From contig NZ_JABJVV010000007.1 in assembly GCF_013155545.1 (NCBI RefSeq), positions 62,001 to 126,000 of the forward strand: 64,000 nt of DNA, in the 5' to 3' direction. The notes under the pieces were generated by a model. The model made no database searches, had not been told where the DNA came from, and saw only the letters and a list, made by a program, of their open reading frames with translations. The position numbers and the translations under genes were made by a program. Of this stretch, positions 1 to 64,000 are shown in pieces; positions within the stretch are counted from its first letter, which is position 1; each line of letters begins with the position of its first letter. This DNA is from Caenimonas soli. Lineage in GTDB: Bacteria; Pseudomonadota; Gammaproteobacteria; Burkholderiales; Burkholderiaceae_C.

Positions 1-820
1 AGTACAGCAGCGCGACGATGAGGAGGATGAAGCCGTAGCCGTCCCGAAACGAGGCCGATAGGTAGCGCGAGCCCAGGCTTTCGGCGATGCCGAGCAGGAA
101 GCCCGCGAGCACGGCGCCCGGCACACTGCCGAGGCCGCCGAGCACGGTGAGGATGAAGCCTTTCATGAGCGGCGCGGCCGCCATGTAGGGCGTGATGGCG
201 AACAGGCTGCCGTACAGCACGCCCGCAGCACCGGCCATCGCGCTGCCCAGCACGAACACCACGGCGGTGACCTGCGAGATCTCGATACCGACGAGCGCGG
301 CGCCCGTGCGGTTCTGTCCCATGGCGCGGATCGCCTTGCCGATGCGCGTCTTCTGCAGGAACAGGTAGCAGCCCACGACCAGCAGCACGACCAGTCCGAG
401 TACCAGCATGCGCTGCGACGACAGCGTGAGCCCCGCGATCTGGAAGCTGCCCGGCAGCGGCGGGTCGAACGTTCGCGGGTCGGGAGTGAACGCCGCCGCG
501 GCGAGGTTCTCGATAACCATGATGAGGCCCAGGGACGCGGTCAGTCCCTGCATGTGATCGGTGAGCGTGAAGCGAAACACCACGCGTTCGAGCAGGAGCC
601 CGAGTGCGCCCATCGCGACCATGCCGATCAGCAGCGCCGGCCAGAAACCGAACCCGGCGGATACGACGAAGAACGCCGTGTACGCGCCGAGCATCACCAT
701 CTGGCCGTGGGCGAAATTCAGGATCCCCATGATCCCGAACACCAGCGTCACGCCGATGGCGACGGTGGCATAGAGCCCGCCGACCATCAGGCCGTCGAGC
801 AACGTCTGGACGAGATCCAT
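1..820 (-). CDS. livH: Branched-chain amino acid-type ABC transporter permease LivH (3' end outside window)
   Basis: I read this frame directly from the minus strand. It starts at ATG 818-820 (MDLVQTLLDGLMVGGLYATV) and stays open for 273 codons to the window edge, so the C-terminus is missing. It is strongly hydrophobic with the LivH-type motifs NFAHGQMVMLGAY near residue 35 and GLGSVPGAVLAGFLLG near the visible end, consistent with an inner-membrane permease of the HAAT family. It follows the periplasmic binding-protein gene by 19 bp and presumably shares its transcript. Given the neighbouring acyl-CoA synthetase, the substrate is more likely a carboxylic acid than leucine; that is inference. 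LivM, LivG and LivF would be expected beyond position 1. Confidence 0.9.
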   Translation of the reverse strand, partial: MDLVQTLLDGLMVGGLYATVAIGVTLVFGIMGILNFAHGQMVMLGAYTAFFVVSAGFGFWPALLIGMVAMGALGLLLERVVFRFTLTDHMQGLTASLGLIMVIENLAAAAFTPDPRTFDPPLPGSFQIAGLTLSSQRMLVLGLVVLLVVGCYLFLQKTRIGKAIRAMGQNRTGAALVGIEISQVTAVVFVLGSAMAGAAGVLYGSLFAITPYMAAAPLMKGFILTVLGGLGSVPGAVLAGFLLGIAESLGSRYLSASFRDGYGFILLIVALLY

Positions 821-839
821 GCCGGTGCGCCGTCCTGCC

Positions 840-1994
840 CTACAGCGCGCTTGCGCGCACGGAGGTGACCTTGCCGTCCTTAAGCATCCCGATATCGATG
901 TCGGACTGCGCGCGGCCGTCCTTGTCGAAACGCATGGTGCGAACGCCATCGTACTTCATGTCCTTCACCTTCGCCGTTATCGCCTTGATGTCGGTGGTCG
1001 AGCCGACCTCCTCCATCGCGCGGGTCATCATGAACACGGTGTCATAGAACGTGAGGGCCCAGTAAGTGTTGGGCGAGACGTCCTTCTTGGTGAACGCCTT
1101 GTAGCGCTCGATCCAACCCTTGACCTTCGGGTCGGACGTGTTGTCCAGGTCGCGCGTGAGAATCTGCCACGTGAAGCCATCCACCGCCTTGGCATACTTG
1201 ATCGCCGGCGCGCCGGAGCCGCCGCGGTACATGAACTTCTTGGGCAGGCCGCCCAGTTCCGTCGCCTGGCGCAGGATCGCCTCGACCAGCGCGTCGTTGG
1301 TGCCGGTCAGCATGCCGTCCAGCCCCTGGTTCTGGAACTTGCGCAGCACTGGCGCGAAGTCCTGCGTGTCAGGCTGGAAATACTCGACGATCGACACCTG
1401 CACGCCGTTCGCTTCCAGCAGCGGCTTGTAGATGGCGACGATGCTGCGGCTCACGTCCTCGTTGGGCAGCATGATGCCGACCTTCTTCAGGCCCAGCTCC
1501 TTCACGCTCGTGGGGACGAACGATTTGGCTACCGTGGCGTCGTTGTTCAGCGTGCGGAACATGATGTCGGCACCGGGCTTGCCCAGCAGCGTGTCCATGA
1601 GCGTGAAGCCGCCGAAGTACAGCACCTCGTTCTTCGAGAACAGCGTCGCCGCGGCCATGCCAGGGCCGCTGGTAAGCACCCCGAAGATGACCTTGATGTC
1701 GTCATCGCGCAGCAGGCGCTGGGCGCCCGCCACCGCGAACTCGGGCTTGGACTGCGCGTCCTCCGAGACCGCTGCAAGCGTGTATTTTCGCCCCTTGACG
1801 GTGACGCCGCCGCGCTTGTTGATCTCGTCCACGGCCATCAGTACGCCTTCACTGGCCGGCAGGTCGAAGCTCGAGTGCGGGCCCGTCAGGCTGTTGACCA
1901 TGCCGAGCTTGATGGTCTGCGCGAAGCAGGAAGTAGCCAGCGCGAAGCCGGCCAGGGTCATCGCGCCGAGGCGCGCAATGTTTCGGTAATTCAT
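840..1994 (-). CDS. Periplasmic substrate-binding protein of a Liv-type ABC transporter
   Basis: The product is 384 aa, a usual length for the Leu/Ile/Val-binding (Peripla_BP_6) family. It has a Sec signal peptide at about residues 1-26 (MNYRNIARLGAMTLAGF..., cleavage after CFA), then the family start TIKLGMVNSLTGPHSSFDLP. It should capture the solute in the periplasm and deliver it to the LivH permease encoded 19 bp downstream. It lies 15 bp after the acyl-CoA synthetase gene, which suggests an uptake-plus-activation operon. The ligand cannot be read from the sequence. Carboxylic or aromatic acids are common ligands of such paralogues in Burkholderiales. Confidence 0.9.
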   Translation of the reverse strand: MNYRNIARLGAMTLAGFALATSCFAQTIKLGMVNSLTGPHSSFDLPASEGVLMAVDEINKRGGVTVKGRKYTLAAVSEDAQSKPEFAVAGAQRLLRDDDIKVIFGVLTSGPGMAAATLFSKNEVLYFGGFTLMDTLLGKPGADIMFRTLNNDATVAKSFVPTSVKELGLKKVGIMLPNEDVSRSIVAIYKPLLEANGVQVSIVEYFQPDTQDFAPVLRKFQNQGLDGMLTGTNDALVEAILRQATELGGLPKKFMYRGGSGAPAIKYAKAVDGFTWQILTRDLDNTSDPKVKGWIERYKAFTKKDVSPNTYWALTFYDTVFMMTRAMEEVGSTTDIKAITAKVKDMKYDGVRTMRFDKDGRAQSDIDIGMLKDGKVTSVRASAL

Positions 1995-2009
1995 GTCTTC
2001 TAGTCCTTT

Positions 2010-3569
2010 CTAGACGTTCCAGAACTGTTCTCGCAACTCCCTGCGCAGTACCTTGCCCATGCTGTTGCGCGGCAAGGCATCCAGAGTGAACAGCGACCTC
2101 GGGTGCTTGTAGCGGGCGAGACGGCTGCTGCAGAAGTCGACGACTTCTTCAATCGTGAGTGTCTCGCCGGGCAGGACCACGACGCAGGCGCGGGGCGACT
2201 CGCCCCACTTCTCGTCGGGCACGCCGACCACTGCGACCTCGTAGACCTTGGGATGCTCGGCGAGCACGCGCTCGATCTCGGCGGGATAGACGTTTTCGCC
2301 GCCGGAGACGATCAAGTCCTTCTTGCGGTCGAGGATGTGCAGGAAGCCCCGCTCGTCGATAAAACCGATGTCACCGCCGGTCTCCCACCGGCCCGTGCGC
2401 ATGGCGCGCGTGGCGTCCTCATTCTCGTGGTAGCCCAGGAAGGGCACTGGATTGCAGGCGTGGATGACGCCTTCGCGGCCGCGCGGCATTTCCTCCCCGC
2501 TCTCGTCGAGAATCGCGATCTCGCAACCAAAGGACGGGCGGCCGAGCGAACGGTCGCTGGCGAGGATTTCCTCGTGCGGGCAGTACGTGATCCAGCCGCT
2601 CTCAGTCCAACCATAAGTGTCCGACAGGCGTGCGCGCGGAAAGCCGGCCTCGAAACCTTCGACCGTCGACAGCTGCAAGCGCGAGCCCGAGCTCATGAGG
2701 CCGCGCAGCCGCGGCAGCTCGAGCGTGCGGCCCGCGTTGCCGGCCGCGCTCACCAGCGCAGCCAGCATGGTGGGCACCAGGAACGCCCACGTAATGCCGT
2801 ACGTCTGCATGTCGTCGAGCGAACGCTCGGGGGAAAAATCGCGTCGAAGCACCACCTTGCCACCCACGGCCAGCGTGATGAGCGAGACCGAGCCGAACGA
2901 TTGGTGGAAGATCGGCCCCGGCACGAGCGTGACCTCCTCCTCGGTGATGCCGTAGCGCCAGCCCCAGGAAGCAAAGCGCGAGAGGATCACTGCGTGGCTC
3001 ATCACCGCACCCTTGGGAAACCCGGTCGTTCCCGACGTGTAGAAGATCGCCGCCGGATCGTTCAGGCCGAACGCGCGCGGCGGAATCGTCGCAGCCGCAC
3101 CTGCGATCGCGCGCTCGAACGCGTGTTCATGATCGCTGGCGGGACCGTAAACGATGGATACGCCCGGCACGCGCTTGCCGGTTTCGCGGAGGGTCTTCAA
3201 GTGACCCAGGTACTCCGCGCCGATGAGAAGCCCCTTTGCGCCGGAGTTGTCCAGAAGGTAGGAAAGCTCGGGCGGGGTGAGGCGGTAATTGGCCGGCACA
3301 GCCACCAGCCCCGCCAGTTGCAGGCCGATGTAGCTTTGCAGGTATTCGGGGCTGTTCTGCGCGAACAGCGCGACGCGGTCACCGGTTTTCAGGCCGCGCG
3401 CCAGCAGCGAATTCGCGAGGCGCACGGCGCCGTCCCAGAACTGCGCGTACGTGAGCCGTCCGCGGTCGTGTTCGATGGCAATGGCGTTCGGGTCGCGCTG
3501 CACGGCCACGCGAACGAGGTCGGCGAGGCAGGTGACGTGGGGAGACGGGGCGATGGGCATGGGGGACAT
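2010..3569 (-). CDS. AMP-forming acyl-CoA synthetase (ANL superfamily)
   Basis: This 519-aa enzyme would activate a carboxylate with ATP and CoA. The adenylation motifs appear in order: YTSGTTGFPKGAVMSHA (P-loop, about residue 175), TYGWTESG (A5), GGDIGFIDERGFLHILDRKKD (A7/A8 hinge), SGGENVYPAEIERVL, and the C-terminal lysine motif RNSMGKVLRREL. It is the first gene of the acs-binding protein-livH unit and has its own promoter with a palindromic operator in the leader. Two in-frame ATGs compete, 3569 and 3560. The second has AGGA nine bases upstream and may be the true start. Acyl-chain specificity is unknown. The TetR circuit links it to the P450 operon. Confidence 0.9.
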   Translation of the reverse strand: MSPMPIAPSPHVTCLADLVRVAVQRDPNAIAIEHDRGRLTYAQFWDGAVRLANSLLARGLKTGDRVALFAQNSPEYLQSYIGLQLAGLVAVPANYRLTPPELSYLLDNSGAKGLLIGAEYLGHLKTLRETGKRVPGVSIVYGPASDHEHAFERAIAGAAATIPPRAFGLNDPAAIFYTSGTTGFPKGAVMSHAVILSRFASWGWRYGITEEEVTLVPGPIFHQSFGSVSLITLAVGGKVVLRRDFSPERSLDDMQTYGITWAFLVPTMLAALVSAAGNAGRTLELPRLRGLMSSGSRLQLSTVEGFEAGFPRARLSDTYGWTESGWITYCPHEEILASDRSLGRPSFGCEIAILDESGEEMPRGREGVIHACNPVPFLGYHENEDATRAMRTGRWETGGDIGFIDERGFLHILDRKKDLIVSGGENVYPAEIERVLAEHPKVYEVAVVGVPDEKWGESPRACVVVLPGETLTIEEVVDFCSSRLARYKHPRSLFTLDALPRNSMGKVLRRELREQFWNV

Positions 3570-3579
3570 CCTGGCTAAC

Positions 3580-3593
3580 TAAGCGCCCGCTTA
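3580..3593. promoter_or_regulatory. Perfect palindromic operator (TAAGCG-CC-CGCTTA)
   Basis: This is a perfect 14-bp palindrome with 6-bp arms and a 2-bp spacer, just downstream of the predicted start of transcription of the acyl-CoA synthetase operon. Near-identical palindromes occur at 9400-9413 and 9422-9435. A TetR-family regulator is encoded at 10353-11018, so I infer these are its binding sites. A regulator bound here would block early transcription. Confidence 0.65.
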
Positions 3594-3606
3594 TCGGCTT
3601 GCTGTG

Positions 3607-3636
3607 ATTCTGGCGAGGAGGTGCGCGCGCTGTCAA
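3607..3636 (-). promoter_or_regulatory. Sigma70-type promoter for the acyl-CoA synthetase operon
   Basis: On the minus strand a consensus -35 TTGACA (3636-3631) is followed after 18 bp by -10 CAGAAT (3612-3607, 4 of 6 matches to TATAAT). The predicted transcription start is near position 3600, placing the palindrome at 3580-3593 immediately downstream. It lies in the 97-bp gap after the ferredoxin reductase stop. Confidence 0.5.
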
Positions 3637-3666
3637 CAGCGTCTACCCGCAGGGGGTGATTGCGCC

Positions 3667-4923
3667 TCATGCCGCCACCAGCCTTTTCAGCTCGACTGAG
3701 AGATCGGCGAGGGCATCAGGGTCCACCCGCACTCCCGCGGCGACCCACTTCCTGGCCAGCATGAATTCGGCGGGGCGATTGACGGCGTCCGCCGCAATGA
3801 TGACTCCGCCTCTCAGGTAGAACGCCGTGAACGCGTGGGCCGCCATGTCGCCCCGGATCGCGACGGCGTCATGCCCGCGCGAGAGGCCCACCATCTGCAA
3901 TTTCAGGTCATATTGATCCGACCAGAACCAGGGCACGCCGTGGCAAGGCTGGTGTTGTCCGCACAAGGTCGCCGCGGCAGTGCGCGCCTGTTCGGCGGCG
4001 TTGGGCACGCTTTCGATGCGGAAGTGGCCGGTGTGGCCCGGCACGGGTCGGCTGGTGCAGTCGCCGGCCGCGACGATCGCGGGGTCGGACGTGCGGCACA
4101 GCTCGTCGACTATGATGCCGTCGTGCGAACACGTGAGGCCGGCGGCTTGCGCGAGTTCGACATTGGGCATCACGCCCACGCCCGCGACCACGATCTCGGC
4201 TTGCGTGCAGCCGTGGCCACCGGCTGCATCTTTCCACAGCACGCCGCTTACTGATCCGTTGGAGGCGAATTCAAACCCTTCCACCTGCACGCCCGTGCGC
4301 ACGTCCGCGCCCGCGTCGCGATGGACCTTCTCGTAGAAGGCCGACAACTGTGCTGCCGTCACGCGAGAGAGCACGCGCGGTTGCGCCTCCAGCACCGTGA
4401 CCTTGAGCCCGCGCTTGATCGACAGCGCAGCGAGTTCCAGGCCGATGTAGCCGCCGCCGATCACGACGATGCGCGCGCCTTCTTCCAACTGGGGGCGCAG
4501 CCGCTGTGCGTCGGCGAGTGTGCGCAGGCAATGGACGTTCGGCGCCTGTTCCGCGCGTTCGGCGCCGGGGAGCGCAAGCCGCCGCGCCCGCGCTCCGGTG
4601 GCGATGGCCAACTGCGAGTAGGCGATGGACTCGCCGGATTCGAGCACGATACGCCCGGCCGCGCGGTCGATGGCCGACACACGGGCGCCGGGACGCACAG
4701 CGATTCCTGCCGCCTCATAGGCCGCTGCGTTGCGGATGAGGAGCGGATCGATAGCTGCGTTCGGATCGCCTAGCCATGTCTTCGACAGAGGTGGGCGCTG
4801 GTAGGGCAGCACCGGCTCGTCCCCCAGAAGCAGCACGGGCACCGAGGGGTCGAGCTGCCGCAACTTGGCGGCGAGCTCAGAGCCCGCGTGGCTGGCGCCG
4901 ATGATGACGCGCGGCTCTGTCAT
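3667..4923 (-). CDS. FAD-dependent NAD(P)H:ferredoxin reductase (rhodocoxin/putidaredoxin reductase type)
   Basis: This 418-aa flavoprotein should pass electrons from NAD(P)H to the small ferredoxin encoded in the same operon and so to the P450. An N-terminal dinucleotide motif GASHAGSELAAKLRQ binds FAD. A second Rossmann motif GGGYIGLELAAL near residue 150 binds NAD(P)H. The late FAD motif DPAIVAAGDC is near residue 280. I chose ATG at 4923 (MTEPRVIIGASHAGSE) rather than the longer upstream frame because it gives the family length and an ATGA overlap with the acyl-CoA dehydrogenase stop. It is the last gene of the P450 operon. Confidence 0.88.
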   Translation of the reverse strand: MTEPRVIIGASHAGSELAAKLRQLDPSVPVLLLGDEPVLPYQRPPLSKTWLGDPNAAIDPLLIRNAAAYEAAGIAVRPGARVSAIDRAAGRIVLESGESIAYSQLAIATGARARRLALPGAERAEQAPNVHCLRTLADAQRLRPQLEEGARIVVIGGGYIGLELAALSIKRGLKVTVLEAQPRVLSRVTAAQLSAFYEKVHRDAGADVRTGVQVEGFEFASNGSVSGVLWKDAAGGHGCTQAEIVVAGVGVMPNVELAQAAGLTCSHDGIIVDELCRTSDPAIVAAGDCTSRPVPGHTGHFRIESVPNAAEQARTAAATLCGQHQPCHGVPWFWSDQYDLKLQMVGLSRGHDAVAIRGDMAAHAFTAFYLRGGVIIAADAVNRPAEFMLARKWVAAGVRVDPDALADLSVELKRLVAA

Positions 4924-6044
4924 CGCCTGGTTCCTTCCTGGGGTAGCAGGCGCCGCGCCACGACCAGGTGGTTCAGGACCGACGTGCCGTCCACCACGGC
5001 CATCATTCGGGCGTCTCCGGAAAGCTCCGCCAGCGGATGCGAGGCATGCAGGGACGACGAGCCCAGCAAGTCTTCGGTCCATCGGCAGGCGTCCAGGGCC
5101 AGTTCGCCCGCGAGCGCCTTCGCAGCCGAAGCCATGGCCACGCTATCCGCGCCCGCCAGCTCGCCGGCCACCTTCAGGCACAACAGCCGCACCGCCTCAC
5201 ACCGGGCCACGAGTTGTGCGAGCCCATGCTGAACGAGCGAGCTCGAAGCCAGCGGTGTGCGGGCCGCCACGCGCACGCCCGCGTAGTCGCGCGCAATGTC
5301 GAGGGCCGCGCGTGCAATCCTGAAAGCCTGCAGTGCGGCAAGCACGCGCGCGATGGGAAAAGCAGACTTCGTTCCCTTCAGTCCCTCGCCTTCGGCGCCC
5401 AGGCGCAGCTCGGCGGGAATCTCGCACCCGCGGAACGTCAATCGCGCGAACCCGAGGTGGCGCAGACCGACGGGCTCGAGCGCCTCGCGCGTGAGTCCGG
5501 GTGTGTCGCCAGGAACGAGGAAGCGGGTCAAGCCGACTTCGCTGCGCGCGAGCACAACGATCATGGTTGCGGCCAGGCCGTGCGTCACCCAGGTCTTCTC
5601 GCCGTCGATCACGTACACATCTCCGGCACGGCGGGCCGTGGTCGTCATGCGCTCGAGGTCCGAACCGGCATGCGTCTCCGTCATCGCGATCGCGCCGATG
5701 CCCTCGCCTTCCAGCAGCGAAGGCATGAAGCGCTCTTGCTGGCCAGGGCTTGCAAACTGGTGCAGATAGCGCTGCACGCTGTGATTGCCCAACAGGGCCA
5801 GTTGCGGCGACAAGCCTTCAACGAGTGCAGAAAATTCGAGCACGTCCAGCCCGTGGCGGCCTTCTTCAGGCGGTAGGGTCGATGCGAGATAGCCCGTCGG
5901 CGCCAGTTCCCGGAAGATCGCGCGCAGCTCGCCCGCGTCGAACGGGCGCCCCTTGGGCCTAGGATGCGCGGCAGCCACTTTCTCGGCCTGCTCGAACAGG
6001 GCGCGTTCGCGCGTCGTGGAAGCGAAGCGATTGTTGTCTTGCAC
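4920..6044 (-). CDS. Acyl-CoA dehydrogenase with a substituted catalytic glutamate position
   Basis: This FAD enzyme should oxidise an acyl-CoA at the alpha-beta bond. The start is GTG at 6044, two bases after the CoA-transferase stop with AGGA upstream, giving 374 aa. Family motifs include IAMTETHAGSDLERM and VIDGEKTWVTHGLA. The C-terminal motif that normally reads YEGT, with the catalytic base, reads VVDGTSVLNHL here, so Asp352 sits where the common Glu would be. Either Asp serves, the base lies elsewhere (as in isovaleryl-CoA dehydrogenase types), or chemistry is altered. It is coupled to the ferredoxin reductase by an ATGA overlap. Confidence 0.85.
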   Translation of the reverse strand: MQDNNRFASTTRERALFEQAEKVAAAHPRPKGRPFDAGELRAIFRELAPTGYLASTLPPEEGRHGLDVLEFSALVEGLSPQLALLGNHSVQRYLHQFASPGQQERFMPSLLEGEGIGAIAMTETHAGSDLERMTTTARRAGDVYVIDGEKTWVTHGLAATMIVVLARSEVGLTRFLVPGDTPGLTREALEPVGLRHLGFARLTFRGCEIPAELRLGAEGEGLKGTKSAFPIARVLAALQAFRIARAALDIARDYAGVRVAARTPLASSSLVQHGLAQLVARCEAVRLLCLKVAGELAGADSVAMASAAKALAGELALDACRWTEDLLGSSSLHASHPLAELSGDARMMAVVDGTSVLNHLVVARRLLPQEGTRR

Positions 6045-6046
6045 GG

Positions 6047-7129
6047 TCAGTCCTGCTGCGGCAAGCCGGGTGGAGGGCGCGGTTCGCCACGCTGTGTGGT
6101 TTCGAATTCGAGTGGCATGCGCACGTGCATGACCTCCCCCAGGCGGAACAACATCCCGCGTTGAAGCAATTCCTCGTCGCGCAGCACCTCGGCATAGCTG
6201 CGCTCGGGACCACATGGCACGCCCGCGGCGCGCAGCAGCGCCGTCCACTCAGCGCGCGACTTCGTGCGCATCGCGGGGCCGAACATCTCCTCGATGCGGG
6301 GCTGCGCGGCGCAGCGCTGTTCATTGGTGGCGAAGTCGGGATGCTCCGCCCAGTCGCCGCGGCCCGCCGTGCGGCACAGGGCCTGCCAGTGCCTGCTGGT
6401 CAGCACCGTCGTGAGAAGCCGCCCGTCCGCAGTGTCGAACATCGGCGTGCAGGAGACCGTCGAATGATTGCCATTGCGCCGCGCAAACGCGGGATCGGCA
6501 TGGAAGAGGCCGATCTGCGGGTACTGCATGTACAGGCACGTGTCGGCGAGTGATATCTGGATGGCGTCGCCCTCGCCCGTCTGGCGGCGGTTCTCGAGCG
6601 CGGCGAGCACACCGAGCGCCGCCCAGACGCCGGTGGTCACGTCGACGACGGAGGCCCCCGTGCGATAGCCCGGCCCTGACACCGGGCCGGTGGAATTCAT
6701 CAAGCCCGTCGACGCCTGGGCGAGCCCGTCGGTGCCTGCAGGCCCGCCCGCGCCGAAGCCCGTCACGAGCACCGTAATCAGGCGCGGCTGCACTGCGCGC
6801 AGCGTAGCGCTGTCCAGCCCCGCGCGTTTGAGCATGGCGGGCGCGAGGTTGGAGATCACGACGTCGGCTTTGACTGCTAGCGCGCGCGCTCGATGCGCCT
6901 GCTCGGGTACGGTGATGTCGAGCAGCACCACGTCCTTGCTGCGATTCGTCGATGCGTACAGCGCGGCGACATCGCCCGCCATCGGACCCATGCGGCGCGT
7001 GATGTCACCTTGCGGCGGCTCGACCTTCATGACGCTTGCGCCGAGGTCCGCCAGCACTTGCCCGCAGGACGGCCCCGCGACCATGTGCGTGAACTCCACG
7101 ACCTTCAGCCCCGTGAGGACGGCGGCCAA
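6047..7129 (-). CDS. Class III CoA transferase (CaiB/BaiF family)
   Basis: This 360-aa protein belongs to the formyl-CoA/carnitine CoA-transferase family, which moves CoA between carboxylic acids. It begins LKVVEFTHMVAGPSCGQVLADLGASVMKVEPP and carries IQISLADTCLYMQ near residue 195, where the Asp is the candidate acyl-anhydride nucleophile. The only start giving the full N-terminal family motif is TTG at 7129, preceded by a strong GGGGAGGGA ribosome site and one base after the upstream stop. It could activate a substrate of the P450 pathway using succinyl-CoA or recycle CoA from a product; which one is unknown. Confidence 0.86.
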   Translation of the reverse strand: MAAVLTGLKVVEFTHMVAGPSCGQVLADLGASVMKVEPPQGDITRRMGPMAGDVAALYASTNRSKDVVLLDITVPEQAHRARALAVKADVVISNLAPAMLKRAGLDSATLRAVQPRLITVLVTGFGAGGPAGTDGLAQASTGLMNSTGPVSGPGYRTGASVVDVTTGVWAALGVLAALENRRQTGEGDAIQISLADTCLYMQYPQIGLFHADPAFARRNGNHSTVSCTPMFDTADGRLLTTVLTSRHWQALCRTAGRGDWAEHPDFATNEQRCAAQPRIEEMFGPAMRTKSRAEWTALLRAAGVPCGPERSYAEVLRDEELLQRGMLFRLGEVMHVRMPLEFETTQRGEPRPPPGLPQQD

Positions 7130-7130
7130 T

Positions 7131-7922
7131 TCAATCCCTCCCCAGCGGCCGCCGCGGCGGGCCGTCGTAGGTGATCTCTTCGTCGGGCACGTGGCGCCAT
7201 CCCGCCTCGCGCGTCATCTCCTCCAGCGCGTGAACGGCCAAGCCGGCGCTGCGGGGCATGAAGGCCAGCGCGCGCAACAGGCGCCAGTCGAATCCCATGT
7301 CCAGTCCCAACGCACCCAGCGCGCCGTCCTGATTCATCGGCAGCTTGCGGCCTTTCACCTTGAGGAGCGCGTCTTCCATCGCAAGCGCAAGGCGCGAGTA
7401 GTCGCCTGTTACCCCGTTGGCGTCGGCAATGCGGTACAGGCGCGGCACCCGCGGATCCCCTTCGGGATGCAGCGCATGCCCGTAGCCCGGCACCTTGCGG
7501 CCTTGCGAGAAAAAGTGCTTCACGATCGCGCTGGCTGCCTGCTCCTGCGTTTCGCGCCCTGCGCGGATTTCCGGAACGTGCGCCGCGAGTTGCTCACCCA
7601 GTTGCTCGCACGCGCCCCCGTAGGTGTCGCCGAAGGCCATGACGCCGCCGGCGACCGCCGCCTGGATCGGCGAGCCGGCGGAAGCGAGGTAGCGCGTCAC
7701 GATGCTCGACGGCACGATGCCGTGATCCAGCACGGAGACCATCATGGCGTCCAGCAGCTTCGCATGGCCGGGCGGCGGCAGTTCGCCTGTGGCCAGCAGC
7801 AGGAACGCTTCGGCGAAGGACACCTTGCCAACCAGTTCCGCGAGGTCGTAGCCGCGCAGCACCACCGAATGCTTGTCGCCATAGGAGATGGCCGTGCGCC
7901 ACTTGTCGCGCGTAGCGCTCAT
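7131..7922 (-). CDS. Short citrate-synthase-fold protein (citryl-CoA lyase-like)
   Basis: At 263 aa this is far shorter than citrate synthase (about 370-430 aa). It keeps the central and C-terminal catalytic region: KVPGYGHALHPEGDPRVPRL near residue 140 supplies the conserved His/Arg element, and LPMNQDGALGALGLDMGFD follows. Databases usually label such proteins citryl-CoA lyase or citrate synthase family. Known relatives make or break C-C bonds next to a CoA thioester, so a retro-Claisen cleavage or condensation in this pathway is possible; that is inference. ATG at 7922 overlaps the ferredoxin stop by four bases. Confidence 0.75.
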   Translation of the reverse strand: MSATRDKWRTAISYGDKHSVVLRGYDLAELVGKVSFAEAFLLLATGELPPPGHAKLLDAMMVSVLDHGIVPSSIVTRYLASAGSPIQAAVAGGVMAFGDTYGGACEQLGEQLAAHVPEIRAGRETQEQAASAIVKHFFSQGRKVPGYGHALHPEGDPRVPRLYRIADANGVTGDYSRLALAMEDALLKVKGRKLPMNQDGALGALGLDMGFDWRLLRALAFMPRSAGLAVHALEEMTREAGWRHVPDEEITYDGPPRRPLGRD

Positions 7923-8137
7923 TGCTGTTCCCCTTCATCAAAAACGAGAGAGATGGCCGACACCGGGCACATCTCCTCGGCCTCGCGCGCGGCGGCTTCG
8001 TCGAGCTCCGGCGAGATGTACCGGGCATGGCCATCGGGCTGGAACGCGAACTTGTCCGGATACGACGAAACGCACATGCCCGAGCCGACGCAGAGGTTCG
8101 GGTCGATGCGTACCGCGATCAACTTGCGCTGGGTCAT
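7919..8137 (-). CDS. Small P450-type ferredoxin (three-cysteine, [3Fe-4S]-like)
   Basis: This is a 72-aa ferredoxin. Visible cluster ligands are CVGSGMC (Cys16 and Cys22) and MCPVSAIS (Cys57). The Cys-x2-Ser-x2-Cys...Cys-Pro pattern is that of ferredoxins which serve cytochromes P450 and often hold a [3Fe-4S] cluster. The start MTQRKLIAV at 8137 lies two bases after the P450 stop. The adjacent P450 and the reductase further down the same operon supply its electron acceptor and donor. Confidence 0.9.
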   Translation of the reverse strand: MTQRKLIAVRIDPNLCVGSGMCVSSYPDKFAFQPDGHARYISPELDEAAAREAEEMCPVSAISLVFDEGEQQ

Positions 8138-8139
8138 GC

Positions 8140-9360
8140 TTACCCCAGCTGCAGGTAAATGGGCGCTTCGATGCTGCGACCGAGGATGCGAGGCTCCCAG
8201 CGAATGTCGCTCTTGACCTCCATCTTCGGAAAACGGCGCAGGATCTCGTTGAAGGCGATCTCGGCCTCCATGCGCGCGAGCGGCGCACCCAGGCAAAAAT
8301 GAATGCCGTGGCTGAACGACAGGTGTGGGTTGGGGTCGCGGGTGGCCACGAAGCGCTCTGGGTCCTGGAACTTCGCCGGGTCGCGGTTTGCCGCGCCCAT
8401 CAGCAGGAGGATCCGGTCCTCTTTGCGGATCTTCTGGCCGTGGATTTCCATGTCTTCACCGGCCAGCCGGATGGTGCCCTTGAGCGGCCCGTTGAAGCGC
8501 AGCCCCTCTTCGATCGCCGTCCTCATGCTCTGCGGGTTGTTGCGCAGGAACTCGAACTGCTCAGGCAGCTCCAGCAGCGTGGTGAGCGTGTTGCAGATCA
8601 GGGTCTGCGTCGTCTCGTGCCCCGCGTTGAGCAGGATGATGCAGGAATGCAGCACGTCGTCCACGGTGAGAAGCGGGTCGGTGCGCTGCACCTCCATGAG
8701 CCAGCTCATCATGTCGTTGCGCGGATTGTCGATGCGCTCGTCGTACAGCTCCTTAAGATAGGCCTTGAACTGGATGAGCGCGTCCTGGGCACGGTCCAGC
8801 CGCGTGTCGTCACCGACGCCGGCGAGCAGCAGGGTCGTGATGGCTTCCGCCCAATGCTGCAGCTTGTCCAGGTCCTCCCGGCGCGCGCCGATGATGGTCG
8901 AGATCACGTTGGCCGGAAGCGGGTAAGCGAACTCAGCGTTGAGGTCGATTGTCTTGCCGGCCTCCCACTGGTCCAGGTGCCAGCGGACCATGTCCTCGGT
9001 GATGGCGCGCATGGTCTGGACGGCCTTGGGCGTGAATGCGCGGCTGAAAATGCGGCGCAGGCGCGTGTGATCCGGCGGGTCGGTGAAGACCACGAACGAG
9101 TGCAACGCCTCATAGGTCACCTTGTAGCGCTCGCGCTCGGCCTCGCTCAGCCGCTTCTGGTACCACGGCGTGATGCGGTCGGCAAGGAACTTGGGGCTGT
9201 GCAGCGTGGTGTAGACGTCGTCGTAACGGCTGAGCACCCAGCCGCGCCAGCGTTCGTTCCAGTAGCAGGGGAACTGCTCGCGCAGCGTCGCGTAGTACGG
9301 CGACGGGTTCTGGACGATCTCGTCGTCGAGCAGGTCGTCGTTGACAAGCGCGGTGGTCAT
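8140..9360 (-). CDS. Cytochrome P450 monooxygenase
   Basis: This 406-aa soluble bacterial P450 has all the signature elements: the I-helix oxygen-activation motif AGHETTQ near residue 247, the K-helix EGLRF, and the heme-thiolate loop FSHGIHFCLGAPLARME with Cys356 as axial ligand. No membrane anchor is visible. It is the first gene of a six-gene minus-strand operon that also encodes its ferredoxin and reductase. The beta-oxidation-type partners suggest it hydroxylates a carboxylic acid or its CoA ester before further breakdown. The substrate cannot be deduced. Transcription should start from the TTGACG/TATTAT promoter overlapping the palindromic operators. Confidence 0.94.
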   Translation of the reverse strand: MTTALVNDDLLDDEIVQNPSPYYATLREQFPCYWNERWRGWVLSRYDDVYTTLHSPKFLADRITPWYQKRLSEAERERYKVTYEALHSFVVFTDPPDHTRLRRIFSRAFTPKAVQTMRAITEDMVRWHLDQWEAGKTIDLNAEFAYPLPANVISTIIGARREDLDKLQHWAEAITTLLLAGVGDDTRLDRAQDALIQFKAYLKELYDERIDNPRNDMMSWLMEVQRTDPLLTVDDVLHSCIILLNAGHETTQTLICNTLTTLLELPEQFEFLRNNPQSMRTAIEEGLRFNGPLKGTIRLAGEDMEIHGQKIRKEDRILLLMGAANRDPAKFQDPERFVATRDPNPHLSFSHGIHFCLGAPLARMEAEIAFNEILRRFPKMEVKSDIRWEPRILGRSIEAPIYLQLG

Positions 9361-9399
9361 CTGGGTCTCCTTGCCGGAAATCGGAGGCCGCTCCGGCTC

Positions 9400-9435
9400 T
9401 AAGCGGTCGCTCAGTAAATGCTAAGCGCGTGCTTA
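9400..9435. promoter_or_regulatory. Tandem palindromic operators between the P450 and crotonase operons
   Basis: There are two 14-bp near-palindromes, TAAGCG-GT-CGCTCA (9400-9413) and TAAGCG-CG-TGCTTA (9422-9435), each one mismatch from perfect and 22 bp apart centre to centre (two helical turns). They match the perfect copy at 3580-3593. The second overlaps the -10 boxes of both divergent promoters, so one repressor bound here could silence both directions. The TetR gene at 10353 is the obvious candidate. Confidence 0.68.
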
Positions 9436-9463
9436 TAATATGCCTGCCGGCGCGACGCGTCAA
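9434..9463. promoter_or_regulatory. Divergent overlapping promoters
   Basis: Minus strand (P450 operon): -35 TTGACG (9463-9458), a 17-bp spacer, -10 TATTAT (9440-9435), an excellent sigma70 match. Plus strand (crotonase-tetR): a perfect -10 TATAAT at 9434-9439 but no clear -35. The two -10 boxes occupy the same bases in opposite strands, so the transcription units compete for or share RNA polymerase and are jointly exposed to the operator at 9422-9435. Confidence 0.6.
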
Positions 9464-9508
9464 CCGCCGCGGGCGGCCAACCCGCAAAGCTTTACTGGAG
9501 AATTCGAC

Positions 9509-10321
9509 ATGCCCGATTCCGTTTACGACGGTTACCGCCGCCTCCGCTTTGATCGCCCCCACCCACGCGTATTGCGCGTGACGCTGGACAACCCCGGCAA
9601 AAAGAACTCGATCGACGAGGTGATGCACCCGGAAATGGTCCGCGTGTGGCACGACATTTCCTATGACGACTCGGTGGCGTCGGTGATTCTTACCGGCGCC
9701 GGCGACGCGTTCTGCGCCGGCGGCAACTTCGAGATGGTCGACGGCATGATCGCCGAACACGAGGTGCGCATGAAGAACCTGCGAGAGGCGCGGGACGTCG
9801 TCTACAACATGATCAACTGCACCAAGCCGATCATCTCCGCGGTACGCGGGCCTGCCGTGGGCGGCGGCCTCGTATGCGCGCTTTTATCGGACATTTCGGT
9901 GGTGAGCAAGACCGCCAAGCTCATCGACGGCCATACGCGCCTTGGGCTGGCGGCGGGCGATCACGCGGCGATCATCTGGCCGCTGCTGTGCGGAATGGCG
10001 AGAGCGAAATATCACCTTCTCATGTGCACGACGCTGTCGGGCCAGGAAGCCGCCGATATCGGCCTCGTGTCCCTGGCCGTCGACGATGGCGAGGTGCAGG
10101 CCAAGGCGCTCGAAATCGCAAGCACGCTGGCGGAAGGCCCGCCAACCGCCATCCGCCTCACCAAGTACACGATGAACCACTGGCTGCGCATGGCCGGGCC
10201 GATCTTCGATGCTTCGCTTGCCTTTGAATTCCACGGCTTCACCGGCCCGGAGCTGAAGGAGGGCCTGGCCGCCATCCGCGAGAAGCGCAAGCCGAATTTC
10301 CCGACGCACAGCGCGTTCTGA
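9509..10321 (+). CDS. Enoyl-CoA hydratase/isomerase family (crotonase fold)
   Basis: This 270-aa crotonase-fold protein starts at ATG 9509 (MPDSVYDGYRRLRF) with GGAG at 9497-9500. The CoA-binding and oxyanion-hole features GAGDAFCAGGNFEM and AVRGPAVGGGLVCALL are present. The stretch that normally carries a catalytic Glu (PEI.LG) reads DGHTRLGLAAGD, so at least one hydratase glutamate is absent and the reaction may be isomerisation, hydrolysis or ring/C-C cleavage rather than simple hydration. It diverges from the P450 operon and precedes the tetR gene by 31 bp, probably on one transcript. Confidence 0.87.
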   Translation: MPDSVYDGYRRLRFDRPHPRVLRVTLDNPGKKNSIDEVMHPEMVRVWHDISYDDSVASVILTGAGDAFCAGGNFEMVDGMIAEHEVRMKNLREARDVVYNMINCTKPIISAVRGPAVGGGLVCALLSDISVVSKTAKLIDGHTRLGLAAGDHAAIIWPLLCGMARAKYHLLMCTTLSGQEAADIGLVSLAVDDGEVQAKALEIASTLAEGPPTAIRLTKYTMNHWLRMAGPIFDASLAFEFHGFTGPELKEGLAAIREKRKPNFPTHSAF

Positions 10322-10352
10322 CCCTGGCGCATTTTTCTGCACAATACCTGCC

Positions 10353-11018
10353 ATGCCGTCCTACGTTACCCTGACCGAGCTTTTCCAGAAAAGAGTGGAC
10401 AGCGCGACCGTCCGCCGTCTCCTGCTGGCGGGCGTGGAGTGCTTCTGGCGCGATGGCTTTCACGCGTCCAATACGCGAGACATTGCCAAACGCGCAAAGC
10501 TCAGTCCCGCAGCGGTGTACGTGCACTTCGCGGCAAAGGAGGACCTGCTTTTTTCGATCATCCTGGCTGTGGCGGAAAACTTGCGAGAGCGGCTGCGTGA
10601 ACTCGCCTCCCAAGGCGGCTCCCCCACTGAGCTGCTGAGCCGCCTTGTTCACGCGTACGTCGCGCTGCCCGCGCGCATGTACAAGGCCTCACTCGTCGCG
10701 AATCGCGAGTTCAATTCCTTGACCCCCGCCCAGAGAAAGCAGATCGTCAAGATCCGGGACGAACTCGAGGCGATCGTGGGGGACTGCCTCGAAGCGGGGA
10801 AAGCCTCCGGCGAATTCGATTTTCTCGACGTATCGATCACCCGGATGGCGGTCGTCTCACTCTGTCGCTCTACTCTCCTGTGGTATTCCCCGCGTGGCAG
10901 GTTCACGCCCGAAGCGGTCGCCGACAACTATGTCACGCTCGTACTCGGGATGGTTGGCGCTAAGCCTCGATCGACCGAAAGCGCTTTGCCCCCGCTCTTG
11001 CGCGCTGCAGCACCGTGA
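10353..11018 (+). CDS. TetR/AcrR-family transcriptional regulator
   Basis: The product is 221 aa. The N-terminal helix-turn-helix is clear: GVECFWRDGFHASNTRDIAK followed by RAKLSPAAVYVHFAAKEDLL, the classic TetR recognition region at about residues 28-70. The C-terminal two thirds would form the ligand and dimer domain. It follows the crotonase gene by 31 bp. The three TAAGCG-N2-CGCTTA palindromes at the promoters of this locus are its likely targets, and an acyl-CoA intermediate a plausible inducer, by analogy with other TetR regulators of acyl-CoA catabolism. Both points are inference. Confidence 0.9.
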   Translation: MPSYVTLTELFQKRVDSATVRRLLLAGVECFWRDGFHASNTRDIAKRAKLSPAAVYVHFAAKEDLLFSIILAVAENLRERLRELASQGGSPTELLSRLVHAYVALPARMYKASLVANREFNSLTPAQRKQIVKIRDELEAIVGDCLEAGKASGEFDFLDVSITRMAVVSLCRSTLLWYSPRGRFTPEAVADNYVTLVLGMVGAKPRSTESALPPLLRAAAP

Positions 11019-11068
11019 GCGCTGCGTTGGCGGAGATCGTCCCCGCTGGCTTCGAACCCCACATGGCA

Positions 11069-11088
11069 ACGGCACTCGAAAGTGCCGT
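11069..11088. other. Perfect 8-bp stem-loop between tetR and tRNA-Val
   Basis: ACGGCACT and AGTGCCGT flank a CGAA loop. No U-run follows on either strand, so a classical intrinsic terminator is not supported. It lies downstream of both converging transcripts (tetR on plus, tRNA-Val on minus) and may help end or process either one. Confidence 0.4.
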
Positions 11089-11104
11089 AAGTCGTTGAAT
11101 CCAT

Positions 11105-11179
11105 TGGTGGGTGATGCAGGGTTTGAACCTGCGACCCCTGCCGTGTGAAGGCAGTGCTCTACCGCTGAGCTAATCACCC
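11105..11179 (-). tRNA. tRNA-Val (anticodon CAC)
   Basis: The 75-nt minus-strand sequence folds as a full cloverleaf: acceptor GGGTGAT pairing ATCACCC, D arm GCTC...GAGC, anticodon stem CTGCC/GGCAG around loop TTCACAC (anticodon CAC, reading GUG), and T arm GCAGG-TTCAAAC-CCTGC. The discriminator is A and the 3' CCA is encoded at 11105-11107. It lies 26 bp downstream of the dnaQ stop on the same strand. Confidence 0.97.
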
Positions 11180-11205
11180 GTTTCCTATTGCAGGAAAGCC
11201 TGCGA

Positions 11206-11925
11206 TTATGCCACAGGCATTGGCACCGTCTGGATTCGCCAGAGCGTCTTGCCGCCACTGGCCTTATCGAGCTGCTTGAGCACTTCCTCGTGAGCCGCGG
11301 TTTCCTGGTCGCTCGCCAGCAGTACCGGCAACGTGAAGGCCGTCAGGTCCACCCGCGTCACGATGCCGCCCACCGTATCGCTGGAGGAGATGTCGATCAG
11401 CAGGGCATCCTGGCCGCGCGTGAGGTTGATGTACACGTCCGCCAGCAACTCCGCATCGAGCAAGGCGCCGTGCAGCGTGCGGCTGGAATTGTCCACGCCC
11501 AGGCGGTCGCACAGGGCGTCCAGGCTGTTGCGCTTGCCGGGATACATCTCCTTGGCCATGGCCAAGGTGTCCGTGACCTGGCCCACATGCGTCTTGAACA
11601 GGGGCTTGCCCACCAGTTCCAGTTCCTTGTTGAGGAAAGCGACGTCGAATGCGGCGTTGTGGATGATGATTTCCGCACCCGCGAGGTATTCCATCAGCTC
11701 CTCGGCGACCGCGGCGAACTTGGGTTTGTCGCGCAGGAACTCGTTGCTGATGCCGTGAACCTTCAGCGCATCCTCATGGCTGTCGCGCTCGGGGTTCAGG
11801 TAGAAGTGCTTGTTGTTGCCGGTCAGCTTGCGGGCGACCAGCTCCACGCAGCCAATTTCGATGATGCGGTCGCCGCCTTCTGCGGACAGGCCTGTGGTTT
11901 CAGTGTCGAGAACGATCTGGCGCAT
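11206..11925 (-). CDS. dnaQ: DNA polymerase III epsilon subunit, 3'-5' proofreading exonuclease
   Basis: This 239-aa DnaQ has the DEDDh exonuclease motifs: Exo I VLDTETTGL at residue 5, Exo II IIHNAAFDVAFLNKE near residue 95, and Exo III LHGALLDAELLADVY near residue 158 with the catalytic His and Asp. It would proofread within the Pol III core with alpha and theta. The ATG at 11925 is followed at once by the Exo I strand, so the start is well fixed. It lies 9 bp after the LysR gene stop and just upstream of tRNA-Val. Confidence 0.96.
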   Translation of the reverse strand: MRQIVLDTETTGLSAEGGDRIIEIGCVELVARKLTGNNKHFYLNPERDSHEDALKVHGISNEFLRDKPKFAAVAEELMEYLAGAEIIIHNAAFDVAFLNKELELVGKPLFKTHVGQVTDTLAMAKEMYPGKRNSLDALCDRLGVDNSSRTLHGALLDAELLADVYINLTRGQDALLIDISSSDTVGGIVTRVDLTAFTLPVLLASDQETAAHEEVLKQLDKASGGKTLWRIQTVPMPVA

Positions 11926-11934
11926 GGGGTGGGA

Positions 11935-12891
11935 TTATGCTTGAGCGCGCTTCGCCACCGTCATTGCTTTTCCGGGACGGTAGCGGCGCGCGATCTTTCT
12001 CAGCAGGCCGATGAAGGTCTTGGTCGGGCCCGTGAAGTCGGCCTCGCGCCAGGCCAGGGTGAGGGGCGCATCCAGCCGCGCGCTTTCGGCCAGCGGGAAA
12101 TAGGCGACGGCGTCCGGCTGCATGCCCTGCATGGACGCGGGGACGATAGAGATGCCGGCGCCGGCCGCTACCAGGTTGACGTTCGTCATCATGCGATCGA
12201 CTTCGGCCGCGATACGCGGGTGGAAGCCGCGCTCCTCGCACAGCGCGATGAGGTTGCCGTACAGCCCCGGCGCGCCGGGTCGGCGCACCAGGATGAAGCT
12301 CTCCTCGCGCAGCTCGTCCAGCGCCAGCACCCGCTTGGCGCCACTTTTCCGGGCCAGGGGATGGTCGATGGGCAGCGCCACCGCCACCGGCTCGCGCAGC
12401 AGGGTTTCGAAAGCGATGCCTTCGGGGCGGGCCACCGGCACGCGCAGCAGCGCGCAGTGCAGCTTGGCCGCGGCCAGCGCCTCGGTCAGTTCGGCGGCGT
12501 TGTGCTCGCTCAGGTCCAGATGGATGTCGGGATGTTCCTTGCGGCAGACACGCAAGGCTTCCGGAGTGAACGTGTGGGCGGCCGCTGAACTGGTGAAGCC
12601 GATCGCCAGCTCGCCCTGCTCGCCGCGCGCCACGCGTTCCATCCGATGCTGCGTGGCGGCCACGTCCGCCAGGATGCGGCGCGCGTCGGCCAGGAACAGG
12701 CGCCCGCCATCGGTCAGCTCCATGCCGCGTGGCCGCCGATGGAACAGCGGCAGGCCCAGCTGCTTCTCGAGCGCGCGGATCTGGATGCTCAGCGGCGGCT
12801 GCTGGATACCCAGCTGCTCGGCCGCCCGGGTCACGTGTCCGGTATCAGCTACCGCCAGGAAATAGCGCAGATGGCGCAGCTCGAATGTCAT
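11935..12891 (-). CDS. LysR-family transcriptional regulator
   Basis: This is a 318-aa LysR regulator. The N-terminal winged helix is MTFELRHLRYFLAVADTGHV followed by TRAAEQLGIQQPPLSIQIRALEKQLG, and a substrate-binding domain fills the rest. I placed the start at 12891, at the family N-terminus, rather than in the long upstream extension of the frame. It is divergent from the tannase-family lipoprotein gene with a 117-bp shared region. LysR proteins often control the divergent gene, so control of tannase/hydrolase expression in response to a phenolic acid is plausible but unproven. Confidence 0.93.
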   Translation of the reverse strand: MTFELRHLRYFLAVADTGHVTRAAEQLGIQQPPLSIQIRALEKQLGLPLFHRRPRGMELTDGGRLFLADARRILADVAATQHRMERVARGEQGELAIGFTSSAAAHTFTPEALRVCRKEHPDIHLDLSEHNAAELTEALAAAKLHCALLRVPVARPEGIAFETLLREPVAVALPIDHPLARKSGAKRVLALDELREESFILVRRPGAPGLYGNLIALCEERGFHPRIAAEVDRMMTNVNLVAAGAGISIVPASMQGMQPDAVAYFPLAESARLDAPLTLAWREADFTGPTKTFIGLLRKIARRYRPGKAMTVAKRAQA

Positions 12892-13008
12892 ATTAATAAG
12901 ATATTGAAAACGCCTTCTTAGTATATTTGACATACACCTGGCTGCCACCGACATTGCGCATGCACAGCCTGCCGCCCCGGGCGGGCAACCATAAATGTTG
13001 GAGACATC
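12892..13008. promoter_or_regulatory. Divergent control region, LysR gene and tannase-family gene
   Basis: This AT-rich stretch holds an inverted repeat TAAGA (12897-12901) and TCTTA (12916-12920), a possible LysR-type site. It is close enough to the lysR start to be autoregulatory. On the plus strand a consensus -35 TTGACA (12927-12932) precedes a weak -10 GACATT after 17 bp for the tannase-family gene. Both assignments are pattern matches only. Confidence 0.4.
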
Positions 13009-15669
13009 ATGCGCATCCGATTCCAAACGGCGTGGCCCGCCATCGCTTTCGCCCTCTGCCTGGCAATCGCCGGCTGCGGCGGCAGTGGCGACGGCGAAAC
13101 CGCTGCTCTCACACCCGAGCCCGGCACCGCCAACGAAACCCAGCAGGTCGACCCAGCGGCCTTTTGCGAATCCGTCAAAGGCATGAGCCTTGCCGCTTCG
13201 CAGCTCACCCTGCCCACCGGCGGCGCCATCGTCATGACCGCGACCTTCGTCGCCAGCGGTGCGGGCAACGCCTACGGCGAGCACTGCCGGGTGCGCGGCC
13301 TGATCAAGCCCGTCGACACCGGCGCCCCCGACATCACGTTCGCCGTGAATCTTCCGACGGCCTGGAACGGCAAGGCCATCCACTTCGGGGGTGGAGGATT
13401 CAACGGCCGGCTGATCGACGGCACCGAAACCATACGCTTTGGCCCGCTGGAAAAGCCAGCGCCACTGACACTGGGCTACGCGACCTACGGCGACGACGGC
13501 GGGCATCAGAGCTCCAGCATCACCGACGGCCGGTTCGCCGCCAACGACGAATCGCTGGCCAACTATGGCGCACAGTCGCTCAAGAAAACCCGCGACGTCG
13601 CGATGCACCTGCTCCAGGCCCGCTACGGCAAGGCGCCCGCGAAAGCCTACTTCCTGGGAACCTCCACGGGCGGCCGCGATGCGCTCGGCTACATCCAGCG
13701 TTGGCCGGCCGACTATGACGGCGTCATCGCCAACGAGCCGGCGCTCAACTACACCGGCCTGCGGCTGTCCAACGTGGTGGTGGGACGCGCGCTCTATCTC
13801 AATGGCGGCGCGGGCTGGGTCAACGTGAACAAGACACTGCTGGTGCAGGACACGGTCCGGCGAACTTGCGACCGGCTCGACGGTGCGATCGACGGCATCG
13901 TCAGCAACGTGGAAAGCTGCAGGCAGCTCAATGCGCAGATTCTCGCCTCGCTGCGCTGCACGGGCGGCACCGACAATGGGGACAGCTGCCTGTCGGATGC
14001 CCAACTGGCCACCATCCAGGCGATCGAGTCGCCGCTGGAACTCACTCGCTACTCGCTGGCCAACGGCGTGAGCCGCTCCGGCGGGTACAACATCCTGGAA
14101 GGCGCGCTCGTGGCGGGGCCGTACACCACTCGCGACCTCGGCACCCGCCGCACCCCCGGCAACCCCGCCACGACGGCCGATGCCAACATGTACGTCACCG
14201 GCGACCAGTGGGTGAAGTACTTCGTCACGCGGGACGCGGGCATCGATTCGCTGACCTTTGATCCTTACGACCCGGGGCCCTGGACCAGCCGCGTGACAGC
14301 GGTTTCGGAATTGACCGATGCGCTGGACTCGAACCTCTCACCCTTCCTGTCCAAAGGTGGGCGCCTGATCCTGCTGCACGGCCTGGCGGATGAAGTGGTC
14401 AGCCCCAACTCGACCATCGACTACTACCAGCGCGTGATCACCACCGTGGGCCAGGATGCCGTGAGCCAGGGCGTGCGCTTCTACACCGTGCCCGGCATGG
14501 GCCACGGCACCGGCGTCTTCATCCCCGCCTGGGATTCGCTTGCCGCCGTGGAAAACTGGGTCGAAAAGGGCGTGGCGCCGGGCACCGGCGTGGCCTATGA
14601 CACCGTGGCCCAGACGTTCGGCCGCACGCGGCCGCTGTGCCAGTATCCGGCCTGGCCCAAGTACAAGGGCAGCGGCAGCCTGGATGCGGCCATCAACTAC
14701 AGCTGCAGTACCGAAACGCCCAATGCCCTGGCCTGCGCCAACCTGCCTGCCGCCGTCACGGCCTACAAGGGTGGCGATGCCTACGGCGAAGAGCTGACAC
14801 TGACGGTGGACCCCACGCAGCTGCGCTACACGGTGACCTTCGACGTCAGCCTGCAGCGCACCGCCGGGAGCCAGCGCAGCGGCGTGCTGGTACCGCAAGG
14901 CAACTGCACCTACAGCAGCGGCGAGAACGGCGCGATGTTCACACTGGGATCGGGCGGTATCGTGCATGGCGGTGTGGCCGCGCCTTCCGGCAGCACGTTC
15001 CTGCCCCTGGTGGCGTTCCAGAACCTGTTCCAGACCAAAGCAGGAACCAAGCCGTTCGAGGACATCGCCTTCGACTACAACGTGGTCGGCATCCACTACG
15101 GTGCGGGCGGCGCAGCCACTGCGTACAACGCGGCTGGCAAGATCCGCGACGCCGGCACCTGGCAAACCTGCCAGGACGCGACCAACGGCTTCATCGCCTT
15201 CTCGTCGACCTGCTCGCCCACGCGCAAAGGCTATCTGGCGTACGACGGCGCCCGCCGGGCCTCGGAAGCGATGCTCACCTCTACCACCAGCGGCTCCACT
15301 CCTACCACCGGCGGCACGTCGACCGGCTCCGTGGTCGCCGGCATGGTCAACGGCAACCCTGTTCCGCTCTACCTGGTGCGCGAATCGGCGACGAGCTATG
15401 GCATGCGCTTGTACGCGAAGCAGGCCACCTTCAGCTCGGGTAGCGCCGATGGCGTTTACCTGGCGGTCGGCACGAACGGAAACAACAACAGTGCAACAAT
15501 CGCGGGCACGTCGGTGGTGACGACGCTGGCATCAGGATCGCTGAGCTACAACACCCCGGTGGTCGGCGCGCATGCCTCGTCCGGCGGGCTCTCGGGCGCA
15601 TTCCTGTTCAACGGGGGCTTGTACGGCTTCACCTCGTCCGGCTACTTCGAGCTGGGTCTCCTGCGATGA
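13009..15669 (+). CDS. Tannase/feruloyl esterase family lipoprotein with long C-terminal extension
   Basis: The product is 886 aa. The signal peptide ends in a lipobox LAIAGC (Cys about residue 23), so it should be a lipid-anchored envelope protein. The alpha/beta-hydrolase part carries the nucleophile motif GTSTGGRD (Ser219) and late His motif PGMGHGTG. In tannase/FaeB enzymes these read GCSTGG and GMxHC, forming the CS-D-HC disulfide; both cysteines are absent here. From about residue 570 an unrecognised region follows, then a Thr/Ser/Gly linker near 757-776 and a roughly 110-aa terminal domain. It probably hydrolyses ester bonds of plant phenolics. Its stop overlaps the next gene (ATGA). 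Confidence 0.85.
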   Translation: MRIRFQTAWPAIAFALCLAIAGCGGSGDGETAALTPEPGTANETQQVDPAAFCESVKGMSLAASQLTLPTGGAIVMTATFVASGAGNAYGEHCRVRGLIKPVDTGAPDITFAVNLPTAWNGKAIHFGGGGFNGRLIDGTETIRFGPLEKPAPLTLGYATYGDDGGHQSSSITDGRFAANDESLANYGAQSLKKTRDVAMHLLQARYGKAPAKAYFLGTSTGGRDALGYIQRWPADYDGVIANEPALNYTGLRLSNVVVGRALYLNGGAGWVNVNKTLLVQDTVRRTCDRLDGAIDGIVSNVESCRQLNAQILASLRCTGGTDNGDSCLSDAQLATIQAIESPLELTRYSLANGVSRSGGYNILEGALVAGPYTTRDLGTRRTPGNPATTADANMYVTGDQWVKYFVTRDAGIDSLTFDPYDPGPWTSRVTAVSELTDALDSNLSPFLSKGGRLILLHGLADEVVSPNSTIDYYQRVITTVGQDAVSQGVRFYTVPGMGHGTGVFIPAWDSLAAVENWVEKGVAPGTGVAYDTVAQTFGRTRPLCQYPAWPKYKGSGSLDAAINYSCSTETPNALACANLPAAVTAYKGGDAYGEELTLTVDPTQLRYTVTFDVSLQRTAGSQRSGVLVPQGNCTYSSGENGAMFTLGSGGIVHGGVAAPSGSTFLPLVAFQNLFQTKAGTKPFEDIAFDYNVVGIHYGAGGAATAYNAAGKIRDAGTWQTCQDATNGFIAFSSTCSPTRKGYLAYDGARRASEAMLTSTTSGSTPTTGGTSTGSVVAGMVNGNPVPLYLVRESATSYGMRLYAKQATFSSGSADGVYLAVGTNGNNNSATIAGTSVVTTLASGSLSYNTPVVGAHASSGGLSGAFLFNGGLYGFTSSGYFELGLLR

Positions 15670-16931
15670 AGCGCGCCCTCTTCGCATGGACGTGCGCGTT
15701 GCTCCTCGGTTCACAGGCCGAGGCCGCGCCCCAGCCGTCGGCTTGCCCGGAGCGTCTGCCGGCCGGGACGCGCTGCTTCAACGGCCACGACGCTGAAGGC
15801 GCGGGCTACTGGATCGCCATACCGAAGGACTGGAACCGGGTGCTGGTTCTGCATGCGCATGGCGGTCCCGAGCTGGGCGCCCCGCGTCTGCAGCGCAGCG
15901 CCGAAGACCTCAAGCGCTGGGCCGTCACTGTCAAGGCCGGCTATGCATGGGCCGGCTCGACCTACCGGCGGGGCGGCTACGGGGTGACCATGGCGGCGCA
16001 GGATACGGAGCGGCTCCGCCTGCTGTTCAACGAGCACTTCGGCGCACCGCGCCGTACCTTGCTGCACGGCCAGAGCTATGGCGCCGGCGTGGCGTCCAAA
16101 GGCCTCGAGATGTATGGACGGTCCAGCTACGACGGCGCGCTGCTGACCAGCGGCGTTCTGGGCGGTGGCGTGCATGCGTATGGCTTCCGGCTCGATCTGC
16201 GAGTGGTGTACCAGTACGTGTGCAATAACCATCCCCGGCCCGACGAACCCGCATACCCGCTGTGGCAGGGCCTCCCAGCGAATGCGACGCTGACGCGCGA
16301 GGCGCTGGCCGAGCGCGTGGACGAATGCACGGGCGTGCGTAAGCCGGCGGCGCAGCGAACGGATCGCCAGAAAGCGAACCTCGAAACCATCACCAAGGTG
16401 GTCGGCATCCCCGAGCGCTCGCTGCTCGGGCACCTGAACTGGGCGACATGGTTGTTCCAGGATCTGTCGGTTCGCCTCGGCGGCAACGCGTTCGACAACA
16501 CGAAGACCCGCTATCAAGGGTCATCCGACGACGTCGCGCTGAACGCGGGCGTGTTGCGGTATGCCGCCGACGCGCGCGCGGTGCAGGCGCTGAACGAGGA
16601 CAGCCGCCCTTCAGGCAAGCTGGAGATGCCGGTGCTGGGGCTGCACGCCACGAAGGATCCGACCGCTTCCGTGGCGTTGGCTTTCGAGTACCGGGACTTG
16701 GTGCGCGCGGCCGGAGCTTCCCAACGGCTGGTGCAGGCCTTCACCGACGAGGAGGAGCACAGCTACCTGGGCGAGCCGCAGTACCCTGCCCTGTTCGATG
16801 CGTTAGTGGCCTGGGTGGAGCGCGGAGACAAGCCTTCGGCGCAGGGACTGGCGCTGTCATGCAAGGCGTATGAAGCGCGATACGGGGCGGGCTGCAGGAT
16901 ACAGCCGGCGCTGTCCGAGCAGCCGCGCTGA
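15666..16931 (+). CDS. Secreted alpha/beta hydrolase
   Basis: The product is 421 aa with a Sec signal (MKRALFAWTCALLLGSQAEA). An alpha/beta-hydrolase fold is indicated by VLVLHAHGGPE (oxyanion strand), GQSYGAGVASKG with Ser137 as likely nucleophile, and late elements HATKDPTA (Asp) and EEEHSYLG (His). It is coupled to the tannase-family gene by a 4-bp ATGA overlap, so the two probably act on the same extracytoplasmic ester substrate. I do not recognise a specific subfamily. Its stop lies 2 bp from the stop of the convergent Bug gene, leaving no room for a separate terminator. Confidence 0.8.
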   Translation: MKRALFAWTCALLLGSQAEAAPQPSACPERLPAGTRCFNGHDAEGAGYWIAIPKDWNRVLVLHAHGGPELGAPRLQRSAEDLKRWAVTVKAGYAWAGSTYRRGGYGVTMAAQDTERLRLLFNEHFGAPRRTLLHGQSYGAGVASKGLEMYGRSSYDGALLTSGVLGGGVHAYGFRLDLRVVYQYVCNNHPRPDEPAYPLWQGLPANATLTREALAERVDECTGVRKPAAQRTDRQKANLETITKVVGIPERSLLGHLNWATWLFQDLSVRLGGNAFDNTKTRYQGSSDDVALNAGVLRYAADARAVQALNEDSRPSGKLEMPVLGLHATKDPTASVALAFEYRDLVRAAGASQRLVQAFTDEEEHSYLGEPQYPALFDALVAWVERGDKPSAQGLALSCKAYEARYGAGCRIQPALSEQPR

Positions 16932-16933
16932 CG

Positions 16934-17902
16934 TCACTCGAGCCGGATGTTCGCGGCCTTGATGATTCGCGCGTTGTTGTTGGACTCCACGGCGATCTGC
17001 CGCGCAAATTCGGCAGAGCTGCCCCCCGCTGGAACGTTTTCCGCGGCAATCAAGCGGTTCCGGATGTCCGCCAGCTGCAGGGCCTTGTTGATCTCGGCGT
17101 TCAGGCGCGACAGGACTGCTTCAGGCGTGCGGCCGGGCGCGAAGATCCCGAAGAGGGAAACCAGGTTCGCCAATGCGAAGCCGAGTTCAGCCAGGGTCGG
17201 CACATCGGGCAACGCCTCGATGCGCCCTGGGGCGCCCACCGCGAGGGCCTTGAACTTGCCACTCTTCACCTGTTGCAACTGTGTGCCCGCGACGTTGGTC
17301 GACAGTATCTCGAACTGGCCGCTCAATGCGTCGTTGAGCTGTTGACCGCCGCCTTTGTAGGGGATGTGCGTGATGTCCACGCCCGCCACGGCTTTCAGCT
17401 GCTCGAGCACCATGTGGCCGACGGTCGCCTGCCCTGACGTGCCCCAGCGGATTTGCCCGGGCCTGGCCCGCGCTAGCGCGAGGAGGTCGGCGAAGCTCTT
17501 GCCCTCGAATGCAGGCGTGCCTACGACCAGCACCGGTGTGTACATCACGCTGGCCACCGGAGCGATGTCCTTCGCCGGGTCGAAGTTCGTGCGGCCCAGG
17601 TGCGGATTGAGCGCCAACGGACTGATCGCGGAAAAGCCGACCGTGTAGCCATCGGGCGCGGCCTTGGCCACGGCTTCCATTCCGACGCCACCGCCCGCCC
17701 CGGCCCGATTCTCGACCACCACCGGCACGCCGAGCTGCACGGAGAGCTTCTCGGCCAATGCGCGTGCCACCCCGTCGCTCAGGCCGCCCGTGGGATAGGC
17801 GACGATGATGCGCAGCGGACGCGCCGGCCAAGGCTGCGGCTGCTGGGCGCCGGCGGCGAATGGCAGCCCCGCCAGCGTGACGAGAATCTCGCGACGCTTC
17901 AG
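16934..17902 (-). CDS. Bug-family (TctC-like) periplasmic binding protein with apparent CTG start
   Basis: This 322-aa tripartite-tricarboxylate-type receptor has typical Bug features: PLRIIVAYPTGGLSDGVARALAE, VVVENRAGAGGGVGMEAVAKA and IPYKGGGQQLNDALSGQ. The signal peptide KRREILVTLAGLPFAAGA begins immediately after a CTG at 17902-17900. No ATG, GTG or TTG lies in frame at a sensible place, and AAGGAAG precedes the CTG, so CTG initiation (read as Met) is the simplest reading. The CTGA overlaps the fdx stop. No TctA/TctB membrane partner is nearby. Bug proteins are abundant orphans in Burkholderiales and the ligand is unknown. Confidence 0.85.
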   Translation of the reverse strand: MKRREILVTLAGLPFAAGAQQPQPWPARPLRIIVAYPTGGLSDGVARALAEKLSVQLGVPVVVENRAGAGGGVGMEAVAKAAPDGYTVGFSAISPLALNPHLGRTNFDPAKDIAPVASVMYTPVLVVGTPAFEGKSFADLLALARARPGQIRWGTSGQATVGHMVLEQLKAVAGVDITHIPYKGGGQQLNDALSGQFEILSTNVAGTQLQQVKSGKFKALAVGAPGRIEALPDVPTLAELGFALANLVSLFGIFAPGRTPEAVLSRLNAEINKALQLADIRNRLIAAENVPAGGSSAEFARQIAVESNNNARIIKAANIRLE

Positions 17903-18237
17903 TGCACTTCCTTGGCGTGGTTGATCGAGTACTTCGGGATCTCGACCGTCAAGTCCTTCTGGGCCACGATGGCCTGGCAAGACAGGCGCGAGTTGGGCTC
18001 CAGGCCCCAGGCGCGATCGAGCAGGTCTTCCTCGTTCTCGTCCATCTCGTTGAGCGAGTTGAAGCCCTCGCGCACGATGACGTGGCACGTGGTGCAGGCA
18101 CAGCTCATGTCGCAGGCGTGCTCGATGTGGATGTCGTTGTCCAGCAGCGCCTCGCAGATCGAGGTGCCGGCTGGCACGGTCACTTCCGCGCCCTTGGGGC
18201 AGTATTCGGGGTGCGGGAGAATTTTGATGATGGCCAT
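17899..18237 (-). CDS. fdx: ISC-type [2Fe-2S] ferredoxin
   Basis: This 112-aa adrenodoxin-like ferredoxin supplies electrons for Fe-S cluster assembly on IscU. Cluster ligands are visible in HACDMSCACTTC (three of the four Cys, plus the intervening Cys typical of Isc ferredoxins) and LSCQA near residue 86. Its ATG overlaps the hscA stop by one base (TGATG). It is the last canonical member of the isc operon; an iscX gene is absent and a Bug binding-protein gene follows instead. Confidence 0.96.
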   Translation of the reverse strand: MAIIKILPHPEYCPKGAEVTVPAGTSICEALLDNDIHIEHACDMSCACTTCHVIVREGFNSLNEMDENEEDLLDRAWGLEPNSRLSCQAIVAQKDLTVEIPKYSINHAKEVH

Positions 18238-20096
18238 CAGATGGTTTCCACGTTCTTGCCGGACAGCGCCTTGCGGATGCTGTTGTTCATTCGTTCGGCC
18301 GCAAAGGACTCGGTGCCCTTGGCCAGGGCCTGCGTCGCGGCTTCGATGACGCCGGCGTCATGGCTGTCGGCCACGACCTTGTGCAGCTGCTTCATCAGCG
18401 CCTCGATGTGCGCGCGCTCCTCGGGGCCAAGCAGGGCGCCGTCGGCGTTCAGCGCGCTTTGCGTCGCCAGCAGCATGCGATCGGCATCGACCCGGGCCTC
18501 GCCCAGGGCGCGCGCCTTGATGTCCTGTTCGGCCGTCGTGAAGCTCTCCTGCAGCATCCTGGCGATCTCATCGTCGGACAGGCCGTAGGAAGGCTTGACG
18601 TCGATGCGGGCTTCCACGCCGCTGGTCTGCTCGCGCGCATTCACGCTGAGCAAACCGTCGGCATCCACCGTGAAGGTCACGCGGATACGCGCGGCGCCGG
18701 CTGCCATGGGCGGGATGCCGCGCAGCTCGAAACGCGCGAGGCTGCGGCAATCCTGCACCAGGTCGCGCTCGCCCTGCACCACGTGCAGCGCCAGTGCCGT
18801 CTGCCCGTCCTTATAGGTCGTGAAATCCTGGGCCTTGGCCGTGGGAATGGTCTCGTTGCGCGGCACGATGCGCTCGACCAGGCCACCCATGGTTTCGATG
18901 CCCAGCGACAGCGGGATCACGTCCAGCAGCAGCAGGTCGCCCTTGGAGTTGTTGCCGGCCAGCTGATTGGCCTGGATCGCGGCGCCCAAGGCCACCACTT
19001 CATCCGGGTTCAAGTTGGTGAGTGGTTCGCGGCCAAAGAAGTCGGCAACCGCGCGATAGATTTGCGGCATGCGGGTGGAGCCGCCCACGAGGACGATGCC
19101 CTGCACTTCGTCCTTTGCCAGCTTGGCGTCGCGCAAGGTCTTGCGCACTGCCGCCATGGTGCGCGCCGTCAGGTCGGCCGTGACAGCTTCGAAGTCGCTG
19201 CGCTGGATCGTCACCTCGGCGGTATTTCCCTGCAAGCCCAGCTGCGTCACCACCGCTTCCGATGACGACAGTTGCTCCTTGGCCGCGCGCGCCGCCATCT
19301 TGATGGCTGCCTTGTCGCTCGCGCCCGCGGCCTTCAGGCCCGCCTTGCCCAGCATCCAGTCGGCCAGTGCCCGGTCGTAGTCGTCGCCGCCCAGGGCCGA
19401 ATCGCCTCCGGTGGAGATCACCTCGAACACACCCTTGGTCAGGCGCAGTATCGAGATGTCGAAGGTGCCCCCGCCCAGGTCATAGACCGCATAGATGCCT
19501 TCGCTCGCGTTGTCCAGGCCGTAGGCGATGGACGCGGCCGTGGGCTCGCTGATCAGGCGCAGCACGTTGATGCCTGCCAGTTGCGCGGCGTCCTTGGTGG
19601 CCTGGCGCTGCGCTTCGTCGAAGTACGCAGGCACCGTGATCACCGCGCCATAGAGGTCATCGTTGAACGTATCTTCGGCGCGATAGCGCAGCGTGGCGAG
19701 AATCTCGGCGCTGAGCTCGACCGGCGACTTTTCGCCGGCGCGTGTCTGGAGCGCAATCATCCCGGGCTTGTCGTTGAAGCGATAAGGCAGCTTCTCGCGG
19801 TTGGCGATGTCGGCCAGGCCCCGGCCCATGAAACGCTTCACCGAGGCGATCGTGTTCTCCGGATCCTCAGCCTGCGCCGCCTGGGCGTCGTAGCCGATCT
19901 GGCGACCGCCGTCCTCGAGGTAGCGAACGACCGACGGCAGGATCGCCCTGCCCTGCGCGTCCGGCAGGCATTCGGCCACGCCATTGCGCACCGCCGCCAC
20001 CAGCGAATGCGTGGTGCCCAGGTCGATGCCCACGGCAATGCGCCGCTGGTGCGGATCGGGCGCCTGGCCGGGTTCGGATATTTGCAGAAGTGCCAT
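18237..20096 (-). CDS. hscA: Fe-S assembly Hsp70 chaperone HscA
   Basis: This 619-aa specialised Hsp70 works with HscB to transfer clusters from IscU. The ATPase domain opens [20 protein letters not shown] and has [13 protein letters not shown] near residue 195 and [12 protein letters not shown] near residue 330. The substrate domain ([18 protein letters not shown]) follows. I start at ATG 20096 (MALLQISEP), 4 bp after hscB, in place of a longer upstream frame. Length matches HscA (about 615-620 aa). Confidence 0.96.
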
Positions 20097-20100
20097 GGCG

Positions 20101-20619
20101 CTATTGTCCCAGTTGCTCGAGCCGATTCTCGACGTCGTGCCCAAAGCGCTCAATGAACATAAGGCCTCTGACCTGCTGGGACGCGCCCTTGGCGTCGTTT
20201 TTCTCGTCCAGCAGCTGTTCGATGCGATGCAAGGCCTGGTTGCGGGCCTGGTTCAACTGGTGGTTCAGCGCGTCGAGTTCGACCTCGCTGCTCGCTTCCT
20301 CCAGAGCTTCGCGCCAGGCCATCTGCTCCATCAGAAAGTCCTTGGGCATGGCGGTGTTGTTCTCGGCATTGATCGGGAATCCGCGCAGTTCGCACAGGTA
20401 GGAAGCCCGCTTGAGCGGATTGCGCAGGCGCTGATAAGCCTCATTGATGCGCACCGACCACTGCGTGGCCACCCGCTGCGCCGCCGGGCCCTGCGCCGCG
20501 AACTTGTCCGGATGGGCTTCGCGCTGCAGTTCCTTCCAGCGCGAATCGATCGCGGTCCGATCCTGCACGAACTGCTCCGGCAGCCCGAACAGCTCGAAGT
20601 CGCTGGACTGGATATTCAC
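20101..20619 (-). CDS. hscB: Fe-S assembly co-chaperone HscB (J-domain protein)
   Basis: This 172-aa J-protein stimulates HscA ATPase and delivers IscU. The J-domain signature HPDKF is at about residues 36-40, followed by the ARGs of helix III and a C-terminal three-helix IscU-binding domain ([15 protein letters not shown]). The start is GTG at 20619, sharing GTGA with the iscA stop, so translation is coupled. Confidence 0.96.
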
Positions 20620-20939
20620 ACTCGGAACGATTCCCCGCAGCCGCAGCGGTCGCGTTCGTTCGGGTTGATGAACTTGAAGCCTTCGTTCAGGCCCTCGCGC
20701 ACGAAATCGAGCTGAGTGCCGTCGATGTAGGCAAGGCTCTTGGGGTCGATCAGCACCTTGACGCCGTGGTCTTCGAACACGATGTCCTCGGGCGCGACCT
20801 CATCCACGTACTCGAGCTTGTAAGCCAAGCCCGAGCACCCCGTGGTTTTCACGCCCAGCCGCACGCCCACGCCTTTTCCGCGTTTGCCGAGGTAGCGGGT
20901 GACGTGCCTTGCTGCTGCTTCTGTCAGTGAGATAGCCAT
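20616..20939 (-). CDS. iscA: A-type Fe-S carrier IscA
   Basis: This 107-aa A-type carrier has the three conserved cysteines, TTGCSGLAY (Cys35) and the C-terminal CGCGESF pair at about residues 99-101. It accepts or carries clusters or iron between IscU and target apoproteins. It lies 7 bp downstream of iscU. Confidence 0.96.
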
Positions 20940-20946
20940 TGCCGGA

Positions 20947-21333
20947 TCAGTGCGTGTGCTTCTTCTTGTAGTCTTCCACGGCCGCCTTGATGGCGTCTTC
21001 GGCCAGGATGGAGCAGTGGATCTTCACCGGCGGCAAAGCCAGTTCCTCGGCGATCTGGCTGTTCTTCAGCGCAGCGGCCTGGTCCAGCGTCTTGCCCTTC
21101 ACCCACTCGGTCACGAGCGAGCTGGAGGCGATGGCCGAGCCGCAGCCGTAGGTCTTGAAGCGGGCATCCTCGATGACACCGGTCTTCGGGTTCACCTTGA
21201 TCTGCAACTTCATCACGTCGCCGCAAGCGGGCGCGCCCACCATGCCGGTGCCGACGGATTCATCGCCCTTTTCAAAGGAGCCGACGTTGCGGGGGTTCTC
21301 GTAGTGATCAACGACTTTTTCAGAATAGGCCAT
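20947..21333 (-). CDS. iscU: Fe-S cluster scaffold IscU
   Basis: This 128-aa scaffold carries the three cluster cysteines in APACGDVM (about 37), [11 protein letters not shown] (about 63) and KIHCSILAE (about 106), plus the chaperone-recognition motif LPPVK recognised by HscA. The start at 21333 ([18 protein letters not shown]) has a consensus AGGAGAAAACC ribosome site and matches the family N-terminus exactly; a longer upstream frame is rejected. Confidence 0.97.
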
Positions 21334-21349
21334 GGTTTTCTCCTGGTTC

Positions 21350-22570
21350 TCAATGCGCGGTCCACTGGATGGTCGAGATGTCGATCCCATCCTGATACAT
21401 CTCCCACAACGGGCTGAGCTCGCGCAGGCGCGCGACGTTCTGCTTGATCGTGGTGATCGCGTAATCGATTTCTTCCTCGGTCGTGAAGCGACCGATGGTC
21501 ATGCGCAGGCTGCTGTGCGCGAGTTCGTCGCTGCGGCCCAGTGCGCGCAGCACGTAGCTGGGTTCCAGCGAAGCCGAGGTACAGGCCGAGCCCGACGACA
21601 CGGCCAGGCCCTTGATGCCCATGATCAACGACTCGCCCTCGACGAAGTTGAAGCTCATGTTCAGGTTCTGCGCGACGCGATGTTCGAGGTTACCGTTGAT
21701 GAACACCTGCTCGACGTCCTTCAGGCCATTGAGCAGGCGCTTCTGCAGGGCCCGCGCCTTGGCGTTGTCCTGGGCCATCTCGGCCTTGGCCAGGCGGAAA
21801 GCCTCGCCCATGCCCACGATCTGGTGCGTGGGCAGCGTGCCCGAGCGCATACCGCGCTCGTGGCCGCCACCGTGCATCTGCGCTTCCAGCCGCACGCGTG
21901 GCTTGCGGCACACATACAGGGCGCCGATGCCCTTGGGGCCATAGGTCTTGTGCGAGGCCAGGCTCATGAGGTCGACCGGCAGCTTCTTGACGTCGATCTC
22001 GACTTTGCCCGTGGCTTGCGCGGCGTCGACGTGGAAGATGATTCCCTTCTCACGGCACAGCGCGCCAATGGTGGGAATGTCCTGGATCACGCCGATCTCG
22101 TTGTTGACGAGCATCACGCTGATGAGGATGGTGTCGGGGCGGATCGCCGCCTTCAGCACTTCCAGATCGATCAGCCCGTCCTCCTGGACGTCGAGGTACG
22201 TCACCTCGAAGCCTTGGCGCTCGAGATCGCGCATCGGATCGAGCACGGCCTTGTGCTCGGTCTTCACGGTGATGAGGTGCTTGCCGCGGCTCTTGTAAAA
22301 ATGGGCCGCGCCCTTGATGGCAAGATTGTCCGACTCTGTCGCGCCGGAAGTCCAGACGATCTCTCGCGGGTCGGCGCCGATGAGGTCGGCCACCTGTTCG
22401 CGAGCTTTTTCCACCGCCGCTTCCGCTTCCCAACCCCAGGCATGGCTTCGCGACGCCGGGTTGCCGAAATGCTCGCGCAACCACGGGATCATCGCGTCCA
22501 CCACGCGCGGGTCGACCGGCGTCGTCGCGCCGTAGTCCATATAGATCGGGAAATGCGGGGTCATGTCCAT
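21350..22570 (-). CDS. iscS: Cysteine desulfurase IscS
   Basis: This 406-aa PLP enzyme removes sulfur from cysteine for Fe-S clusters and tRNA thiolation. It begins [20 protein letters not shown]. The PLP lysine is in [16 protein letters not shown] near residue 205, and the persulfide cysteine is in [20 protein letters not shown] near residue 328. Start options are ATG 22570 or 22564. The first gives the usual 404-407 aa size. It lies 16 bp after iscR. Confidence 0.96.
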
Positions 22571-22586
22571 GGCTGGCTTGAGTTTT

Positions 22587-23123
22587 TTAAGACTTGGCGT
22601 ACGAGTTACCGAGGGCGAACACCGAATTCGGCGCATTCACGCGAATCGGCTTGACCACCGGCTGGCTGGAAATTGCGCGCTTGACGGCGGGCTTGTCCTC
22701 GATCTGCACGCCCTTGGCCAGCTGGTCATCGACCAGCTTTTGCAGCGTGACGGAGTCAAGGAATTCGACCATGCGCTGGTTGAGCGCTGCCCACAGCTCA
22801 TGCGTCATGCAGCGGCCGCCATCGCCCTGGCAATTTTCCTTGCCGCCGCACTGGGTGGCGTCGATCGGTTCGTCCACGGAGACGATGATGTCGGCGACGG
22901 TGATCTCGGACGCCTTGCGGCCGAGCGTGTACCCGCCCCCCGGCCCGCGGGTGGACTCCACCAGCTCATGCCGGCGCAGCTTGCCGAACAGCTGCTCCAG
23001 ATAGGACAGCGAAATCTGCTGGCGCTGGCTGATCGCAGCCAGCGTGACGGGACCATTGTTCTGGCGCAGGGCCAGATCAATCATCGCTGTGACCGCAAAA
23101 CGGCCTTTGGTTGTGAGACGCAT
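22587..23123 (-). CDS. iscR: Rrf2-family Fe-S-sensing regulator IscR
   Basis: The product is 178 aa. The winged-helix N-terminus is [19 protein letters not shown]. The [2Fe-2S] ligands are Cys92, Cys98 and Cys104 ([14 protein letters not shown]) with a following His, as in E. coli IscR. It represses the isc operon when Fe-S supply is adequate. The start at 23123 has a strong AAGGAGC site. A C-terminal tail of about 30 aa beyond the core resembles other betaproteobacterial IscR. A matching operator is visible upstream. Confidence 0.96.
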
Positions 23124-23256
23124 CGCAAGCTCCTTGTTGCTTGACCTATCCTTCATTCACTCCTGAAGCCCAGCTTCGGAGTCCGTCTCCGCCCCATGTT
23201 CCGGCTCCCCGCCGGCCCTCACCCATGGCTAAGCCATTGAGATTGTTGAGGTTTTC

Positions 23257-23289
23257 TTAAACTGGTTCTTGACTAATTTCGTCAAGTAT
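23257..23289 (-). promoter_or_regulatory. isc operon promoter with type I IscR-binding site
   Basis: Read on the minus strand, ATACTTGACGAAATTAGTCAAG (23289-23268) is a near-palindrome matching the E. coli type I IscR motif (ATA-cc-GACT...AGTC-gg-TAT form). A -35 TTGACG (23285-23280) sits inside it, followed after 17 bp by -10 GTTTAA (23262-23257). The overlap implies autorepression by holo-IscR. The leader to iscR is about 130 nt. Confidence 0.75.
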
Positions 23290-23347
23290 ACCAGAAACCC
23301 CATCGAATCGCTCGGGTAATAGGGCCCGGCGCGGGGGTAAGAGCGGC

Positions 23348-25453
23348 TCAGGGCCGCTTGGCCGCCTGGATCGGCACCACGATATTGTCGTGCACAACGG
23401 CGCCGAAGGCCTGCTCCTTGAGCAGGGCGAGCTGGTCGCGGACCCGAGCGGCCTTCTCGAACTCGAGGTTGCGGGCATGCTCCAGCATGAGCTTCTCGAG
23501 CCGTTTGATCTCCTTGGCCACGTCTTTCTCCGACATGTCCTGGGTCATCGCGCGCTGCAGCTCCTGCTTCTCCATCTCCTTGCTGGCCTTCTCGCTGTAG
23601 ACGCCATCGATGAGGTCGCGCACCTGCTTGACGATGCTGCGCGGGGTGATGCCGTGCAGCTCGTTGTGGGCGATCTGCTTGGCGCGCCGCCGCTCGGTTT
23701 CGCCGATCGCCTTTTTCATCGATTCGGTCATTTTGTCGGCGTACAGGATGGCTCGGCCATTCAGGTGGCGCGCGGCCCGCCCGATGGTCTGGATGAGCGA
23801 ACGCTCGGCCCGCAGGAAGCCTTCCTTGTCTGCATCCAGGATCGCCACCAGCGACACCTCTGGAATGTCCAGGCCCTCGCGCAGCAGGTTGATGCCCACC
23901 AGCACGTCGAAGCTGCCCAGCCGCAGGTCGCGCAGGATCTCCACCCGCTCGACGGTGTCGATATCGCTGTGCAGGTAGCGAACCTTGACGCCGTTGTCGG
24001 CGAGGTAGTCGGTGAGCTGCTCTGCCATGCGCTTGGTCAGTGTCGTGATCAGCACCCGCTCGTTCTTCTCGACACGGATGCGGATCTCCTGCAGCACGTC
24101 GTCGACCTGGTGCGTGGCCGGCCGCACTTCGACCTGGGGATCCACCAGGCCCGTCGGCCGCACCAGCTGCTCCACCACCTGGCCGGCGTGCTCCTGCTCA
24201 TACGCCGCCGGCGTAGCTGAAACAAAAACGACCTGGCGCATCCGCCCTTCGAACTCCTCGAACTTCAGCGGCCGGTTGTCCAGGGCCGACGGCAGGCGAA
24301 AGCCATATTCCACCAGGGTGAGCTTGCGCGCCCGGTCGCCGTTGTACATGGCGCCCAGCTGGCCGATCATCTGGTGGCTCTCGTCCAGGAACATCATCGA
24401 GTCCTTGGGCAGGTAGTCGGTCAGCGTCGAGGGCGGCGACCCGGGCGGCGCGCCCGAGAGATGGCGCGTGTAGTTCTCGATGCCTTTGCAATGGCCGATC
24501 TCGCTGAGCATTTCCAGATCGAACCGGGTGCGCTGCTCGAGCCGTTGTGCTTCCACCAGCTTGCCGTCGGCAACCAGTTCCTTCAGGCGCTGCGCCAGCT
24601 CGATCTTGATGCTCTCCACGGCCGACATCACCTTTTCGCGCGGCGTCACGTAATGGCTGGACGGATAAACCGTGAAGCGCGGCACCTTCTGGCGAATGCG
24701 GCCCGTGAGCGGGTCGAACAGCTGCAGCGACTCGATCTCGTCGTCGAACAGCTCGATGCGGATCGCCAGTTCGCTGTGCTCCGCGGGGAAGATGTCGATC
24801 GTGTCGCCGCGCACCCGGAAGGTTCCGCGCGAGAAATCCTGCTCGTTACGGTTGTACTGCATGCGGATCAGCTGCGAGATGATGTCGCGCTGGCCGATCT
24901 TGTCGCCCACCCGCGTGATGAACCGCATCTGGGTGTAGTCCTCGGGCGCGCCGATGCCATAGATGGCGCTCACCGTCGCCACGATCACGGTGTCGCGCCG
25001 CTCCAGCACGCTCTTGGTGGCGGAGAGCCGCATCTGCTCGATGTGTTCGTTGATCGAGCTGTCCTTCTCGATGAACAAGTCGCGCTGCGGCACATAGGCT
25101 TCGGGCTGGTAGTAGTCGTAGTAGCTGACGAAGTATTCGATCGCGTTGTGCGGGAAGAACTCGCGAAACTCGCTATACAGCTGCGCGGCGAGCGTCTTGT
25201 TCGGCGCGAACACGATGGCCGGTCGCCCCAGCCGGGCGATCACGTTCGCCATGGTGAAAGTCTTACCCGAGCCGGTCACGCCCAGCAAGGTCTGGAAGAC
25301 TTCGCCGTCGCGCACGCCCTCCACCAGCTTGTCGATAGCGGCGGGCTGGTCGCCCGCGGGTGGGTAAGGCAGGAACAGCTCGAAGGGCGAGTCGGGGAAG
25401 GTGATGAACTCCCCCTTCTTCGTTTCCGGTATGACTTCAGAAATCTCTGGCAT
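23348..25453 (-). CDS. uvrB: Excinuclease ABC subunit B
   Basis: This 701-aa UvrB is the helicase-like damage-verification subunit of nucleotide excision repair. It shows Walker [15 protein letters not shown] near residue 60, the beta-hairpin region [20 protein letters not shown], the DEAD-like [17 protein letters not shown], helicase motif [17 protein letters not shown], and a C-terminal UVR domain ([20 protein letters not shown]) for UvrA/UvrC contact. It diverges from the aminotransferase gene. I see no convincing LexA box upstream. Confidence 0.97.
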
Positions 25454-25560
25454 GGGCTTGTGGCGCGAGGCTGGTTACGGCAACGGTAAAATTGCGGGAA
25501 ACCGGACAGCGTACAGCAAGCCCGGCACCCTGTGCTACTGACAACTTTCCAAGGAATCCC

Positions 25561-26757
25561 ATGTCTCTGTTCACCGCCGTCGAAATGGCCCCGCGCGACC
25601 CTATCCTGGGTCTCAACGAGCAGTTCAACGCCGACGCCAACCCGCATAAAGTCAACCTGGGCGTTGGCGTGTATTACGACGACAACGGCAAGCTGCCTCT
25701 GCTCGAATGCGTGCAGACTGCGGAAAAACAGATGATGCAAGCGCCCAAGGCGCGCGGCTACCTGCCTATCGACGGCATCGCCGCCTATGACGCAGCGGTC
25801 AAGAACCTCGTATTTGGGGCCGAAAGCGAGCCCGTCAAGGCCGGGCGCGTCGCCACGGTGCAAGCGTTGGGCGGCACCGGCGGCCTGAAGATCGGCGCGG
25901 ATTTCCTGAAGAAGGTCAATCCCGGCGCCAAGGTGCTCATCAGCGACCCCAGCTGGGAGAACCACCGCGCCCTGTTCAGCCAGGCCGGTTTCACCGTCGA
26001 GGCTTATCCGTACTACAACGCCGCCAGGAAGGGCATCGACTTCGACGGCATGCTCACGGCCTTGAACCTCGCGGCCGAGGGCACCGTGGTCGTGCTGCAC
26101 GCCTGCTGCCACAACCCCACCGGCTACGACATCACAGCCGAGCAATGGGACCAGGTGATTGCCGCCGTAAAGGCCCGCAAGCTGGTGCCGTTCCTCGACA
26201 TGGCCTACCAGGGCTTCGGCTACGGCATCGCCGAGGACGGCGCCGTCATCGGCAAGTTCGTCGCCTCCGGCCAGAATTTCTTCGTGTCCACCTCGTTCTC
26301 CAAGAGTTTCAGTCTGTACGGCGAGCGCGTGGGCGCGCTGTCGGTGCTGTGCCAGGACCAGGAAGAGGCCGGCCGCGTGCTGTCGCAACTGAAGATCGTG
26401 ATCCGCACCAACTACAGCAACCCGCCCATCCATGGCGGCCAGGTGGTTGCCATGGTGCTCAACACACCCGAGTTGCGCTCGCTGTGGGAGAAAGAACTGG
26501 GAGACATGCGCCTGCGCATCAAGCAGATGCGCCTGGCCTTGGTGGAAAAGCTCAAGGCGGCCGGCGTGAAGCAGGACATGAGCTTCATCACCCAGCAGAT
26601 CGGCATGTTCAGCTATTCGGGCCTGACCAAGGACCAGATGGTGCGCCTGCGCAACGAATTCGGCGTCTACGGCACCGATACCGGCCGGATGTGCGTGGCG
26701 GCACTCAACAGCAAGAACATCGACTACGTCTGCGCGTCGATCGCGAAAGTCTTGTAA
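25561..26757 (+). CDS. tyrB: Aromatic/aspartate aminotransferase (class I, subgroup I-alpha)
   Basis: This 398-aa PLP enzyme transfers amino groups between aspartate or aromatic amino acids and 2-oxoglutarate. The PLP lysine is Lys248 in FVSTSFSKSFSLYGERVG; the HACCHNPTGYD motif binds the cofactor; the C-terminus carries the arginine region TGRMCVAALNSKNIDYV. The start MSLFTAVEMAPRDPILGL at 25561 follows a CAAGGAATCCC ribosome site and matches the family N-terminus. AspC and TyrB cannot be separated by eye, so the symbol is tentative. Its stop is one base from that of the convergent dioxygenase gene. Confidence 0.9.
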   Translation: MSLFTAVEMAPRDPILGLNEQFNADANPHKVNLGVGVYYDDNGKLPLLECVQTAEKQMMQAPKARGYLPIDGIAAYDAAVKNLVFGAESEPVKAGRVATVQALGGTGGLKIGADFLKKVNPGAKVLISDPSWENHRALFSQAGFTVEAYPYYNAARKGIDFDGMLTALNLAAEGTVVVLHACCHNPTGYDITAEQWDQVIAAVKARKLVPFLDMAYQGFGYGIAEDGAVIGKFVASGQNFFVSTSFSKSFSLYGERVGALSVLCQDQEEAGRVLSQLKIVIRTNYSNPPIHGGQVVAMVLNTPELRSLWEKELGDMRLRIKQMRLALVEKLKAAGVKQDMSFITQQIGMFSYSGLTKDQMVRLRNEFGVYGTDTGRMCVAALNSKNIDYVCASIAKVL

Positions 26758-26758
26758 G

Positions 26759-27664
26759 TCACCCCCAGATCGCCGACCGCATCGAGATGGATGCGGACTG
26801 GTAGCTGTCGTTGAAAAAGCGCAGCGGCTCTTTCGGGTCGACCGCTCCTGCCGCGTACAGCAGCGGCAGGTAGTGATCGTGGGTGGGGTGGGCCAGCTGG
26901 GCCACCGGCCCGAGCCTCTGGAAGTCCGCCAGCGCGGCAAGATCGCCCTTCTCCATTTGGGCGGCGACTTTGCTGTCGAATTCGATGGCCCAGTCGTACG
27001 CCTGGTTCGCCGGCGTGCCACGTCGCGTGGCGCGGAGGTTGTGCACGATGTTGCCGCTGCCCACGATCAGCACGCCGCGCTCGCGCAGGCCTTTGAGCTG
27101 CTGGCCGAGCGCGAAATGCTCGGCAGGCGGCCGGGCGTAGTCCATGCTGAGCTGCAGCACGGGAATGTTCGCTTTGGGGAACATGGGCTTGAGCACCGAC
27201 CAGGTTCCGTGATCGAGGCCCCAGCCGTCCTTGTCGAGCCCAACCGGGGGCTGCTTGATCGCGCGGCTGATTGCCTGCGCCGCGGCCGGCGCGCCGGGCG
27301 CCGGATATTGCTGGTCGAAAAGCTCTTGGGGAAAGCCGCCGAAATCGTGGATGGTCTTGGGCTTGTCCATGCCCGTCAGCCACCAGCCTTGCGTCAGCCA
27401 GTGGGCGGAAATGCACAGTATCAGCTGGGGCTGGGGCAATTGCTTGCCGAACTGGGCGCCCAAAGCCTGCCAGCTGCGCCGGTACTCGTTGTCTTCGATG
27501 GCGTTCATCGGACTGCCGTGGCCGAGGAACAGCACGGGCATATGTGGGCTCTTCTTCAGGCCGCCCAGCTCGCCCAGCCCTGCTGCTTCCGTGATTCCGC
27601 TCATCAGTGATCCTCCGCCCAGAGCCAAGCCGCTGGTTGCGCCCATGAAAATGCGTCTGCGCAT
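26759..27664 (-). CDS. DODA-type extradiol aromatic ring-opening dioxygenase (YgiD-like) with Tat-like leader
   Basis: This is a 301-aa class III extradiol dioxygenase. Metal and acid/base histidines are recognisable in LFLGHGSPMNAIED, CISAHWLTQGWWLTG, GLDHGTWSVLKPMFP and THDHYLPLLYA. Family members act on catechols such as DOPA, although YgiD homologues often have uncertain substrates. An unusual leader of about 40 residues (MRRRIFMGATSGLALGGG) resembles a twin-arginine signal, which would place the folded enzyme in the periplasm; most relatives are cytosolic. The start is ATG 27664 with no strong ribosome site. It is divergent from phaZ across a palindrome. Confidence 0.88.
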   Translation of the reverse strand: MRRRIFMGATSGLALGGGSLMSGITEAAGLGELGGLKKSPHMPVLFLGHGSPMNAIEDNEYRRSWQALGAQFGKQLPQPQLILCISAHWLTQGWWLTGMDKPKTIHDFGGFPQELFDQQYPAPGAPAAAQAISRAIKQPPVGLDKDGWGLDHGTWSVLKPMFPKANIPVLQLSMDYARPPAEHFALGQQLKGLRERGVLIVGSGNIVHNLRATRRGTPANQAYDWAIEFDSKVAAQMEKGDLAALADFQRLGPVAQLAHPTHDHYLPLLYAAGAVDPKEPLRFFNDSYQSASISMRSAIWG

Positions 27665-27691
27665 ATGAAAAAGTTCATTCTTATAACGATA

Positions 27692-27726
27692 TAGAGAGAA
27701 ACTTACCGAGTGAAAGTTCCTCTCTA
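27692..27726. promoter_or_regulatory. 35-bp inverted repeat between the dioxygenase gene and phaZ
   Basis: The 13-bp arms (27692-27704 and 27714-27726) share 12 pairs around a 9-bp spacer; the left arm reads TAGAGAGAAACTT. The region is markedly AT-richer than its surroundings. On the minus strand a TTATAA -10-like box lies beside it. The size and symmetry suggest a dimeric or tetrameric regulator site for one or both divergent genes. The regulator is unknown. Confidence 0.55.
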
Positions 27727-27763
27727 AATTGGTAGTTCTACCGCAGACCTGGGTGTTACAGGG

Positions 27764-27772
27764 TGCTATATT
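27764..27772 (+). promoter_or_regulatory. Extended -10 promoter element for phaZ
   Basis: TGCTATATT matches an extended -10 (TGnTATAAT) with one mismatch. No convincing -35 lies 17 bp upstream, as is common for extended -10 promoters. It would give a leader of about 20 nt before phaZ. Confidence 0.45.
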
Positions 27773-27799
27773 GCACCGCAACACGGACGAACAACGAAC

Positions 27800-29155
27800 A
27801 TGCTCTACCAGCTCTACGAAACCCAGCGGAACATGATGGAACCGTTCGCCGATTTCGCGCAGGCGGCTTCCAAGCTTTACAGCAATCCGCTGTCGCCCTT
27901 CGGCCAGAATCCCTTCGCCCAGCGCGTGTCGGCCAGCTACGACCTGGTGTACCGCCTGTGGAAGGATTACGAAAAGCCCGAGTTCGGCATCAAGACCGTG
28001 GACGTGGACGGGGTCGACGTCGCAATCTTCGAGCGGGTTGAAATCGACAAGCCATTTTGCGAACTGCGCCGCTTCAAGCGCTTTTCCGACGACCCCCACA
28101 CCCTTACCAAGCTCAAGGGCCAGCCGGCCGTGCTGATCGTCGCTCCTTTGTCGGGCCACTACGCCACACTGCTGCGCGACACCGTGCGGACCATGCTCAA
28201 GGATCACAAGGTCTACATCACCGACTGGAAGAACGCGCGCATCGTGCCACTGGAGCAAGGCGAGTTCCACCTGGACGACTACGTCCACTACGTAGAGGAT
28301 TTCATCCGCCACCTGCAGGGCATCTACGGCAATTGCCACGTGATCAGCGTGTGCCAGCCCACCGTTCCGGTGCTGGCCGCCGTTTCCCTGATGGCATCCC
28401 GCGGTGAAGTCACACCGCTGACCATGACCATGATGGGTGGCCCGATCGACGCGCGCAAATCGCCGACGGCCGTCAACAACCTGGCGATGAACAAGAGCTA
28501 CGACTGGTTCGAGAACAACGTGATCTACCGTGTTCCGAGCAATTTCCCGGGTGCCGGCCGCCGGGTGTACCCGGGCTTCCTGCAGCACACGGGTTTTGTC
28601 GCGATGAATCCCGACCGCCACATGTCGAGCCACTACGACTACTTCAAGAACCTGATCAGGGGCGACGACGCGAGCACCGAGGCGCACCGCAAGTTCTATG
28701 ACGAGTACAACGCGGTCCTCGACATGGATGCCGACTACTACCTCGAGACCATCCGTGTGGTGTTCCAGGAATTTGCCCTGGTCAACGGCAGCTGGGACGT
28801 GATCAGCGACAACGGCGAGCTGGAACGCGTGCGTCCCGAAGACATCAAGACGACGGCGCATTTCACGGTCGAAGGCGAACTGGACGACATTTCCGGCTCC
28901 GGCCAGACCGAGGCCGCGCACGACCTCTGCTACAACGTGCCCAAGGCGCGCCAGAAGCACCTGGAAGTCAAGGGCGCCGGCCACTACGGCATCTTCAGCG
29001 GTCGCCGCTGGCGCGACATCGTGTACCCCCAGGTGCGCGACTTCATCCTCCAGCACCACGAGGGGCCGACAGTGAAGGCAAACGGCAATAGCCGCGCGAC
29101 TGCCCCGAAAACGACTTCGGCCAAGAAGTCCCGCCAGGAAAAGGCAACCGCTTGA
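27800..29155 (+). CDS. phaZ: Intracellular polyhydroxyalkanoate depolymerase
   Basis: This 451-aa protein matches the intracellular PHB depolymerase (Ralstonia PhaZ1) family throughout, from MLYQLYETQRNMMEPFADFA to the late EGELDDISGSGQTEAAHDLC and VKGAGHYGIFSGRRWRD segments. The nucleophile is Cys185 in HVISVCQPTVPVLAAV, the Cys-type lipase-like box of this family. It mobilises storage polyester, yielding 3-hydroxybutyrate units. A basic Ala/Lys/Thr-rich tail (residues 430-451) may bind granules or DNA. Its stop is followed after 1 bp by the rnfB GTG. Confidence 0.95.
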   Translation: MLYQLYETQRNMMEPFADFAQAASKLYSNPLSPFGQNPFAQRVSASYDLVYRLWKDYEKPEFGIKTVDVDGVDVAIFERVEIDKPFCELRRFKRFSDDPHTLTKLKGQPAVLIVAPLSGHYATLLRDTVRTMLKDHKVYITDWKNARIVPLEQGEFHLDDYVHYVEDFIRHLQGIYGNCHVISVCQPTVPVLAAVSLMASRGEVTPLTMTMMGGPIDARKSPTAVNNLAMNKSYDWFENNVIYRVPSNFPGAGRRVYPGFLQHTGFVAMNPDRHMSSHYDYFKNLIRGDDASTEAHRKFYDEYNAVLDMDADYYLETIRVVFQEFALVNGSWDVISDNGELERVRPEDIKTTAHFTVEGELDDISGSGQTEAAHDLCYNVPKARQKHLEVKGAGHYGIFSGRRWRDIVYPQVRDFILQHHEGPTVKANGNSRATAPKTTSAKKSRQEKATA

Positions 29156-29156
29156 G

Positions 29157-29816
29157 GTGAGCCCAGAGGCCATCCGCATCCACGCTGCCCTGCCTCAGAC
29201 GCAGTGCACCCGATGCGGCTTGCCTGACTGCGCGGCTTATGCGCAGGCCATCGCCGATGGTGAGGCCGAGATCAACCAATGCCCGCCGGGCGGTGCTGAA
29301 GGCATCGCCCGTCTCGCCGCGCTCACCGGCCGCCCCATCCTCCCGCTAAACCCGGCCAATGGCGTGGAAGGCCCACGGGCCATAGCCGTGATCGACGAAG
29401 GCTGGTGCATCGGCTGCACGCTCTGCCTCGACGCCTGCCCCACCGATGCCATCCTGGGCAGCAACAAGCTGATGCACACCGTCATCGAGCCGTATTGCAC
29501 GGGCTGCGAGCTATGCGTGCCTGTCTGCCCGGTGGATTGCATCAGCATGGAGAACGTGACCGGCAACCGCACCGGCTGGCGGGCATGGTCGCAAGCGGAT
29601 GCCGACCAGGCGCTGGAGCGATATCAGGCACGCAGCGAGCGGCTCAGGCGGGAGGCCGCGGAGAACCAGGAACGGCTGGAGGCCAAGGCTCGCGCCAAGC
29701 TGGCAGACCTGCCGGCCCACACGCTTGGGGCCGAAGGCGCGGAGGCGGAACGCAAGCGCGCCGTGATCGAAGCCGCACTCGCCCGAGCCAGAGCCCGGCG
29801 CGGCACCCTACCCTAG
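29157..29816 (+). CDS. rnfB: RnfB-type ferredoxin-domain electron carrier
   Basis: This 219-aa protein starts with a four-Cys Fe-S domain (TQCTRCGLPDCAAYAQAI ... NQCPPG) and continues with two [4Fe-4S] motifs, CIGCTLCLDACPTDAI and CTGCELCVPVCPVDCI. This is the RnfB/RsxB soluble arrangement without an N-terminal membrane helix. The other rnf genes are not adjacent. Stand-alone RnfB copies are known in betaproteobacteria, often next to DNA-repair genes. The C-terminal part is an Arg/Ala/Glu-rich helix. The start is GTG at 29157. Its last 9 bp overlap the end of the convergent CBS gene. Confidence 0.85.
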   Translation: MSPEAIRIHAALPQTQCTRCGLPDCAAYAQAIADGEAEINQCPPGGAEGIARLAALTGRPILPLNPANGVEGPRAIAVIDEGWCIGCTLCLDACPTDAILGSNKLMHTVIEPYCTGCELCVPVCPVDCISMENVTGNRTGWRAWSQADADQALERYQARSERLRREAAENQERLEAKARAKLADLPAHTLGAEGAEAERKRAVIEAALARARARRGTLP

Positions 29817-30248
29817 CGCGTCGTTCACCTGCTCGTTGAATTCGGCCTGGCTGAGCGCAGTGCCGATCTCGCGCGGCAACGCGTCGCGCACCGAGAAAAC
29901 GCCGATGATCTTGGACCCCGGCCCGATGATGGGCAGGTGGCGGAAGCCCTTCTCGATCATGATGAGGACGGCGTCCGATACGCGGGTCTGGGGCGGCACG
30001 CAAACAGGATTGGGCGTCATGATCTCGCGCACCGTGGTGCGCTCGGGATCGAGCGCCTTGGCCAGCACGCGCGTCATCAGGTCGCGCTCCGTGACGATGC
30101 CCAGCAAGGTGTGCGGCGGCTCCATGATCAGCACGCTGCCGCAATTGGCGCGCGTCATCACGCCTGCAGCTTCCCGGACGCTGGCGCGAGGACCCAGGCA
30201 GAGCACATGCTTTTGCGAAATAGACTGGAAGACCGTGCGTTCAGCCAT
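29808..30248 (-). CDS. Tandem CBS-domain protein
   Basis: The product is 146 aa with two CBS modules: residues about 8-62 (VREAAGVMTRANCGSVLIME ... LLGIVTERDLMTRVLA) and about 74-132 (REIMTPNPVCVPPQTRVSDA ... FRHLPIIG, IIGVFSVRDAL). Such proteins bind adenine nucleotides and act as small regulatory or sensor units; no catalytic domain is attached. The ATG at 30248 was chosen because the longer upstream frame has no domain content. It is transcribed 22 bp upstream of the 2-oxoacid oxidoreductase beta gene stop. Confidence 0.88.
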   Translation of the reverse strand: MAERTVFQSISQKHVLCLGPRASVREAAGVMTRANCGSVLIMEPPHTLLGIVTERDLMTRVLAKALDPERTTVREIMTPNPVCVPPQTRVSDAVLIMIEKGFRHLPIIGPGSKIIGVFSVRDALPREIGTALSQAEFNEQVNDALG

Positions 30249-30270
30249 GATGCAACCCCTTGGCGCTGGG

Positions 30271-31326
30271 TCAGCGCAAGCTGGCGTTGATCTTATCCAA
30301 TGCCGGGCCACCTGGGCACAATTCAGCCACATCCAAAGCGTTGAGCGGCGTGACACTTGTGTTGCAAGCTGTATGCAGATCGGTCGCCAGCGGGTCGACG
30401 TAGAGCAGGCCGGTCACGATCTCGCCCAGGGCCTGGTGCTTTTGCATGTAACTCATCGCTACATACCTGTCGGTGGGATCATAGTCCGCGTGAAGGCTGC
30501 GCAGCCGCAGCAACGAACCGTCGTGCTGCTCGACCTCGACCACTTCGCCGGGCGCCGACTCCGCAGTGATCTCGTTACGTGGCGTGATGAAGTCGATACG
30601 GCTCACGGCTTCGTTGTGCTCGCGCACATAGTCGTAGCTCTTCGTACTGCCGGGGTGGTTGTTGAAGGCGACGCAGGGGCTGATGACGTCGATGAACGCC
30701 GCTCCGCCATGGGACATGGCGCCCTTGATGAGCGGCACCAGCTGCTCCTTGTTGCCCGAGAAGCCCCGCCCCACGTAGGTAGCGCCCAGCTGCAGTGCCA
30801 TGGCCACCAGATCGACCGGGCTGTCGCTGTTGATGACGCCCTTCTTGCTCTTGGAACCCTGGTCAGCCGTGGCCGAGAACTGGCCCTTGGTCAGTCCATA
30901 AACGCCGTTGTTCTCCACGATGTAGGCCATGCGCACGCCGCGCCGCATGGCGTGGGCGAACTGGCCCAGCCCGATGGACGCCGAATCGCCATCGCCTGAC
31001 ACGCCCAGGTACAGCAGATCGCGGTTGGCCAGGTTGGCGCCGGTCAGCACCGATGGCATGCGGCCGTGCACCGTGTTGAAGCCGTGCGAGGCGCCCAGGA
31101 AGTAGTCCGGCGTCTTGGAGCTGCAGCCGATTCCCGACAGCTTGGCGATGCGATGCGGCTGGATGTCCAACTCCCAGCAGGCCTGGATGATGGCGGCCGA
31201 GATCGAGTCGTGCCCGCAGCCGGCGCACAGGGTGGACACCTTGCCTTCGTAGTCGCGCCGGGTGTAGCCGACCTTGTTGGTCTCCAGCGTCGGATGGCGC
31301 AACCGCGGCTTGGCAATATAAGTCAT
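30271..31326 (-). CDS. korB: 2-oxoacid:acceptor oxidoreductase beta subunit (KorB-like)
   Basis: This 351-aa protein is the thiamine-diphosphate and [4Fe-4S] subunit. Visible features are the cluster cysteines CAGCGHD (near 34) and GIGCSSKT (near 66) with a further SPCVAFNNH near 215, and the ThDP/Mg motif SGDGDSASIGLGQF followed by ENNGVYGLTKGQ. It decarboxylates 2-oxoacids, most likely 2-oxoglutarate, to acyl-CoA and passes electrons onward. Its ATG overlaps the alpha-subunit stop (ATGA). The C-terminal extension of about 70 residues beyond the core is typical of the alpha-beta-GltD-like type. Confidence 0.9.
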   Translation of the reverse strand: MTYIAKPRLRHPTLETNKVGYTRRDYEGKVSTLCAGCGHDSISAAIIQACWELDIQPHRIAKLSGIGCSSKTPDYFLGASHGFNTVHGRMPSVLTGANLANRDLLYLGVSGDGDSASIGLGQFAHAMRRGVRMAYIVENNGVYGLTKGQFSATADQGSKSKKGVINSDSPVDLVAMALQLGATYVGRGFSGNKEQLVPLIKGAMSHGGAAFIDVISPCVAFNNHPGSTKSYDYVREHNEAVSRIDFITPRNEITAESAPGEVVEVEQHDGSLLRLRSLHADYDPTDRYVAMSYMQKHQALGEIVTGLLYVDPLATDLHTACNTSVTPLNALDVAELCPGGPALDKINASLR

Positions 31327-33170
31327 ACGGTTTTCTCCTTGGCCCGGCGCTGGGGCGTGACCGCCTCGGCATGCACATGCTCGGTGATGGCATGCGTGAT
31401 GAAGCGCGCGGTGATGGGCGTGCCGTCGAAATGCAGCACCCGGATCAGCTTGGCCGGATCGACGTCGAACTCGTTGACCAGCAGGCTGCGCAGCTGGGCG
31501 TCGCGGTTCTGCTCCACCACGAACACTTCCTCGTGGTCGGCGATGAATTGCGCAACGCTCTGCGGGAATGGGAAGGCGCGCAGGCGCAACGCATCGACGT
31601 GGATGCTGGCGGCGCCCAGAACGTCCAGCGCCTCCTGCATGGCGGGGCTGGTGGAGCCGAAATAGATCACGCCCAGGCGTGTCTTGCGAGCGGCGGGCTT
31701 CAGCACCGGTTGAGGCACCAGCGTTGCAGCGGTCTGGAACTTCTTCTGCAGCCGCTCGACGTTGTAGATGTAGTCGGGCCCGCGCTCGGAGTAGCGCGCG
31801 TACGCGTCGCGCGTGGTGCCGCGAGTGAAGTAGCTGCCCTTGGTCGGGTGCGTGCCGGGCAGCGTGCGCCAGGGGATGCCATCGCCATCGACGTCCTTGT
31901 AGCGGCCGAAGTCCTTGCCGGCTTCCAGTTCTTCGGCCGTCATCACCTTGCCCCGGTCATAACCCCGGCCCTCTTCCCAGACGAATGGACGGCACAGCCG
32001 CTGGTTCATGCCGATGTCCAGGTCGGTCATCACGAACACCGGCGTCTGCAGGCGGTCCGCGAGGTCCAGCGCGCAAGCCGCATGTTCGAAGCACTCGTGC
32101 GGGTCCTCGGGGAACAGCAGCACATGCTTGGTGTCGCCATGGGAAGCGTAGGCGCAGGACAGGATGTCCGCCTGCTGCGTGCGCGTCGGCATGCCCGTCG
32201 AAGGCCCGCCGCGCTGCACGTCGATGATGGTGACCGGGATCTCGGCAAAGTAGGCCAGCCCGATGAATTCGGTCATCAGCGACACGCCCGGTCCCGAGGT
32301 GGCGGTGAAGGCACGCGCGCCGTTCCAGCCCGCTCCGACCACCATGCCGATGGAGGCGATTTCGTCCTCGGCCTGCACGATGGCATAGCGGTTCTGGCCG
32401 GTCGCCTGATCGACGCGGTATTTGGCGCAGTATTTCTGGAAGGCCTCCGCCACCGACGAGGACGGCGTGATCGGGTACCAGGCCGCAACCGTCGCCCCGC
32501 CATAGACGCAGCCCAGCGCCGCCGCGCTGTTGCCGTCCACGAAGATCTGGTCGCCCACCTTGTCGGCGCGGCGCACGCGGATGCCCAGAGGAGCCTTCAA
32601 ATGCTCGCGGGCGAAGTCGCGTCCCAAGTGCAGCGCCTGCACGTTGGAGGCCAGCAGCTTTTCCTTGCCCCTGTACTGCTCGCCGAACAACTTTTCGATC
32701 ACCTCGGGCTCGATCTCCAGCAGCACCGAAAGCGCACCGACGTACACGATGTTCTTGAACAGCTGGCGCTGGCGCGGATCGCTGTAGACCGCGTTGCATA
32801 TGTCCGTGAGCGGCATGCCGATCACGTTGATGTCGCTGCGGAACTTGGAGGGGGGCAGCGGCCGCGTGCTGTCGTAGAAGAGGTAGCCGCCCGGCTCGAG
32901 TTCGGCCACGTCGGCGTCCCAGGTCTGCGGATTCATCGCCACCATCATGTCGATGCCGCCGCGCCGCCCCAGATAGCCCTTCTCGGATACGCGCACCTCG
33001 TACCAGGTGGGCAGGCCCTGGATGTTGCTGGGGAAGATGTTGCGCGGGCTCACCGGCACGCCCATGCGCAGGATCGCCTTGGCGAACAGCTCGTTGGCGC
33101 TGGCCGAGCCCGACCCGTTCACGTTGGCGAACTTGATGACGAAATCGTTGACCGCTTCGATGTTGTTCAT
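31323..33170 (-). CDS. korA: 2-oxoacid:acceptor oxidoreductase alpha subunit with fused gamma domain (KorA-like)
   Basis: This 615-aa subunit combines a gamma domain (residues about 1-190, NGSGSASANELFAKAILRMG and GYLGRRGGIDMMVAMNPQTW) with the alpha pyrimidine-binding domain. The latter carries YPITPSSSVAEAF near residue 225 and QAEDEIASIGMVVGAGWNGA near residue 255. The IDVQRGGPSTGMPTRTQQAD stretch is diagnostic of the KorA/VorB family. The start at 33170 (MNNIEAVNDFVIKFANVNG) gives an ATGA overlap with the flavoprotein gene upstream. The catalytic complex forms with the beta subunit encoded directly downstream. Confidence 0.92.
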   Translation of the reverse strand: MNNIEAVNDFVIKFANVNGSGSASANELFAKAILRMGVPVSPRNIFPSNIQGLPTWYEVRVSEKGYLGRRGGIDMMVAMNPQTWDADVAELEPGGYLFYDSTRPLPPSKFRSDINVIGMPLTDICNAVYSDPRQRQLFKNIVYVGALSVLLEIEPEVIEKLFGEQYRGKEKLLASNVQALHLGRDFAREHLKAPLGIRVRRADKVGDQIFVDGNSAAALGCVYGGATVAAWYPITPSSSVAEAFQKYCAKYRVDQATGQNRYAIVQAEDEIASIGMVVGAGWNGARAFTATSGPGVSLMTEFIGLAYFAEIPVTIIDVQRGGPSTGMPTRTQQADILSCAYASHGDTKHVLLFPEDPHECFEHAACALDLADRLQTPVFVMTDLDIGMNQRLCRPFVWEEGRGYDRGKVMTAEELEAGKDFGRYKDVDGDGIPWRTLPGTHPTKGSYFTRGTTRDAYARYSERGPDYIYNVERLQKKFQTAATLVPQPVLKPAARKTRLGVIYFGSTSPAMQEALDVLGAASIHVDALRLRAFPFPQSVAQFIADHEEVFVVEQNRDAQLRSLLVNEFDVDPAKLIRVLHFDGTPITARFITHAITEHVHAEAVTPQRRAKEKTV

Positions 33171-34987
33171 GCCGCGACCCCTTGCCGCCGGTCGCGGCAT
33201 GCCGGCCCGGCCGGCGTCATCTTGAGCAGAAACTTCTGCATGTCCCAGGCCCCGGTCGGGCAGCGCTCGGCGCACAGGCCGCAGTGCAGGCACACATCCT
33301 CGTCCTTCACCATCACCCGTCCCGTCTTCAGGCCGCCGGACACATACAGGTCCTGGGCCAGGTTGAGCGCGGGCGCCTTCAGGCGCGTTCGCAGGTCGGC
33401 CTCCTCGCCGTTATCGGTGAAGCTGATGCAGTCCATGGGGCAGATGTCCACGCAGGCATCGCACTCGATGCAGGCGGTTTCGGTGAAGACAGTCTGCACG
33501 TCGCAGTTCAGGCAACGTCCGGCCTCCTTCACGGCGGTGGCGACGTCGAAGCCCAGTTCGACTTCCACCTTGATGCTAGCCAGCGCCTTCTCGGCCTTGG
33601 CCCATGGCACCTTGTAGCGCGCGTCATTGACCGTGTCGTTGTCGTAGCTCCACTCGTGGATACCCATCTTCTGCGAGACCAGGTTGGTCATCGGGGCGGG
33701 GCGAACATAAGCGGTTTCGCCGTGCAGCAAGCGATCGATCGAAATCGCGGCCTCGTGACCGTGCGCCACTGCTTCAATGATGTTCTTGGGACCGAACGCC
33801 GCGTCGCCGCCGAAGAAGACATTGGGCACCGTGGACTGGAAGGATTCCTTGTGCAGGTTCGGCAAGCCCCATTTGTCGAAGGCGATTCCGCAGTCGCGCT
33901 CTATCCAGGGGAAAGCGTTCTCCTGGCCCACGGCCAGCAGGACCTCGTCGCACTCGAAGAAGGCATCGGGCTTGCCGGTCGGCACCAGCTTGCGCTCGCC
34001 CTTGTCGTCATAGACCGCCTTGACGATCTCGAAGGTCATGCCCTGCAGCTTGCCGTCCTGATGCACGAACGCCTTGGGAACGTGGTAGTTGATGATGGGG
34101 ATGCCCTCGTGCATGGCATCCTCCTTTTCCCAGGGCGATGCCTTCATCTCCTCGAAGCCGCTGCGCACGATCACCTTCACGTCCTCCCCGCCCAGTCGCC
34201 GGGCCGAGCGGCAGCAGTCCATCGCCGTGTTGCCGCCACCCAGCACGATCACACGTTTGCCGATCTGGGTGACGTGGCCGAACGAGACCGACGCCAGCCA
34301 GTCGATGCCGATGTGGATGCTGGCGGCCGCCTCGGTGCGCCCGGGAATGTCCAGGTTGCGCCCGCGCGGCGCGCCGCAGCCGACGAAGATGGCGTCGTAG
34401 CCCTGGGCCATCAGCGCCTTCATCGATTCAATGCGCTCGCCGCTGCGAAATTGCACGCCCAGGTCGAGGATGTAGCCGGTTTCCTCGTCGATCACCGATT
34501 CGGGCAGGCGAAAGCGCGGGATCTGCGTGCGGATGAATCCGCCCGCCTTGGCTTCGCCGTCGAACACCGTCACCTCGTAGCCCAGCGGCGCCAGGTCGCG
34601 CGCCACGGTCAGCGATGCCGGCCCGGCGCCTATGCAGGCAACGCGCTTGCCGTTCTTCGGGGCCAGCTTGGGCATGCGCTGGGTGACGTCTTCCTTCATG
34701 TCGGCCGCAACCCGCTTCAACCTGCAAATGGCAACCGGTTCCGGGTGCCCCAGGTTGTTCTCCTCCACCCGGCCGCGGCGGCAGGCAGGCTCGCAAGGCC
34801 GGTCGCAGGTGCGCCCCAGGATGCCGGGGAACACGTTGGACACCCAGTTGATCATGTAGGCATCGCCGTAGCGGCCTTGCGCGATCAAGCGTATGTATTC
34901 GGGTACAGGGGTGTGGGCGGGACACGCCCATTGGCAGTCAACGACCTTGTGGAAATAGGCCGGGTTGGCAATGTCAGTTCGCTGCAA
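33167..34987 (-). CDS. korC: GltD-like FAD/NAD(P) oxidoreductase with Fe-S domains (KorC-like subunit)
   Basis: This 606-aa protein begins with an N-terminal Fe-S domain (CQWACPAHTPVPEYI, then GRTCDRPCEPACRRG), followed by two Rossmann motifs, IGAGPASLTVARDLAPLGYE near 120 and VLGGGNTAMDCCRSARRLG near 255. It ends with two [4Fe-4S] motifs, CIECDACVDICPMDC and CLHCGLCAERCPTG. This is the glutamate-synthase-small-subunit architecture used to exchange electrons between NADP(H) and ferredoxin. It is coupled to korA-korB, so it likely makes the complex NADP-linked, as described for Thauera/Azoarcus 2-oxoglutarate:NADP+ oxidoreductase. The start is TTG 34987 with AAGGAG upstream. Confidence 0.88.
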   Translation of the reverse strand: MQRTDIANPAYFHKVVDCQWACPAHTPVPEYIRLIAQGRYGDAYMINWVSNVFPGILGRTCDRPCEPACRRGRVEENNLGHPEPVAICRLKRVAADMKEDVTQRMPKLAPKNGKRVACIGAGPASLTVARDLAPLGYEVTVFDGEAKAGGFIRTQIPRFRLPESVIDEETGYILDLGVQFRSGERIESMKALMAQGYDAIFVGCGAPRGRNLDIPGRTEAAASIHIGIDWLASVSFGHVTQIGKRVIVLGGGNTAMDCCRSARRLGGEDVKVIVRSGFEEMKASPWEKEDAMHEGIPIINYHVPKAFVHQDGKLQGMTFEIVKAVYDDKGERKLVPTGKPDAFFECDEVLLAVGQENAFPWIERDCGIAFDKWGLPNLHKESFQSTVPNVFFGGDAAFGPKNIIEAVAHGHEAAISIDRLLHGETAYVRPAPMTNLVSQKMGIHEWSYDNDTVNDARYKVPWAKAEKALASIKVEVELGFDVATAVKEAGRCLNCDVQTVFTETACIECDACVDICPMDCISFTDNGEEADLRTRLKAPALNLAQDLYVSGGLKTGRVMVKDEDVCLHCGLCAERCPTGAWDMQKFLLKMTPAGPACRDRRQGVAA

Positions 34988-35049
34988 AGCTTTTGTCTCC
35001 TTGCCTTGGGGACGGTTGCCCCAGGGTCAGTCTACGCCCGCGTCGGCAA

Positions 35050-35074
35050 CAAAAGCTCTTCGGGGATTCCCCGA
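35050..35074 (-). terminator. Possible intrinsic terminator downstream of the methylmalonyl-CoA locus
   Basis: On the minus strand TCGGGG-aat-CCCCGA (35074-35060) forms a GC-rich hairpin followed by AGAGCTTTTG. The U-run is short, so efficiency is uncertain. Its place 17 bp after the last gene of the propionate cluster and before the kor operon fits a transcript boundary. Confidence 0.45.
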
Positions 35075-35090
35075 GCCCGTCAGTTTGGCG

Positions 35091-35579
35091 TCAGCCGGCC
35101 GCCACCGCGAGTTTGGAGAAAGCTTCGACCACTTCGGGAGGGGCTTGCACGAGTTCGATCAAAACCCCCTCACCCCCGACGGGGCTTTGCTCATTCCCCT
35201 TGGGATGGACAAAACAGATGTCGAATCCCGCCGCGCCGCGCCGTATCCCGCCCGGGGCAAAGCGAAGGCCCTGGCCGCTCAGCCATTCCACCGCGCGAGG
35301 CAGGTCGTCGATCCACAATCCGACATGGTTGAGTGGCGTCTGGTGCACAGCCGGCTTCTTGTCCGGATCCAGCGGCTGCATCAGGTCGACCTCGACCTTG
35401 AACGGGCCGGCACCCAGGGCGCAGATGTCCTCGTCCACGTTCTCGCTGGCGCTCTTGAAGGTGCCGGTGACTTCCAGGCCGAACAGGTCGACCCACAGCG
35501 TACGCAACCGGCTCTTGTCGAGCCCGCCAATGGCGATTTGCTGGATGCCAAGAACTTTGAAGGGGCGTTGGGTCATCAT
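35091..35579 (-). CDS. VOC-superfamily protein, possible methylmalonyl-CoA epimerase
   Basis: This 162-aa vicinal-oxygen-chelate protein has paired beta-alpha-beta-beta-beta modules. [20 protein letters not shown] and the final FVHPKGN...[10 protein letters not shown] closely resemble methylmalonyl-CoA epimerase, supplying the His and Glu metal ligands. The first ligand position (HxxIA in typical epimerases) reads IQQIAIG, giving Gln14 instead of His; glyoxalase I enzymes use Gln there, so metal binding may persist. Its place at the end of the pcc-mcm locus favours (R/S)-methylmalonyl-CoA epimerisation. Lactoylglutathione lyase-like activity is the alternative. Its ATG overlaps the phoD stop. 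Confidence 0.72.
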
Positions 35580-36634
35580 TTGGCCTTGAGTTCGTTGAAT
35601 CGAATGAGCTGGCTGCGCTGGACAGCGCCACGGATGTCCTTGAGCGCCAGCCGAATCGTCGCTGCGCTCCAGTCGATATCCACCACGCCGTAATGCTGTT
35701 GCGTGAAGAGTTCGCCCAGCCGGTTCGGCCCGGCTTCCACCGCGTCGCGCCAGGGATGGGTGATGCCGCTGGAGGTGAGCTCGTAAAAGGGATAAGGCGT
35801 TCCGGTGGCCTCACGGTACAGCGCCCCTATATGGCGGTCGCCCGAGAGGAACACCACGCCCTGCGCCTGGGTATCGGCGATCAAACGGTACAGCCGCTGG
35901 CGTTCGAGCGGGAAATTGCCCCAACGCTCCCAGCCGTGGCCCTCGACCACCACCTGGACGCCGGAGACCAGCAATCGCAGTTCGGCCGGCTGGCGCAATT
36001 GCTCCTTCAGCCAACCCCACTGCGCCTCGCCCAGCATGGTCTTCGCGGGGTCGGCATCCGGCAGGTAGCGCTCCTTGCCAGGCTTGCCGCGCTCGTCGCT
36101 GGGCTTCAAGGCCGAACGGAACCATCTCGTATCGAGCAGGATGACTTGCACGCGCTTGCCTTCCTTGCCGAACATCGCCGAGTAGTACAAGCCCTCGCGG
36201 GCGCGGCGCGGGTCACCGGGAGGAATCTGCCAGAAACGCAGGAAAGCGGCCTTCGAGCCGTTCTTGTGCCCGAACTCGGCGCCGCCATCATTCAGGCCGT
36301 AGTCATGATCGTCCCAGATCGCCATGTGCGGCACGGTTTCCCGCAGGCGCACGAGGCCCGGCACCTCGTCTTGCAGCGCATAGGCCTGCGCCAGCTTGGC
36401 CGCCGACCAGGGCTGGTCGCTGGCATAGACGTTGTCGCCGCCGAAGATGAACAGGTCGGGCTTGTCCGCGAGCACCGTGTCCCAGATCGGCTGGGGTTTG
36501 GTTTGATCGATGCACGAACCGAAGGCGATGCGCCGCACCGCACCATCGGCCTCCTGGCTCGAGGGCTGTGGCGCGGTGATGGCGCAGCCCGCCAATCCGG
36601 CCGCAGCAAGCGAGATAAAGTGCCTGCGCTGCAT
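35576..36634 (-). CDS. PhoD-like alkaline phosphatase/phosphodiesterase, Tat lipoprotein-like
   Basis: This 352-aa metallophosphoesterase of the PhoD family has [34 protein letters not shown] and [12 protein letters not shown], the metal-binding blocks. The N-terminus [18 protein letters not shown] combines a twin-arginine-like RRHFIS with a lipobox LAGC, suggesting export and lipid anchoring. It would hydrolyse phosphate mono- or diesters outside the cytoplasm. It is an odd member of a propionyl-CoA cluster but is coupled to the VOC gene by an ATGA overlap and lies 8 bp after pccA. No Pho box is visible. Confidence 0.88.
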
Positions 36635-36642
36635 GCCCGGTC

Positions 36643-38691
36643 TCAGATGAACTCGACGATAGGCTGGTCCACCGTCAGGCTCTCGCCCTTGCTCGCCAGC
36701 ACCTTGCCCACCACGCCATCCGCGGCGGCAAACAACACGTTTTCCATCTTCATCGCCTCGATGACGGCGACGCGCTCGCCGGCCTGGACCTTCTGGCCCG
36801 GCTGCACCGCCACGTCGACCAGCAGGCCCGGCATTGGCGACAGTACATAGCGGCTCATATCCGGCGGCGCCTTGAAAGGCATGAGGGCATGAAGCTGCGC
36901 CGCCCGCGGGTTCAGCACCATGGCATCCAGCCGGGTGCCGTTGTGGATGATGCGCGTGGCCAAGGGGTTCTTGCCCACGCCCCGCTCCACCTGCGCCGTG
37001 AAGGCTACGTCATTGACGGTGCCTCGAATGCGGGCCCCGCCCATGTGCCAGCTGCTGCAGATCTCGTAGCACTTGCCCCCGGTTTCCACGACGCTGGATC
37101 CCGATTGGGCTTGGAAGTCGCGAACGGTTGCGGGCTGGCGCCGGTGCTCGCCGGTCGTATCCAGCAGGACTACGACGAAGTCTTCTCCCACCGTGAACTC
37201 GTGCCCCGGCAACTGGCCGCTGATCCCGGCAGCGCGCTGCAATGTGCGGCGGTTCACGTAAGCGGCCAGCGCCACCAGCAAGTCGGGATCCTCGTGCGGA
37301 ACATCCTCCGCATGGAAGCCCTTGCCGTAGTGCTCGGCGATGAAACCGGTATTGAAGTCGCCGGCGACGAACCTGGGATGCGCGAGCAACGCCGCCTGGA
37401 ACGGGATGTTGCTGGAGATGCCGCGAATGACGAAGCCATTGAGTGCTTCGCGCATCTTCGCAATCGCCTCATTGCGGTCCTGGCCGTGGACGATGAGCTT
37501 GGCGATCATCGAGTCGTAGTACATGGGAATCTCGCCGCCGTCCTGCACGCCCGTGTCCACGCGCACACCATACAGGTGTTCCGTGTCCGCCGCCCACATG
37601 CTCTCCTTGGGCGGCTGGAACCGCACCAGGCGGCCGGTGCTCGGCAGGAAGTTGCGGAACGGGTCCTCGGCGTTGATGCGGCATTCGATGGCCCAGCCGT
37701 TGCGTTTCACGTCGGCCTGGGCCAGCGGCAATTTCTCGCCCGCAGCCACCCGGATCATCAATTCCACCAGGTCCACACCGGTGATGCATTCCGTCACCGG
37801 GTGCTCGACCTGCAGGCGGGTGTTCATCTCCAGGAAATAGAAGCTCTGGTCCTTGCCGACCACGAACTCCACCGTTCCGGCGCTCTGGTACTTGACGGCC
37901 TTGGCCAAGGCCACCGCTTGCTCGCCCATGGCCTTGCGCGTCGCGTCGCTGATGAAGGGCGAAGGCGCCTCTTCGATCACCTTCTGGTGCCGGCGCTGGA
38001 TCGAGCATTCGCGCTCGTTCAGGTAGATGACATTGCCTTGGCTGTCGCCCAGCACCTGGATCTCGATGTGGCGCGGCTCTTCCACGAACTTCTCGATGAA
38101 CACGCGGTCGTCGCCAAAGCTGTTGCGTGCCTCGTTGCGGCAGGAGGTGAAGCCTTCGAAGGCCTCCTTGTCGTTGAAGGCCACGCGCAGGCCCTTGCCC
38201 CCGCCGCCGGCGCTGGCCTTGATCATCACCGGGTAGCCGATGTCCTTGGCGATCTCGACGGCGCGTTCCGCGGTCTCGATCGCGTCGTTCCAGCCGGGAA
38301 TGGTATTGACCTTGGCCTCGTTGGCCAGTTTCTTGGAGGCGATCTTGTCGCCCATGGCGGCGATGGAATAGTGCTTGGGCCCGATGAAGGTGATGCCCTC
38401 TTCTTCCACCCTTCGCGCGAAAGCCTCGTTCTCGCTCAGAAACCCATAGCCCGGGTGCACGGCCTGCGCGCCGGTCTGCTTGCATGCCGCAATGATCTTG
38501 TCGGCCTGCAGGTAGCTGTCGCGGCTGGGCGCGGGCCCGATGTATATGGCCTCGTCGGCCAGTTCGACATGGCGAGCCTCGCGGTCGGCTTCCGAATAAA
38601 CGGCCACCGTCTTGATGCCCATCTTCTTGGCCGTCTTGATGACGCGGCAAGCGATCTCGCCGCGGTTGGCGATCAGGATCTTTTCAAACAT
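36643..38691 (-). CDS. pccA: Propionyl/acetyl-CoA carboxylase biotin-carboxylase and biotin-carrier subunit
   Basis: This 682-aa alpha subunit has an N-terminal biotin carboxylase (MFEKILIANRGEIACRVIKT; ATP-grasp KASAGGGGKGLRVAF near 165; EMNTRLQVEHPVTE near 290) and a C-terminal biotinyl domain with the carrier lysine in VIEAMKMENVLFAA near residue 645. The middle BT domain links to the beta subunit. With PccB it carboxylates propionyl-CoA to (S)-methylmalonyl-CoA. Context with mutase, MeaB and PccB supports propionyl-CoA as substrate. The ATG at 38691 is fixed by the conserved N-terminus. Confidence 0.94.
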   Translation of the reverse strand: MFEKILIANRGEIACRVIKTAKKMGIKTVAVYSEADREARHVELADEAIYIGPAPSRDSYLQADKIIAACKQTGAQAVHPGYGFLSENEAFARRVEEEGITFIGPKHYSIAAMGDKIASKKLANEAKVNTIPGWNDAIETAERAVEIAKDIGYPVMIKASAGGGGKGLRVAFNDKEAFEGFTSCRNEARNSFGDDRVFIEKFVEEPRHIEIQVLGDSQGNVIYLNERECSIQRRHQKVIEEAPSPFISDATRKAMGEQAVALAKAVKYQSAGTVEFVVGKDQSFYFLEMNTRLQVEHPVTECITGVDLVELMIRVAAGEKLPLAQADVKRNGWAIECRINAEDPFRNFLPSTGRLVRFQPPKESMWAADTEHLYGVRVDTGVQDGGEIPMYYDSMIAKLIVHGQDRNEAIAKMREALNGFVIRGISSNIPFQAALLAHPRFVAGDFNTGFIAEHYGKGFHAEDVPHEDPDLLVALAAYVNRRTLQRAAGISGQLPGHEFTVGEDFVVVLLDTTGEHRRQPATVRDFQAQSGSSVVETGGKCYEICSSWHMGGARIRGTVNDVAFTAQVERGVGKNPLATRIIHNGTRLDAMVLNPRAAQLHALMPFKAPPDMSRYVLSPMPGLLVDVAVQPGQKVQAGERVAVIEAMKMENVLFAAADGVVGKVLASKGESLTVDQPIVEFI

Positions 38692-38723
38692 GGAATACCC
38701 TTTTTCTCATTCTTTGCTGCGGC

Positions 38724-39566
38724 TCAACCGAACTCACGCCGCACCAATCCAAGCAGGACCGCAAAATACTCGCGCAGCCACGCGTTGTAGCGGACGTAAA
38801 GGGGCGTGGGCGCCCCGGCCAGGGAGGCGCGCGTATAACCGACGCGCTGCGCGATCCAGCCGGCACGCAGCGTGTGGAAGTCGCTGGTCACCAGCTGCAC
38901 CGGGCCTTCCGGCGAGATGCCGCGCCGCTGCAGTAGCGCCTTGCTGAACAACAGGTTCTCTTCGGTGCTCGTGCTCTTTTCTTCCTGCACGATGCGCTCC
39001 GCAGGGAAGCCCTTGCCGCGCAGGTAGTCGCCCATGACCCGGGCCTCGCTCACAGCCTGCCCGAAGCCCTCTCCGCCGCTGACCACGACCGTGGCGTTCG
39101 GATACCGTATCGCCTGTTGCAGCGCCAGATCGAGCCGCGCCGTGAGCGCGGGCGTTGGCTTCCCGCCGCGGGTGCCGGATCCCAGCACCACGATGGCTGA
39201 CGGCGGGTCTCCCACGGGGAGAACGTGGCCCGCGCGCGCCAGCACCGACCAGAACATCGCCACCGTAACGATCCATGCAAGCACACCGAGCCAGATCCAG
39301 CGCCACGCCGTTCGACGCCCGGCTGAGGCGTCCAGCCACGCCTGCACAGCATCCCAACGCAAGCCGAGCGCCAGGAGTACGCTGCCCATAGCGAGCGGTA
39401 GCGTGACGCCCAGGCTGAAAACGCCCAGGAACATGAGGACCACGGCGTCGGCCACAAGCAGCAGGCCCCCGATCGTGCAAAGCAAGGGCAGCATCCGGCG
39501 AACATGCACGGGTGCAGGCAAACGCTCGACAGCAATCACAGCGGAATGTTCCCGTGCTTGCGCCAT
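38724..39566 (-). CDS. YdcF/SanA-family (DUF218) membrane protein
   Basis: This 280-aa protein has two or three N-terminal membrane segments (about residues 27-115; [37 protein letters not shown]) followed by a DUF218 domain: [52 protein letters not shown] and [15 protein letters not shown]. Relatives (ElyC, SanA) are linked to envelope integrity; the activity is undefined. I start at ATG 39566, with GGAG five bases before it, which overlaps the end of pccB by 31 bp; ATG 39494 is the alternative. It sits oddly between pccB and pccA. Confidence 0.8.
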
Positions 39567-41068
39567 GGGTTCTCCAGCTTCTTGGCACGCAGCATGATGA
39601 GCGAGCGGCATATCCGCTTGCGCGTTTCGTGCGGCAGGATCACGTCATCGATGAAGCCGCGTGCGCCGGCAACGAACGGATTGGCAAAGCGGGCCTTGTA
39701 CTCGGCCTCGCGCGCGGCCAGTTTGGCCGGGTCGCCCTTGTCCTCGCGAAAAATGATTTCCACCGCGCCCTTGGCGCCCATCACCGCGATCTCGGCGTTG
39801 GGCCAGGCGAAGTTGACGTCGCCGCGCAGGTGCTTGGAACTCATCACGTCATAGGCGCCGCCGTAGGCTTTGCGGGTGATCACCGTGATCTTGGGTACCG
39901 TGCACTCGGCATAGGCGTACAGCAGCTTGGCGCCGTGCTTGATGATCCCGCCGTATTCCTGGCTGGTGCCCGGCATGAAGCCCGGCACATCGACGAAGGT
40001 GAGGACAGGGATGTTGAATGCATCGCAAAAGCGCACGAAACGCGCCGCCTTGATCGAGCTCTTGATGTCCAGGCAACCGGCCAGCACCAGCGGCTGGTTG
40101 GCCACGATGCCCACGGTCTGGCCTTCCATGCGTCCGAAACCCACGATGATGTTCTTGGCGTACTCGGGCTGCAGCTCGAAGAAGTCGCCGTCGTCCACCG
40201 TCTTGACGATCAGCTCCTTCATGTCGTAGGGCTTGTTGGGGTGGTCGGGCACCAGCGTGTCCAGCGACAGGTCCATGCGGTCGGCCGGGTCGTTGCTGGG
40301 GCGAACGGGCGCCTTCTCGCGATTGTTCAGCGGCAGGTAGTTGTAGAGCCGGCGCAGCATCAAGAGCGCCTCGACGTCGTTCTCGAAAGCGAGATCGGCC
40401 ACGCCGCTGCGCGTGGTGTGCGAGATGGCGCCTCCCAGCTCTTCGGCCGTCACTTCCTCGTGCGTCACGGTCTTCACCACCTCCGGGCCGGTGACGAACA
40501 TGTAGGAGCTGTCCTTGACCATGAAGATGAAGTCGGTCATGGCCGGCGAGTACACGGCGCCGCCGGCGCAGGGCCCCATGATCATGCTGATTTGCGGCAC
40601 CACGCCCGAGGCCATCACGTTGCGCTGGAACACGTCGGCATAGCCGCCCAGCGATGCCACGCCTTCCTGGATGCGCGCGCCACCCGAGTCGTTCAGGCCG
40701 ATCACCGGCGCACCGACCTTCATGGCCTGGTCCATCACCTTGCAGATCTTCTCGGCATGGGCCTCGGACAGCGCGCCGCCGAACACCGTGAAGTCCTGGC
40801 TGAAGACGAACACCAGGCGGCCGTTGATCATGCCGTAGCCGGTGACGACGCCGTCGCCCGGCACCTTGCTGTTCTCCATGCCGAAGTCGGTGCAGCGATG
40901 CTCGACGAACATGTCCCATTCCTCGAACGTGCCCTCATCCAGCAGCAGTTCCAGCCGTTCTCGCGCCGTGAGCTTGCCCTTGCCGTGCTGCGCGTCTATG
41001 CGCTTTTGTCCGCCGCCGAGGCGGGCGCCGCCGCGTTTCTTCTCAAGTTGTTCAAGGATGTCGTGCAT
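39536..41068 (-). CDS. pccB: Propionyl-CoA carboxylase carboxyltransferase (beta) subunit
   Basis: This 510-aa carboxyltransferase begins [20 protein letters not shown] and includes [40 protein letters not shown] (oxyanion/acyl-CoA site) and the biotin-side [20 protein letters not shown] and [18 protein letters not shown]. It transfers CO2 from carboxybiotin to propionyl-CoA. Length and motifs match PccB rather than AccD. It is the gene downstream of meaB (18-bp gap spanned by a palindromic element). Confidence 0.95.
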
Positions 41069-41084
41069 ATTTTTCTCCGTGTCT

Positions 41085-41113
41085 TGTCACCCCGGATGCG
41101 ATCCGGGATCCAT
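41085..41113 (-). repeat. REP-like palindromic element overlapping the meaB 3' end
   Basis: This 29-bp element with a CCCGGAT...ATCCGGG hairpin overlaps the meaB stop codon, so the last residues of MeaB (MDPGSHPG) are encoded by the repeat. A second copy at 46359-46387 in the opposite orientation on the plus strand differs at three positions. Dispersed palindromes of the form GGATCCCGGATCnnnTCCGGGATGACA are widespread in proteobacterial genomes. Confidence 0.7.
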
Positions 41114-42070
41114 GTGTAGTTGCAGCAGTTGCCGGGCCGCCGTCGACGCCGGCACCCGGCCCCGCTCAACCTCGGCCGTCAATTTGGGCAGCAGGCGCTG
41201 GACCTCGGGGTCCTGCCTGAAGGCCTGCTTCAGCCCGACTTCGATGCGCTCCCACATCCAGGCCAGCGACTGGTGCTGGCGGCGTGCGGCCAATTGACCG
41301 CTCGAAGTCTGCGAGGCCTTGAACTTCAGGACCTCGTCCCAGAAGCGATCCACGCCCTGCCCCAGCAAGGCACTGAGCTGGATGACCTGCGGCTGCCAGG
41401 CTCGCTGCGCGAACAGCCGCAAGGCGCTGCTGATCTGGGCCTGCGCACGCGTGGCGGCATCGGCATCCAGGTCTGCCTTGTTGATGACTACCAGGTCGGC
41501 CAGCTCCATCACGCCCTTCTTGATGGCCTGCAAGTCGTCGCCGGCATTGGGCAGCTGCATCAGCACGAACATGTCGGTCATGCCGGCCACGGCGATTTCA
41601 CTTTGGCCGACGCCGACGGTTTCCACGATCACGATGTCGTAACCCGCTGCCTCGCATATCAGCATAGCCTCGCGCGTCTTCTCCGCCACACCACCCAGCG
41701 TTCCGCTGGAAGGGCTGGGACGGATAAAAGCCTTCTCGTGCACCGAGAGCATTTCCATCCGCGTCTTGTCGCCGAGGATGGAGCCGCCTGACACCGTGCT
41801 GGAAGGATCGATGGTCAGCACCGCGACCCGATGGCCTTTCGCGATGAGCTGCAGCCCCAGCGCTTCGATGAACGTGCTCTTGCCGACACCCGGGACTCCG
41901 CTGATGCCGAGCCGGAACGACTTGCCCGTGTGAGGCAACAAGGTCGTCAACATTTCATCCGCCTGCGCCCGGTGATCGGCCCGCGTCGATTCCAGCAGCG
42001 TGATGGCTTTGGCGATCGCACGGCGCTGCGCCGTTGCGGAACCCGCGAGCACGCCTTCGGCCGGGCTCAT
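41087..42070 (-). CDS. meaB: Methylmalonyl-CoA mutase-associated GTPase MeaB
   Basis: This 327-aa G3E-family GTPase protects and loads adenosylcobalamin on the mutase. Motifs: Walker A GVPGVGKSTF near 48, IDPSSTVSGGSILGDKTRME, the VETVGVGQSE switch, and base-recognition VINKADLDADA. I use ATG 42070, which shares TGATG with the SGNH gene and has AAGG upstream. An in-frame ATG 15 bases earlier (42085) is possible. The C-terminal residues lie in a REP-like palindrome and are probably not conserved. Confidence 0.94.
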   Translation of the reverse strand: MSPAEGVLAGSATAQRRAIAKAITLLESTRADHRAQADEMLTTLLPHTGKSFRLGISGVPGVGKSTFIEALGLQLIAKGHRVAVLTIDPSSTVSGGSILGDKTRMEMLSVHEKAFIRPSPSSGTLGGVAEKTREAMLICEAAGYDIVIVETVGVGQSEIAVAGMTDMFVLMQLPNAGDDLQAIKKGVMELADLVVINKADLDADAATRAQAQISSALRLFAQRAWQPQVIQLSALLGQGVDRFWDEVLKFKASQTSSGQLAARRQHQSLAWMWERIEVGLKQAFRQDPEVQRLLPKLTAEVERGRVPASTAARQLLQLHMDPGSHPG

Positions 42071-42797
42071 CAGGGCCTTTGCCATTGCGCGCGGTCTTTC
42101 TCGATCTGCTCTGCCAACCGCCGCGCCCATTGCGGGTAGAGACGGGGGCCGGGGTGAAAGCCGTCGTGTGCAAGGCTCGCGGGATCGGTCGCCCATTGAA
42201 GCGCGCAGTAGCCCAGGCCCTGCTGCTCGCTCCAGCGCCTGACGGCTGCATCGAGCCACGCCGCATAGCGGCCCAGGTACCAGCGCAGCGGCCGCGGCAC
42301 CGCGGACAGCATGTGCATGGGCGGCAAGCCGCAAACAACGGCCCAGCGCGCGCCGGTGCGTTGCTGCAACTGCGACCAGAGTTGCGCCATCTGCTCCACG
42401 AAACGCGCCGCGGAGGTCTGCGAACTCACGTCGTTGACACCCAGCGCGGTCACGACCACGTCCGCCGGTCGCAAGTCGGCTAGCGCCGCGAGGATGCGCG
42501 CATCCGCGGTGTTCACGCCTGTCTGTGCTACCAGCTGCCAGCTCACCGCCGTGCCCAGCCGCCTGCTCAAAGCCACTGCCAAGGGAAGCGCCAGTGCTTG
42601 CATCTGGTCCGTCACGCCCACACCCGCCGCCGAAGAGTCCCCGACCACCAACAGCCGCAGCCCCGGCTCTCCCTTGCCGACCCGGCCTTCGCGCGGACCC
42701 ACCGGTTCGGGCAAACGCAACGCCGTGCGCTTGAGCCATCTCGCCTGCGGCAGCAGTACGGGGCCAAGGGCGAGCTTGGCGACGAACAGGGCAACGC

Positions 42798-42801
<4 letters not shown>
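42070..42801 (-). CDS. SGNH/GDSL-family hydrolase
   Basis: This 243-aa esterase-type hydrolase has block [15 protein letters not shown] (Ser in GDS, near 53), block [16 protein letters not shown] (Asn) and block [15 protein letters not shown] (Asp/His). A hydrophobic N-terminus ([16 protein letters not shown]) may be a membrane anchor or signal. The ATG at 42801 overlaps the mutase stop (ATGA) and the stop overlaps meaB, so it is co-translated with the mutase genes although no role in propionate metabolism is known. The substrate is unknown. Confidence 0.85.
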
Positions 42802-44975
<2,174 letters not shown>

Positions 44976-44999
44976 GGCGGTGTTTCCGTGTTTTCCCCG

Positions 45000-45049
45000 A
45001 GTTTACATCATTCATAATTATTGATGCAAAACTCGGATTCATCTAAAAT
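45000..45049. promoter_or_regulatory. Divergent mutase/gntR promoters with central palindrome
   Basis: Plus strand: -35 TTGATG (45021-45026), a 17-bp spacer, -10 TAAAAT (45044-45049); the predicted start is at about 45056. Minus strand: -35 TTGCAT (45029-45024), an 18-bp spacer, -10 TAAACT (45005-45000). The -35 boxes overlap on opposite strands. Between them lies an imperfect palindrome with arms CATCA (45006-45010) and TGATG (45022-45026) around an AT-rich core, a plausible site for the GntR protein to control both units. Confidence 0.55.
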
Positions 45050-45056
45050 CCGCCTC

Positions 45057-45692
45057 ATGGTAGCTGTCTCACTTTCACCGCGCGCCCTCTACGAAGAGGT
45101 GGCGGAGCTGTTGCGCCAGCGGATATTCAAACGCGAGCTGGAGCCCGGCAGCTGGATCGACGAGTTGAAGATCGCGGAGGAATACGGCATCAGCCGCACC
45201 CCCCTGCGCGAGGCACTCAAGGTGCTGGCCGCCGAAGGCCTGGTGACCATGAAGGTGCGGCGCGGCGCCTACGTGACCGAGGTGTCGGACACCGACCTGG
45301 CGGACGTTTACCACCTGCTCTCGCTGCTGGAAAGCGATGCGGCCGGCGTGGTGGCGAAGCGCGCGACCGACGCGCAGCTCAAGGAGCTGCAGGCGCTGCA
45401 CAAGGACCTGGAGGCAGCCGCCGGCAATCGCGAGAAGTTCTTTGCCATCAATGAACGCTTCCACATGCGCTTGCTGGAAATCGCCGGCAACCGCTGGCGC
45501 GACCAGATGGTGGCGGACCTGCGCAAGGTCATGAAGCTCAACCGGCACAACTCCCTGCTCAAGTCGGGACGGGTGCGCGAGTCAATGCTGGAACATCGCG
45601 CCATCATGGATGCACTGGCTAAGCGCGACGCTAGTGCCGCCGTCAAGAAGATGCAGGAGCATTTCAGAAACGGACTCGAAGCGGCCGGGTGA
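45057..45692 (+). CDS. GntR-family regulator (FCD/FadR-type), probably leaderless
   Basis: This 211-aa regulator has an N-terminal winged helix (LYEEVAELLRQRIFKRELEPG, EEYGISRTPLREALKVLAAEG) and a C-terminal all-helical FCD domain with metal/ligand-binding His residues (FFAINERFHMRLLEIAGN, LEHRAIMDALAKRD). FCD regulators sense small organic acids; propionate, methylmalonate or a CoA product is likely given the divergent mutase operon. ATG 45057 lies about 7 bases after a good -10 box with no ribosome site, so the mRNA is probably leaderless. An in-frame ATG at 45024 lies inside the -35 and is unlikely. Confidence 0.92.
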   Translation: MVAVSLSPRALYEEVAELLRQRIFKRELEPGSWIDELKIAEEYGISRTPLREALKVLAAEGLVTMKVRRGAYVTEVSDTDLADVYHLLSLLESDAAGVVAKRATDAQLKELQALHKDLEAAAGNREKFFAINERFHMRLLEIAGNRWRDQMVADLRKVMKLNRHNSLLKSGRVRESMLEHRAIMDALAKRDASAAVKKMQEHFRNGLEAAG

Positions 45693-45827
45693 AACTGATG
45701 TCAATGCGGGCCTGACCCGCCACTGTCCGGAGATTTCAGAGCGCTGGCAATTGCTCGTGGATGTGAGCCTGACCCGTGGCCCATGGTCGCGAGCCGTTCG
45801 CTGTTGTTGCAGGCCTGGGTGTGGGCG

Positions 45828-46057
45828 GCGAAGCCGCGTGCGGGCGGGCTGTGACGCGCGGGTCAGCCCGTTGCGCGCCTTTTCAAGGCGCGCAAGCGGC
45901 GCCGGGGAACGGACTTGCGGGCTTCGGACTCATCGTGGACTGTCCTCGCACTCCGGAGAGGCCCGCGCGCTGATCGCGCGCAACGCCCGCAAGTCCATTC
46001 CCCGACGCCTCGGGCAGCCCTGATTGCGCGCCCCAGCCCGCCCACACGCGGCTTCGC
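45828..46057. repeat. Nested inverted-repeat unit A
   Basis: Outer arms of 24 bp (45828-45851 and 46034-46057, one mismatch) enclose inner arms of 20 bp (45903-45922 and 45985-46004, one mismatch). The 62-bp core (45923-45984) is the reverse complement, at roughly 85% identity, of the core of unit B. The core itself includes GCGCGCTGATCGCGCGC, a small hairpin. The unit could fold into one long cruciform. Confidence 0.75.
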
Positions 46058-46106
46058 TCGGACTTGGTTGGCGCGCCGAGGCGCTTTCGCACTCCAACCA
46101 CGCTTG

Positions 46107-46331
46107 TGCAAGGCTGTGCGTCGGTCGGCTGCGGCGCGCAATCGGGACCGGGCGAGATGCGGAGGTCGAGTTTGCGGCCGTTTGCGCGCGATCAGCGCGC
46201 AGGACGTCTCCGGAGCGCGGGGACAGACCACGATTAGTCCGAAGGCCGCAAACTCGACCTCCGCATCGTTTCGGCGCTCCCAGCGCCGAACGGCTGGTCC
46301 GCGCGCCGCAGCCGACCGGCGCACAGCCTTG
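46107..46331. repeat. Nested inverted-repeat unit B
   Basis: Outer arms of 32 bp (46107-46138 and 46300-46331, one mismatch) enclose inner arms of 24 bp that match perfectly (46155-46178 and 46243-46266). The 64-bp core (46179-46242) is an inverted copy of the unit A core. The arms of A and B differ in sequence while the core is shared, a modular layout. Confidence 0.75.
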
Positions 46332-46358
46332 CCGCGAGGTGTTGGCGCGCAACACATT

Positions 46359-46387
46359 CATGGATCCCGGATCGAGTCCGGGATGAC
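46359..46387 (+). repeat. REP-like palindromic element, second copy
   Basis: This 29-bp palindrome (CCCGGATCGAGTCCGGG core, ending GATGACA) matches the element at 41085-41113 in inverted orientation with three differences. It sits 18 bp beyond the gcdH stop codon and so also lies where a transcript end would be expected. Confidence 0.7.
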
Positions 46388-46405
46388 AAGTAATCCGCAG
46401 GACAG

Positions 46406-47587
<1,182 letters not shown>

Positions 47588-47603
47588 GAAAATCTCCGCT
47601 TTG

Positions 47604-48014
47604 TCAGGTTGAAGGCTGGTCCGGCAACACTGCCGTGGCCTCGATCTCGACCTTGGCACGATCCTCGATCAGCGCCTTCACTTCGACGGCCGTCATTGCC
47701 GCGTTGTAACTGCCGATGATCTCGCGAAACGCCTGTCCCACCTCTCGGGCAGCGGCAAGGTACTCGCGCTTGTCGGTCACATACCAGGTCATCCGGACGA
47801 TATTCTCAGGCTTGCCGCCCGCTTCGCGCACGACGTCCGCAATATTCTTGAGTGCCTGCCTGGCCTGCACTGCAAAATCGTCGCTCTCGAACCGGCCCTG
47901 GGCGTCCCAGCCGATCATGCCGGCAATGAACAGCATCTTGCCGCTGGCGGCGACGCCATTGGCGTAGCCCTTGGGGCGCGGCCAGCCGGTGGGGAGAATC
48001 ACTTCCATGGTCAT
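47604..48014 (-). CDS. Rid-family (YjgF/YER057c) protein lacking the catalytic arginine
   Basis: This 136-aa trimeric-fold protein has typical Rid segments: [35 protein letters not shown] and [16 protein letters not shown]. RidA imine deaminases carry Arg in a PxR(S/T)xVEV motif. Here the equivalent is [12 protein letters not shown], with Met107 at that position, so classical 2-aminoacrylate deaminase activity is not expected and this is a non-RidA subgroup. Its location in an aromatic-CoA cluster suggests a role with an enamine, imine or other unstable intermediate. The ATG overlaps the preceding dehydrogenase stop (ATGA). Confidence 0.85.
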
Positions 48015-49171
48015 ACGATATCCTTCAAGAGTTCCCGGCCAATGATGAGCTGCTGCACCTCGGTCGCGCCCTCATAGATGCGCAGCGAGCGGATTTCGCG
48101 GTAGAGCCGCTCGACCATTTGCCCGCTGACCACCCCCAGCCCGCCGAAGATCTGCAGTGCGGAATCGATCACCTGCTGGGCTCCCTCTGTGGCGGTGAGC
48201 TTGGCCATGGCGGCTTCGCGGGTCACGTTCTCGCCCTGGTCGCGCTGCCAGGCGGCGCGGTAGACCAGCAAGGCCGAGCTGTCGATCGTGGTGGCCATCT
48301 GGGCCAGCTTGGCCTGGGTCAGCTGAAAGTCCGACAGCAGCTGGTTGAACATCTTGCGCGTCGTGGCGCGGCGCAGGGCCTCGTCCATCGCGCGCCGGGC
48401 GAAGCCCAGAGCAGCCGCGGCCACGGACGTGCGGAACACATCCAGTGTGCGCATGGCGACCTTGAAGCCTTCGCCCGCCTCGCCGATGCGCTGGGTGAGC
48501 GGAACCCGGCAATCGTTGAAGCGCAGCCGCGCCAGCGGATGCGGCGCGATCACCTCGATGCGCTCGGCGATCTCGAACCCGGGCGTGCCCGCATCGACGA
48601 TGAAGGCCGAAATGCCGCGCGCGCCCGCCGCCTCGCCGGTCCGGCAGAACACCACGTAGAAATCGGCGATCCCGCCGTTGGAGATCCAGGTCTTCTCGCC
48701 ATTGAGGATGGCGTCCTCGCCTTCTACGCGGGCGCTGCATTGCATGGCGGCTACGTCGGATCCCGCCTCGGGCTCCGACAGGGCGAAGGCCGCAATGGCC
48801 TCGCCCTTGGCCACCCGCGACAGGTAGCGGTCTTTCTGCGCGGGCGTGCCCTGCAGGCTGATAGCGCCCGACCCCAACCCCTGCATGGCGAAAGCGAAGT
48901 CGGCCAGGCCGCTGTGGCGCGCCAGGATTTCGCGGATCAGGCAGATGGACCGGGTGTCGATGACCTCCGCTGCCCCATGCTGCTTGCTGCCCACGGCGTG
49001 CTGCAGCCATCCGGCCGCACCCAGGGAACGCACCAGCATCCGGCATTCGGTATCCACGTCGGTGCCATGTTTGTGCGGTACGTTCTGCTCGGCCCAGGCT
49101 TCCAACTTGCGCGCCAGCTGTCGGTGCCGCTCCTCGAAGAACGGCCAGGCCAGGTACTTGGTATCGCTCAT
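48011..49171 (-). CDS. Acyl-CoA dehydrogenase
   Basis: This 386-aa FAD enzyme has the motifs [56 protein letters not shown] and the catalytic [18 protein letters not shown] with Glu in place. It would desaturate a CoA thioester from ring cleavage in this pathway. The start [17 protein letters not shown] at 49171 is 2 bp after the crotonase stop. Substrate specificity cannot be seen; length and motifs fit short or medium or cyclic acyl-CoAs. Confidence 0.9.
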
Positions 49172-49173
49172 GA

Positions 49174-50034
<861 letters not shown>

Positions 50035-50057
50035 GGCATTCCTAGAAGCTTGCGGGA

Positions 50058-50582
50058 TCAGACGGACGGTTCGTTCAGGACCACGTGCATGCGCAGCGCG
50101 CCCAGGTGCTGGTGCAGCTGCTGCACCGTCTTGGCATCCAGGCTGCCGAACAGCTCCAGGATCCACTGTTCGTGCTCCTGCGCCATGGCCTCGAAGCTGC
50201 GCCGTCCCTGCGGCGTGAGGCGCACGATCCAGGCGCGGCGATCGGTCGGGCTGCTTTCACGCGTCACCAGGCCTTCGCGCTGCAAGTCGTCGGTCAGTGT
50301 GGTGACGTTGCCGCCGGTCACCATGAGGTGGCGCGACAGCTCGCTCATTTTGAGGCCTTCACGATGGCGGTACAACTGCGCCAGGTAATCGAAGCGGCCC
50401 AGCGAGATGCCGAAGCGTTCGCGCAGCCGGCTGCGGATTTCGGCCTCGATTTCAGTGACGCAAGACAGCATGCGCAGCCACAGCTTCAGCGCCGCGTGAT
50501 CGTCGCTCTGCGCTCGCGCCTCGTGGCCGAGTTCGTGCACCGCGCCGAGCGCGCGGTAGGTGGCGTCGAGCGAGGGGCTCAC
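50058..50582 (-). CDS. MarR-family transcriptional regulator
   Basis: This 174-aa winged-helix regulator has [20 protein letters not shown] followed by [20 protein letters not shown] and the beta-wing [20 protein letters not shown]. The start is GTG at 50582 with an excellent GGGGAGG site inside the upstream SDR gene, and GTGA overlaps that gene's stop. MarR regulators in aromatic-CoA operons (BadR, CouR, GenR and similar) commonly respond to aryl-CoA thioesters, so such an effector is inferred. A palindrome at 53759-53772 is a candidate site. Confidence 0.9.
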
Positions 50583-51349
50583 ATTACCTCCCCGCAGGAA
50601 ACCGAGATCGCCTGGCCAGTGACCGCCGAGGCGCTGTCGCCGCACAACCAGCGCACCGCATCGGCCACCTGCTCGGGCTGCACGATCCGCTGCTGCGGAT
50701 TGCTCGCAGCGAAGGCCGCACGCGCCTCCTCCTCGCTGCGTCCGGTCTTGGTCACCACGTTGGCGATGCTGTCTTGCAGGATGTCCGTTTCGGTGTAGCC
50801 CGGACAGACCGCATTGACGGTGATCCCTTTCCTGGCCACCTCCAGCGCCAGCGACCGGGTCAGCCCGATCACCCCGTGCTTGGCTGCCGAATAGGCGGCG
50901 ACGTACGCGTAGCCGCGCTGGCCGGCGGTGCTGGCGATATTGACGATGCGCCCGTATCCGGCGGCCAGCATATCGGGCAAGGCGGCCTGGGCGCACAGGA
51001 AGCTGCCGGTCAGGTTGACCGTCAGCATGCGGTTCCAGAGTTCCAGCGAAGTCTTGCCGAATGGCGCGCTCTCGGCCTGGCCGGCGTTGTTGACAAGGAT
51101 CGCGACCGGCCCGCGCTGCGCCCTCGCCTGCTCGAACGCTGCCGCTACCTGCTCAGCCTCGCCGATATCGGCGACCACGATGCCGTGGCTCCCCGGCAGC
51201 TCGGTCGCCAGCCGCTCCAGCGCGTCGCGTCGGCGCCCCAGCAGTGTCAGCATCGCGCCTTCCGCCGCCAGGGTGCGGGCAATCGCCGCGCCGATGCCGC
51301 GCGCCGCGCCGGTGACCACCGCATGCTGTCCGCGCAGTGAGCCGCTCAT
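50579..51349 (-). CDS. Short-chain dehydrogenase/reductase
   Basis: This 256-aa classical SDR has the NAD(P) motif [17 protein letters not shown], the structural LVNNAGQAE, catalytic Ser in IVNIASTAG and Tyr/Lys in [14 protein letters not shown]. It probably oxidises a 3-hydroxyacyl-CoA intermediate following the crotonase step encoded in the same operon. The ATG at 51349 shares TGATG with the stop of the flavin monooxygenase gene, so it is translationally coupled. Confidence 0.9.
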
Positions 51350-53715
51350 CAGACCCCCAGAGCGCGGTTGGCCTGCTCGATGGGCGACAAGCCGCCGGCT
51401 TGTGCGGCCATGGACCGTTCGCGCTCGAGGTTGCGCTCCAGCTGCGTCTTGGCCGATCGGTACTGCCGCGGCCATGCCACATCGAGGTAGCCGATCTTGG
51501 CGGCTTCGAGCAGTGTCCAGGAGGGATTGGCCAAATGCGGCCGGGCGATCGCGCACAGGTCGGCGCGGCCGGCGGCAATGATGCTGTTGACGTGGTCGGC
51601 CTCGGAAATGGCGCCCACCGCGATGGTGGCGATGCCGGCCTCGTTGCGAACGCGATCCGAGAACGGCGTCTGGTACATCCGGCCGTACACCGGCTTCTGC
51701 TTCTTGCTCACCTGGCCGGAGGAGCAGTCGATCATGTCGGCGCCGCTCTCCTTGAAAGCCCGCGCGATCTCCACGGCGTCATCGGGCGTGATGCCGCCTT
51801 CGACCCAGTCATGCGCCGAGATGCGCACCGACATCGGCAGGTGCTGCGGCCACACGGCGCGCATGGCGCGGAATACCTCCAGCGGATAGCGCAGCCGGTT
51901 CTGCAGGGAACCTCCGTACTCGTCAGTGCGCTGATTCATCAGCGGCGAAATGAAGCTGGACAGCAGGTAACCGTGGGCGCAATGCAGCTCCAGCCAGTCG
52001 AAGCCGGCCTCGGCCGCCAGCCGCGTGCTGTGCACGAAATCATCCTGCACGCGCTTCAAGTCCGCGTGCGTCATCGCGCGCGCCCAGTCGCTGACGCCGT
52101 CGATGAACTGGTGTGGGGAGGCGGAGATCAGCGGCCAGTTGCCCTGTTCGAGCGGCTGGTCCTCGCCTTCCCAAGGTACGCGAGTCGAGCCCTTGGCACC
52201 CGCATGACCCAGCTGCATGGCGATGCGGGCGTCGCTGTTGGCGTGCACGTAGTCGACGATTCGCTTCCAGCCGTCCCGCTGCTGCTCGCTCCACAGGCCC
52301 GGGCAGCCGGGCGTGATGCGCGCATCGGGGGTCGGGCAGGTCATCTCCGCCACCACCATGCCTGCACCGCCCATGGCCCGCGCCCCCAGGTGCACCAGGT
52401 GGTAGTCGGCCGGCAAGCCGTCGACGCAGGAATACTGCGCCATCGGGGAGACCACGACACGGTTCTTCAAAGTGATGCCGCGCAGCGTGAATGGCGTGAA
52501 CATCGGCGGGATCGGCGACTGCGCCGGGGCTCGCTGGGCGCCCGCGCGCTCGGCGATCCAGTCCTCGTAACGCTCCACGTAACCCTTGTCGCGCAACCGC
52601 AGGTTCTCGTGGCTGATGCGCTGGCTGCGCGTGAGCAGCGAATAGGCGAACTGCTGGGGCGGCAGGTTGACGTAGCGCTTGACGTTCTCGAACCATTCGG
52701 TCGAGTTGCGCGCGGCATTCTGGATTCGCAGAACCTCGATGCTGCGCACGGCCTCGTAATCCTGCAGCGCCGCCTCCAGTTCGCCGGGCCTGCGCCCTAT
52801 GCAGCGCGCCAGTTCGATCGCGTCTTCGAGCGCGAGCTTGGTGCCCGAACCGATCGAGAAATGCGCGGTGTGGGCCGCATCGCCCATCAGCACCACCGGC
52901 GTCTTTCCCTGCGGGCCGCCCTGATGCACCCAGCGCTCGCAAACGACGCGCGGGAACTTGATCCATTGCGCCGAACCTCGCAGGTGAGAGGCGTTGGACA
53001 TCAGCTTGTGGCCGTCCAGGTACCTGGCGAACAGTTGCTCGCAAAACGCGATCGCCTCTTCCTTTTCCATCTTGTCGAGGCCGGCTTTCAGCCACACCTC
53101 TTCCGGCGCTTCGACGATGAAGGTGGATGTCTCGGCATCGAAGCGATAAGCATGCGCCTGGAACCAGCCGTGCTCGGTTTCCTCGAAGGCGAAGGTGAAC
53201 GCCTCGAACAGCTTGTGCGTGCCGAGCCAGACGAAACGGCACTTGCGCATGTCGATATCGGGTTGGTAACTGTCTGCATGTTTGGTGCGGACCCGGCTGT
53301 TCAAGCCGTCGCTGGCGATGATCAGGTCGGCCTCGGGATAGGCTTCGTCGCCGGGCGCGTCGGTCTCGAACACCAGCTTCACGTCCAGTTCCTCGCAGCG
53401 CCGCTGCAAGATGTTGAGCAGCCGCTTGCGGCCGATACCGCAGAAGCCATGGCCACCGGAGCGGATCTTGTGGCCGCGGATGTTGACTTCGATGTCGTCC
53501 CAGTGGCTGAACGCGTCGAGGATCAGCGCCGCTGTCGGCGGGTCGGCCTGCTGCAGGTTGCCCAGCGTCTGGTCGGAAAACACCACGCCCCAGCCGAAGG
53601 TGTCGTACGGACGGTTGCGCTCGACCACCGTGATCTGGTGCGTCGGGTCCTGCCGCTTCATCAGCAGCGCGAAATAGAGGCCGGCGGGGCCGCCGCCGAT
53701 ACAAACGATATTCAT
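51349..53715 (-). CDS. Bifunctional aryl-CoA monooxygenase/old-yellow-enzyme reductase (2-aminobenzoyl-CoA monooxygenase/reductase or salicylyl-CoA 5-hydroxylase type)
   Basis: This 788-aa two-domain flavoprotein has residues about 1-385 as a class A FAD monooxygenase ([20 protein letters not shown]; late motif [20 protein letters not shown]). Residues about 400-770 are an old-yellow-enzyme domain ([71 protein letters not shown]). This fusion is the architecture of Azoarcus evansii 2-aminobenzoyl-CoA monooxygenase/reductase, which hydroxylates and then reduces the aromatic ring. Anthraniloyl-CoA or salicylyl-CoA are leading substrates. It is the first gene of its operon. Confidence 0.9.
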
Positions 53716-53810
53716 GCGCGTTCTCCTGGTCCCGCCCGATTTACTTTATTTCTCATTTGTTTATGTCTAAACTATTTTAACGGGTGCACGCGGGCGGTGC
53801 AAGCACCGAT
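53716..53810. promoter_or_regulatory. Promoter and palindrome upstream of the aryl-CoA monooxygenase operon
   Basis: This is a markedly AT-rich 95-bp gap. A palindrome GTTTA-TGTC-TAAAC lies at 53759-53772. On the minus strand TTTAGA (within it) followed after 17 bp by TAAAGT resembles a sigma70 promoter, and AGGAGAACGCGC precedes the monooxygenase ATG. The MarR protein of the operon is the likely ligand of the palindrome. It also separates this unit from the SDR/ligase/transport operon. Confidence 0.5.
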
Positions 53811-54560
53811 TCAGCGCATCAGCCGCCCGCCGTTGAGGTCCAACGTGGTGCCGGTCACGAAGCCGGCGGCATCGGACGCAAGGTAGACCGCCGCCGCAGC
53901 CACTTCGGTTTCGTCGCCGAAGCGGCCCACCGGCAGCGTGGCGAGGAAACGCCGCTGCGACGGTTCGTCGAGCTCATCCAGGGAGGGCCCGCGGATCGCA
54001 GCCGGAGAGATGGCATTGACCGTGACGCCATGCGGCGCCAGTTCCTGCGCGAAGCAGCGCGTCAGGGCGAACAAGCCGGCCTTGGACGCCGCGTAATGCG
54101 CGCCGGTCACGCTGCTGGCTTGCTGGCCGGCCAGCGACGACAGGTTCAGGATCCGGCCCCAGCCGCGCTCGCGCATGTGTGTCGCCGCGATGCGGCAGCC
54201 GAAGAAGCAGCCGCGCAGGTTGACGGCCATGACTTCGTCCCATTCGGCGGTCGTGATGTCCCAGAGAGAGCGGTGCGGGGTCACCGCGGCGTTGTTGACC
54301 AGGATGTCGACGCCGCCGAAACTCGCCGCCACAGCGTCGAACCCGCGCTGGAAGTCGGCCTCGTCGCGCACGTCGAGTTTCAGCGCCGTCGTTTCGCAGC
54401 CCTCCGCGCGCAAGGTACGCGCCGCAGCCTCCGCGCCGTCGGCGTCGATATCGGTCAGCGCCACGCGGGCGCCGCCCTGCGCCAGCCCGCGCGCGATCGC
54501 GAGGCCGAGGCCACGGGCGGCGCCGGTGATGAGGGCGTTGCGGTTGGATAGCGAGAACAT
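53811..54560 (-). CDS. Short-chain dehydrogenase/reductase
   Basis: This 249-aa classical SDR has ALITGAARGLGLAIARGLAQ (cofactor loop), ILVNNAAVTPHRS, catalytic ILNLSSLAGQQ and YAASKAGLFALTR. An Asp after beta-2 (ALTDIDADG) favours NAD(H). It ends a long minus-strand operon that includes the CoA ligase 2 bp upstream and the Liv transporter. Likely role: oxidation of an alcohol or 3-hydroxyacyl intermediate, or of a dihydrodiol made by the Rieske enzyme of the same locus; not decidable here. Confidence 0.89.
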   Translation of the reverse strand: MFSLSNRNALITGAARGLGLAIARGLAQGGARVALTDIDADGAEAAARTLRAEGCETTALKLDVRDEADFQRGFDAVAASFGGVDILVNNAAVTPHRSLWDITTAEWDEVMAVNLRGCFFGCRIAATHMRERGWGRILNLSSLAGQQASSVTGAHYAASKAGLFALTRCFAQELAPHGVTVNAISPAAIRGPSLDELDEPSQRRFLATLPVGRFGDETEVAAAAVYLASDAAGFVTGTTLDLNGGRLMR

Positions 54561-54562
54561 CT

Positions 54563-56128
54563 TCAGCTCCCGGTCCGGTCCCGCGCCGTCGCGGTGACGC
54601 CCTGCTCGCGCAGCTTGTACTTCTGAACTTTGCCGTTTTCGGTGCGGGGCAGCTCCGCGACGATGTCCAGGTAGCGCGGCACGGCGAAATATGGCAGGCG
54701 GCTCTCGCAGAAGCGCCACAGTTCCGGAGCATCGAGCGCAACGCCCGGCCGGGGGACCAGCGCCGCCATCACCTCGTCCTCGGCCAGCTCCGAGCGCACC
54801 GGATAGACCGCGGCCTCGGCCACGGCCGGATGGGCCAGCAGAACCTGTTCGACCTCGTAGGAGGAGATGTTCTCGCCGCGTCGGCGGATCGCATCCTTGA
54901 TGCGGTCGATGAAGCGGAATGCACCATCGGCTTCGCGAACCACACGGTCGCCGGTGTGGAACCACAGGTTGCGCCATGCCTCGACCGTCTTGTCCGGCAT
55001 GCCAAAGTAGCCGGTGGCGAAAGCAAAGGGTTCATCGGCACGCAGCACCAACTCGCCGGCCACGCCGTCGGGCAGCTCGACGTCGTTCTCATCGACCACA
55101 CGGGCGTCGAAGCCCGGCTGCAACCAGCCCATCACACCGCCGCGCGAGGCATCGGCCCTGGTCGCGATCACGAAGTTGGTTTCGGTCGAGCCATAGCCCT
55201 CGAGCAAACGGACCCCCGTGCGCTCGAGGAACGCCTGGCCGGCGGCTGCCGGAACACCCGGGCCGAGGCCGGCCCGCACCCGGTGCGACCGCTCCCCATC
55301 GCCCGGCGGCTGCGCCAGCAGGATGGGCACCATCGCGCCCAGCAGGTAGACCACGGTGGTCTCGTGCCGGCGCATGGCGGGCCAGAAGCCGGACGCCGAG
55401 AACCTGGCTTCGAAGACGACGCGCGCCCCGGTCACCGCCGCCTGGGCGAAGGTGTTGAGCGCGTTGATGTGGAACAACGGCAAGGTCGTGCACAGCACGT
55501 CGCTGTCTCCTATGCCGAGGATACGAGCCGTGTTGGCGCCCCACCAGTAGTACTGGGCATGCGGGCACATCACGCCCTTGGCGGGCCCCGTGGTGCCGGA
55601 GGTATAGAGGATCGCCAGGGTGTCGCCGGGCTGTACGGCTTCCGCCTCGACCGGCTCGCCTCCCTCAGGCCAAGGCGAGCAGGCGACGCCGCCCACGGTA
55701 TCGGGTGCCGCGCCGCCCACCACCCAGATTGCCTGCAACGCGGTGCGCGACAGGTCTGCCGTGGCCAGCCGCTCGAGGAATCCCTGCTCGATCACGAGCA
55801 GCCGCGTGCCGCTGTTAGCCAGCAGGTACTCGATCTGCGGCCCCATGGAAGCGCTGTTGACCGGCACCGAGACGGCGCCGATCCAGCCGCAGCCGAGGAA
55901 GGCCTCGAGGAATTCGACGCGGTTGGAGCACAACAGCGCGACCCGATCGCCCCGGCCGATGCCGGCCGCACGCAAGGCCCCGGCGCGCCGTGCCGCCGTG
56001 CCGGGCGTATCGCGATGCGTCCATTCCCCGCCGGCGATCGCCATCAGCGGACGCTCGCCGAACACTTCGGCTTGCCGCTTCAGCAGTGCCGGCAGCGTAC
56101 GCTCGTGCGGCACCAGTTCAATCTTCAT
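54563..56128 (-). CDS. AMP-forming carboxylate-CoA ligase (CaiC-like ANL family)
   Basis: This 521-aa ligase has P-loop ILYTSGTTGPAKGVMCPHAQ near 175, TTLPLFHINALN, A5 LEGYGSTETNFV, A7/A8 FHTGDRVV...FIDRIKDAIRRRGENISSYE, and the A10 lysine motif RTENGKVQKYKL. It probably activates the imported aromatic or alicyclic acid to its CoA thioester, the entry step for the aryl-CoA monooxygenase. Its sequence style is closer to crotonobetaine/carnitine-CoA ligases than to classical benzoate-CoA ligases, so substrate assignment is open. Its ATG lies within the end of livF (11-bp overlap). Confidence 0.89.
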   Translation of the reverse strand: MKIELVPHERTLPALLKRQAEVFGERPLMAIAGGEWTHRDTPGTAARRAGALRAAGIGRGDRVALLCSNRVEFLEAFLGCGWIGAVSVPVNSASMGPQIEYLLANSGTRLLVIEQGFLERLATADLSRTALQAIWVVGGAAPDTVGGVACSPWPEGGEPVEAEAVQPGDTLAILYTSGTTGPAKGVMCPHAQYYWWGANTARILGIGDSDVLCTTLPLFHINALNTFAQAAVTGARVVFEARFSASGFWPAMRRHETTVVYLLGAMVPILLAQPPGDGERSHRVRAGLGPGVPAAAGQAFLERTGVRLLEGYGSTETNFVIATRADASRGGVMGWLQPGFDARVVDENDVELPDGVAGELVLRADEPFAFATGYFGMPDKTVEAWRNLWFHTGDRVVREADGAFRFIDRIKDAIRRRGENISSYEVEQVLLAHPAVAEAAVYPVRSELAEDEVMAALVPRPGVALDAPELWRFCESRLPYFAVPRYLDIVAELPRTENGKVQKYKLREQGVTATARDRTGS

Positions 56129-56849
56129 CAGTGGTTCCGCCCAGGTAGGTGGCCTGCACCCGCGGATCGCTCGCCAACGCGTCGGAAGCGCCGGACAGCG
56201 CGATCTCGCCGGTTTCGATCACGTAGCCGTGGTCCGAACTCTGCAGCGCCGCGCGCGCGTTCTGTTCGACCAGCAGGATGGACACGCCGTCGTCGCGCAG
56301 GCCACGCACGATCTTGAGGATTTCCTGGACAACCAGCGGCGCCAACCCGAGGCTGGGCTCGTCCAGCATCAACAGCCGCGGCTGCGACATCAAGGCGCGG
56401 CCCAGGGCCAGCATCTGGCGCTCGCCGCCCGACAGCGTGTCGGAACGCTGCGCGCGGCGTTCCAACAGGCGCGGAAAGCGCTCGTAGACCGCATTCAGCC
56501 TTTGCTGCAGACTGGATTGGCCCGGCCGGCGCGCATAGGCGCCGAGCATCAGGTTGTCCAGCACCGAGAGCTCGCCGAACAGTTCGCGCTTCTCTGGCAC
56601 CAGGCACAGGCCGCGTTCGACACGCGCTTCGACGTCCATGGCGTGCAGGTCCTCGCCCTCGAAACGCAGGCCGCCCTTGGAGGGCAGCAGCCCCATGGCA
56701 GCGCCGAGCAGCGTGGTCTTGCCGGCCCCATTGGGCCCGATCACCGAAACGATCTGTCCCGGCATCAGTGCGAGCGAAATACCCCGCACGGCATCGACCT
56801 GGCCGTAGGACACGTGCAGGTCGGCTATCTCCAGCATGGGCGTGCTCAT
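56118..56849 (-). CDS. livF: Liv-type ABC transporter ATP-binding protein LivF
   Basis: This 243-aa ATPase has Walker A GPNGAGKTTL (about 36-45), signature LSGGERQMLALGRAL and Walker B LLMLDEPSLGL, then the LivF-typical ending DGVSILLVEQNARAAL. It energises uptake with the fused LivM-LivG protein encoded upstream (ATGA overlap) and LivH. The start [17 protein letters not shown] at 56849 removes a long spurious upstream frame. Confidence 0.94.
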   Translation of the reverse strand: MSTPMLEIADLHVSYGQVDAVRGISLALMPGQIVSVIGPNGAGKTTLLGAAMGLLPSKGGLRFEGEDLHAMDVEARVERGLCLVPEKRELFGELSVLDNLMLGAYARRPGQSSLQQRLNAVYERFPRLLERRAQRSDTLSGGERQMLALGRALMSQPRLLMLDEPSLGLAPLVVQEILKIVRGLRDDGVSILLVEQNARAALQSSDHGYVIETGEIALSGASDALASDPRVQATYLGGTTDED

Positions 56850-58693
56850 ACAGACACCTCGTTCACCACTTTCTTGGCCGGCTCCGAAGCTGCCTGCGTC
56901 TGCGCCGGCGCATCCGTCGCCGCTTCGCCACCCAGGTAGGCCGCTTGCACGCGCGCATCGGCTCGTACCTCGGCGGGCAAGCCCTCCAGCAGCTTGGAGC
57001 CGAAGTTCATCACCACCAGCCGGTCCACCAGTTTCATCACGAAATCCATGTCGTGCTCCACGATGAGGATGGTCACGCCCTCCCCGCGCAGTTTGCGCAG
57101 CAACTCGGCCAGCGCCTGCTTTTCCTTGCGGCGCAGGCCGGCGGCCGGTTCGTCCAGCACCAGCAGCACCGGATCGGCCGCCAGCGCCCGCGCGATCTCC
57201 AGGAGGCGCTGCGTGCCCAGTGGCAGGCTGCCCGCCAGTTCGTGCGAGCGGCCGCCCAGGCCGATGCGTTCCAGCTGGTAGTGAGCATCGGCCAGGATCT
57301 GTGCCTCCTCGCGCCGGTCCAGGCGAAATCCGGCGCGCAGCACGCCGGCGCGGGCCCGCGCGTGGGCCCCGAGCGCGACGTTGTCCAGCAGGCTCATCTG
57401 GGGCCTCAGCTTCACGTGCTGGAAGGTGCGCGCCATGCCGCGCCGCGCGATCTCGCGCTGCGGCAGGCCCGTGATGTCGTGGCCCAGGAATTCGACCTGG
57501 CCACTGGTCATGGGCAAGGTGCCCGTCAGCAGGTTGAACATGGTCGACTTGCCGGCGCCATTGGGTCCGATCAGGCCGAGAATCTCGCCGGCGTCTACGT
57601 CGAAGCCGACCTCGTTGACCGCGACCAGCCCGCCGAAGCGCTTGACGGCCTTGTGCACCGAGAGGATGCGCTCGCCGCGTGCCGGCAGCTGGCGCCGCGG
57701 CAGCGGCTCGTGGGCAGCGGGCAGCTGCGTATCCACAGGTGCAGCGGAGTGCGAGCGCGTCCAGCGCGCCAGCAAACCCATCACGCCACCGCGCGCGTGA
57801 TGCAGCAGCAGGATGAACAGCAGCGCGAACACCACGGCTTCGAACTGGCCGCCGCTCGCCGAGATGAGGGGCAACGCGTCCTGCACCAGGTTCTTCATCA
57901 CCAGCACCACCGCCGCACCCACCAGGGCGCCGCCCAGGTGGCCGAGGCCGCCGGCCACCGCCATCAGCAGGTACTCGATGCTGGCCCGCACGTCGAACGG
58001 CGAAGGGCTGACAAAGCGGTTGGCGTGCGCATAGAGCCAGCCGGCCAGGCCCGCCAGCAGCGCCGCCAGCACGAACAGCGTGAGCCTCACGCGGAACGCA
58101 TCCGCGCCGACGCTGGCCAGCAGGATGCCGCCGCCGCGCAGGCTGAGCATCGCACGCCCGGTCCGCGAACGCAGCACGTTGCGGCAGAACAGGCAGGCCA
58201 GGCCGACCATCGCCCAGATCAGGTAATACACGGCGCGCGGATCGGCCAGCGACCAGCCGGCGATGCGGATCGCCGGAATGTTCGACAAGCCGGTGTGGCG
58301 GCCCAGCGCCTCGATATTGCCGAACAGCATTGCGATCGACAATCCCCAGGCGATGGTGGACAGCGACAGAAAATGCCCACCCAGGCGCAGCGTGAGCGCG
58401 CCGATGGCGAAAGCCGCCCCGCCCGTGAGCAGCAGCGCGAGCAACAGCCCGATCCACGGCGAGACTCCGTGCACCGTGCACAGCCACGCCGTGGCATAGG
58501 CCGCGATGCCGACGAAGGCGGCCTGGCCGAACGAGGTGGTGCCGCCAACGCCGGTGAGCATTACCAGGCCCAGCGCCACCAATGCGCCAATGCCGATATC
58601 GTTCAACAGCGAGACGCCGAAACGGCCCAGGACCACCGGTGCCAGCGCAATGGCAACGACTGCCGCCGGCACGACGAAGGAACGCAGCTTCAT
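56846..58693 (-). CDS. LivM-LivG fusion: ABC permease joined to ATP-binding domain
   Basis: This 615-aa protein combines two usually separate subunits. Residues about 1-320 are the LivM permease (eight or more hydrophobic segments; [40 protein letters not shown]). After a Pro/Arg-rich linker (about 325-350), residues about 352-600 are the LivG ATPase: Walker [18 protein letters not shown] (about 374-381), signature [15 protein letters not shown], and Walker [11 protein letters not shown]. No frameshift is needed; the frame is continuous. It pairs with LivH and LivF by ATGA overlaps on both sides. Confidence 0.93.
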
Positions 58694-59745
58694 GCCTCGA
58701 TCTCCTCTTGTTCTTCTTCGGTGTGCTTCGCCATCGCGGAGCGCAGCATCAACACGGGAATCAGCAGGCTGAACACGATCACGTCCTTGAGGGCGCCGCT
58801 GAAGAAGGAACCGAAGCTTTCCACGACGCCGACCGCCAGCGCGCCCAGGGCCGTGAGCGGGTAACTCACCAGCCCGCCGATGATGGCGGCCACGAACGCC
58901 TTCAACCCGATCAGGAAGCCCGAGTCGTAGTACATGGTGGTCACCGGCGCGATCAGCACACCGATCAGCCCGGCCAGCAGCGATGCGAAGCCATAGGCCA
59001 GCAGAGCGGTGCGCGCCGGCCGGATACCGACCAGCCGTGCACCGATGCGATTGACCGCGGTGGCGCGCAGGGCCTTGCCGGCCACCGTGCGTTCGAACGC
59101 CAGGAAGAACAGGCCGCTCAACACCACGGCCGAGGCCAGCATCAGGATCACCTGGCCGCTGACGGGAAAGCCACCCGGCAGGGTGATCGCGCCGCTCGCC
59201 AGTGGCGCGGTGCGAAAGCCCTCGGGACCGAAGAACAGCAGCCCCAGGCCCGACAGCAGGAAGTGCAAGGCCAGCGAGGCGATCAGCAACACCAGCACCG
59301 AGGCGTCGGCGATGGGCTGCAACGCCAGCCGCGCCACCAGCGGCGTGATCGGCACGACCAGCAGGATCGCCGCCACGATAAACACCGCATGCGGCACCTG
59401 TTGGCCGGCCACCGCCCAGGCCAGCACGCACGGCAGCGCGGGCAGCACGCCCCAGCCCAGCACGGCGCGCGGGATACGCGACGCTTCGCCGCGCCGCACC
59501 AGGCTCCAAACTTCCGTGGCCACGGCCAGCACAGCGAGCGTCAGCACCAGGCCCACCGTTGGCGGCAGGCGGCCGGTTTCGAACGCGGCCAGGCTCAGGG
59601 CCGAGAACGCTGCGACGTCGCCGAACGGCACGAATACCACTCGAGTGACGGAGAAGATCAGCACCAGGCCCAGGCCGGCGAGCAGGTACACCGCTCCGTT
59701 GGCCAGGCCGTCGATGCCGAGAATGAGGGCGACGTCCCAGGTCAT
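58690..59745 (-). CDS. livH: Liv-type ABC transporter permease LivH
   Basis: This 351-aa permease is somewhat longer than the usual 290-310 aa because of an extra hydrophobic stretch after residue 80 (ALGWGVLPALPCVLAWAVAG). Typical LivH segments include LVLIFSVTRVVFVPFGDVAA near the start and LKAFVAAIIGGLVSYPLTAL late. The acidic C-terminus (EEEQEEIEA) lies in the cytoplasm. It lies 13 bp after the binding-protein gene and overlaps the livM-livG fusion. Confidence 0.92.
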   Translation of the reverse strand: MTWDVALILGIDGLANGAVYLLAGLGLVLIFSVTRVVFVPFGDVAAFSALSLAAFETGRLPPTVGLVLTLAVLAVATEVWSLVRRGEASRIPRAVLGWGVLPALPCVLAWAVAGQQVPHAVFIVAAILLVVPITPLVARLALQPIADASVLVLLIASLALHFLLSGLGLLFFGPEGFRTAPLASGAITLPGGFPVSGQVILMLASAVVLSGLFFLAFERTVAGKALRATAVNRIGARLVGIRPARTALLAYGFASLLAGLIGVLIAPVTTMYYDSGFLIGLKAFVAAIIGGLVSYPLTALGALAVGVVESFGSFFSGALKDVIVFSLLIPVLMLRSAMAKHTEEEQEEIEA

Positions 59746-59758
59746 GCGGTTCTCCCGT

Positions 59759-60910
59759 TCAGGGCGCCAGTTTCCACTGGCCGTTGTCGAGCTTGACGAT
59801 CACGCGAGCGCGTTCGTCCACACCGTACAGGTTGCCCGGCTTGAAGTTGTAGACGCCGTGCGTGCCCACCACTTCCTTGGTGCTGAAGATCGCGTCACGC
59901 AGCGCCGCGCGAAACTGCGGCGTGCCGGGCTGCGCCTTGGTTGCCAGGGCGCGGGCCGCGGCGTCGGCGAACACCAGGTAGCCGTCGAACGAATAGGCGG
60001 AGAAGGCATCGGTGGTCGGTGCGCCATTGGTCTTCTGGAAGACACTGCGGAAATCGAGCGCGATCTTCTTGGTCGGGTACTCGGCCGGCAGCTGCTCGGC
60101 GACGATCACCGGCCCGGTCGGCATGAAGCTGCCGTTGGTCGAGGCGCCGCCGACGCGCACGAAGTCGGCGTTGATGAGGCCGTGCTGGCCATACACACCG
60201 CCCTTGAAGCCGCGTTCGGCCAGCGCGAGATACGGCAGCGCGCCCGGCGTGCCGGAGCCTCCGGTCATCACCGCGTCGGGCCGGGCGGCGACGATCTTCA
60301 GGACCTGCCCCGTTACCGACTGGTCCGAGCGGGCATAACGCTCGTTGGTGACCACCTTGATGCCGGCCGGCTCGGCGGCCTTCAGGAGAGCGTTGTAAAC
60401 CAGGTCGCCCCAGGCGTCGGAGAAGCCGATGTAGCCCACCGTCTTCACGCCGTTGCGCTTCATGCGCTCGACCACCGCATCGATCATCAGCTGCGGCGGC
60501 TGCGCCACGGTCACCGTCCAGTCGCTCTCTGCCGGCGGCAGCGAGATGGGCGACAGGCCGATCATCGGCGTCTTGCTTTCGCGGCCCACCTGCGAGATGG
60601 CAATGGTCGCCGGCACGCCGGACGACCCCAGCAGGATGTCGACCTTCTCTTCCTCGACCAGCTTGCGGGCGTTGCGCCCGGCGTTGGTCGGGTCGGAGCC
60701 GTCGTCCAGCACGATCAACTGCACCTTCTGGCCGTTGATCTCGGGCTTGTAGGCTACCGCGGCCTGCATGCCCTTGGCATACGGCACGCCCAGCGAGGCG
60801 TTGGCTCCGGACAGCGACACGCTGAGGCCAACCTTGAGATCGGCCAGGGCGGCGGTGGTGAAACTCAGCGCGACAGCGGCAGCCATCGCGGCGCGAACAA
60901 GTGCAGTCAT
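59759..60910 (-). CDS. Periplasmic binding protein for the Liv-type transporter (paralogue 1)
   Basis: This 383-aa Peripla_BP_6 receptor has a signal peptide ending at about residue 23 (TTAALADLKVGLSVS) and the segments LSGANASLGVPYAKGMQAAV, VQLIVLDDGSDPTNAGRNAR and GVKTVGYIGFSDAWGDLVYN. It is highly similar along its whole length to the protein at 62257-63411 and clearly arose by duplication. It sits directly upstream of livH. Likely ligand: the aromatic or related acid used by this locus. Confidence 0.93.
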   Translation of the reverse strand: MTALVRAAMAAAVALSFTTAALADLKVGLSVSLSGANASLGVPYAKGMQAAVAYKPEINGQKVQLIVLDDGSDPTNAGRNARKLVEEEKVDILLGSSGVPATIAISQVGRESKTPMIGLSPISLPPAESDWTVTVAQPPQLMIDAVVERMKRNGVKTVGYIGFSDAWGDLVYNALLKAAEPAGIKVVTNERYARSDQSVTGQVLKIVAARPDAVMTGGSGTPGALPYLALAERGFKGGVYGQHGLINADFVRVGGASTNGSFMPTGPVIVAEQLPAEYPTKKIALDFRSVFQKTNGAPTTDAFSAYSFDGYLVFADAAARALATKAQPGTPQFRAALRDAIFSTKEVVGTHGVYNFKPGNLYGVDERARVIVKLDNGQWKLAP

Positions 60911-60924
60911 GGGCGTATCTCCAG

Positions 60925-62229
60925 TCATGAGGAAAGGTTGAGGGTCATGAAGTGGACCCAGGCACGGAACTGGTTGCGCATCAGCAGTTCGCTGGTGCCG
61001 TTGACCTCGCGCGGACCCGGCTCGAGCTCGGCGCGGTCGAAATTGCGATGCAGGCTGACCCACTCGTTGCGCCCGGAGGCCAAGCCCCGCTGGATGCTCT
61101 CGAACAGGTGCAGGTCGTCGTGCGCCACCATGGACATTGGTGAGAACACGAGGCGGTTGTACGTCAGCGAGCGCTGCAGCAGCACGTCCGGCCCGCCTTC
61201 CACCCGGAAGCTCCAGGCTTCGACCAGGGTGCGGTCGGCCGCCAACGGGCGGATCACGCGGATGGCCTGCGGCGAGCTCTTCACCGACAGGCTGGGATAA
61301 AGGATCGCGTTCTGCGGCGAACGCTCCAGGATTTCAGCGGCGCGCTCGGACCCGTAGGCTTCGCGCATGGCAGCCTCGTACTCGGGCAGCTGCCCATAGG
61401 CCGAGTGGATGCTGAAGTTGATGCCCAGCACGCTGTGGCCGTTGGGATAGACGCGGCCGCCCATCCGGTCGAAGAAGTCGTAGCCCGAACCGAAAGGCAG
61501 GATCTGCTCCATGGCCATGGGTTTCGGCGCATCGGCCGGGCGACCCTTCCACACGGCATTGGCGGCGCTGGTGGCGGATTCGTGCGTCGACATCGGGTGC
61601 ACGGTGTCGTTGATGTTCTCCAGGTACATCTTCCAGTTGCACCGCACCACGCTGCGCAGCACGCCGCCCGCGACTTGCAGCCGCCCCGTGGGCGAGCGCT
61701 CGACCAGGTTGTCGATGGCGCGCAGCGCGCCGCCACAGTAGCTCTCGAAATCGGGACCGCCGTCGCCCAGCTTCACGAACACGAAGTCGCGATAGACGGC
61801 GGTGTTCTTCACCGCCTCCATGCCCTGGCCCGACTCGCATTCCTTCAGCCGCGTGCCCTCGTACCCGCTCTTCATCGGAATGGCCAGCGGCGCGCCGTCG
61901 AGCTTGTAGGCCCAGGCGTGATACGGGCAGCGCAGGAACTTGCCGGCGTTGCCGCAGCCGTCGGAAACCAGCTGCGTCCCCTTGTGGGCGCAGCGGTTGT
62001 GCAGCACACGAATCGATCCGTCGGCCTGGCGCACCATCAGCAGCGGCTGGCCCGCGATGGTGACGGCCATGTAGTCGCCCACAAGGGGCACCTGGCTCGC
62101 ATGGCCGGCATAGTTCCATGTGTTCGCGAAGAAGTGGCGCTGCTCCAACGCGAACAACTCTTCGCTCAGGTACAGGTCGCGGTGGACCCGGTCTTCCTGG
62201 ACGAGTGCGGCAATGTCGGCGCTGTTCAC
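60925..62229 (-). CDS. Rieske-type aromatic ring-hydroxylating oxygenase, alpha subunit
   Basis: This 434-aa catalytic subunit has the Rieske [2Fe-2S] ligands NRCAHKGTQ and CPYHAWAYK (about residues 80-107). The mononuclear iron site is in LENINDTVHPMSTHES (Asp, His, His near 215), as in ring-hydroxylating dioxygenases. No beta subunit, ferredoxin or reductase lies within the window; they may lie beyond the right edge or the enzyme may be an alpha-only type. The start is GTG 62229 preceded by AAGGTGA. It is flanked by two paralogous binding-protein genes in one operon, suggesting oxygenation of the transported compound. Confidence 0.92.
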   Translation of the reverse strand: MNSADIAALVQEDRVHRDLYLSEELFALEQRHFFANTWNYAGHASQVPLVGDYMAVTIAGQPLLMVRQADGSIRVLHNRCAHKGTQLVSDGCGNAGKFLRCPYHAWAYKLDGAPLAIPMKSGYEGTRLKECESGQGMEAVKNTAVYRDFVFVKLGDGGPDFESYCGGALRAIDNLVERSPTGRLQVAGGVLRSVVRCNWKMYLENINDTVHPMSTHESATSAANAVWKGRPADAPKPMAMEQILPFGSGYDFFDRMGGRVYPNGHSVLGINFSIHSAYGQLPEYEAAMREAYGSERAAEILERSPQNAILYPSLSVKSSPQAIRVIRPLAADRTLVEAWSFRVEGGPDVLLQRSLTYNRLVFSPMSMVAHDDLHLFESIQRGLASGRNEWVSLHRNFDRAELEPGPREVNGTSELLMRNQFRAWVHFMTLNLSS

Positions 62230-62256
62230 GGCTTCACCTTTCGCGATGCCCGTCCA

Positions 62257-63411
62257 TCAGGGAACGAGCTTCCATTGGCCCTTGTCCAGCTTGATGACCA
62301 CAGCCGAACGCTTGTCGAGGCCGTACGGCTCATTGGGCTTGAAGCTGAATATGCCGTGCGTGCCCACCAGTTCCTGCGTGGTCCCTATGGCATCGTGCAG
62401 CGCCTTGCGGAACTCGGGCGTTCCGGGCTCAGCCTTCGTGGCGAAGGCGCGCTGCGCCGCATCGGCGAACAACAGCCAGGCATCGAAGGTGTACGCGGAG
62501 AACGCGTCGGTGGGCACGGCGCCATGCACTTGGCTGTAGACCTTGCGGAAATCGAGTGCCACCTTGCGCACCGCGCTGCCTTCGGGCAGTTGGTCGGCAA
62601 CCATCACCGGGCCGCTCGGCACCATCAAGCCGTCGACCGATGCGCCGGCAACGCGCACGAAATCGGCATTGATCAGGCCATGCGTGCCGTAGATCTGGCC
62701 CTTGTAGCCGCGGTCGGCGAGCGCGAGATACGGCAAGGCGCCCGGCGAGCCCGAGTTGCCCGCGAACACCGCATCGGGACGCGCCGCCACGATCTTGAGG
62801 ATTTGCCCCGCAACCGACGAATCGCCGCGTGCATAACGCTCGTTGGCCATCACGTTGATGCCGGCCGGCGCCGCCGCCTTGAGCAGCGAGTCATAGGCCA
62901 GATCGCCCAGCGCGTCCGAGAAACCGATGAAGGCCACCGTCTTGACGCCGCTCTGCTTCATCTTGTCGACCACCGCGGCCACCATGAGCGGGAACGGCTG
63001 CGACACCGTGACCGTCCAGCCGCCGTCGTCGGCCGGCACGGTGACCGGCGTCGGTGAGATCAGCGGCGTCTTGGTTTCGCGCGCTACTGCGGCGATCGCC
63101 AGCGCGCCCGGCACGCCGGATGTGCCGATCAGCACGTCCACCTTGTCGTCGATGACCAGCTTGCGCGCATTGCGTGCGGCGACCGCGGGATCGGATGCGT
63201 CATCGAGCACGATCACCTGGACCTTGCGGCCGGCGATCGTTCCCTTGTAGGCCTGCGCCGCCTGGATGCCCTTCTGATAGGGAATGCCCAGCCCGGACAC
63301 GGGGCCCGACAGCGAGGTGATGACACCCACCTTCAGGTCGGCGGCGGTAGCGCCCAGGCTCAAGCCTGCGGTGAGGACAGCAGCGGCGACGCGCCAGATC
63401 GTTGTTTTCAT
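62257..63411 (-). CDS. Periplasmic binding protein for a Liv-type transporter (paralogue 2)
   Basis: This 384-aa receptor has the signal peptide MKTTIWRVAAAVLTAGLSLG (cleavage near ATAADLKVG). It parallels the 59759-60910 protein block by block: VQVIVLDDASDPAVAARNAR, GVKTVAFIGFSDALGDLAYD, HGLINADFVRVAGAS, FDAWLLFADAAQRA. The two probably feed one LivHM-G/F transporter with different ligands or affinities. It lies 27 bp upstream of the Rieske gene. Confidence 0.93.
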   Translation of the reverse strand: MKTTIWRVAAAVLTAGLSLGATAADLKVGVITSLSGPVSGLGIPYQKGIQAAQAYKGTIAGRKVQVIVLDDASDPAVAARNARKLVIDDKVDVLIGTSGVPGALAIAAVARETKTPLISPTPVTVPADDGGWTVTVSQPFPLMVAAVVDKMKQSGVKTVAFIGFSDALGDLAYDSLLKAAAPAGINVMANERYARGDSSVAGQILKIVAARPDAVFAGNSGSPGALPYLALADRGYKGQIYGTHGLINADFVRVAGASVDGLMVPSGPVMVADQLPEGSAVRKVALDFRKVYSQVHGAVPTDAFSAYTFDAWLLFADAAQRAFATKAEPGTPEFRKALHDAIGTTQELVGTHGIFSFKPNEPYGLDKRSAVVIKLDKGQWKLVP

Positions 63412-63421
63412 TTAATGACTC

Positions 63422-64000
63422 CTAGAGTGAGAGACTGCCGACACTGGTGCCGCCGCAGACGTACAGAACCTGGCCGGTGACGAAACCATTGCCGGGATCC
63501 ACAAAGAACGACACGGCGCGAGCCACGTCGTCGGCCAGGCCGAGCCGGCGCACGGGAATGGACGCGGCGAGCCGCTGCTCCTGCTCGCTGTCCTTCTCGA
63601 CCACGTCGTAGAACATGTCGGTGCGGATCGGGCCGGGCGCGACCACGTTCACGGTGATGCCGTCGGGGCCCAGTTCCAGCGCCCAGGTGCGCGCCATGCC
63701 CAGCATGCCGGCCTTGGTCGCCGAATAGGCCGTGCGCGTCTGCAAGCCCAACGCCGCTCGCGAGGACAGCAATACCACGCGCCCGAAGCGGTGTTCCTTC
63801 ATCGCGGGCAGCGCCGCCTGCACCAGCTGGATAGCGCAGCCCAGGTGCAGGTCGACCAGCGCGTCCAGATCATCGAGCTTCGCATCGGGCAGCAGCGCGG
63901 GACGGATCACACCGGCGTTGTGGACGACGGTGGTGACGGCGAAGCGGCGCGCCAGGTCCTGCACAGCCTCGGCGGTGGCACGGCGATCGGTGAGGTCCAC
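63422..64000 (-). CDS. Short-chain dehydrogenase/reductase (5' end outside window)
   Basis: The C-terminal 192 residues of an SDR are visible. The catalytic region is present: TVVHNAGVIRPALL, VVLLSSRAALGLQTRTAYSA (Ser and Tyr) and TKAGMLGM with the Lys, then VNVVAPGPIRTDMF. The N-terminal TGxxxGIG cofactor motif must lie beyond position 64000; the frame is open to the edge (GTG at the edge is an internal Val). It precedes paralogue 2 by 10 bp in the same operon. The FVTGQVLYVCGGTSVGSLSL ending is typical of the family. Confidence 0.88.
   Translation of the reverse strand: MDLTDRRATAEAVQDLARRFAVTTVVHNAGVIRPALLPDAKLDDLDALVDLHLGCAIQLVQAALPAMKEHRFGRVVLLSSRAALGLQTRTAYSATKAGMLGMARTWALELGPDGITVNVVAPGPIRTDMFYDVVEKDSEQEQRLAASIPVRRLGLADDVARAVSFFVDPGNGFVTGQVLYVCGGTSVGSLSL

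Follow-up and report, generated by a model that had tools for sequence, protein, structure and literature searches.

Related pathways and layout of the locus

Several described systems resemble the locus analysed here in part. BadH/BadI and AliA/AliB, which we take as the cyclohexanecarboxylate degradation pathway for comparison, likewise bring together a ligase, an acyl-CoA dehydrogenase fold, an SDR and a BadI-like crotonase, whereas the present island adds two P450s and a citrate-synthase-fold enzyme and misses the model cut-offs for both BadI and cyclohexanecarboxyl-CoA dehydrogenase. Camphor-type P450 pathways comprise a P450, a dehydrogenase and a beta-diketone hydrolase, and follow the same order of chemistry that we propose below (hydroxylation, ketone formation, C-C hydrolysis), but the island differs from them in having CoA ligases, a CoA transferase, FadB and acid importers. 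Our window, a stretch of 64,000 nucleotides from Caenimonas soli, holds the following features of the island:

840..1994, minus strand: ABC-transporter solute-binding protein (Peripla_BP_6, LivK-like; Pfam)
2010..3569, minus strand: AMP-forming acyl-CoA ligase (Pfam)
3579..3594: operator-like palindrome TAAGCGGGCGCTTA, sited in the promoter region of the ligase, at the same place in 5/5 genomes with the region on the contig
3667..4923, minus strand: FAD/NAD(P) ferredoxin reductase, Reductase_C type (Pfam)
4920..6044, minus strand: acyl-CoA-dehydrogenase-fold protein with GTG start and Asp for the usual catalytic Glu (Pfam, alignments)
6047..7129, minus strand: class III (CaiB/BaiF) CoA transferase, aligned Asp kept (Pfam, alignment)
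7131..7922, minus strand: citryl-CoA-lyase-type citrate-synthase-fold protein (NCBIfam, PDB match 6hxp, residue table)
7919..8137, minus strand: single-cluster ferredoxin, CxxSxxC...CP (Pfam, alignment 6/6)
8140..9360, minus strand: cytochrome P450, closest among solved structures to P450 BioI (Pfam, PDB search)
9399..9435: pair of operator-like palindromes at a spacing of 22 bp, in the promoter region between the divergently read P450 and crotonase genes
9509..10321, plus strand: crotonase-fold protein of the EchA15/PRK07327 family, hereafter the divergent crotonase (profiles, alignments)
10353..11018, plus strand: TetR-family regulator, TetR_C_24 (Pfam; in 6/6 loci)

From the P450 to the reductase (9360 to 3667), neighbouring genes overlap by 4 bp or lie 1-2 bp apart according to the ORF coordinates, and the genes and tight coupling reported in the initial annotation are borne out by ORFs, profiles and conserved order. 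The seven families that it listed as a set are all present, but the set was incomplete, as a second block with a P450, a ligase, a crotonase and SDRs lies in the same island. The island measures 28 kb, of which the window covers about 10 kb, about a third; some 17 kb precede the window start (own-genome stretch L037) and contain ABC-transporter genes, FadB, two SDRs, a second P450 (57% identical to that of the window), a second ligase and a second crotonase. Two ATPase genes follow the solute-binding protein past the window start, and the gene between them may be a permease, judging from about 30% similarity in relatives and inspection by eye. An APH-family kinase gene (L037:752-1792) stands at the end of the island.

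Conservation in other genomes

A seven-gene core is found in the same order in all six loci, and ten genes keep their order in five of the six, with a partial reductase in L004; the sixth locus, L005, comprises seven genes only and is cut by a contig end. Since this order recurs at protein identities of 44-91%, the arrangement is not a matter of chance, and the co-conservation in relatives by which the initial annotation proposed to judge itself is indeed found. The second P450 accompanies the first on the same contig in five of the six carrier genomes, and is not seen in the Zhengella draft assembly; Zhengella mangrovi is a cultured carrier of the seven-gene core. The same 2 of 200 same-family genomes carry orthologues of both the citrate-synthase-fold protein and the P450s. 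The ligase holds its place in four other loci (76-81% identity), and relatives of the solute-binding protein (79-84% identical) come directly after it in the four other loci that reach so far. The reductase is 68-73% identical over nearly its whole length in L001-L003, whilst in L004 the match is confined to residues 6-196. One SDR is split over three frames in G860, and in G862 it was not found next to the second P450. Among 72,556 plasmid records, no match of at least 60% identity was found for the citrate-synthase-fold protein (49 matched), the crotonase (76 matched) or the P450 (8 matched), and plasmid-borne spread was set aside on this ground. The annotated neighbours of a P450 homologue region at 37% identity name no pathway.

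The P450 system and the putative catabolic enzymes

The P450 translation contains HFCLG, EEGLR and AGHETT, which we take to be the heme-Cys, ExxR and AGxET motifs, and genes for a ferredoxin and an FAD reductase lie alongside (Pfam), so that the full class I chain named in the initial annotation is upheld as a prediction from sequence. The ferredoxin pattern CxxSxxC...CP recurs in 6/6 orthologues; its Ser presumably occupies one of the expected Cys ligand positions. P450 BioI is the closest solved P450 by sequence (3ejb_B, 262.8 bits, PDB search); BioI serves biotin synthesis, whereas the window P450 has catabolic surroundings and a ferredoxin of its own.

The divergent crotonase had been assigned a hydration step. 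It carries V122 and H142 where the rat hydratase has E144 and E164, as does its relative 3q1t (V126 and H146), and the Glu pair is absent from the aligned sequences of all six orthologues. Instead, H40, H142, D151 and E240 correspond to the catalytic H43, H144, D153 and E243 of ABDH (via 3q1t numbering), a set present in 6/6 orthologues. With both hydratase glutamates missing and the beta-diketone-hydrolase residues in place, hydration by this protein is unlikely, and it looks like an enzyme that breaks C-C bonds rather than the water-adding enzyme of the usual label. The passages on 3q1t in PMC3584854 re-annotate it as a beta-diketone hydrolase by computed prediction on the basis of seven positions, one of which differs in the window protein (I156 for C160). 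While Anabaena ABDH and 6-oxocamphor hydrolase share with the divergent crotonase the aligned His, His, Asp and Glu and the missing hydratase Glu pair, the latter belongs to the EchA15/PRK07327 branch, with a likeness of only about E 1e-23 (phmmer), and sits among CoA genes. It also keeps a GGG loop, a feature of crotonases that bind CoA which 6-oxocamphor hydrolase is not known to have. The second crotonase scores highest with BadI (TIGR03210; 135.1 bits, below the cut-off of 467.6), followed by MenB-type and Oah models (NCBIfam).

The citrate-synthase-fold protein, with 6hxp as top PDB match, passes three citryl-CoA lyase subfamily models (NF004869, 250 against 212; NF004866, 248.7 against 245; NF004868, 220.1 against 193) and stays below three citryl-CoA lyase equivalog cut-offs (NCBIfam). 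With the 6hxp/PRK06224 subfamilies it shares the short single-domain fold and the His and Asp, which are kept in all six orthologues (G[YF]GH, GYGH in the window; NQDG, MNQDG in the window); the same Asp is kept in 6 of the 29 paralogues looked at. It differs from 6hxp in having Ala where the latter has Arg after the catalytic His, and from citryl-CoA lyase in its setting in a P450/CoA catabolic operon and in the missed equivalog cut-offs. C-C cleavage by this enzyme, with His and Asp both kept, is plausible from its residues.

The desaturation step ascribed to the acyl-CoA-dehydrogenase-fold protein fares less well: the fold assignment holds (Pfam), but an Asp (VVDGT) takes the position of the catalytic Glu of the short-chain type (EGT) in 6/6 orthologues, which leaves the step uncertain. 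Glu stands there in 5/5 aligned PDB relatives, a single human enzyme accounting for two of them. The cyclohexanecarboxyl-CoA dehydrogenase model TIGR03207 gives 130.2 bits, below its cut-off of 575. For the CoA transferase the top NCBIfam model is succinate-glutarate CoA-transferase (190 bits, below the cut-off of 750), and its Asp aligns with that of YfdE, SUGCT, 4ed9 and Rv3272 in 5/5 alignments inspected, of which two concern a single enzyme; we take this residue to be the class III catalytic Asp. A reading of this CaiB protein as a racemase was set aside on the strength of a Thr-Asp at the place where, as we assume, CaiB-family racemases carry their catalytic His. The genes for CoA activation and import are present as initially annotated (ligase and ABC solute-binding protein; Pfam), and no NCBIfam cut-off was passed by the ligase among its best 25 models.

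Proposed pathway and alternatives

We propose, at somewhat less than an even chance, that this is a TetR-controlled island through which a hydrophobic carboxylic acid is degraded aerobically, an alicyclic or terpenoid-like acid being most likely; in another wording of our best model, the substrate is an alicyclic or branched acid whose C-C bonds are cleaved by hydrolytic and retro-aldol steps. The observations comprise which genes are present, their conserved order, the operator-like sites that they share and the residues at catalytic positions, and from these we infer the steps. ABC importers would bring the acid in and ligases would form CoA thioesters, after which the two related P450s, supplied with electrons via the reductase and small ferredoxins, could hydroxylate ring or chain. 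SDRs would turn the hydroxyls into ketones, and the two crotonase-fold proteins (one beta-diketone-hydrolase-like, one BadI/MenB-like) would hydrolyse C-C bonds, opening rings and freeing new carboxylates for re-activation by the class III CoA transferase. Beta-oxidation might then continue through the dehydrogenase-fold protein and FadB; wherever thiolysis is blocked by a branched beta-carbon, the citryl-CoA-lyase-type enzyme would cleave a tertiary 3-hydroxyacyl-CoA, giving acetyl-CoA plus a ketone or keto acid. The frequency of the wider crotonase family counts against this model: it occurs in 48/200 same-family genomes (E 1e-60), often without close P450 relatives, which are found in 2/200. 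The low BadI score of the second crotonase, the computed nature of the 3q1t label and the one differing position, the GGG loop of the first crotonase, the missing Glu of the dehydrogenase-fold protein, the SDR gaps in G860 and G862 and the second P450 missing from the Zhengella draft also weigh against it, and no thiolase stood out among the identified genes.

The scheme of the initial annotation ran from import and CoA activation over P450 hydroxylation, desaturation and crotonase hydration to C-C cleavage by the citrate-synthase-like enzyme. Its gene set is as described (Pfam, NCBIfam) and the latter enzyme keeps its catalytic pair, but a crotonase devoid of both hydratase glutamates in 6/6 and the Asp for Glu in the dehydrogenase-fold protein tell against it, and it leaves the second P450, the SDRs and the BadI-like crotonase unplaced; we regard it as very improbable. 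One could also speculate that the P450 products are gamma-hydroxy acids (4-hydroxyacyl-CoA), which an APH-type kinase and an acyl-CoA dehydrogenase would feed into beta-oxidation as described for LvaA/LvaC and ACAD10/11 in PMC12440821, in which case the island would serve branched or long-chain acids and not rings. An APH-family kinase does end the island in the own genome and in G861 (L074), where a second acyl-CoA dehydrogenase comes after it, yet the kinase is found in two of the three genomes read past the second importer, being absent from G862 (the other three contigs stop short of it or soon after), it is named by no NCBIfam model at E 1e-30, and two C-C-hydrolase-like crotonases would go unexplained, which makes this route distinctly unlikely. 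The match to BioI might suggest oxidative cleavage of a fatty acyl chain by the P450, with the island serving to make or trim dicarboxylic acids. Likeness at such distance does not fix a substrate, however, no biotin genes are among the identified neighbours, and catabolism is what the importers, ligases, CoA transferase and FadB suggest, so that such a role is highly improbable.

The island could, finally, belong to a pathway already characterised in papers beyond the literature that we searched, e.g. one for terpenoids, resin acids or naphthenic acids. Searches of the open full-text literature for the gene set and for parts of it listed no paper describing the set, in line with the initial annotation, which knew of no characterised pathway with exactly this set, and three of the island proteins have no relative of at least 60% identity in the plasmid records. 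Since several queries were strict and most subscription journals lie outside this scope, the absence is weak evidence; still, we consider the explanation unlikely, and the pathway appears uncharacterised. It is possible, at clearly less than even expectation, that our preferred model amounts to an undescribed aerobic ring- or terpenoid-acid pathway with two sister P450s, EchA15-type and BadI-type hydrolytic cleavage, a class III transferase, a citryl-CoA-lyase-type retro-aldol step on a non-citrate substrate, and one TetR regulon. If true, this would give a physiological role to the widespread EchA15/PRK07327 crotonase family, which is present in mycobacteria, usually labelled enoyl-CoA hydratase and probably mis-annotated, and likewise a role beyond citrate metabolism to a lyase of the citrate-synthase fold. 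Because the gene set is conserved and has clear bounds, and an inducer switch is predicted for it, the catabolic pathway becomes directly testable.

We also inspected the neighbourhoods of distant crotonase homologues in 7 of the 76 matching records, chosen among 20 matches listed. The next gene is annotated as an SDR, a glucose 1-dehydrogenase or an NAD(P) oxidoreductase in six of the seven, Sulfitobacter being the exception, and no pathway name appears in these seven annotated neighbourhoods.

Predicted regulation

A palindrome resembling TAAGCG-N2-CGCTTA recurs at three promoter regions, with five sites per genome, in 5/5 genomes with both blocks. Paired sites keep a spacing of 22 bp in all ten pairs from these five genomes, and those of the P450/crotonase region abut a TATTAT box that reads along the strand of the P450 gene. 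The analysis covered the three promoter regions and a genome-wide count, and found that both blocks have the palindrome at their promoter regions and that it is rare elsewhere in its own genome, which indicates that the island is probably one TetR regulon; its predicted regulator is probably the TetR protein at 10353..11018, and a CoA thioester of the pathway would probably release it. The co-regulation of the ligase and transporter genes, which the initial annotation could only infer, is likely, with support from the operator-like palindrome common to their promoter region and that of the P450/crotonase pair. Within its own 5.6 Mb genome the palindrome occurs at 13 places. Six of these contain the TAAGC half; five of the six lie within the island, and the sixth lies inside a 776-codon open frame.

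A conserved and rare gene cluster

The genes named in the initial annotation were found where it had placed them, as closely packed open reading frames whose families were assigned with Pfam, which backs every one of them, and for some genes with additional named NCBIfam models. The minus strand carries, in order, the P450, ferredoxin, citrate-synthase-fold protein, class III CoA transferase, acyl-CoA-dehydrogenase-fold protein and ferredoxin reductase, these six being separated by gaps of 1-2 bp or overlapping by 4 bp, and past a promoter-sized gap after the reductase come the ligase gene and that of the ABC solute-binding protein. On the opposite strand, divergent to the P450 operon, are the genes for a crotonase-fold protein and a TetR regulator. 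The TetR end is adjoined by a tRNA-Val gene (window 11105-11179), possibly the insertion point of an island, and a large ORF at window 13009-15669 resembles, by eye, a tannase/feruloyl-esterase-like secreted protein.

When genome contigs were scanned with the citrate-synthase-fold protein, 45 pattern matches came up, and five of them encode relatives (72-90% identity). The gene-neighbourhood check that had been proposed for the cluster found seven core genes co-conserved, with the order TetR, crotonase, P450, ferredoxin, citrate-synthase-fold protein, CoA transferase and dehydrogenase kept in 5/5 relatives. Reductase, ligase and solute-binding protein are also present in four of the five; Zhengella (L005/L077) is the exception, its contig stopping just past the dehydrogenase. 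At one relative's locus (L004:13030-13602) the reductase match covers residues 6-196 only and the ligase match begins about 110 bp further on, which may reflect a deletion or an assembly fault.

The cluster is rare. At order level (300 genomes), 31 genomes match the citrate-synthase-fold protein at E 1e-30, and only the own genome holds a relative above 39% identity; orthologues at E 1e-70 occur in 2/200 genomes of the family sample, and the phylum sample has one in 1/398, the own genome. P450 relatives (E 1e-90) fall in the identical two family genomes. The wider crotonase family (E 1e-60) is commoner (48/200), and crotonase orthologues at 90-100% identity are again confined to those two, the next best being 58% identical.

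The island beyond the window

The island is bigger than the portion in the window and spans about 28 kb from kinase to TetR. The stretch directly before the window (L037, C49:44001-62400) contributes the following genes:

C49:44001-62400, transporter and FadB-like genes: two ABC ATPases, FadB-like protein, EamA transporter
C49:44001-62400, second-block genes: SDR, second P450, second ligase, second crotonase, second SDR, second ABC importer
C49:44001-62400, island-end genes: 2Fe-2S ferredoxin, DUF2889 protein, APH-family kinase
L037:2700-12590 (C49:46700-56590), location of that second block, outside the window: its P450 is a sister of the first, its crotonase is BadI-like and its importer is the second of LivK type

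The second P450 is 57% identical to the first. Five of the six carrier genomes have it (80-100% identity), in each case on the contig of the first P450; the Zhengella draft yielded one P450 only at the threshold used, and the second was not found. Block order is kept up to the contig ends in three relatives (G859, G860 and G861), and a fourth, G862, has its second block on the opposite side of TetR. An EamA gene was seen in just two genomes, the own one and G861. In G860 the divergent SDR is split across three frames, and in G862 it did not turn up next to the second P450. The 2Fe-2S ferredoxin, DUF2889 protein and APH-family kinase stand in a row at the island end both at L037:752-2696 and in G861 (L074:5704-9905), where a second acyl-CoA dehydrogenase and a zinc-type alcohol dehydrogenase follow the kinase.

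A shared palindrome

The pattern TRAGCRNNCGCTTAG was drawn from the window's own sites, and the second block, the other genomes and a genome-wide count serve as independent tests. Within the window it occurs at three distinct sites, one in the promoter region of the ligase and two in that of the P450/crotonase pair (5 strand-wise matches vs a mean of 0.12 and a maximum of 2 in 100 shuffles), and outside the window a further pair precedes the second P450. Each of the 5 genomes that have both blocks shows five like-placed sites, none departing from the consensus used at more than one position, and the paired palindromes are 22 bp apart in 10/10 pairs; those of Zhengella are weaker and differently spaced. 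Across the whole own genome the wider pattern TRAGCRNNYGCTYA occurs at 13 places vs 1 when the pattern is reversed as a control. One or both halves read TAAGC at six of these places, namely the five island sites and one within a 776-codon open frame, a putative gene; the remaining 7 are of the TGAGC/GCTCA kind. On the P450 strand the first palindrome lies directly against a TATTAT box that has a TTGAC element ahead of it, an arrangement that fits repression. Both blocks and the ligase region thus probably form one regulon of predicted sites, whose regulator would be the cluster's own TetR.

The divergent crotonase and its partner enzymes

The divergent crotonase belongs to the EchA15/PRK07327 family (NCBIfam, 397.5 bits vs a cut-off of 292) and aligns over its full length with 3qk8, 3q1t, 7m3w and 1wz8. 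According to section 8 of PMC3584854, 3q1t lacks both hydratase catalytic glutamates, having V126 and H146 instead, and the same part of that paper matches it to the Anabaena beta-diketone hydrolase at D155, H146, E244, D144 and H44, of which D155, H146, E244 and H44 are known catalytic positions in the Anabaena enzyme; the assignment of 3q1t is itself computational. With 4 subtracted from 3q1t numbering, the window crotonase has the expected V122, H142, D151, E240, D140 and H40, invariant in 6/6 orthologues, and differs in having I156 where 3q1t has C160. The hydration step assigned to this protein in the initial annotation is therefore unlikely, since V122 and H142 replace the hydratase glutamate pair and the Anabaena catalytic set is present as H40, H142, D151 and E240, in all six orthologues alike. 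Judged by these residues, the protein is probably not a hydratase, and retro-Claisen hydrolysis of a beta-dicarbonyl would be the better reading. In six of seven plasmid regions opened (L042-L048), the gene directly after an EchA15/PRK07327-type crotonase is of SDR type or an NAD(P) oxidoreductase, and near one such crotonase, on Rhodococcus opacus pROB02, lie a P450 and an APH-type phosphotransferase.

For the second crotonase (L037:7970-9301) the best NCBIfam model is BadI, then MenB-type and Oah, every score being below cut-off. Its short Cys-rich C-terminal stretch, CGSCGTDHLPEDHKFCGVCG, resembles a zinc ribbon added to the crotonase by fusion (PF09297, 20.9 bits, below the cut-off of 24.8).

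The citrate-synthase-fold protein, which aligns best with 6hxp, scores above three citryl-CoA-lyase subfamily cut-offs and below three equivalog ones. Its catalytic His and Asp are kept in 6/6 orthologues; among citryl-CoA-lyase-like paralogues (L007-L035, 29 loci compared out of 37 matches listed) His is found in 29/29 and Asp in 6/29, and the 23 without Asp probably differ in function. The CoA transferase keeps its aligned Asp. The dehydrogenase-fold protein has Asp at the catalytic Glu position (6/6), departing from the defining acyl-CoA-dehydrogenase feature, and may still be a dehydrogenase despite this. BioI is the best solved match of the window P450. In 6/6 orthologues the ferredoxin (window 7919-8137) has the motif CxxSxxC...CP, where Ser takes the place of one expected ligand, and by this motif it is perhaps of the 3Fe-4S type.

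A proposed pathway

From the observed anatomy, conservation, operator-like sites and residues we infer a route in which an acid would be imported and CoA-activated, hydroxylated by the P450 and oxidized by an SDR, whereupon hydrolytic C-C cleavage would follow; the product would be re-activated via CoA transfer and enter beta-oxidation, and a retro-aldol split would come in wherever branching at the beta-carbon blocks thiolysis. Because the crotonases are BadI-like and beta-diketone-hydrolase-like, the substrate class may be alicyclic or terpenoid-like. The APH-type kinase at the island end in the own genome and G861 would also be compatible with a 4-hydroxyacyl-CoA route like that of LvaA/LvaC (PMC12440821), which we consider improbable.

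No description of the gene set was found in the open full-text literature, whether by searching for the set or for parts of it, which is weak evidence of absence because several of the term combinations were narrow and subscription journals lie mostly outside coverage. All families in the set are already known, and we know of no pathway that carries this combination of them.
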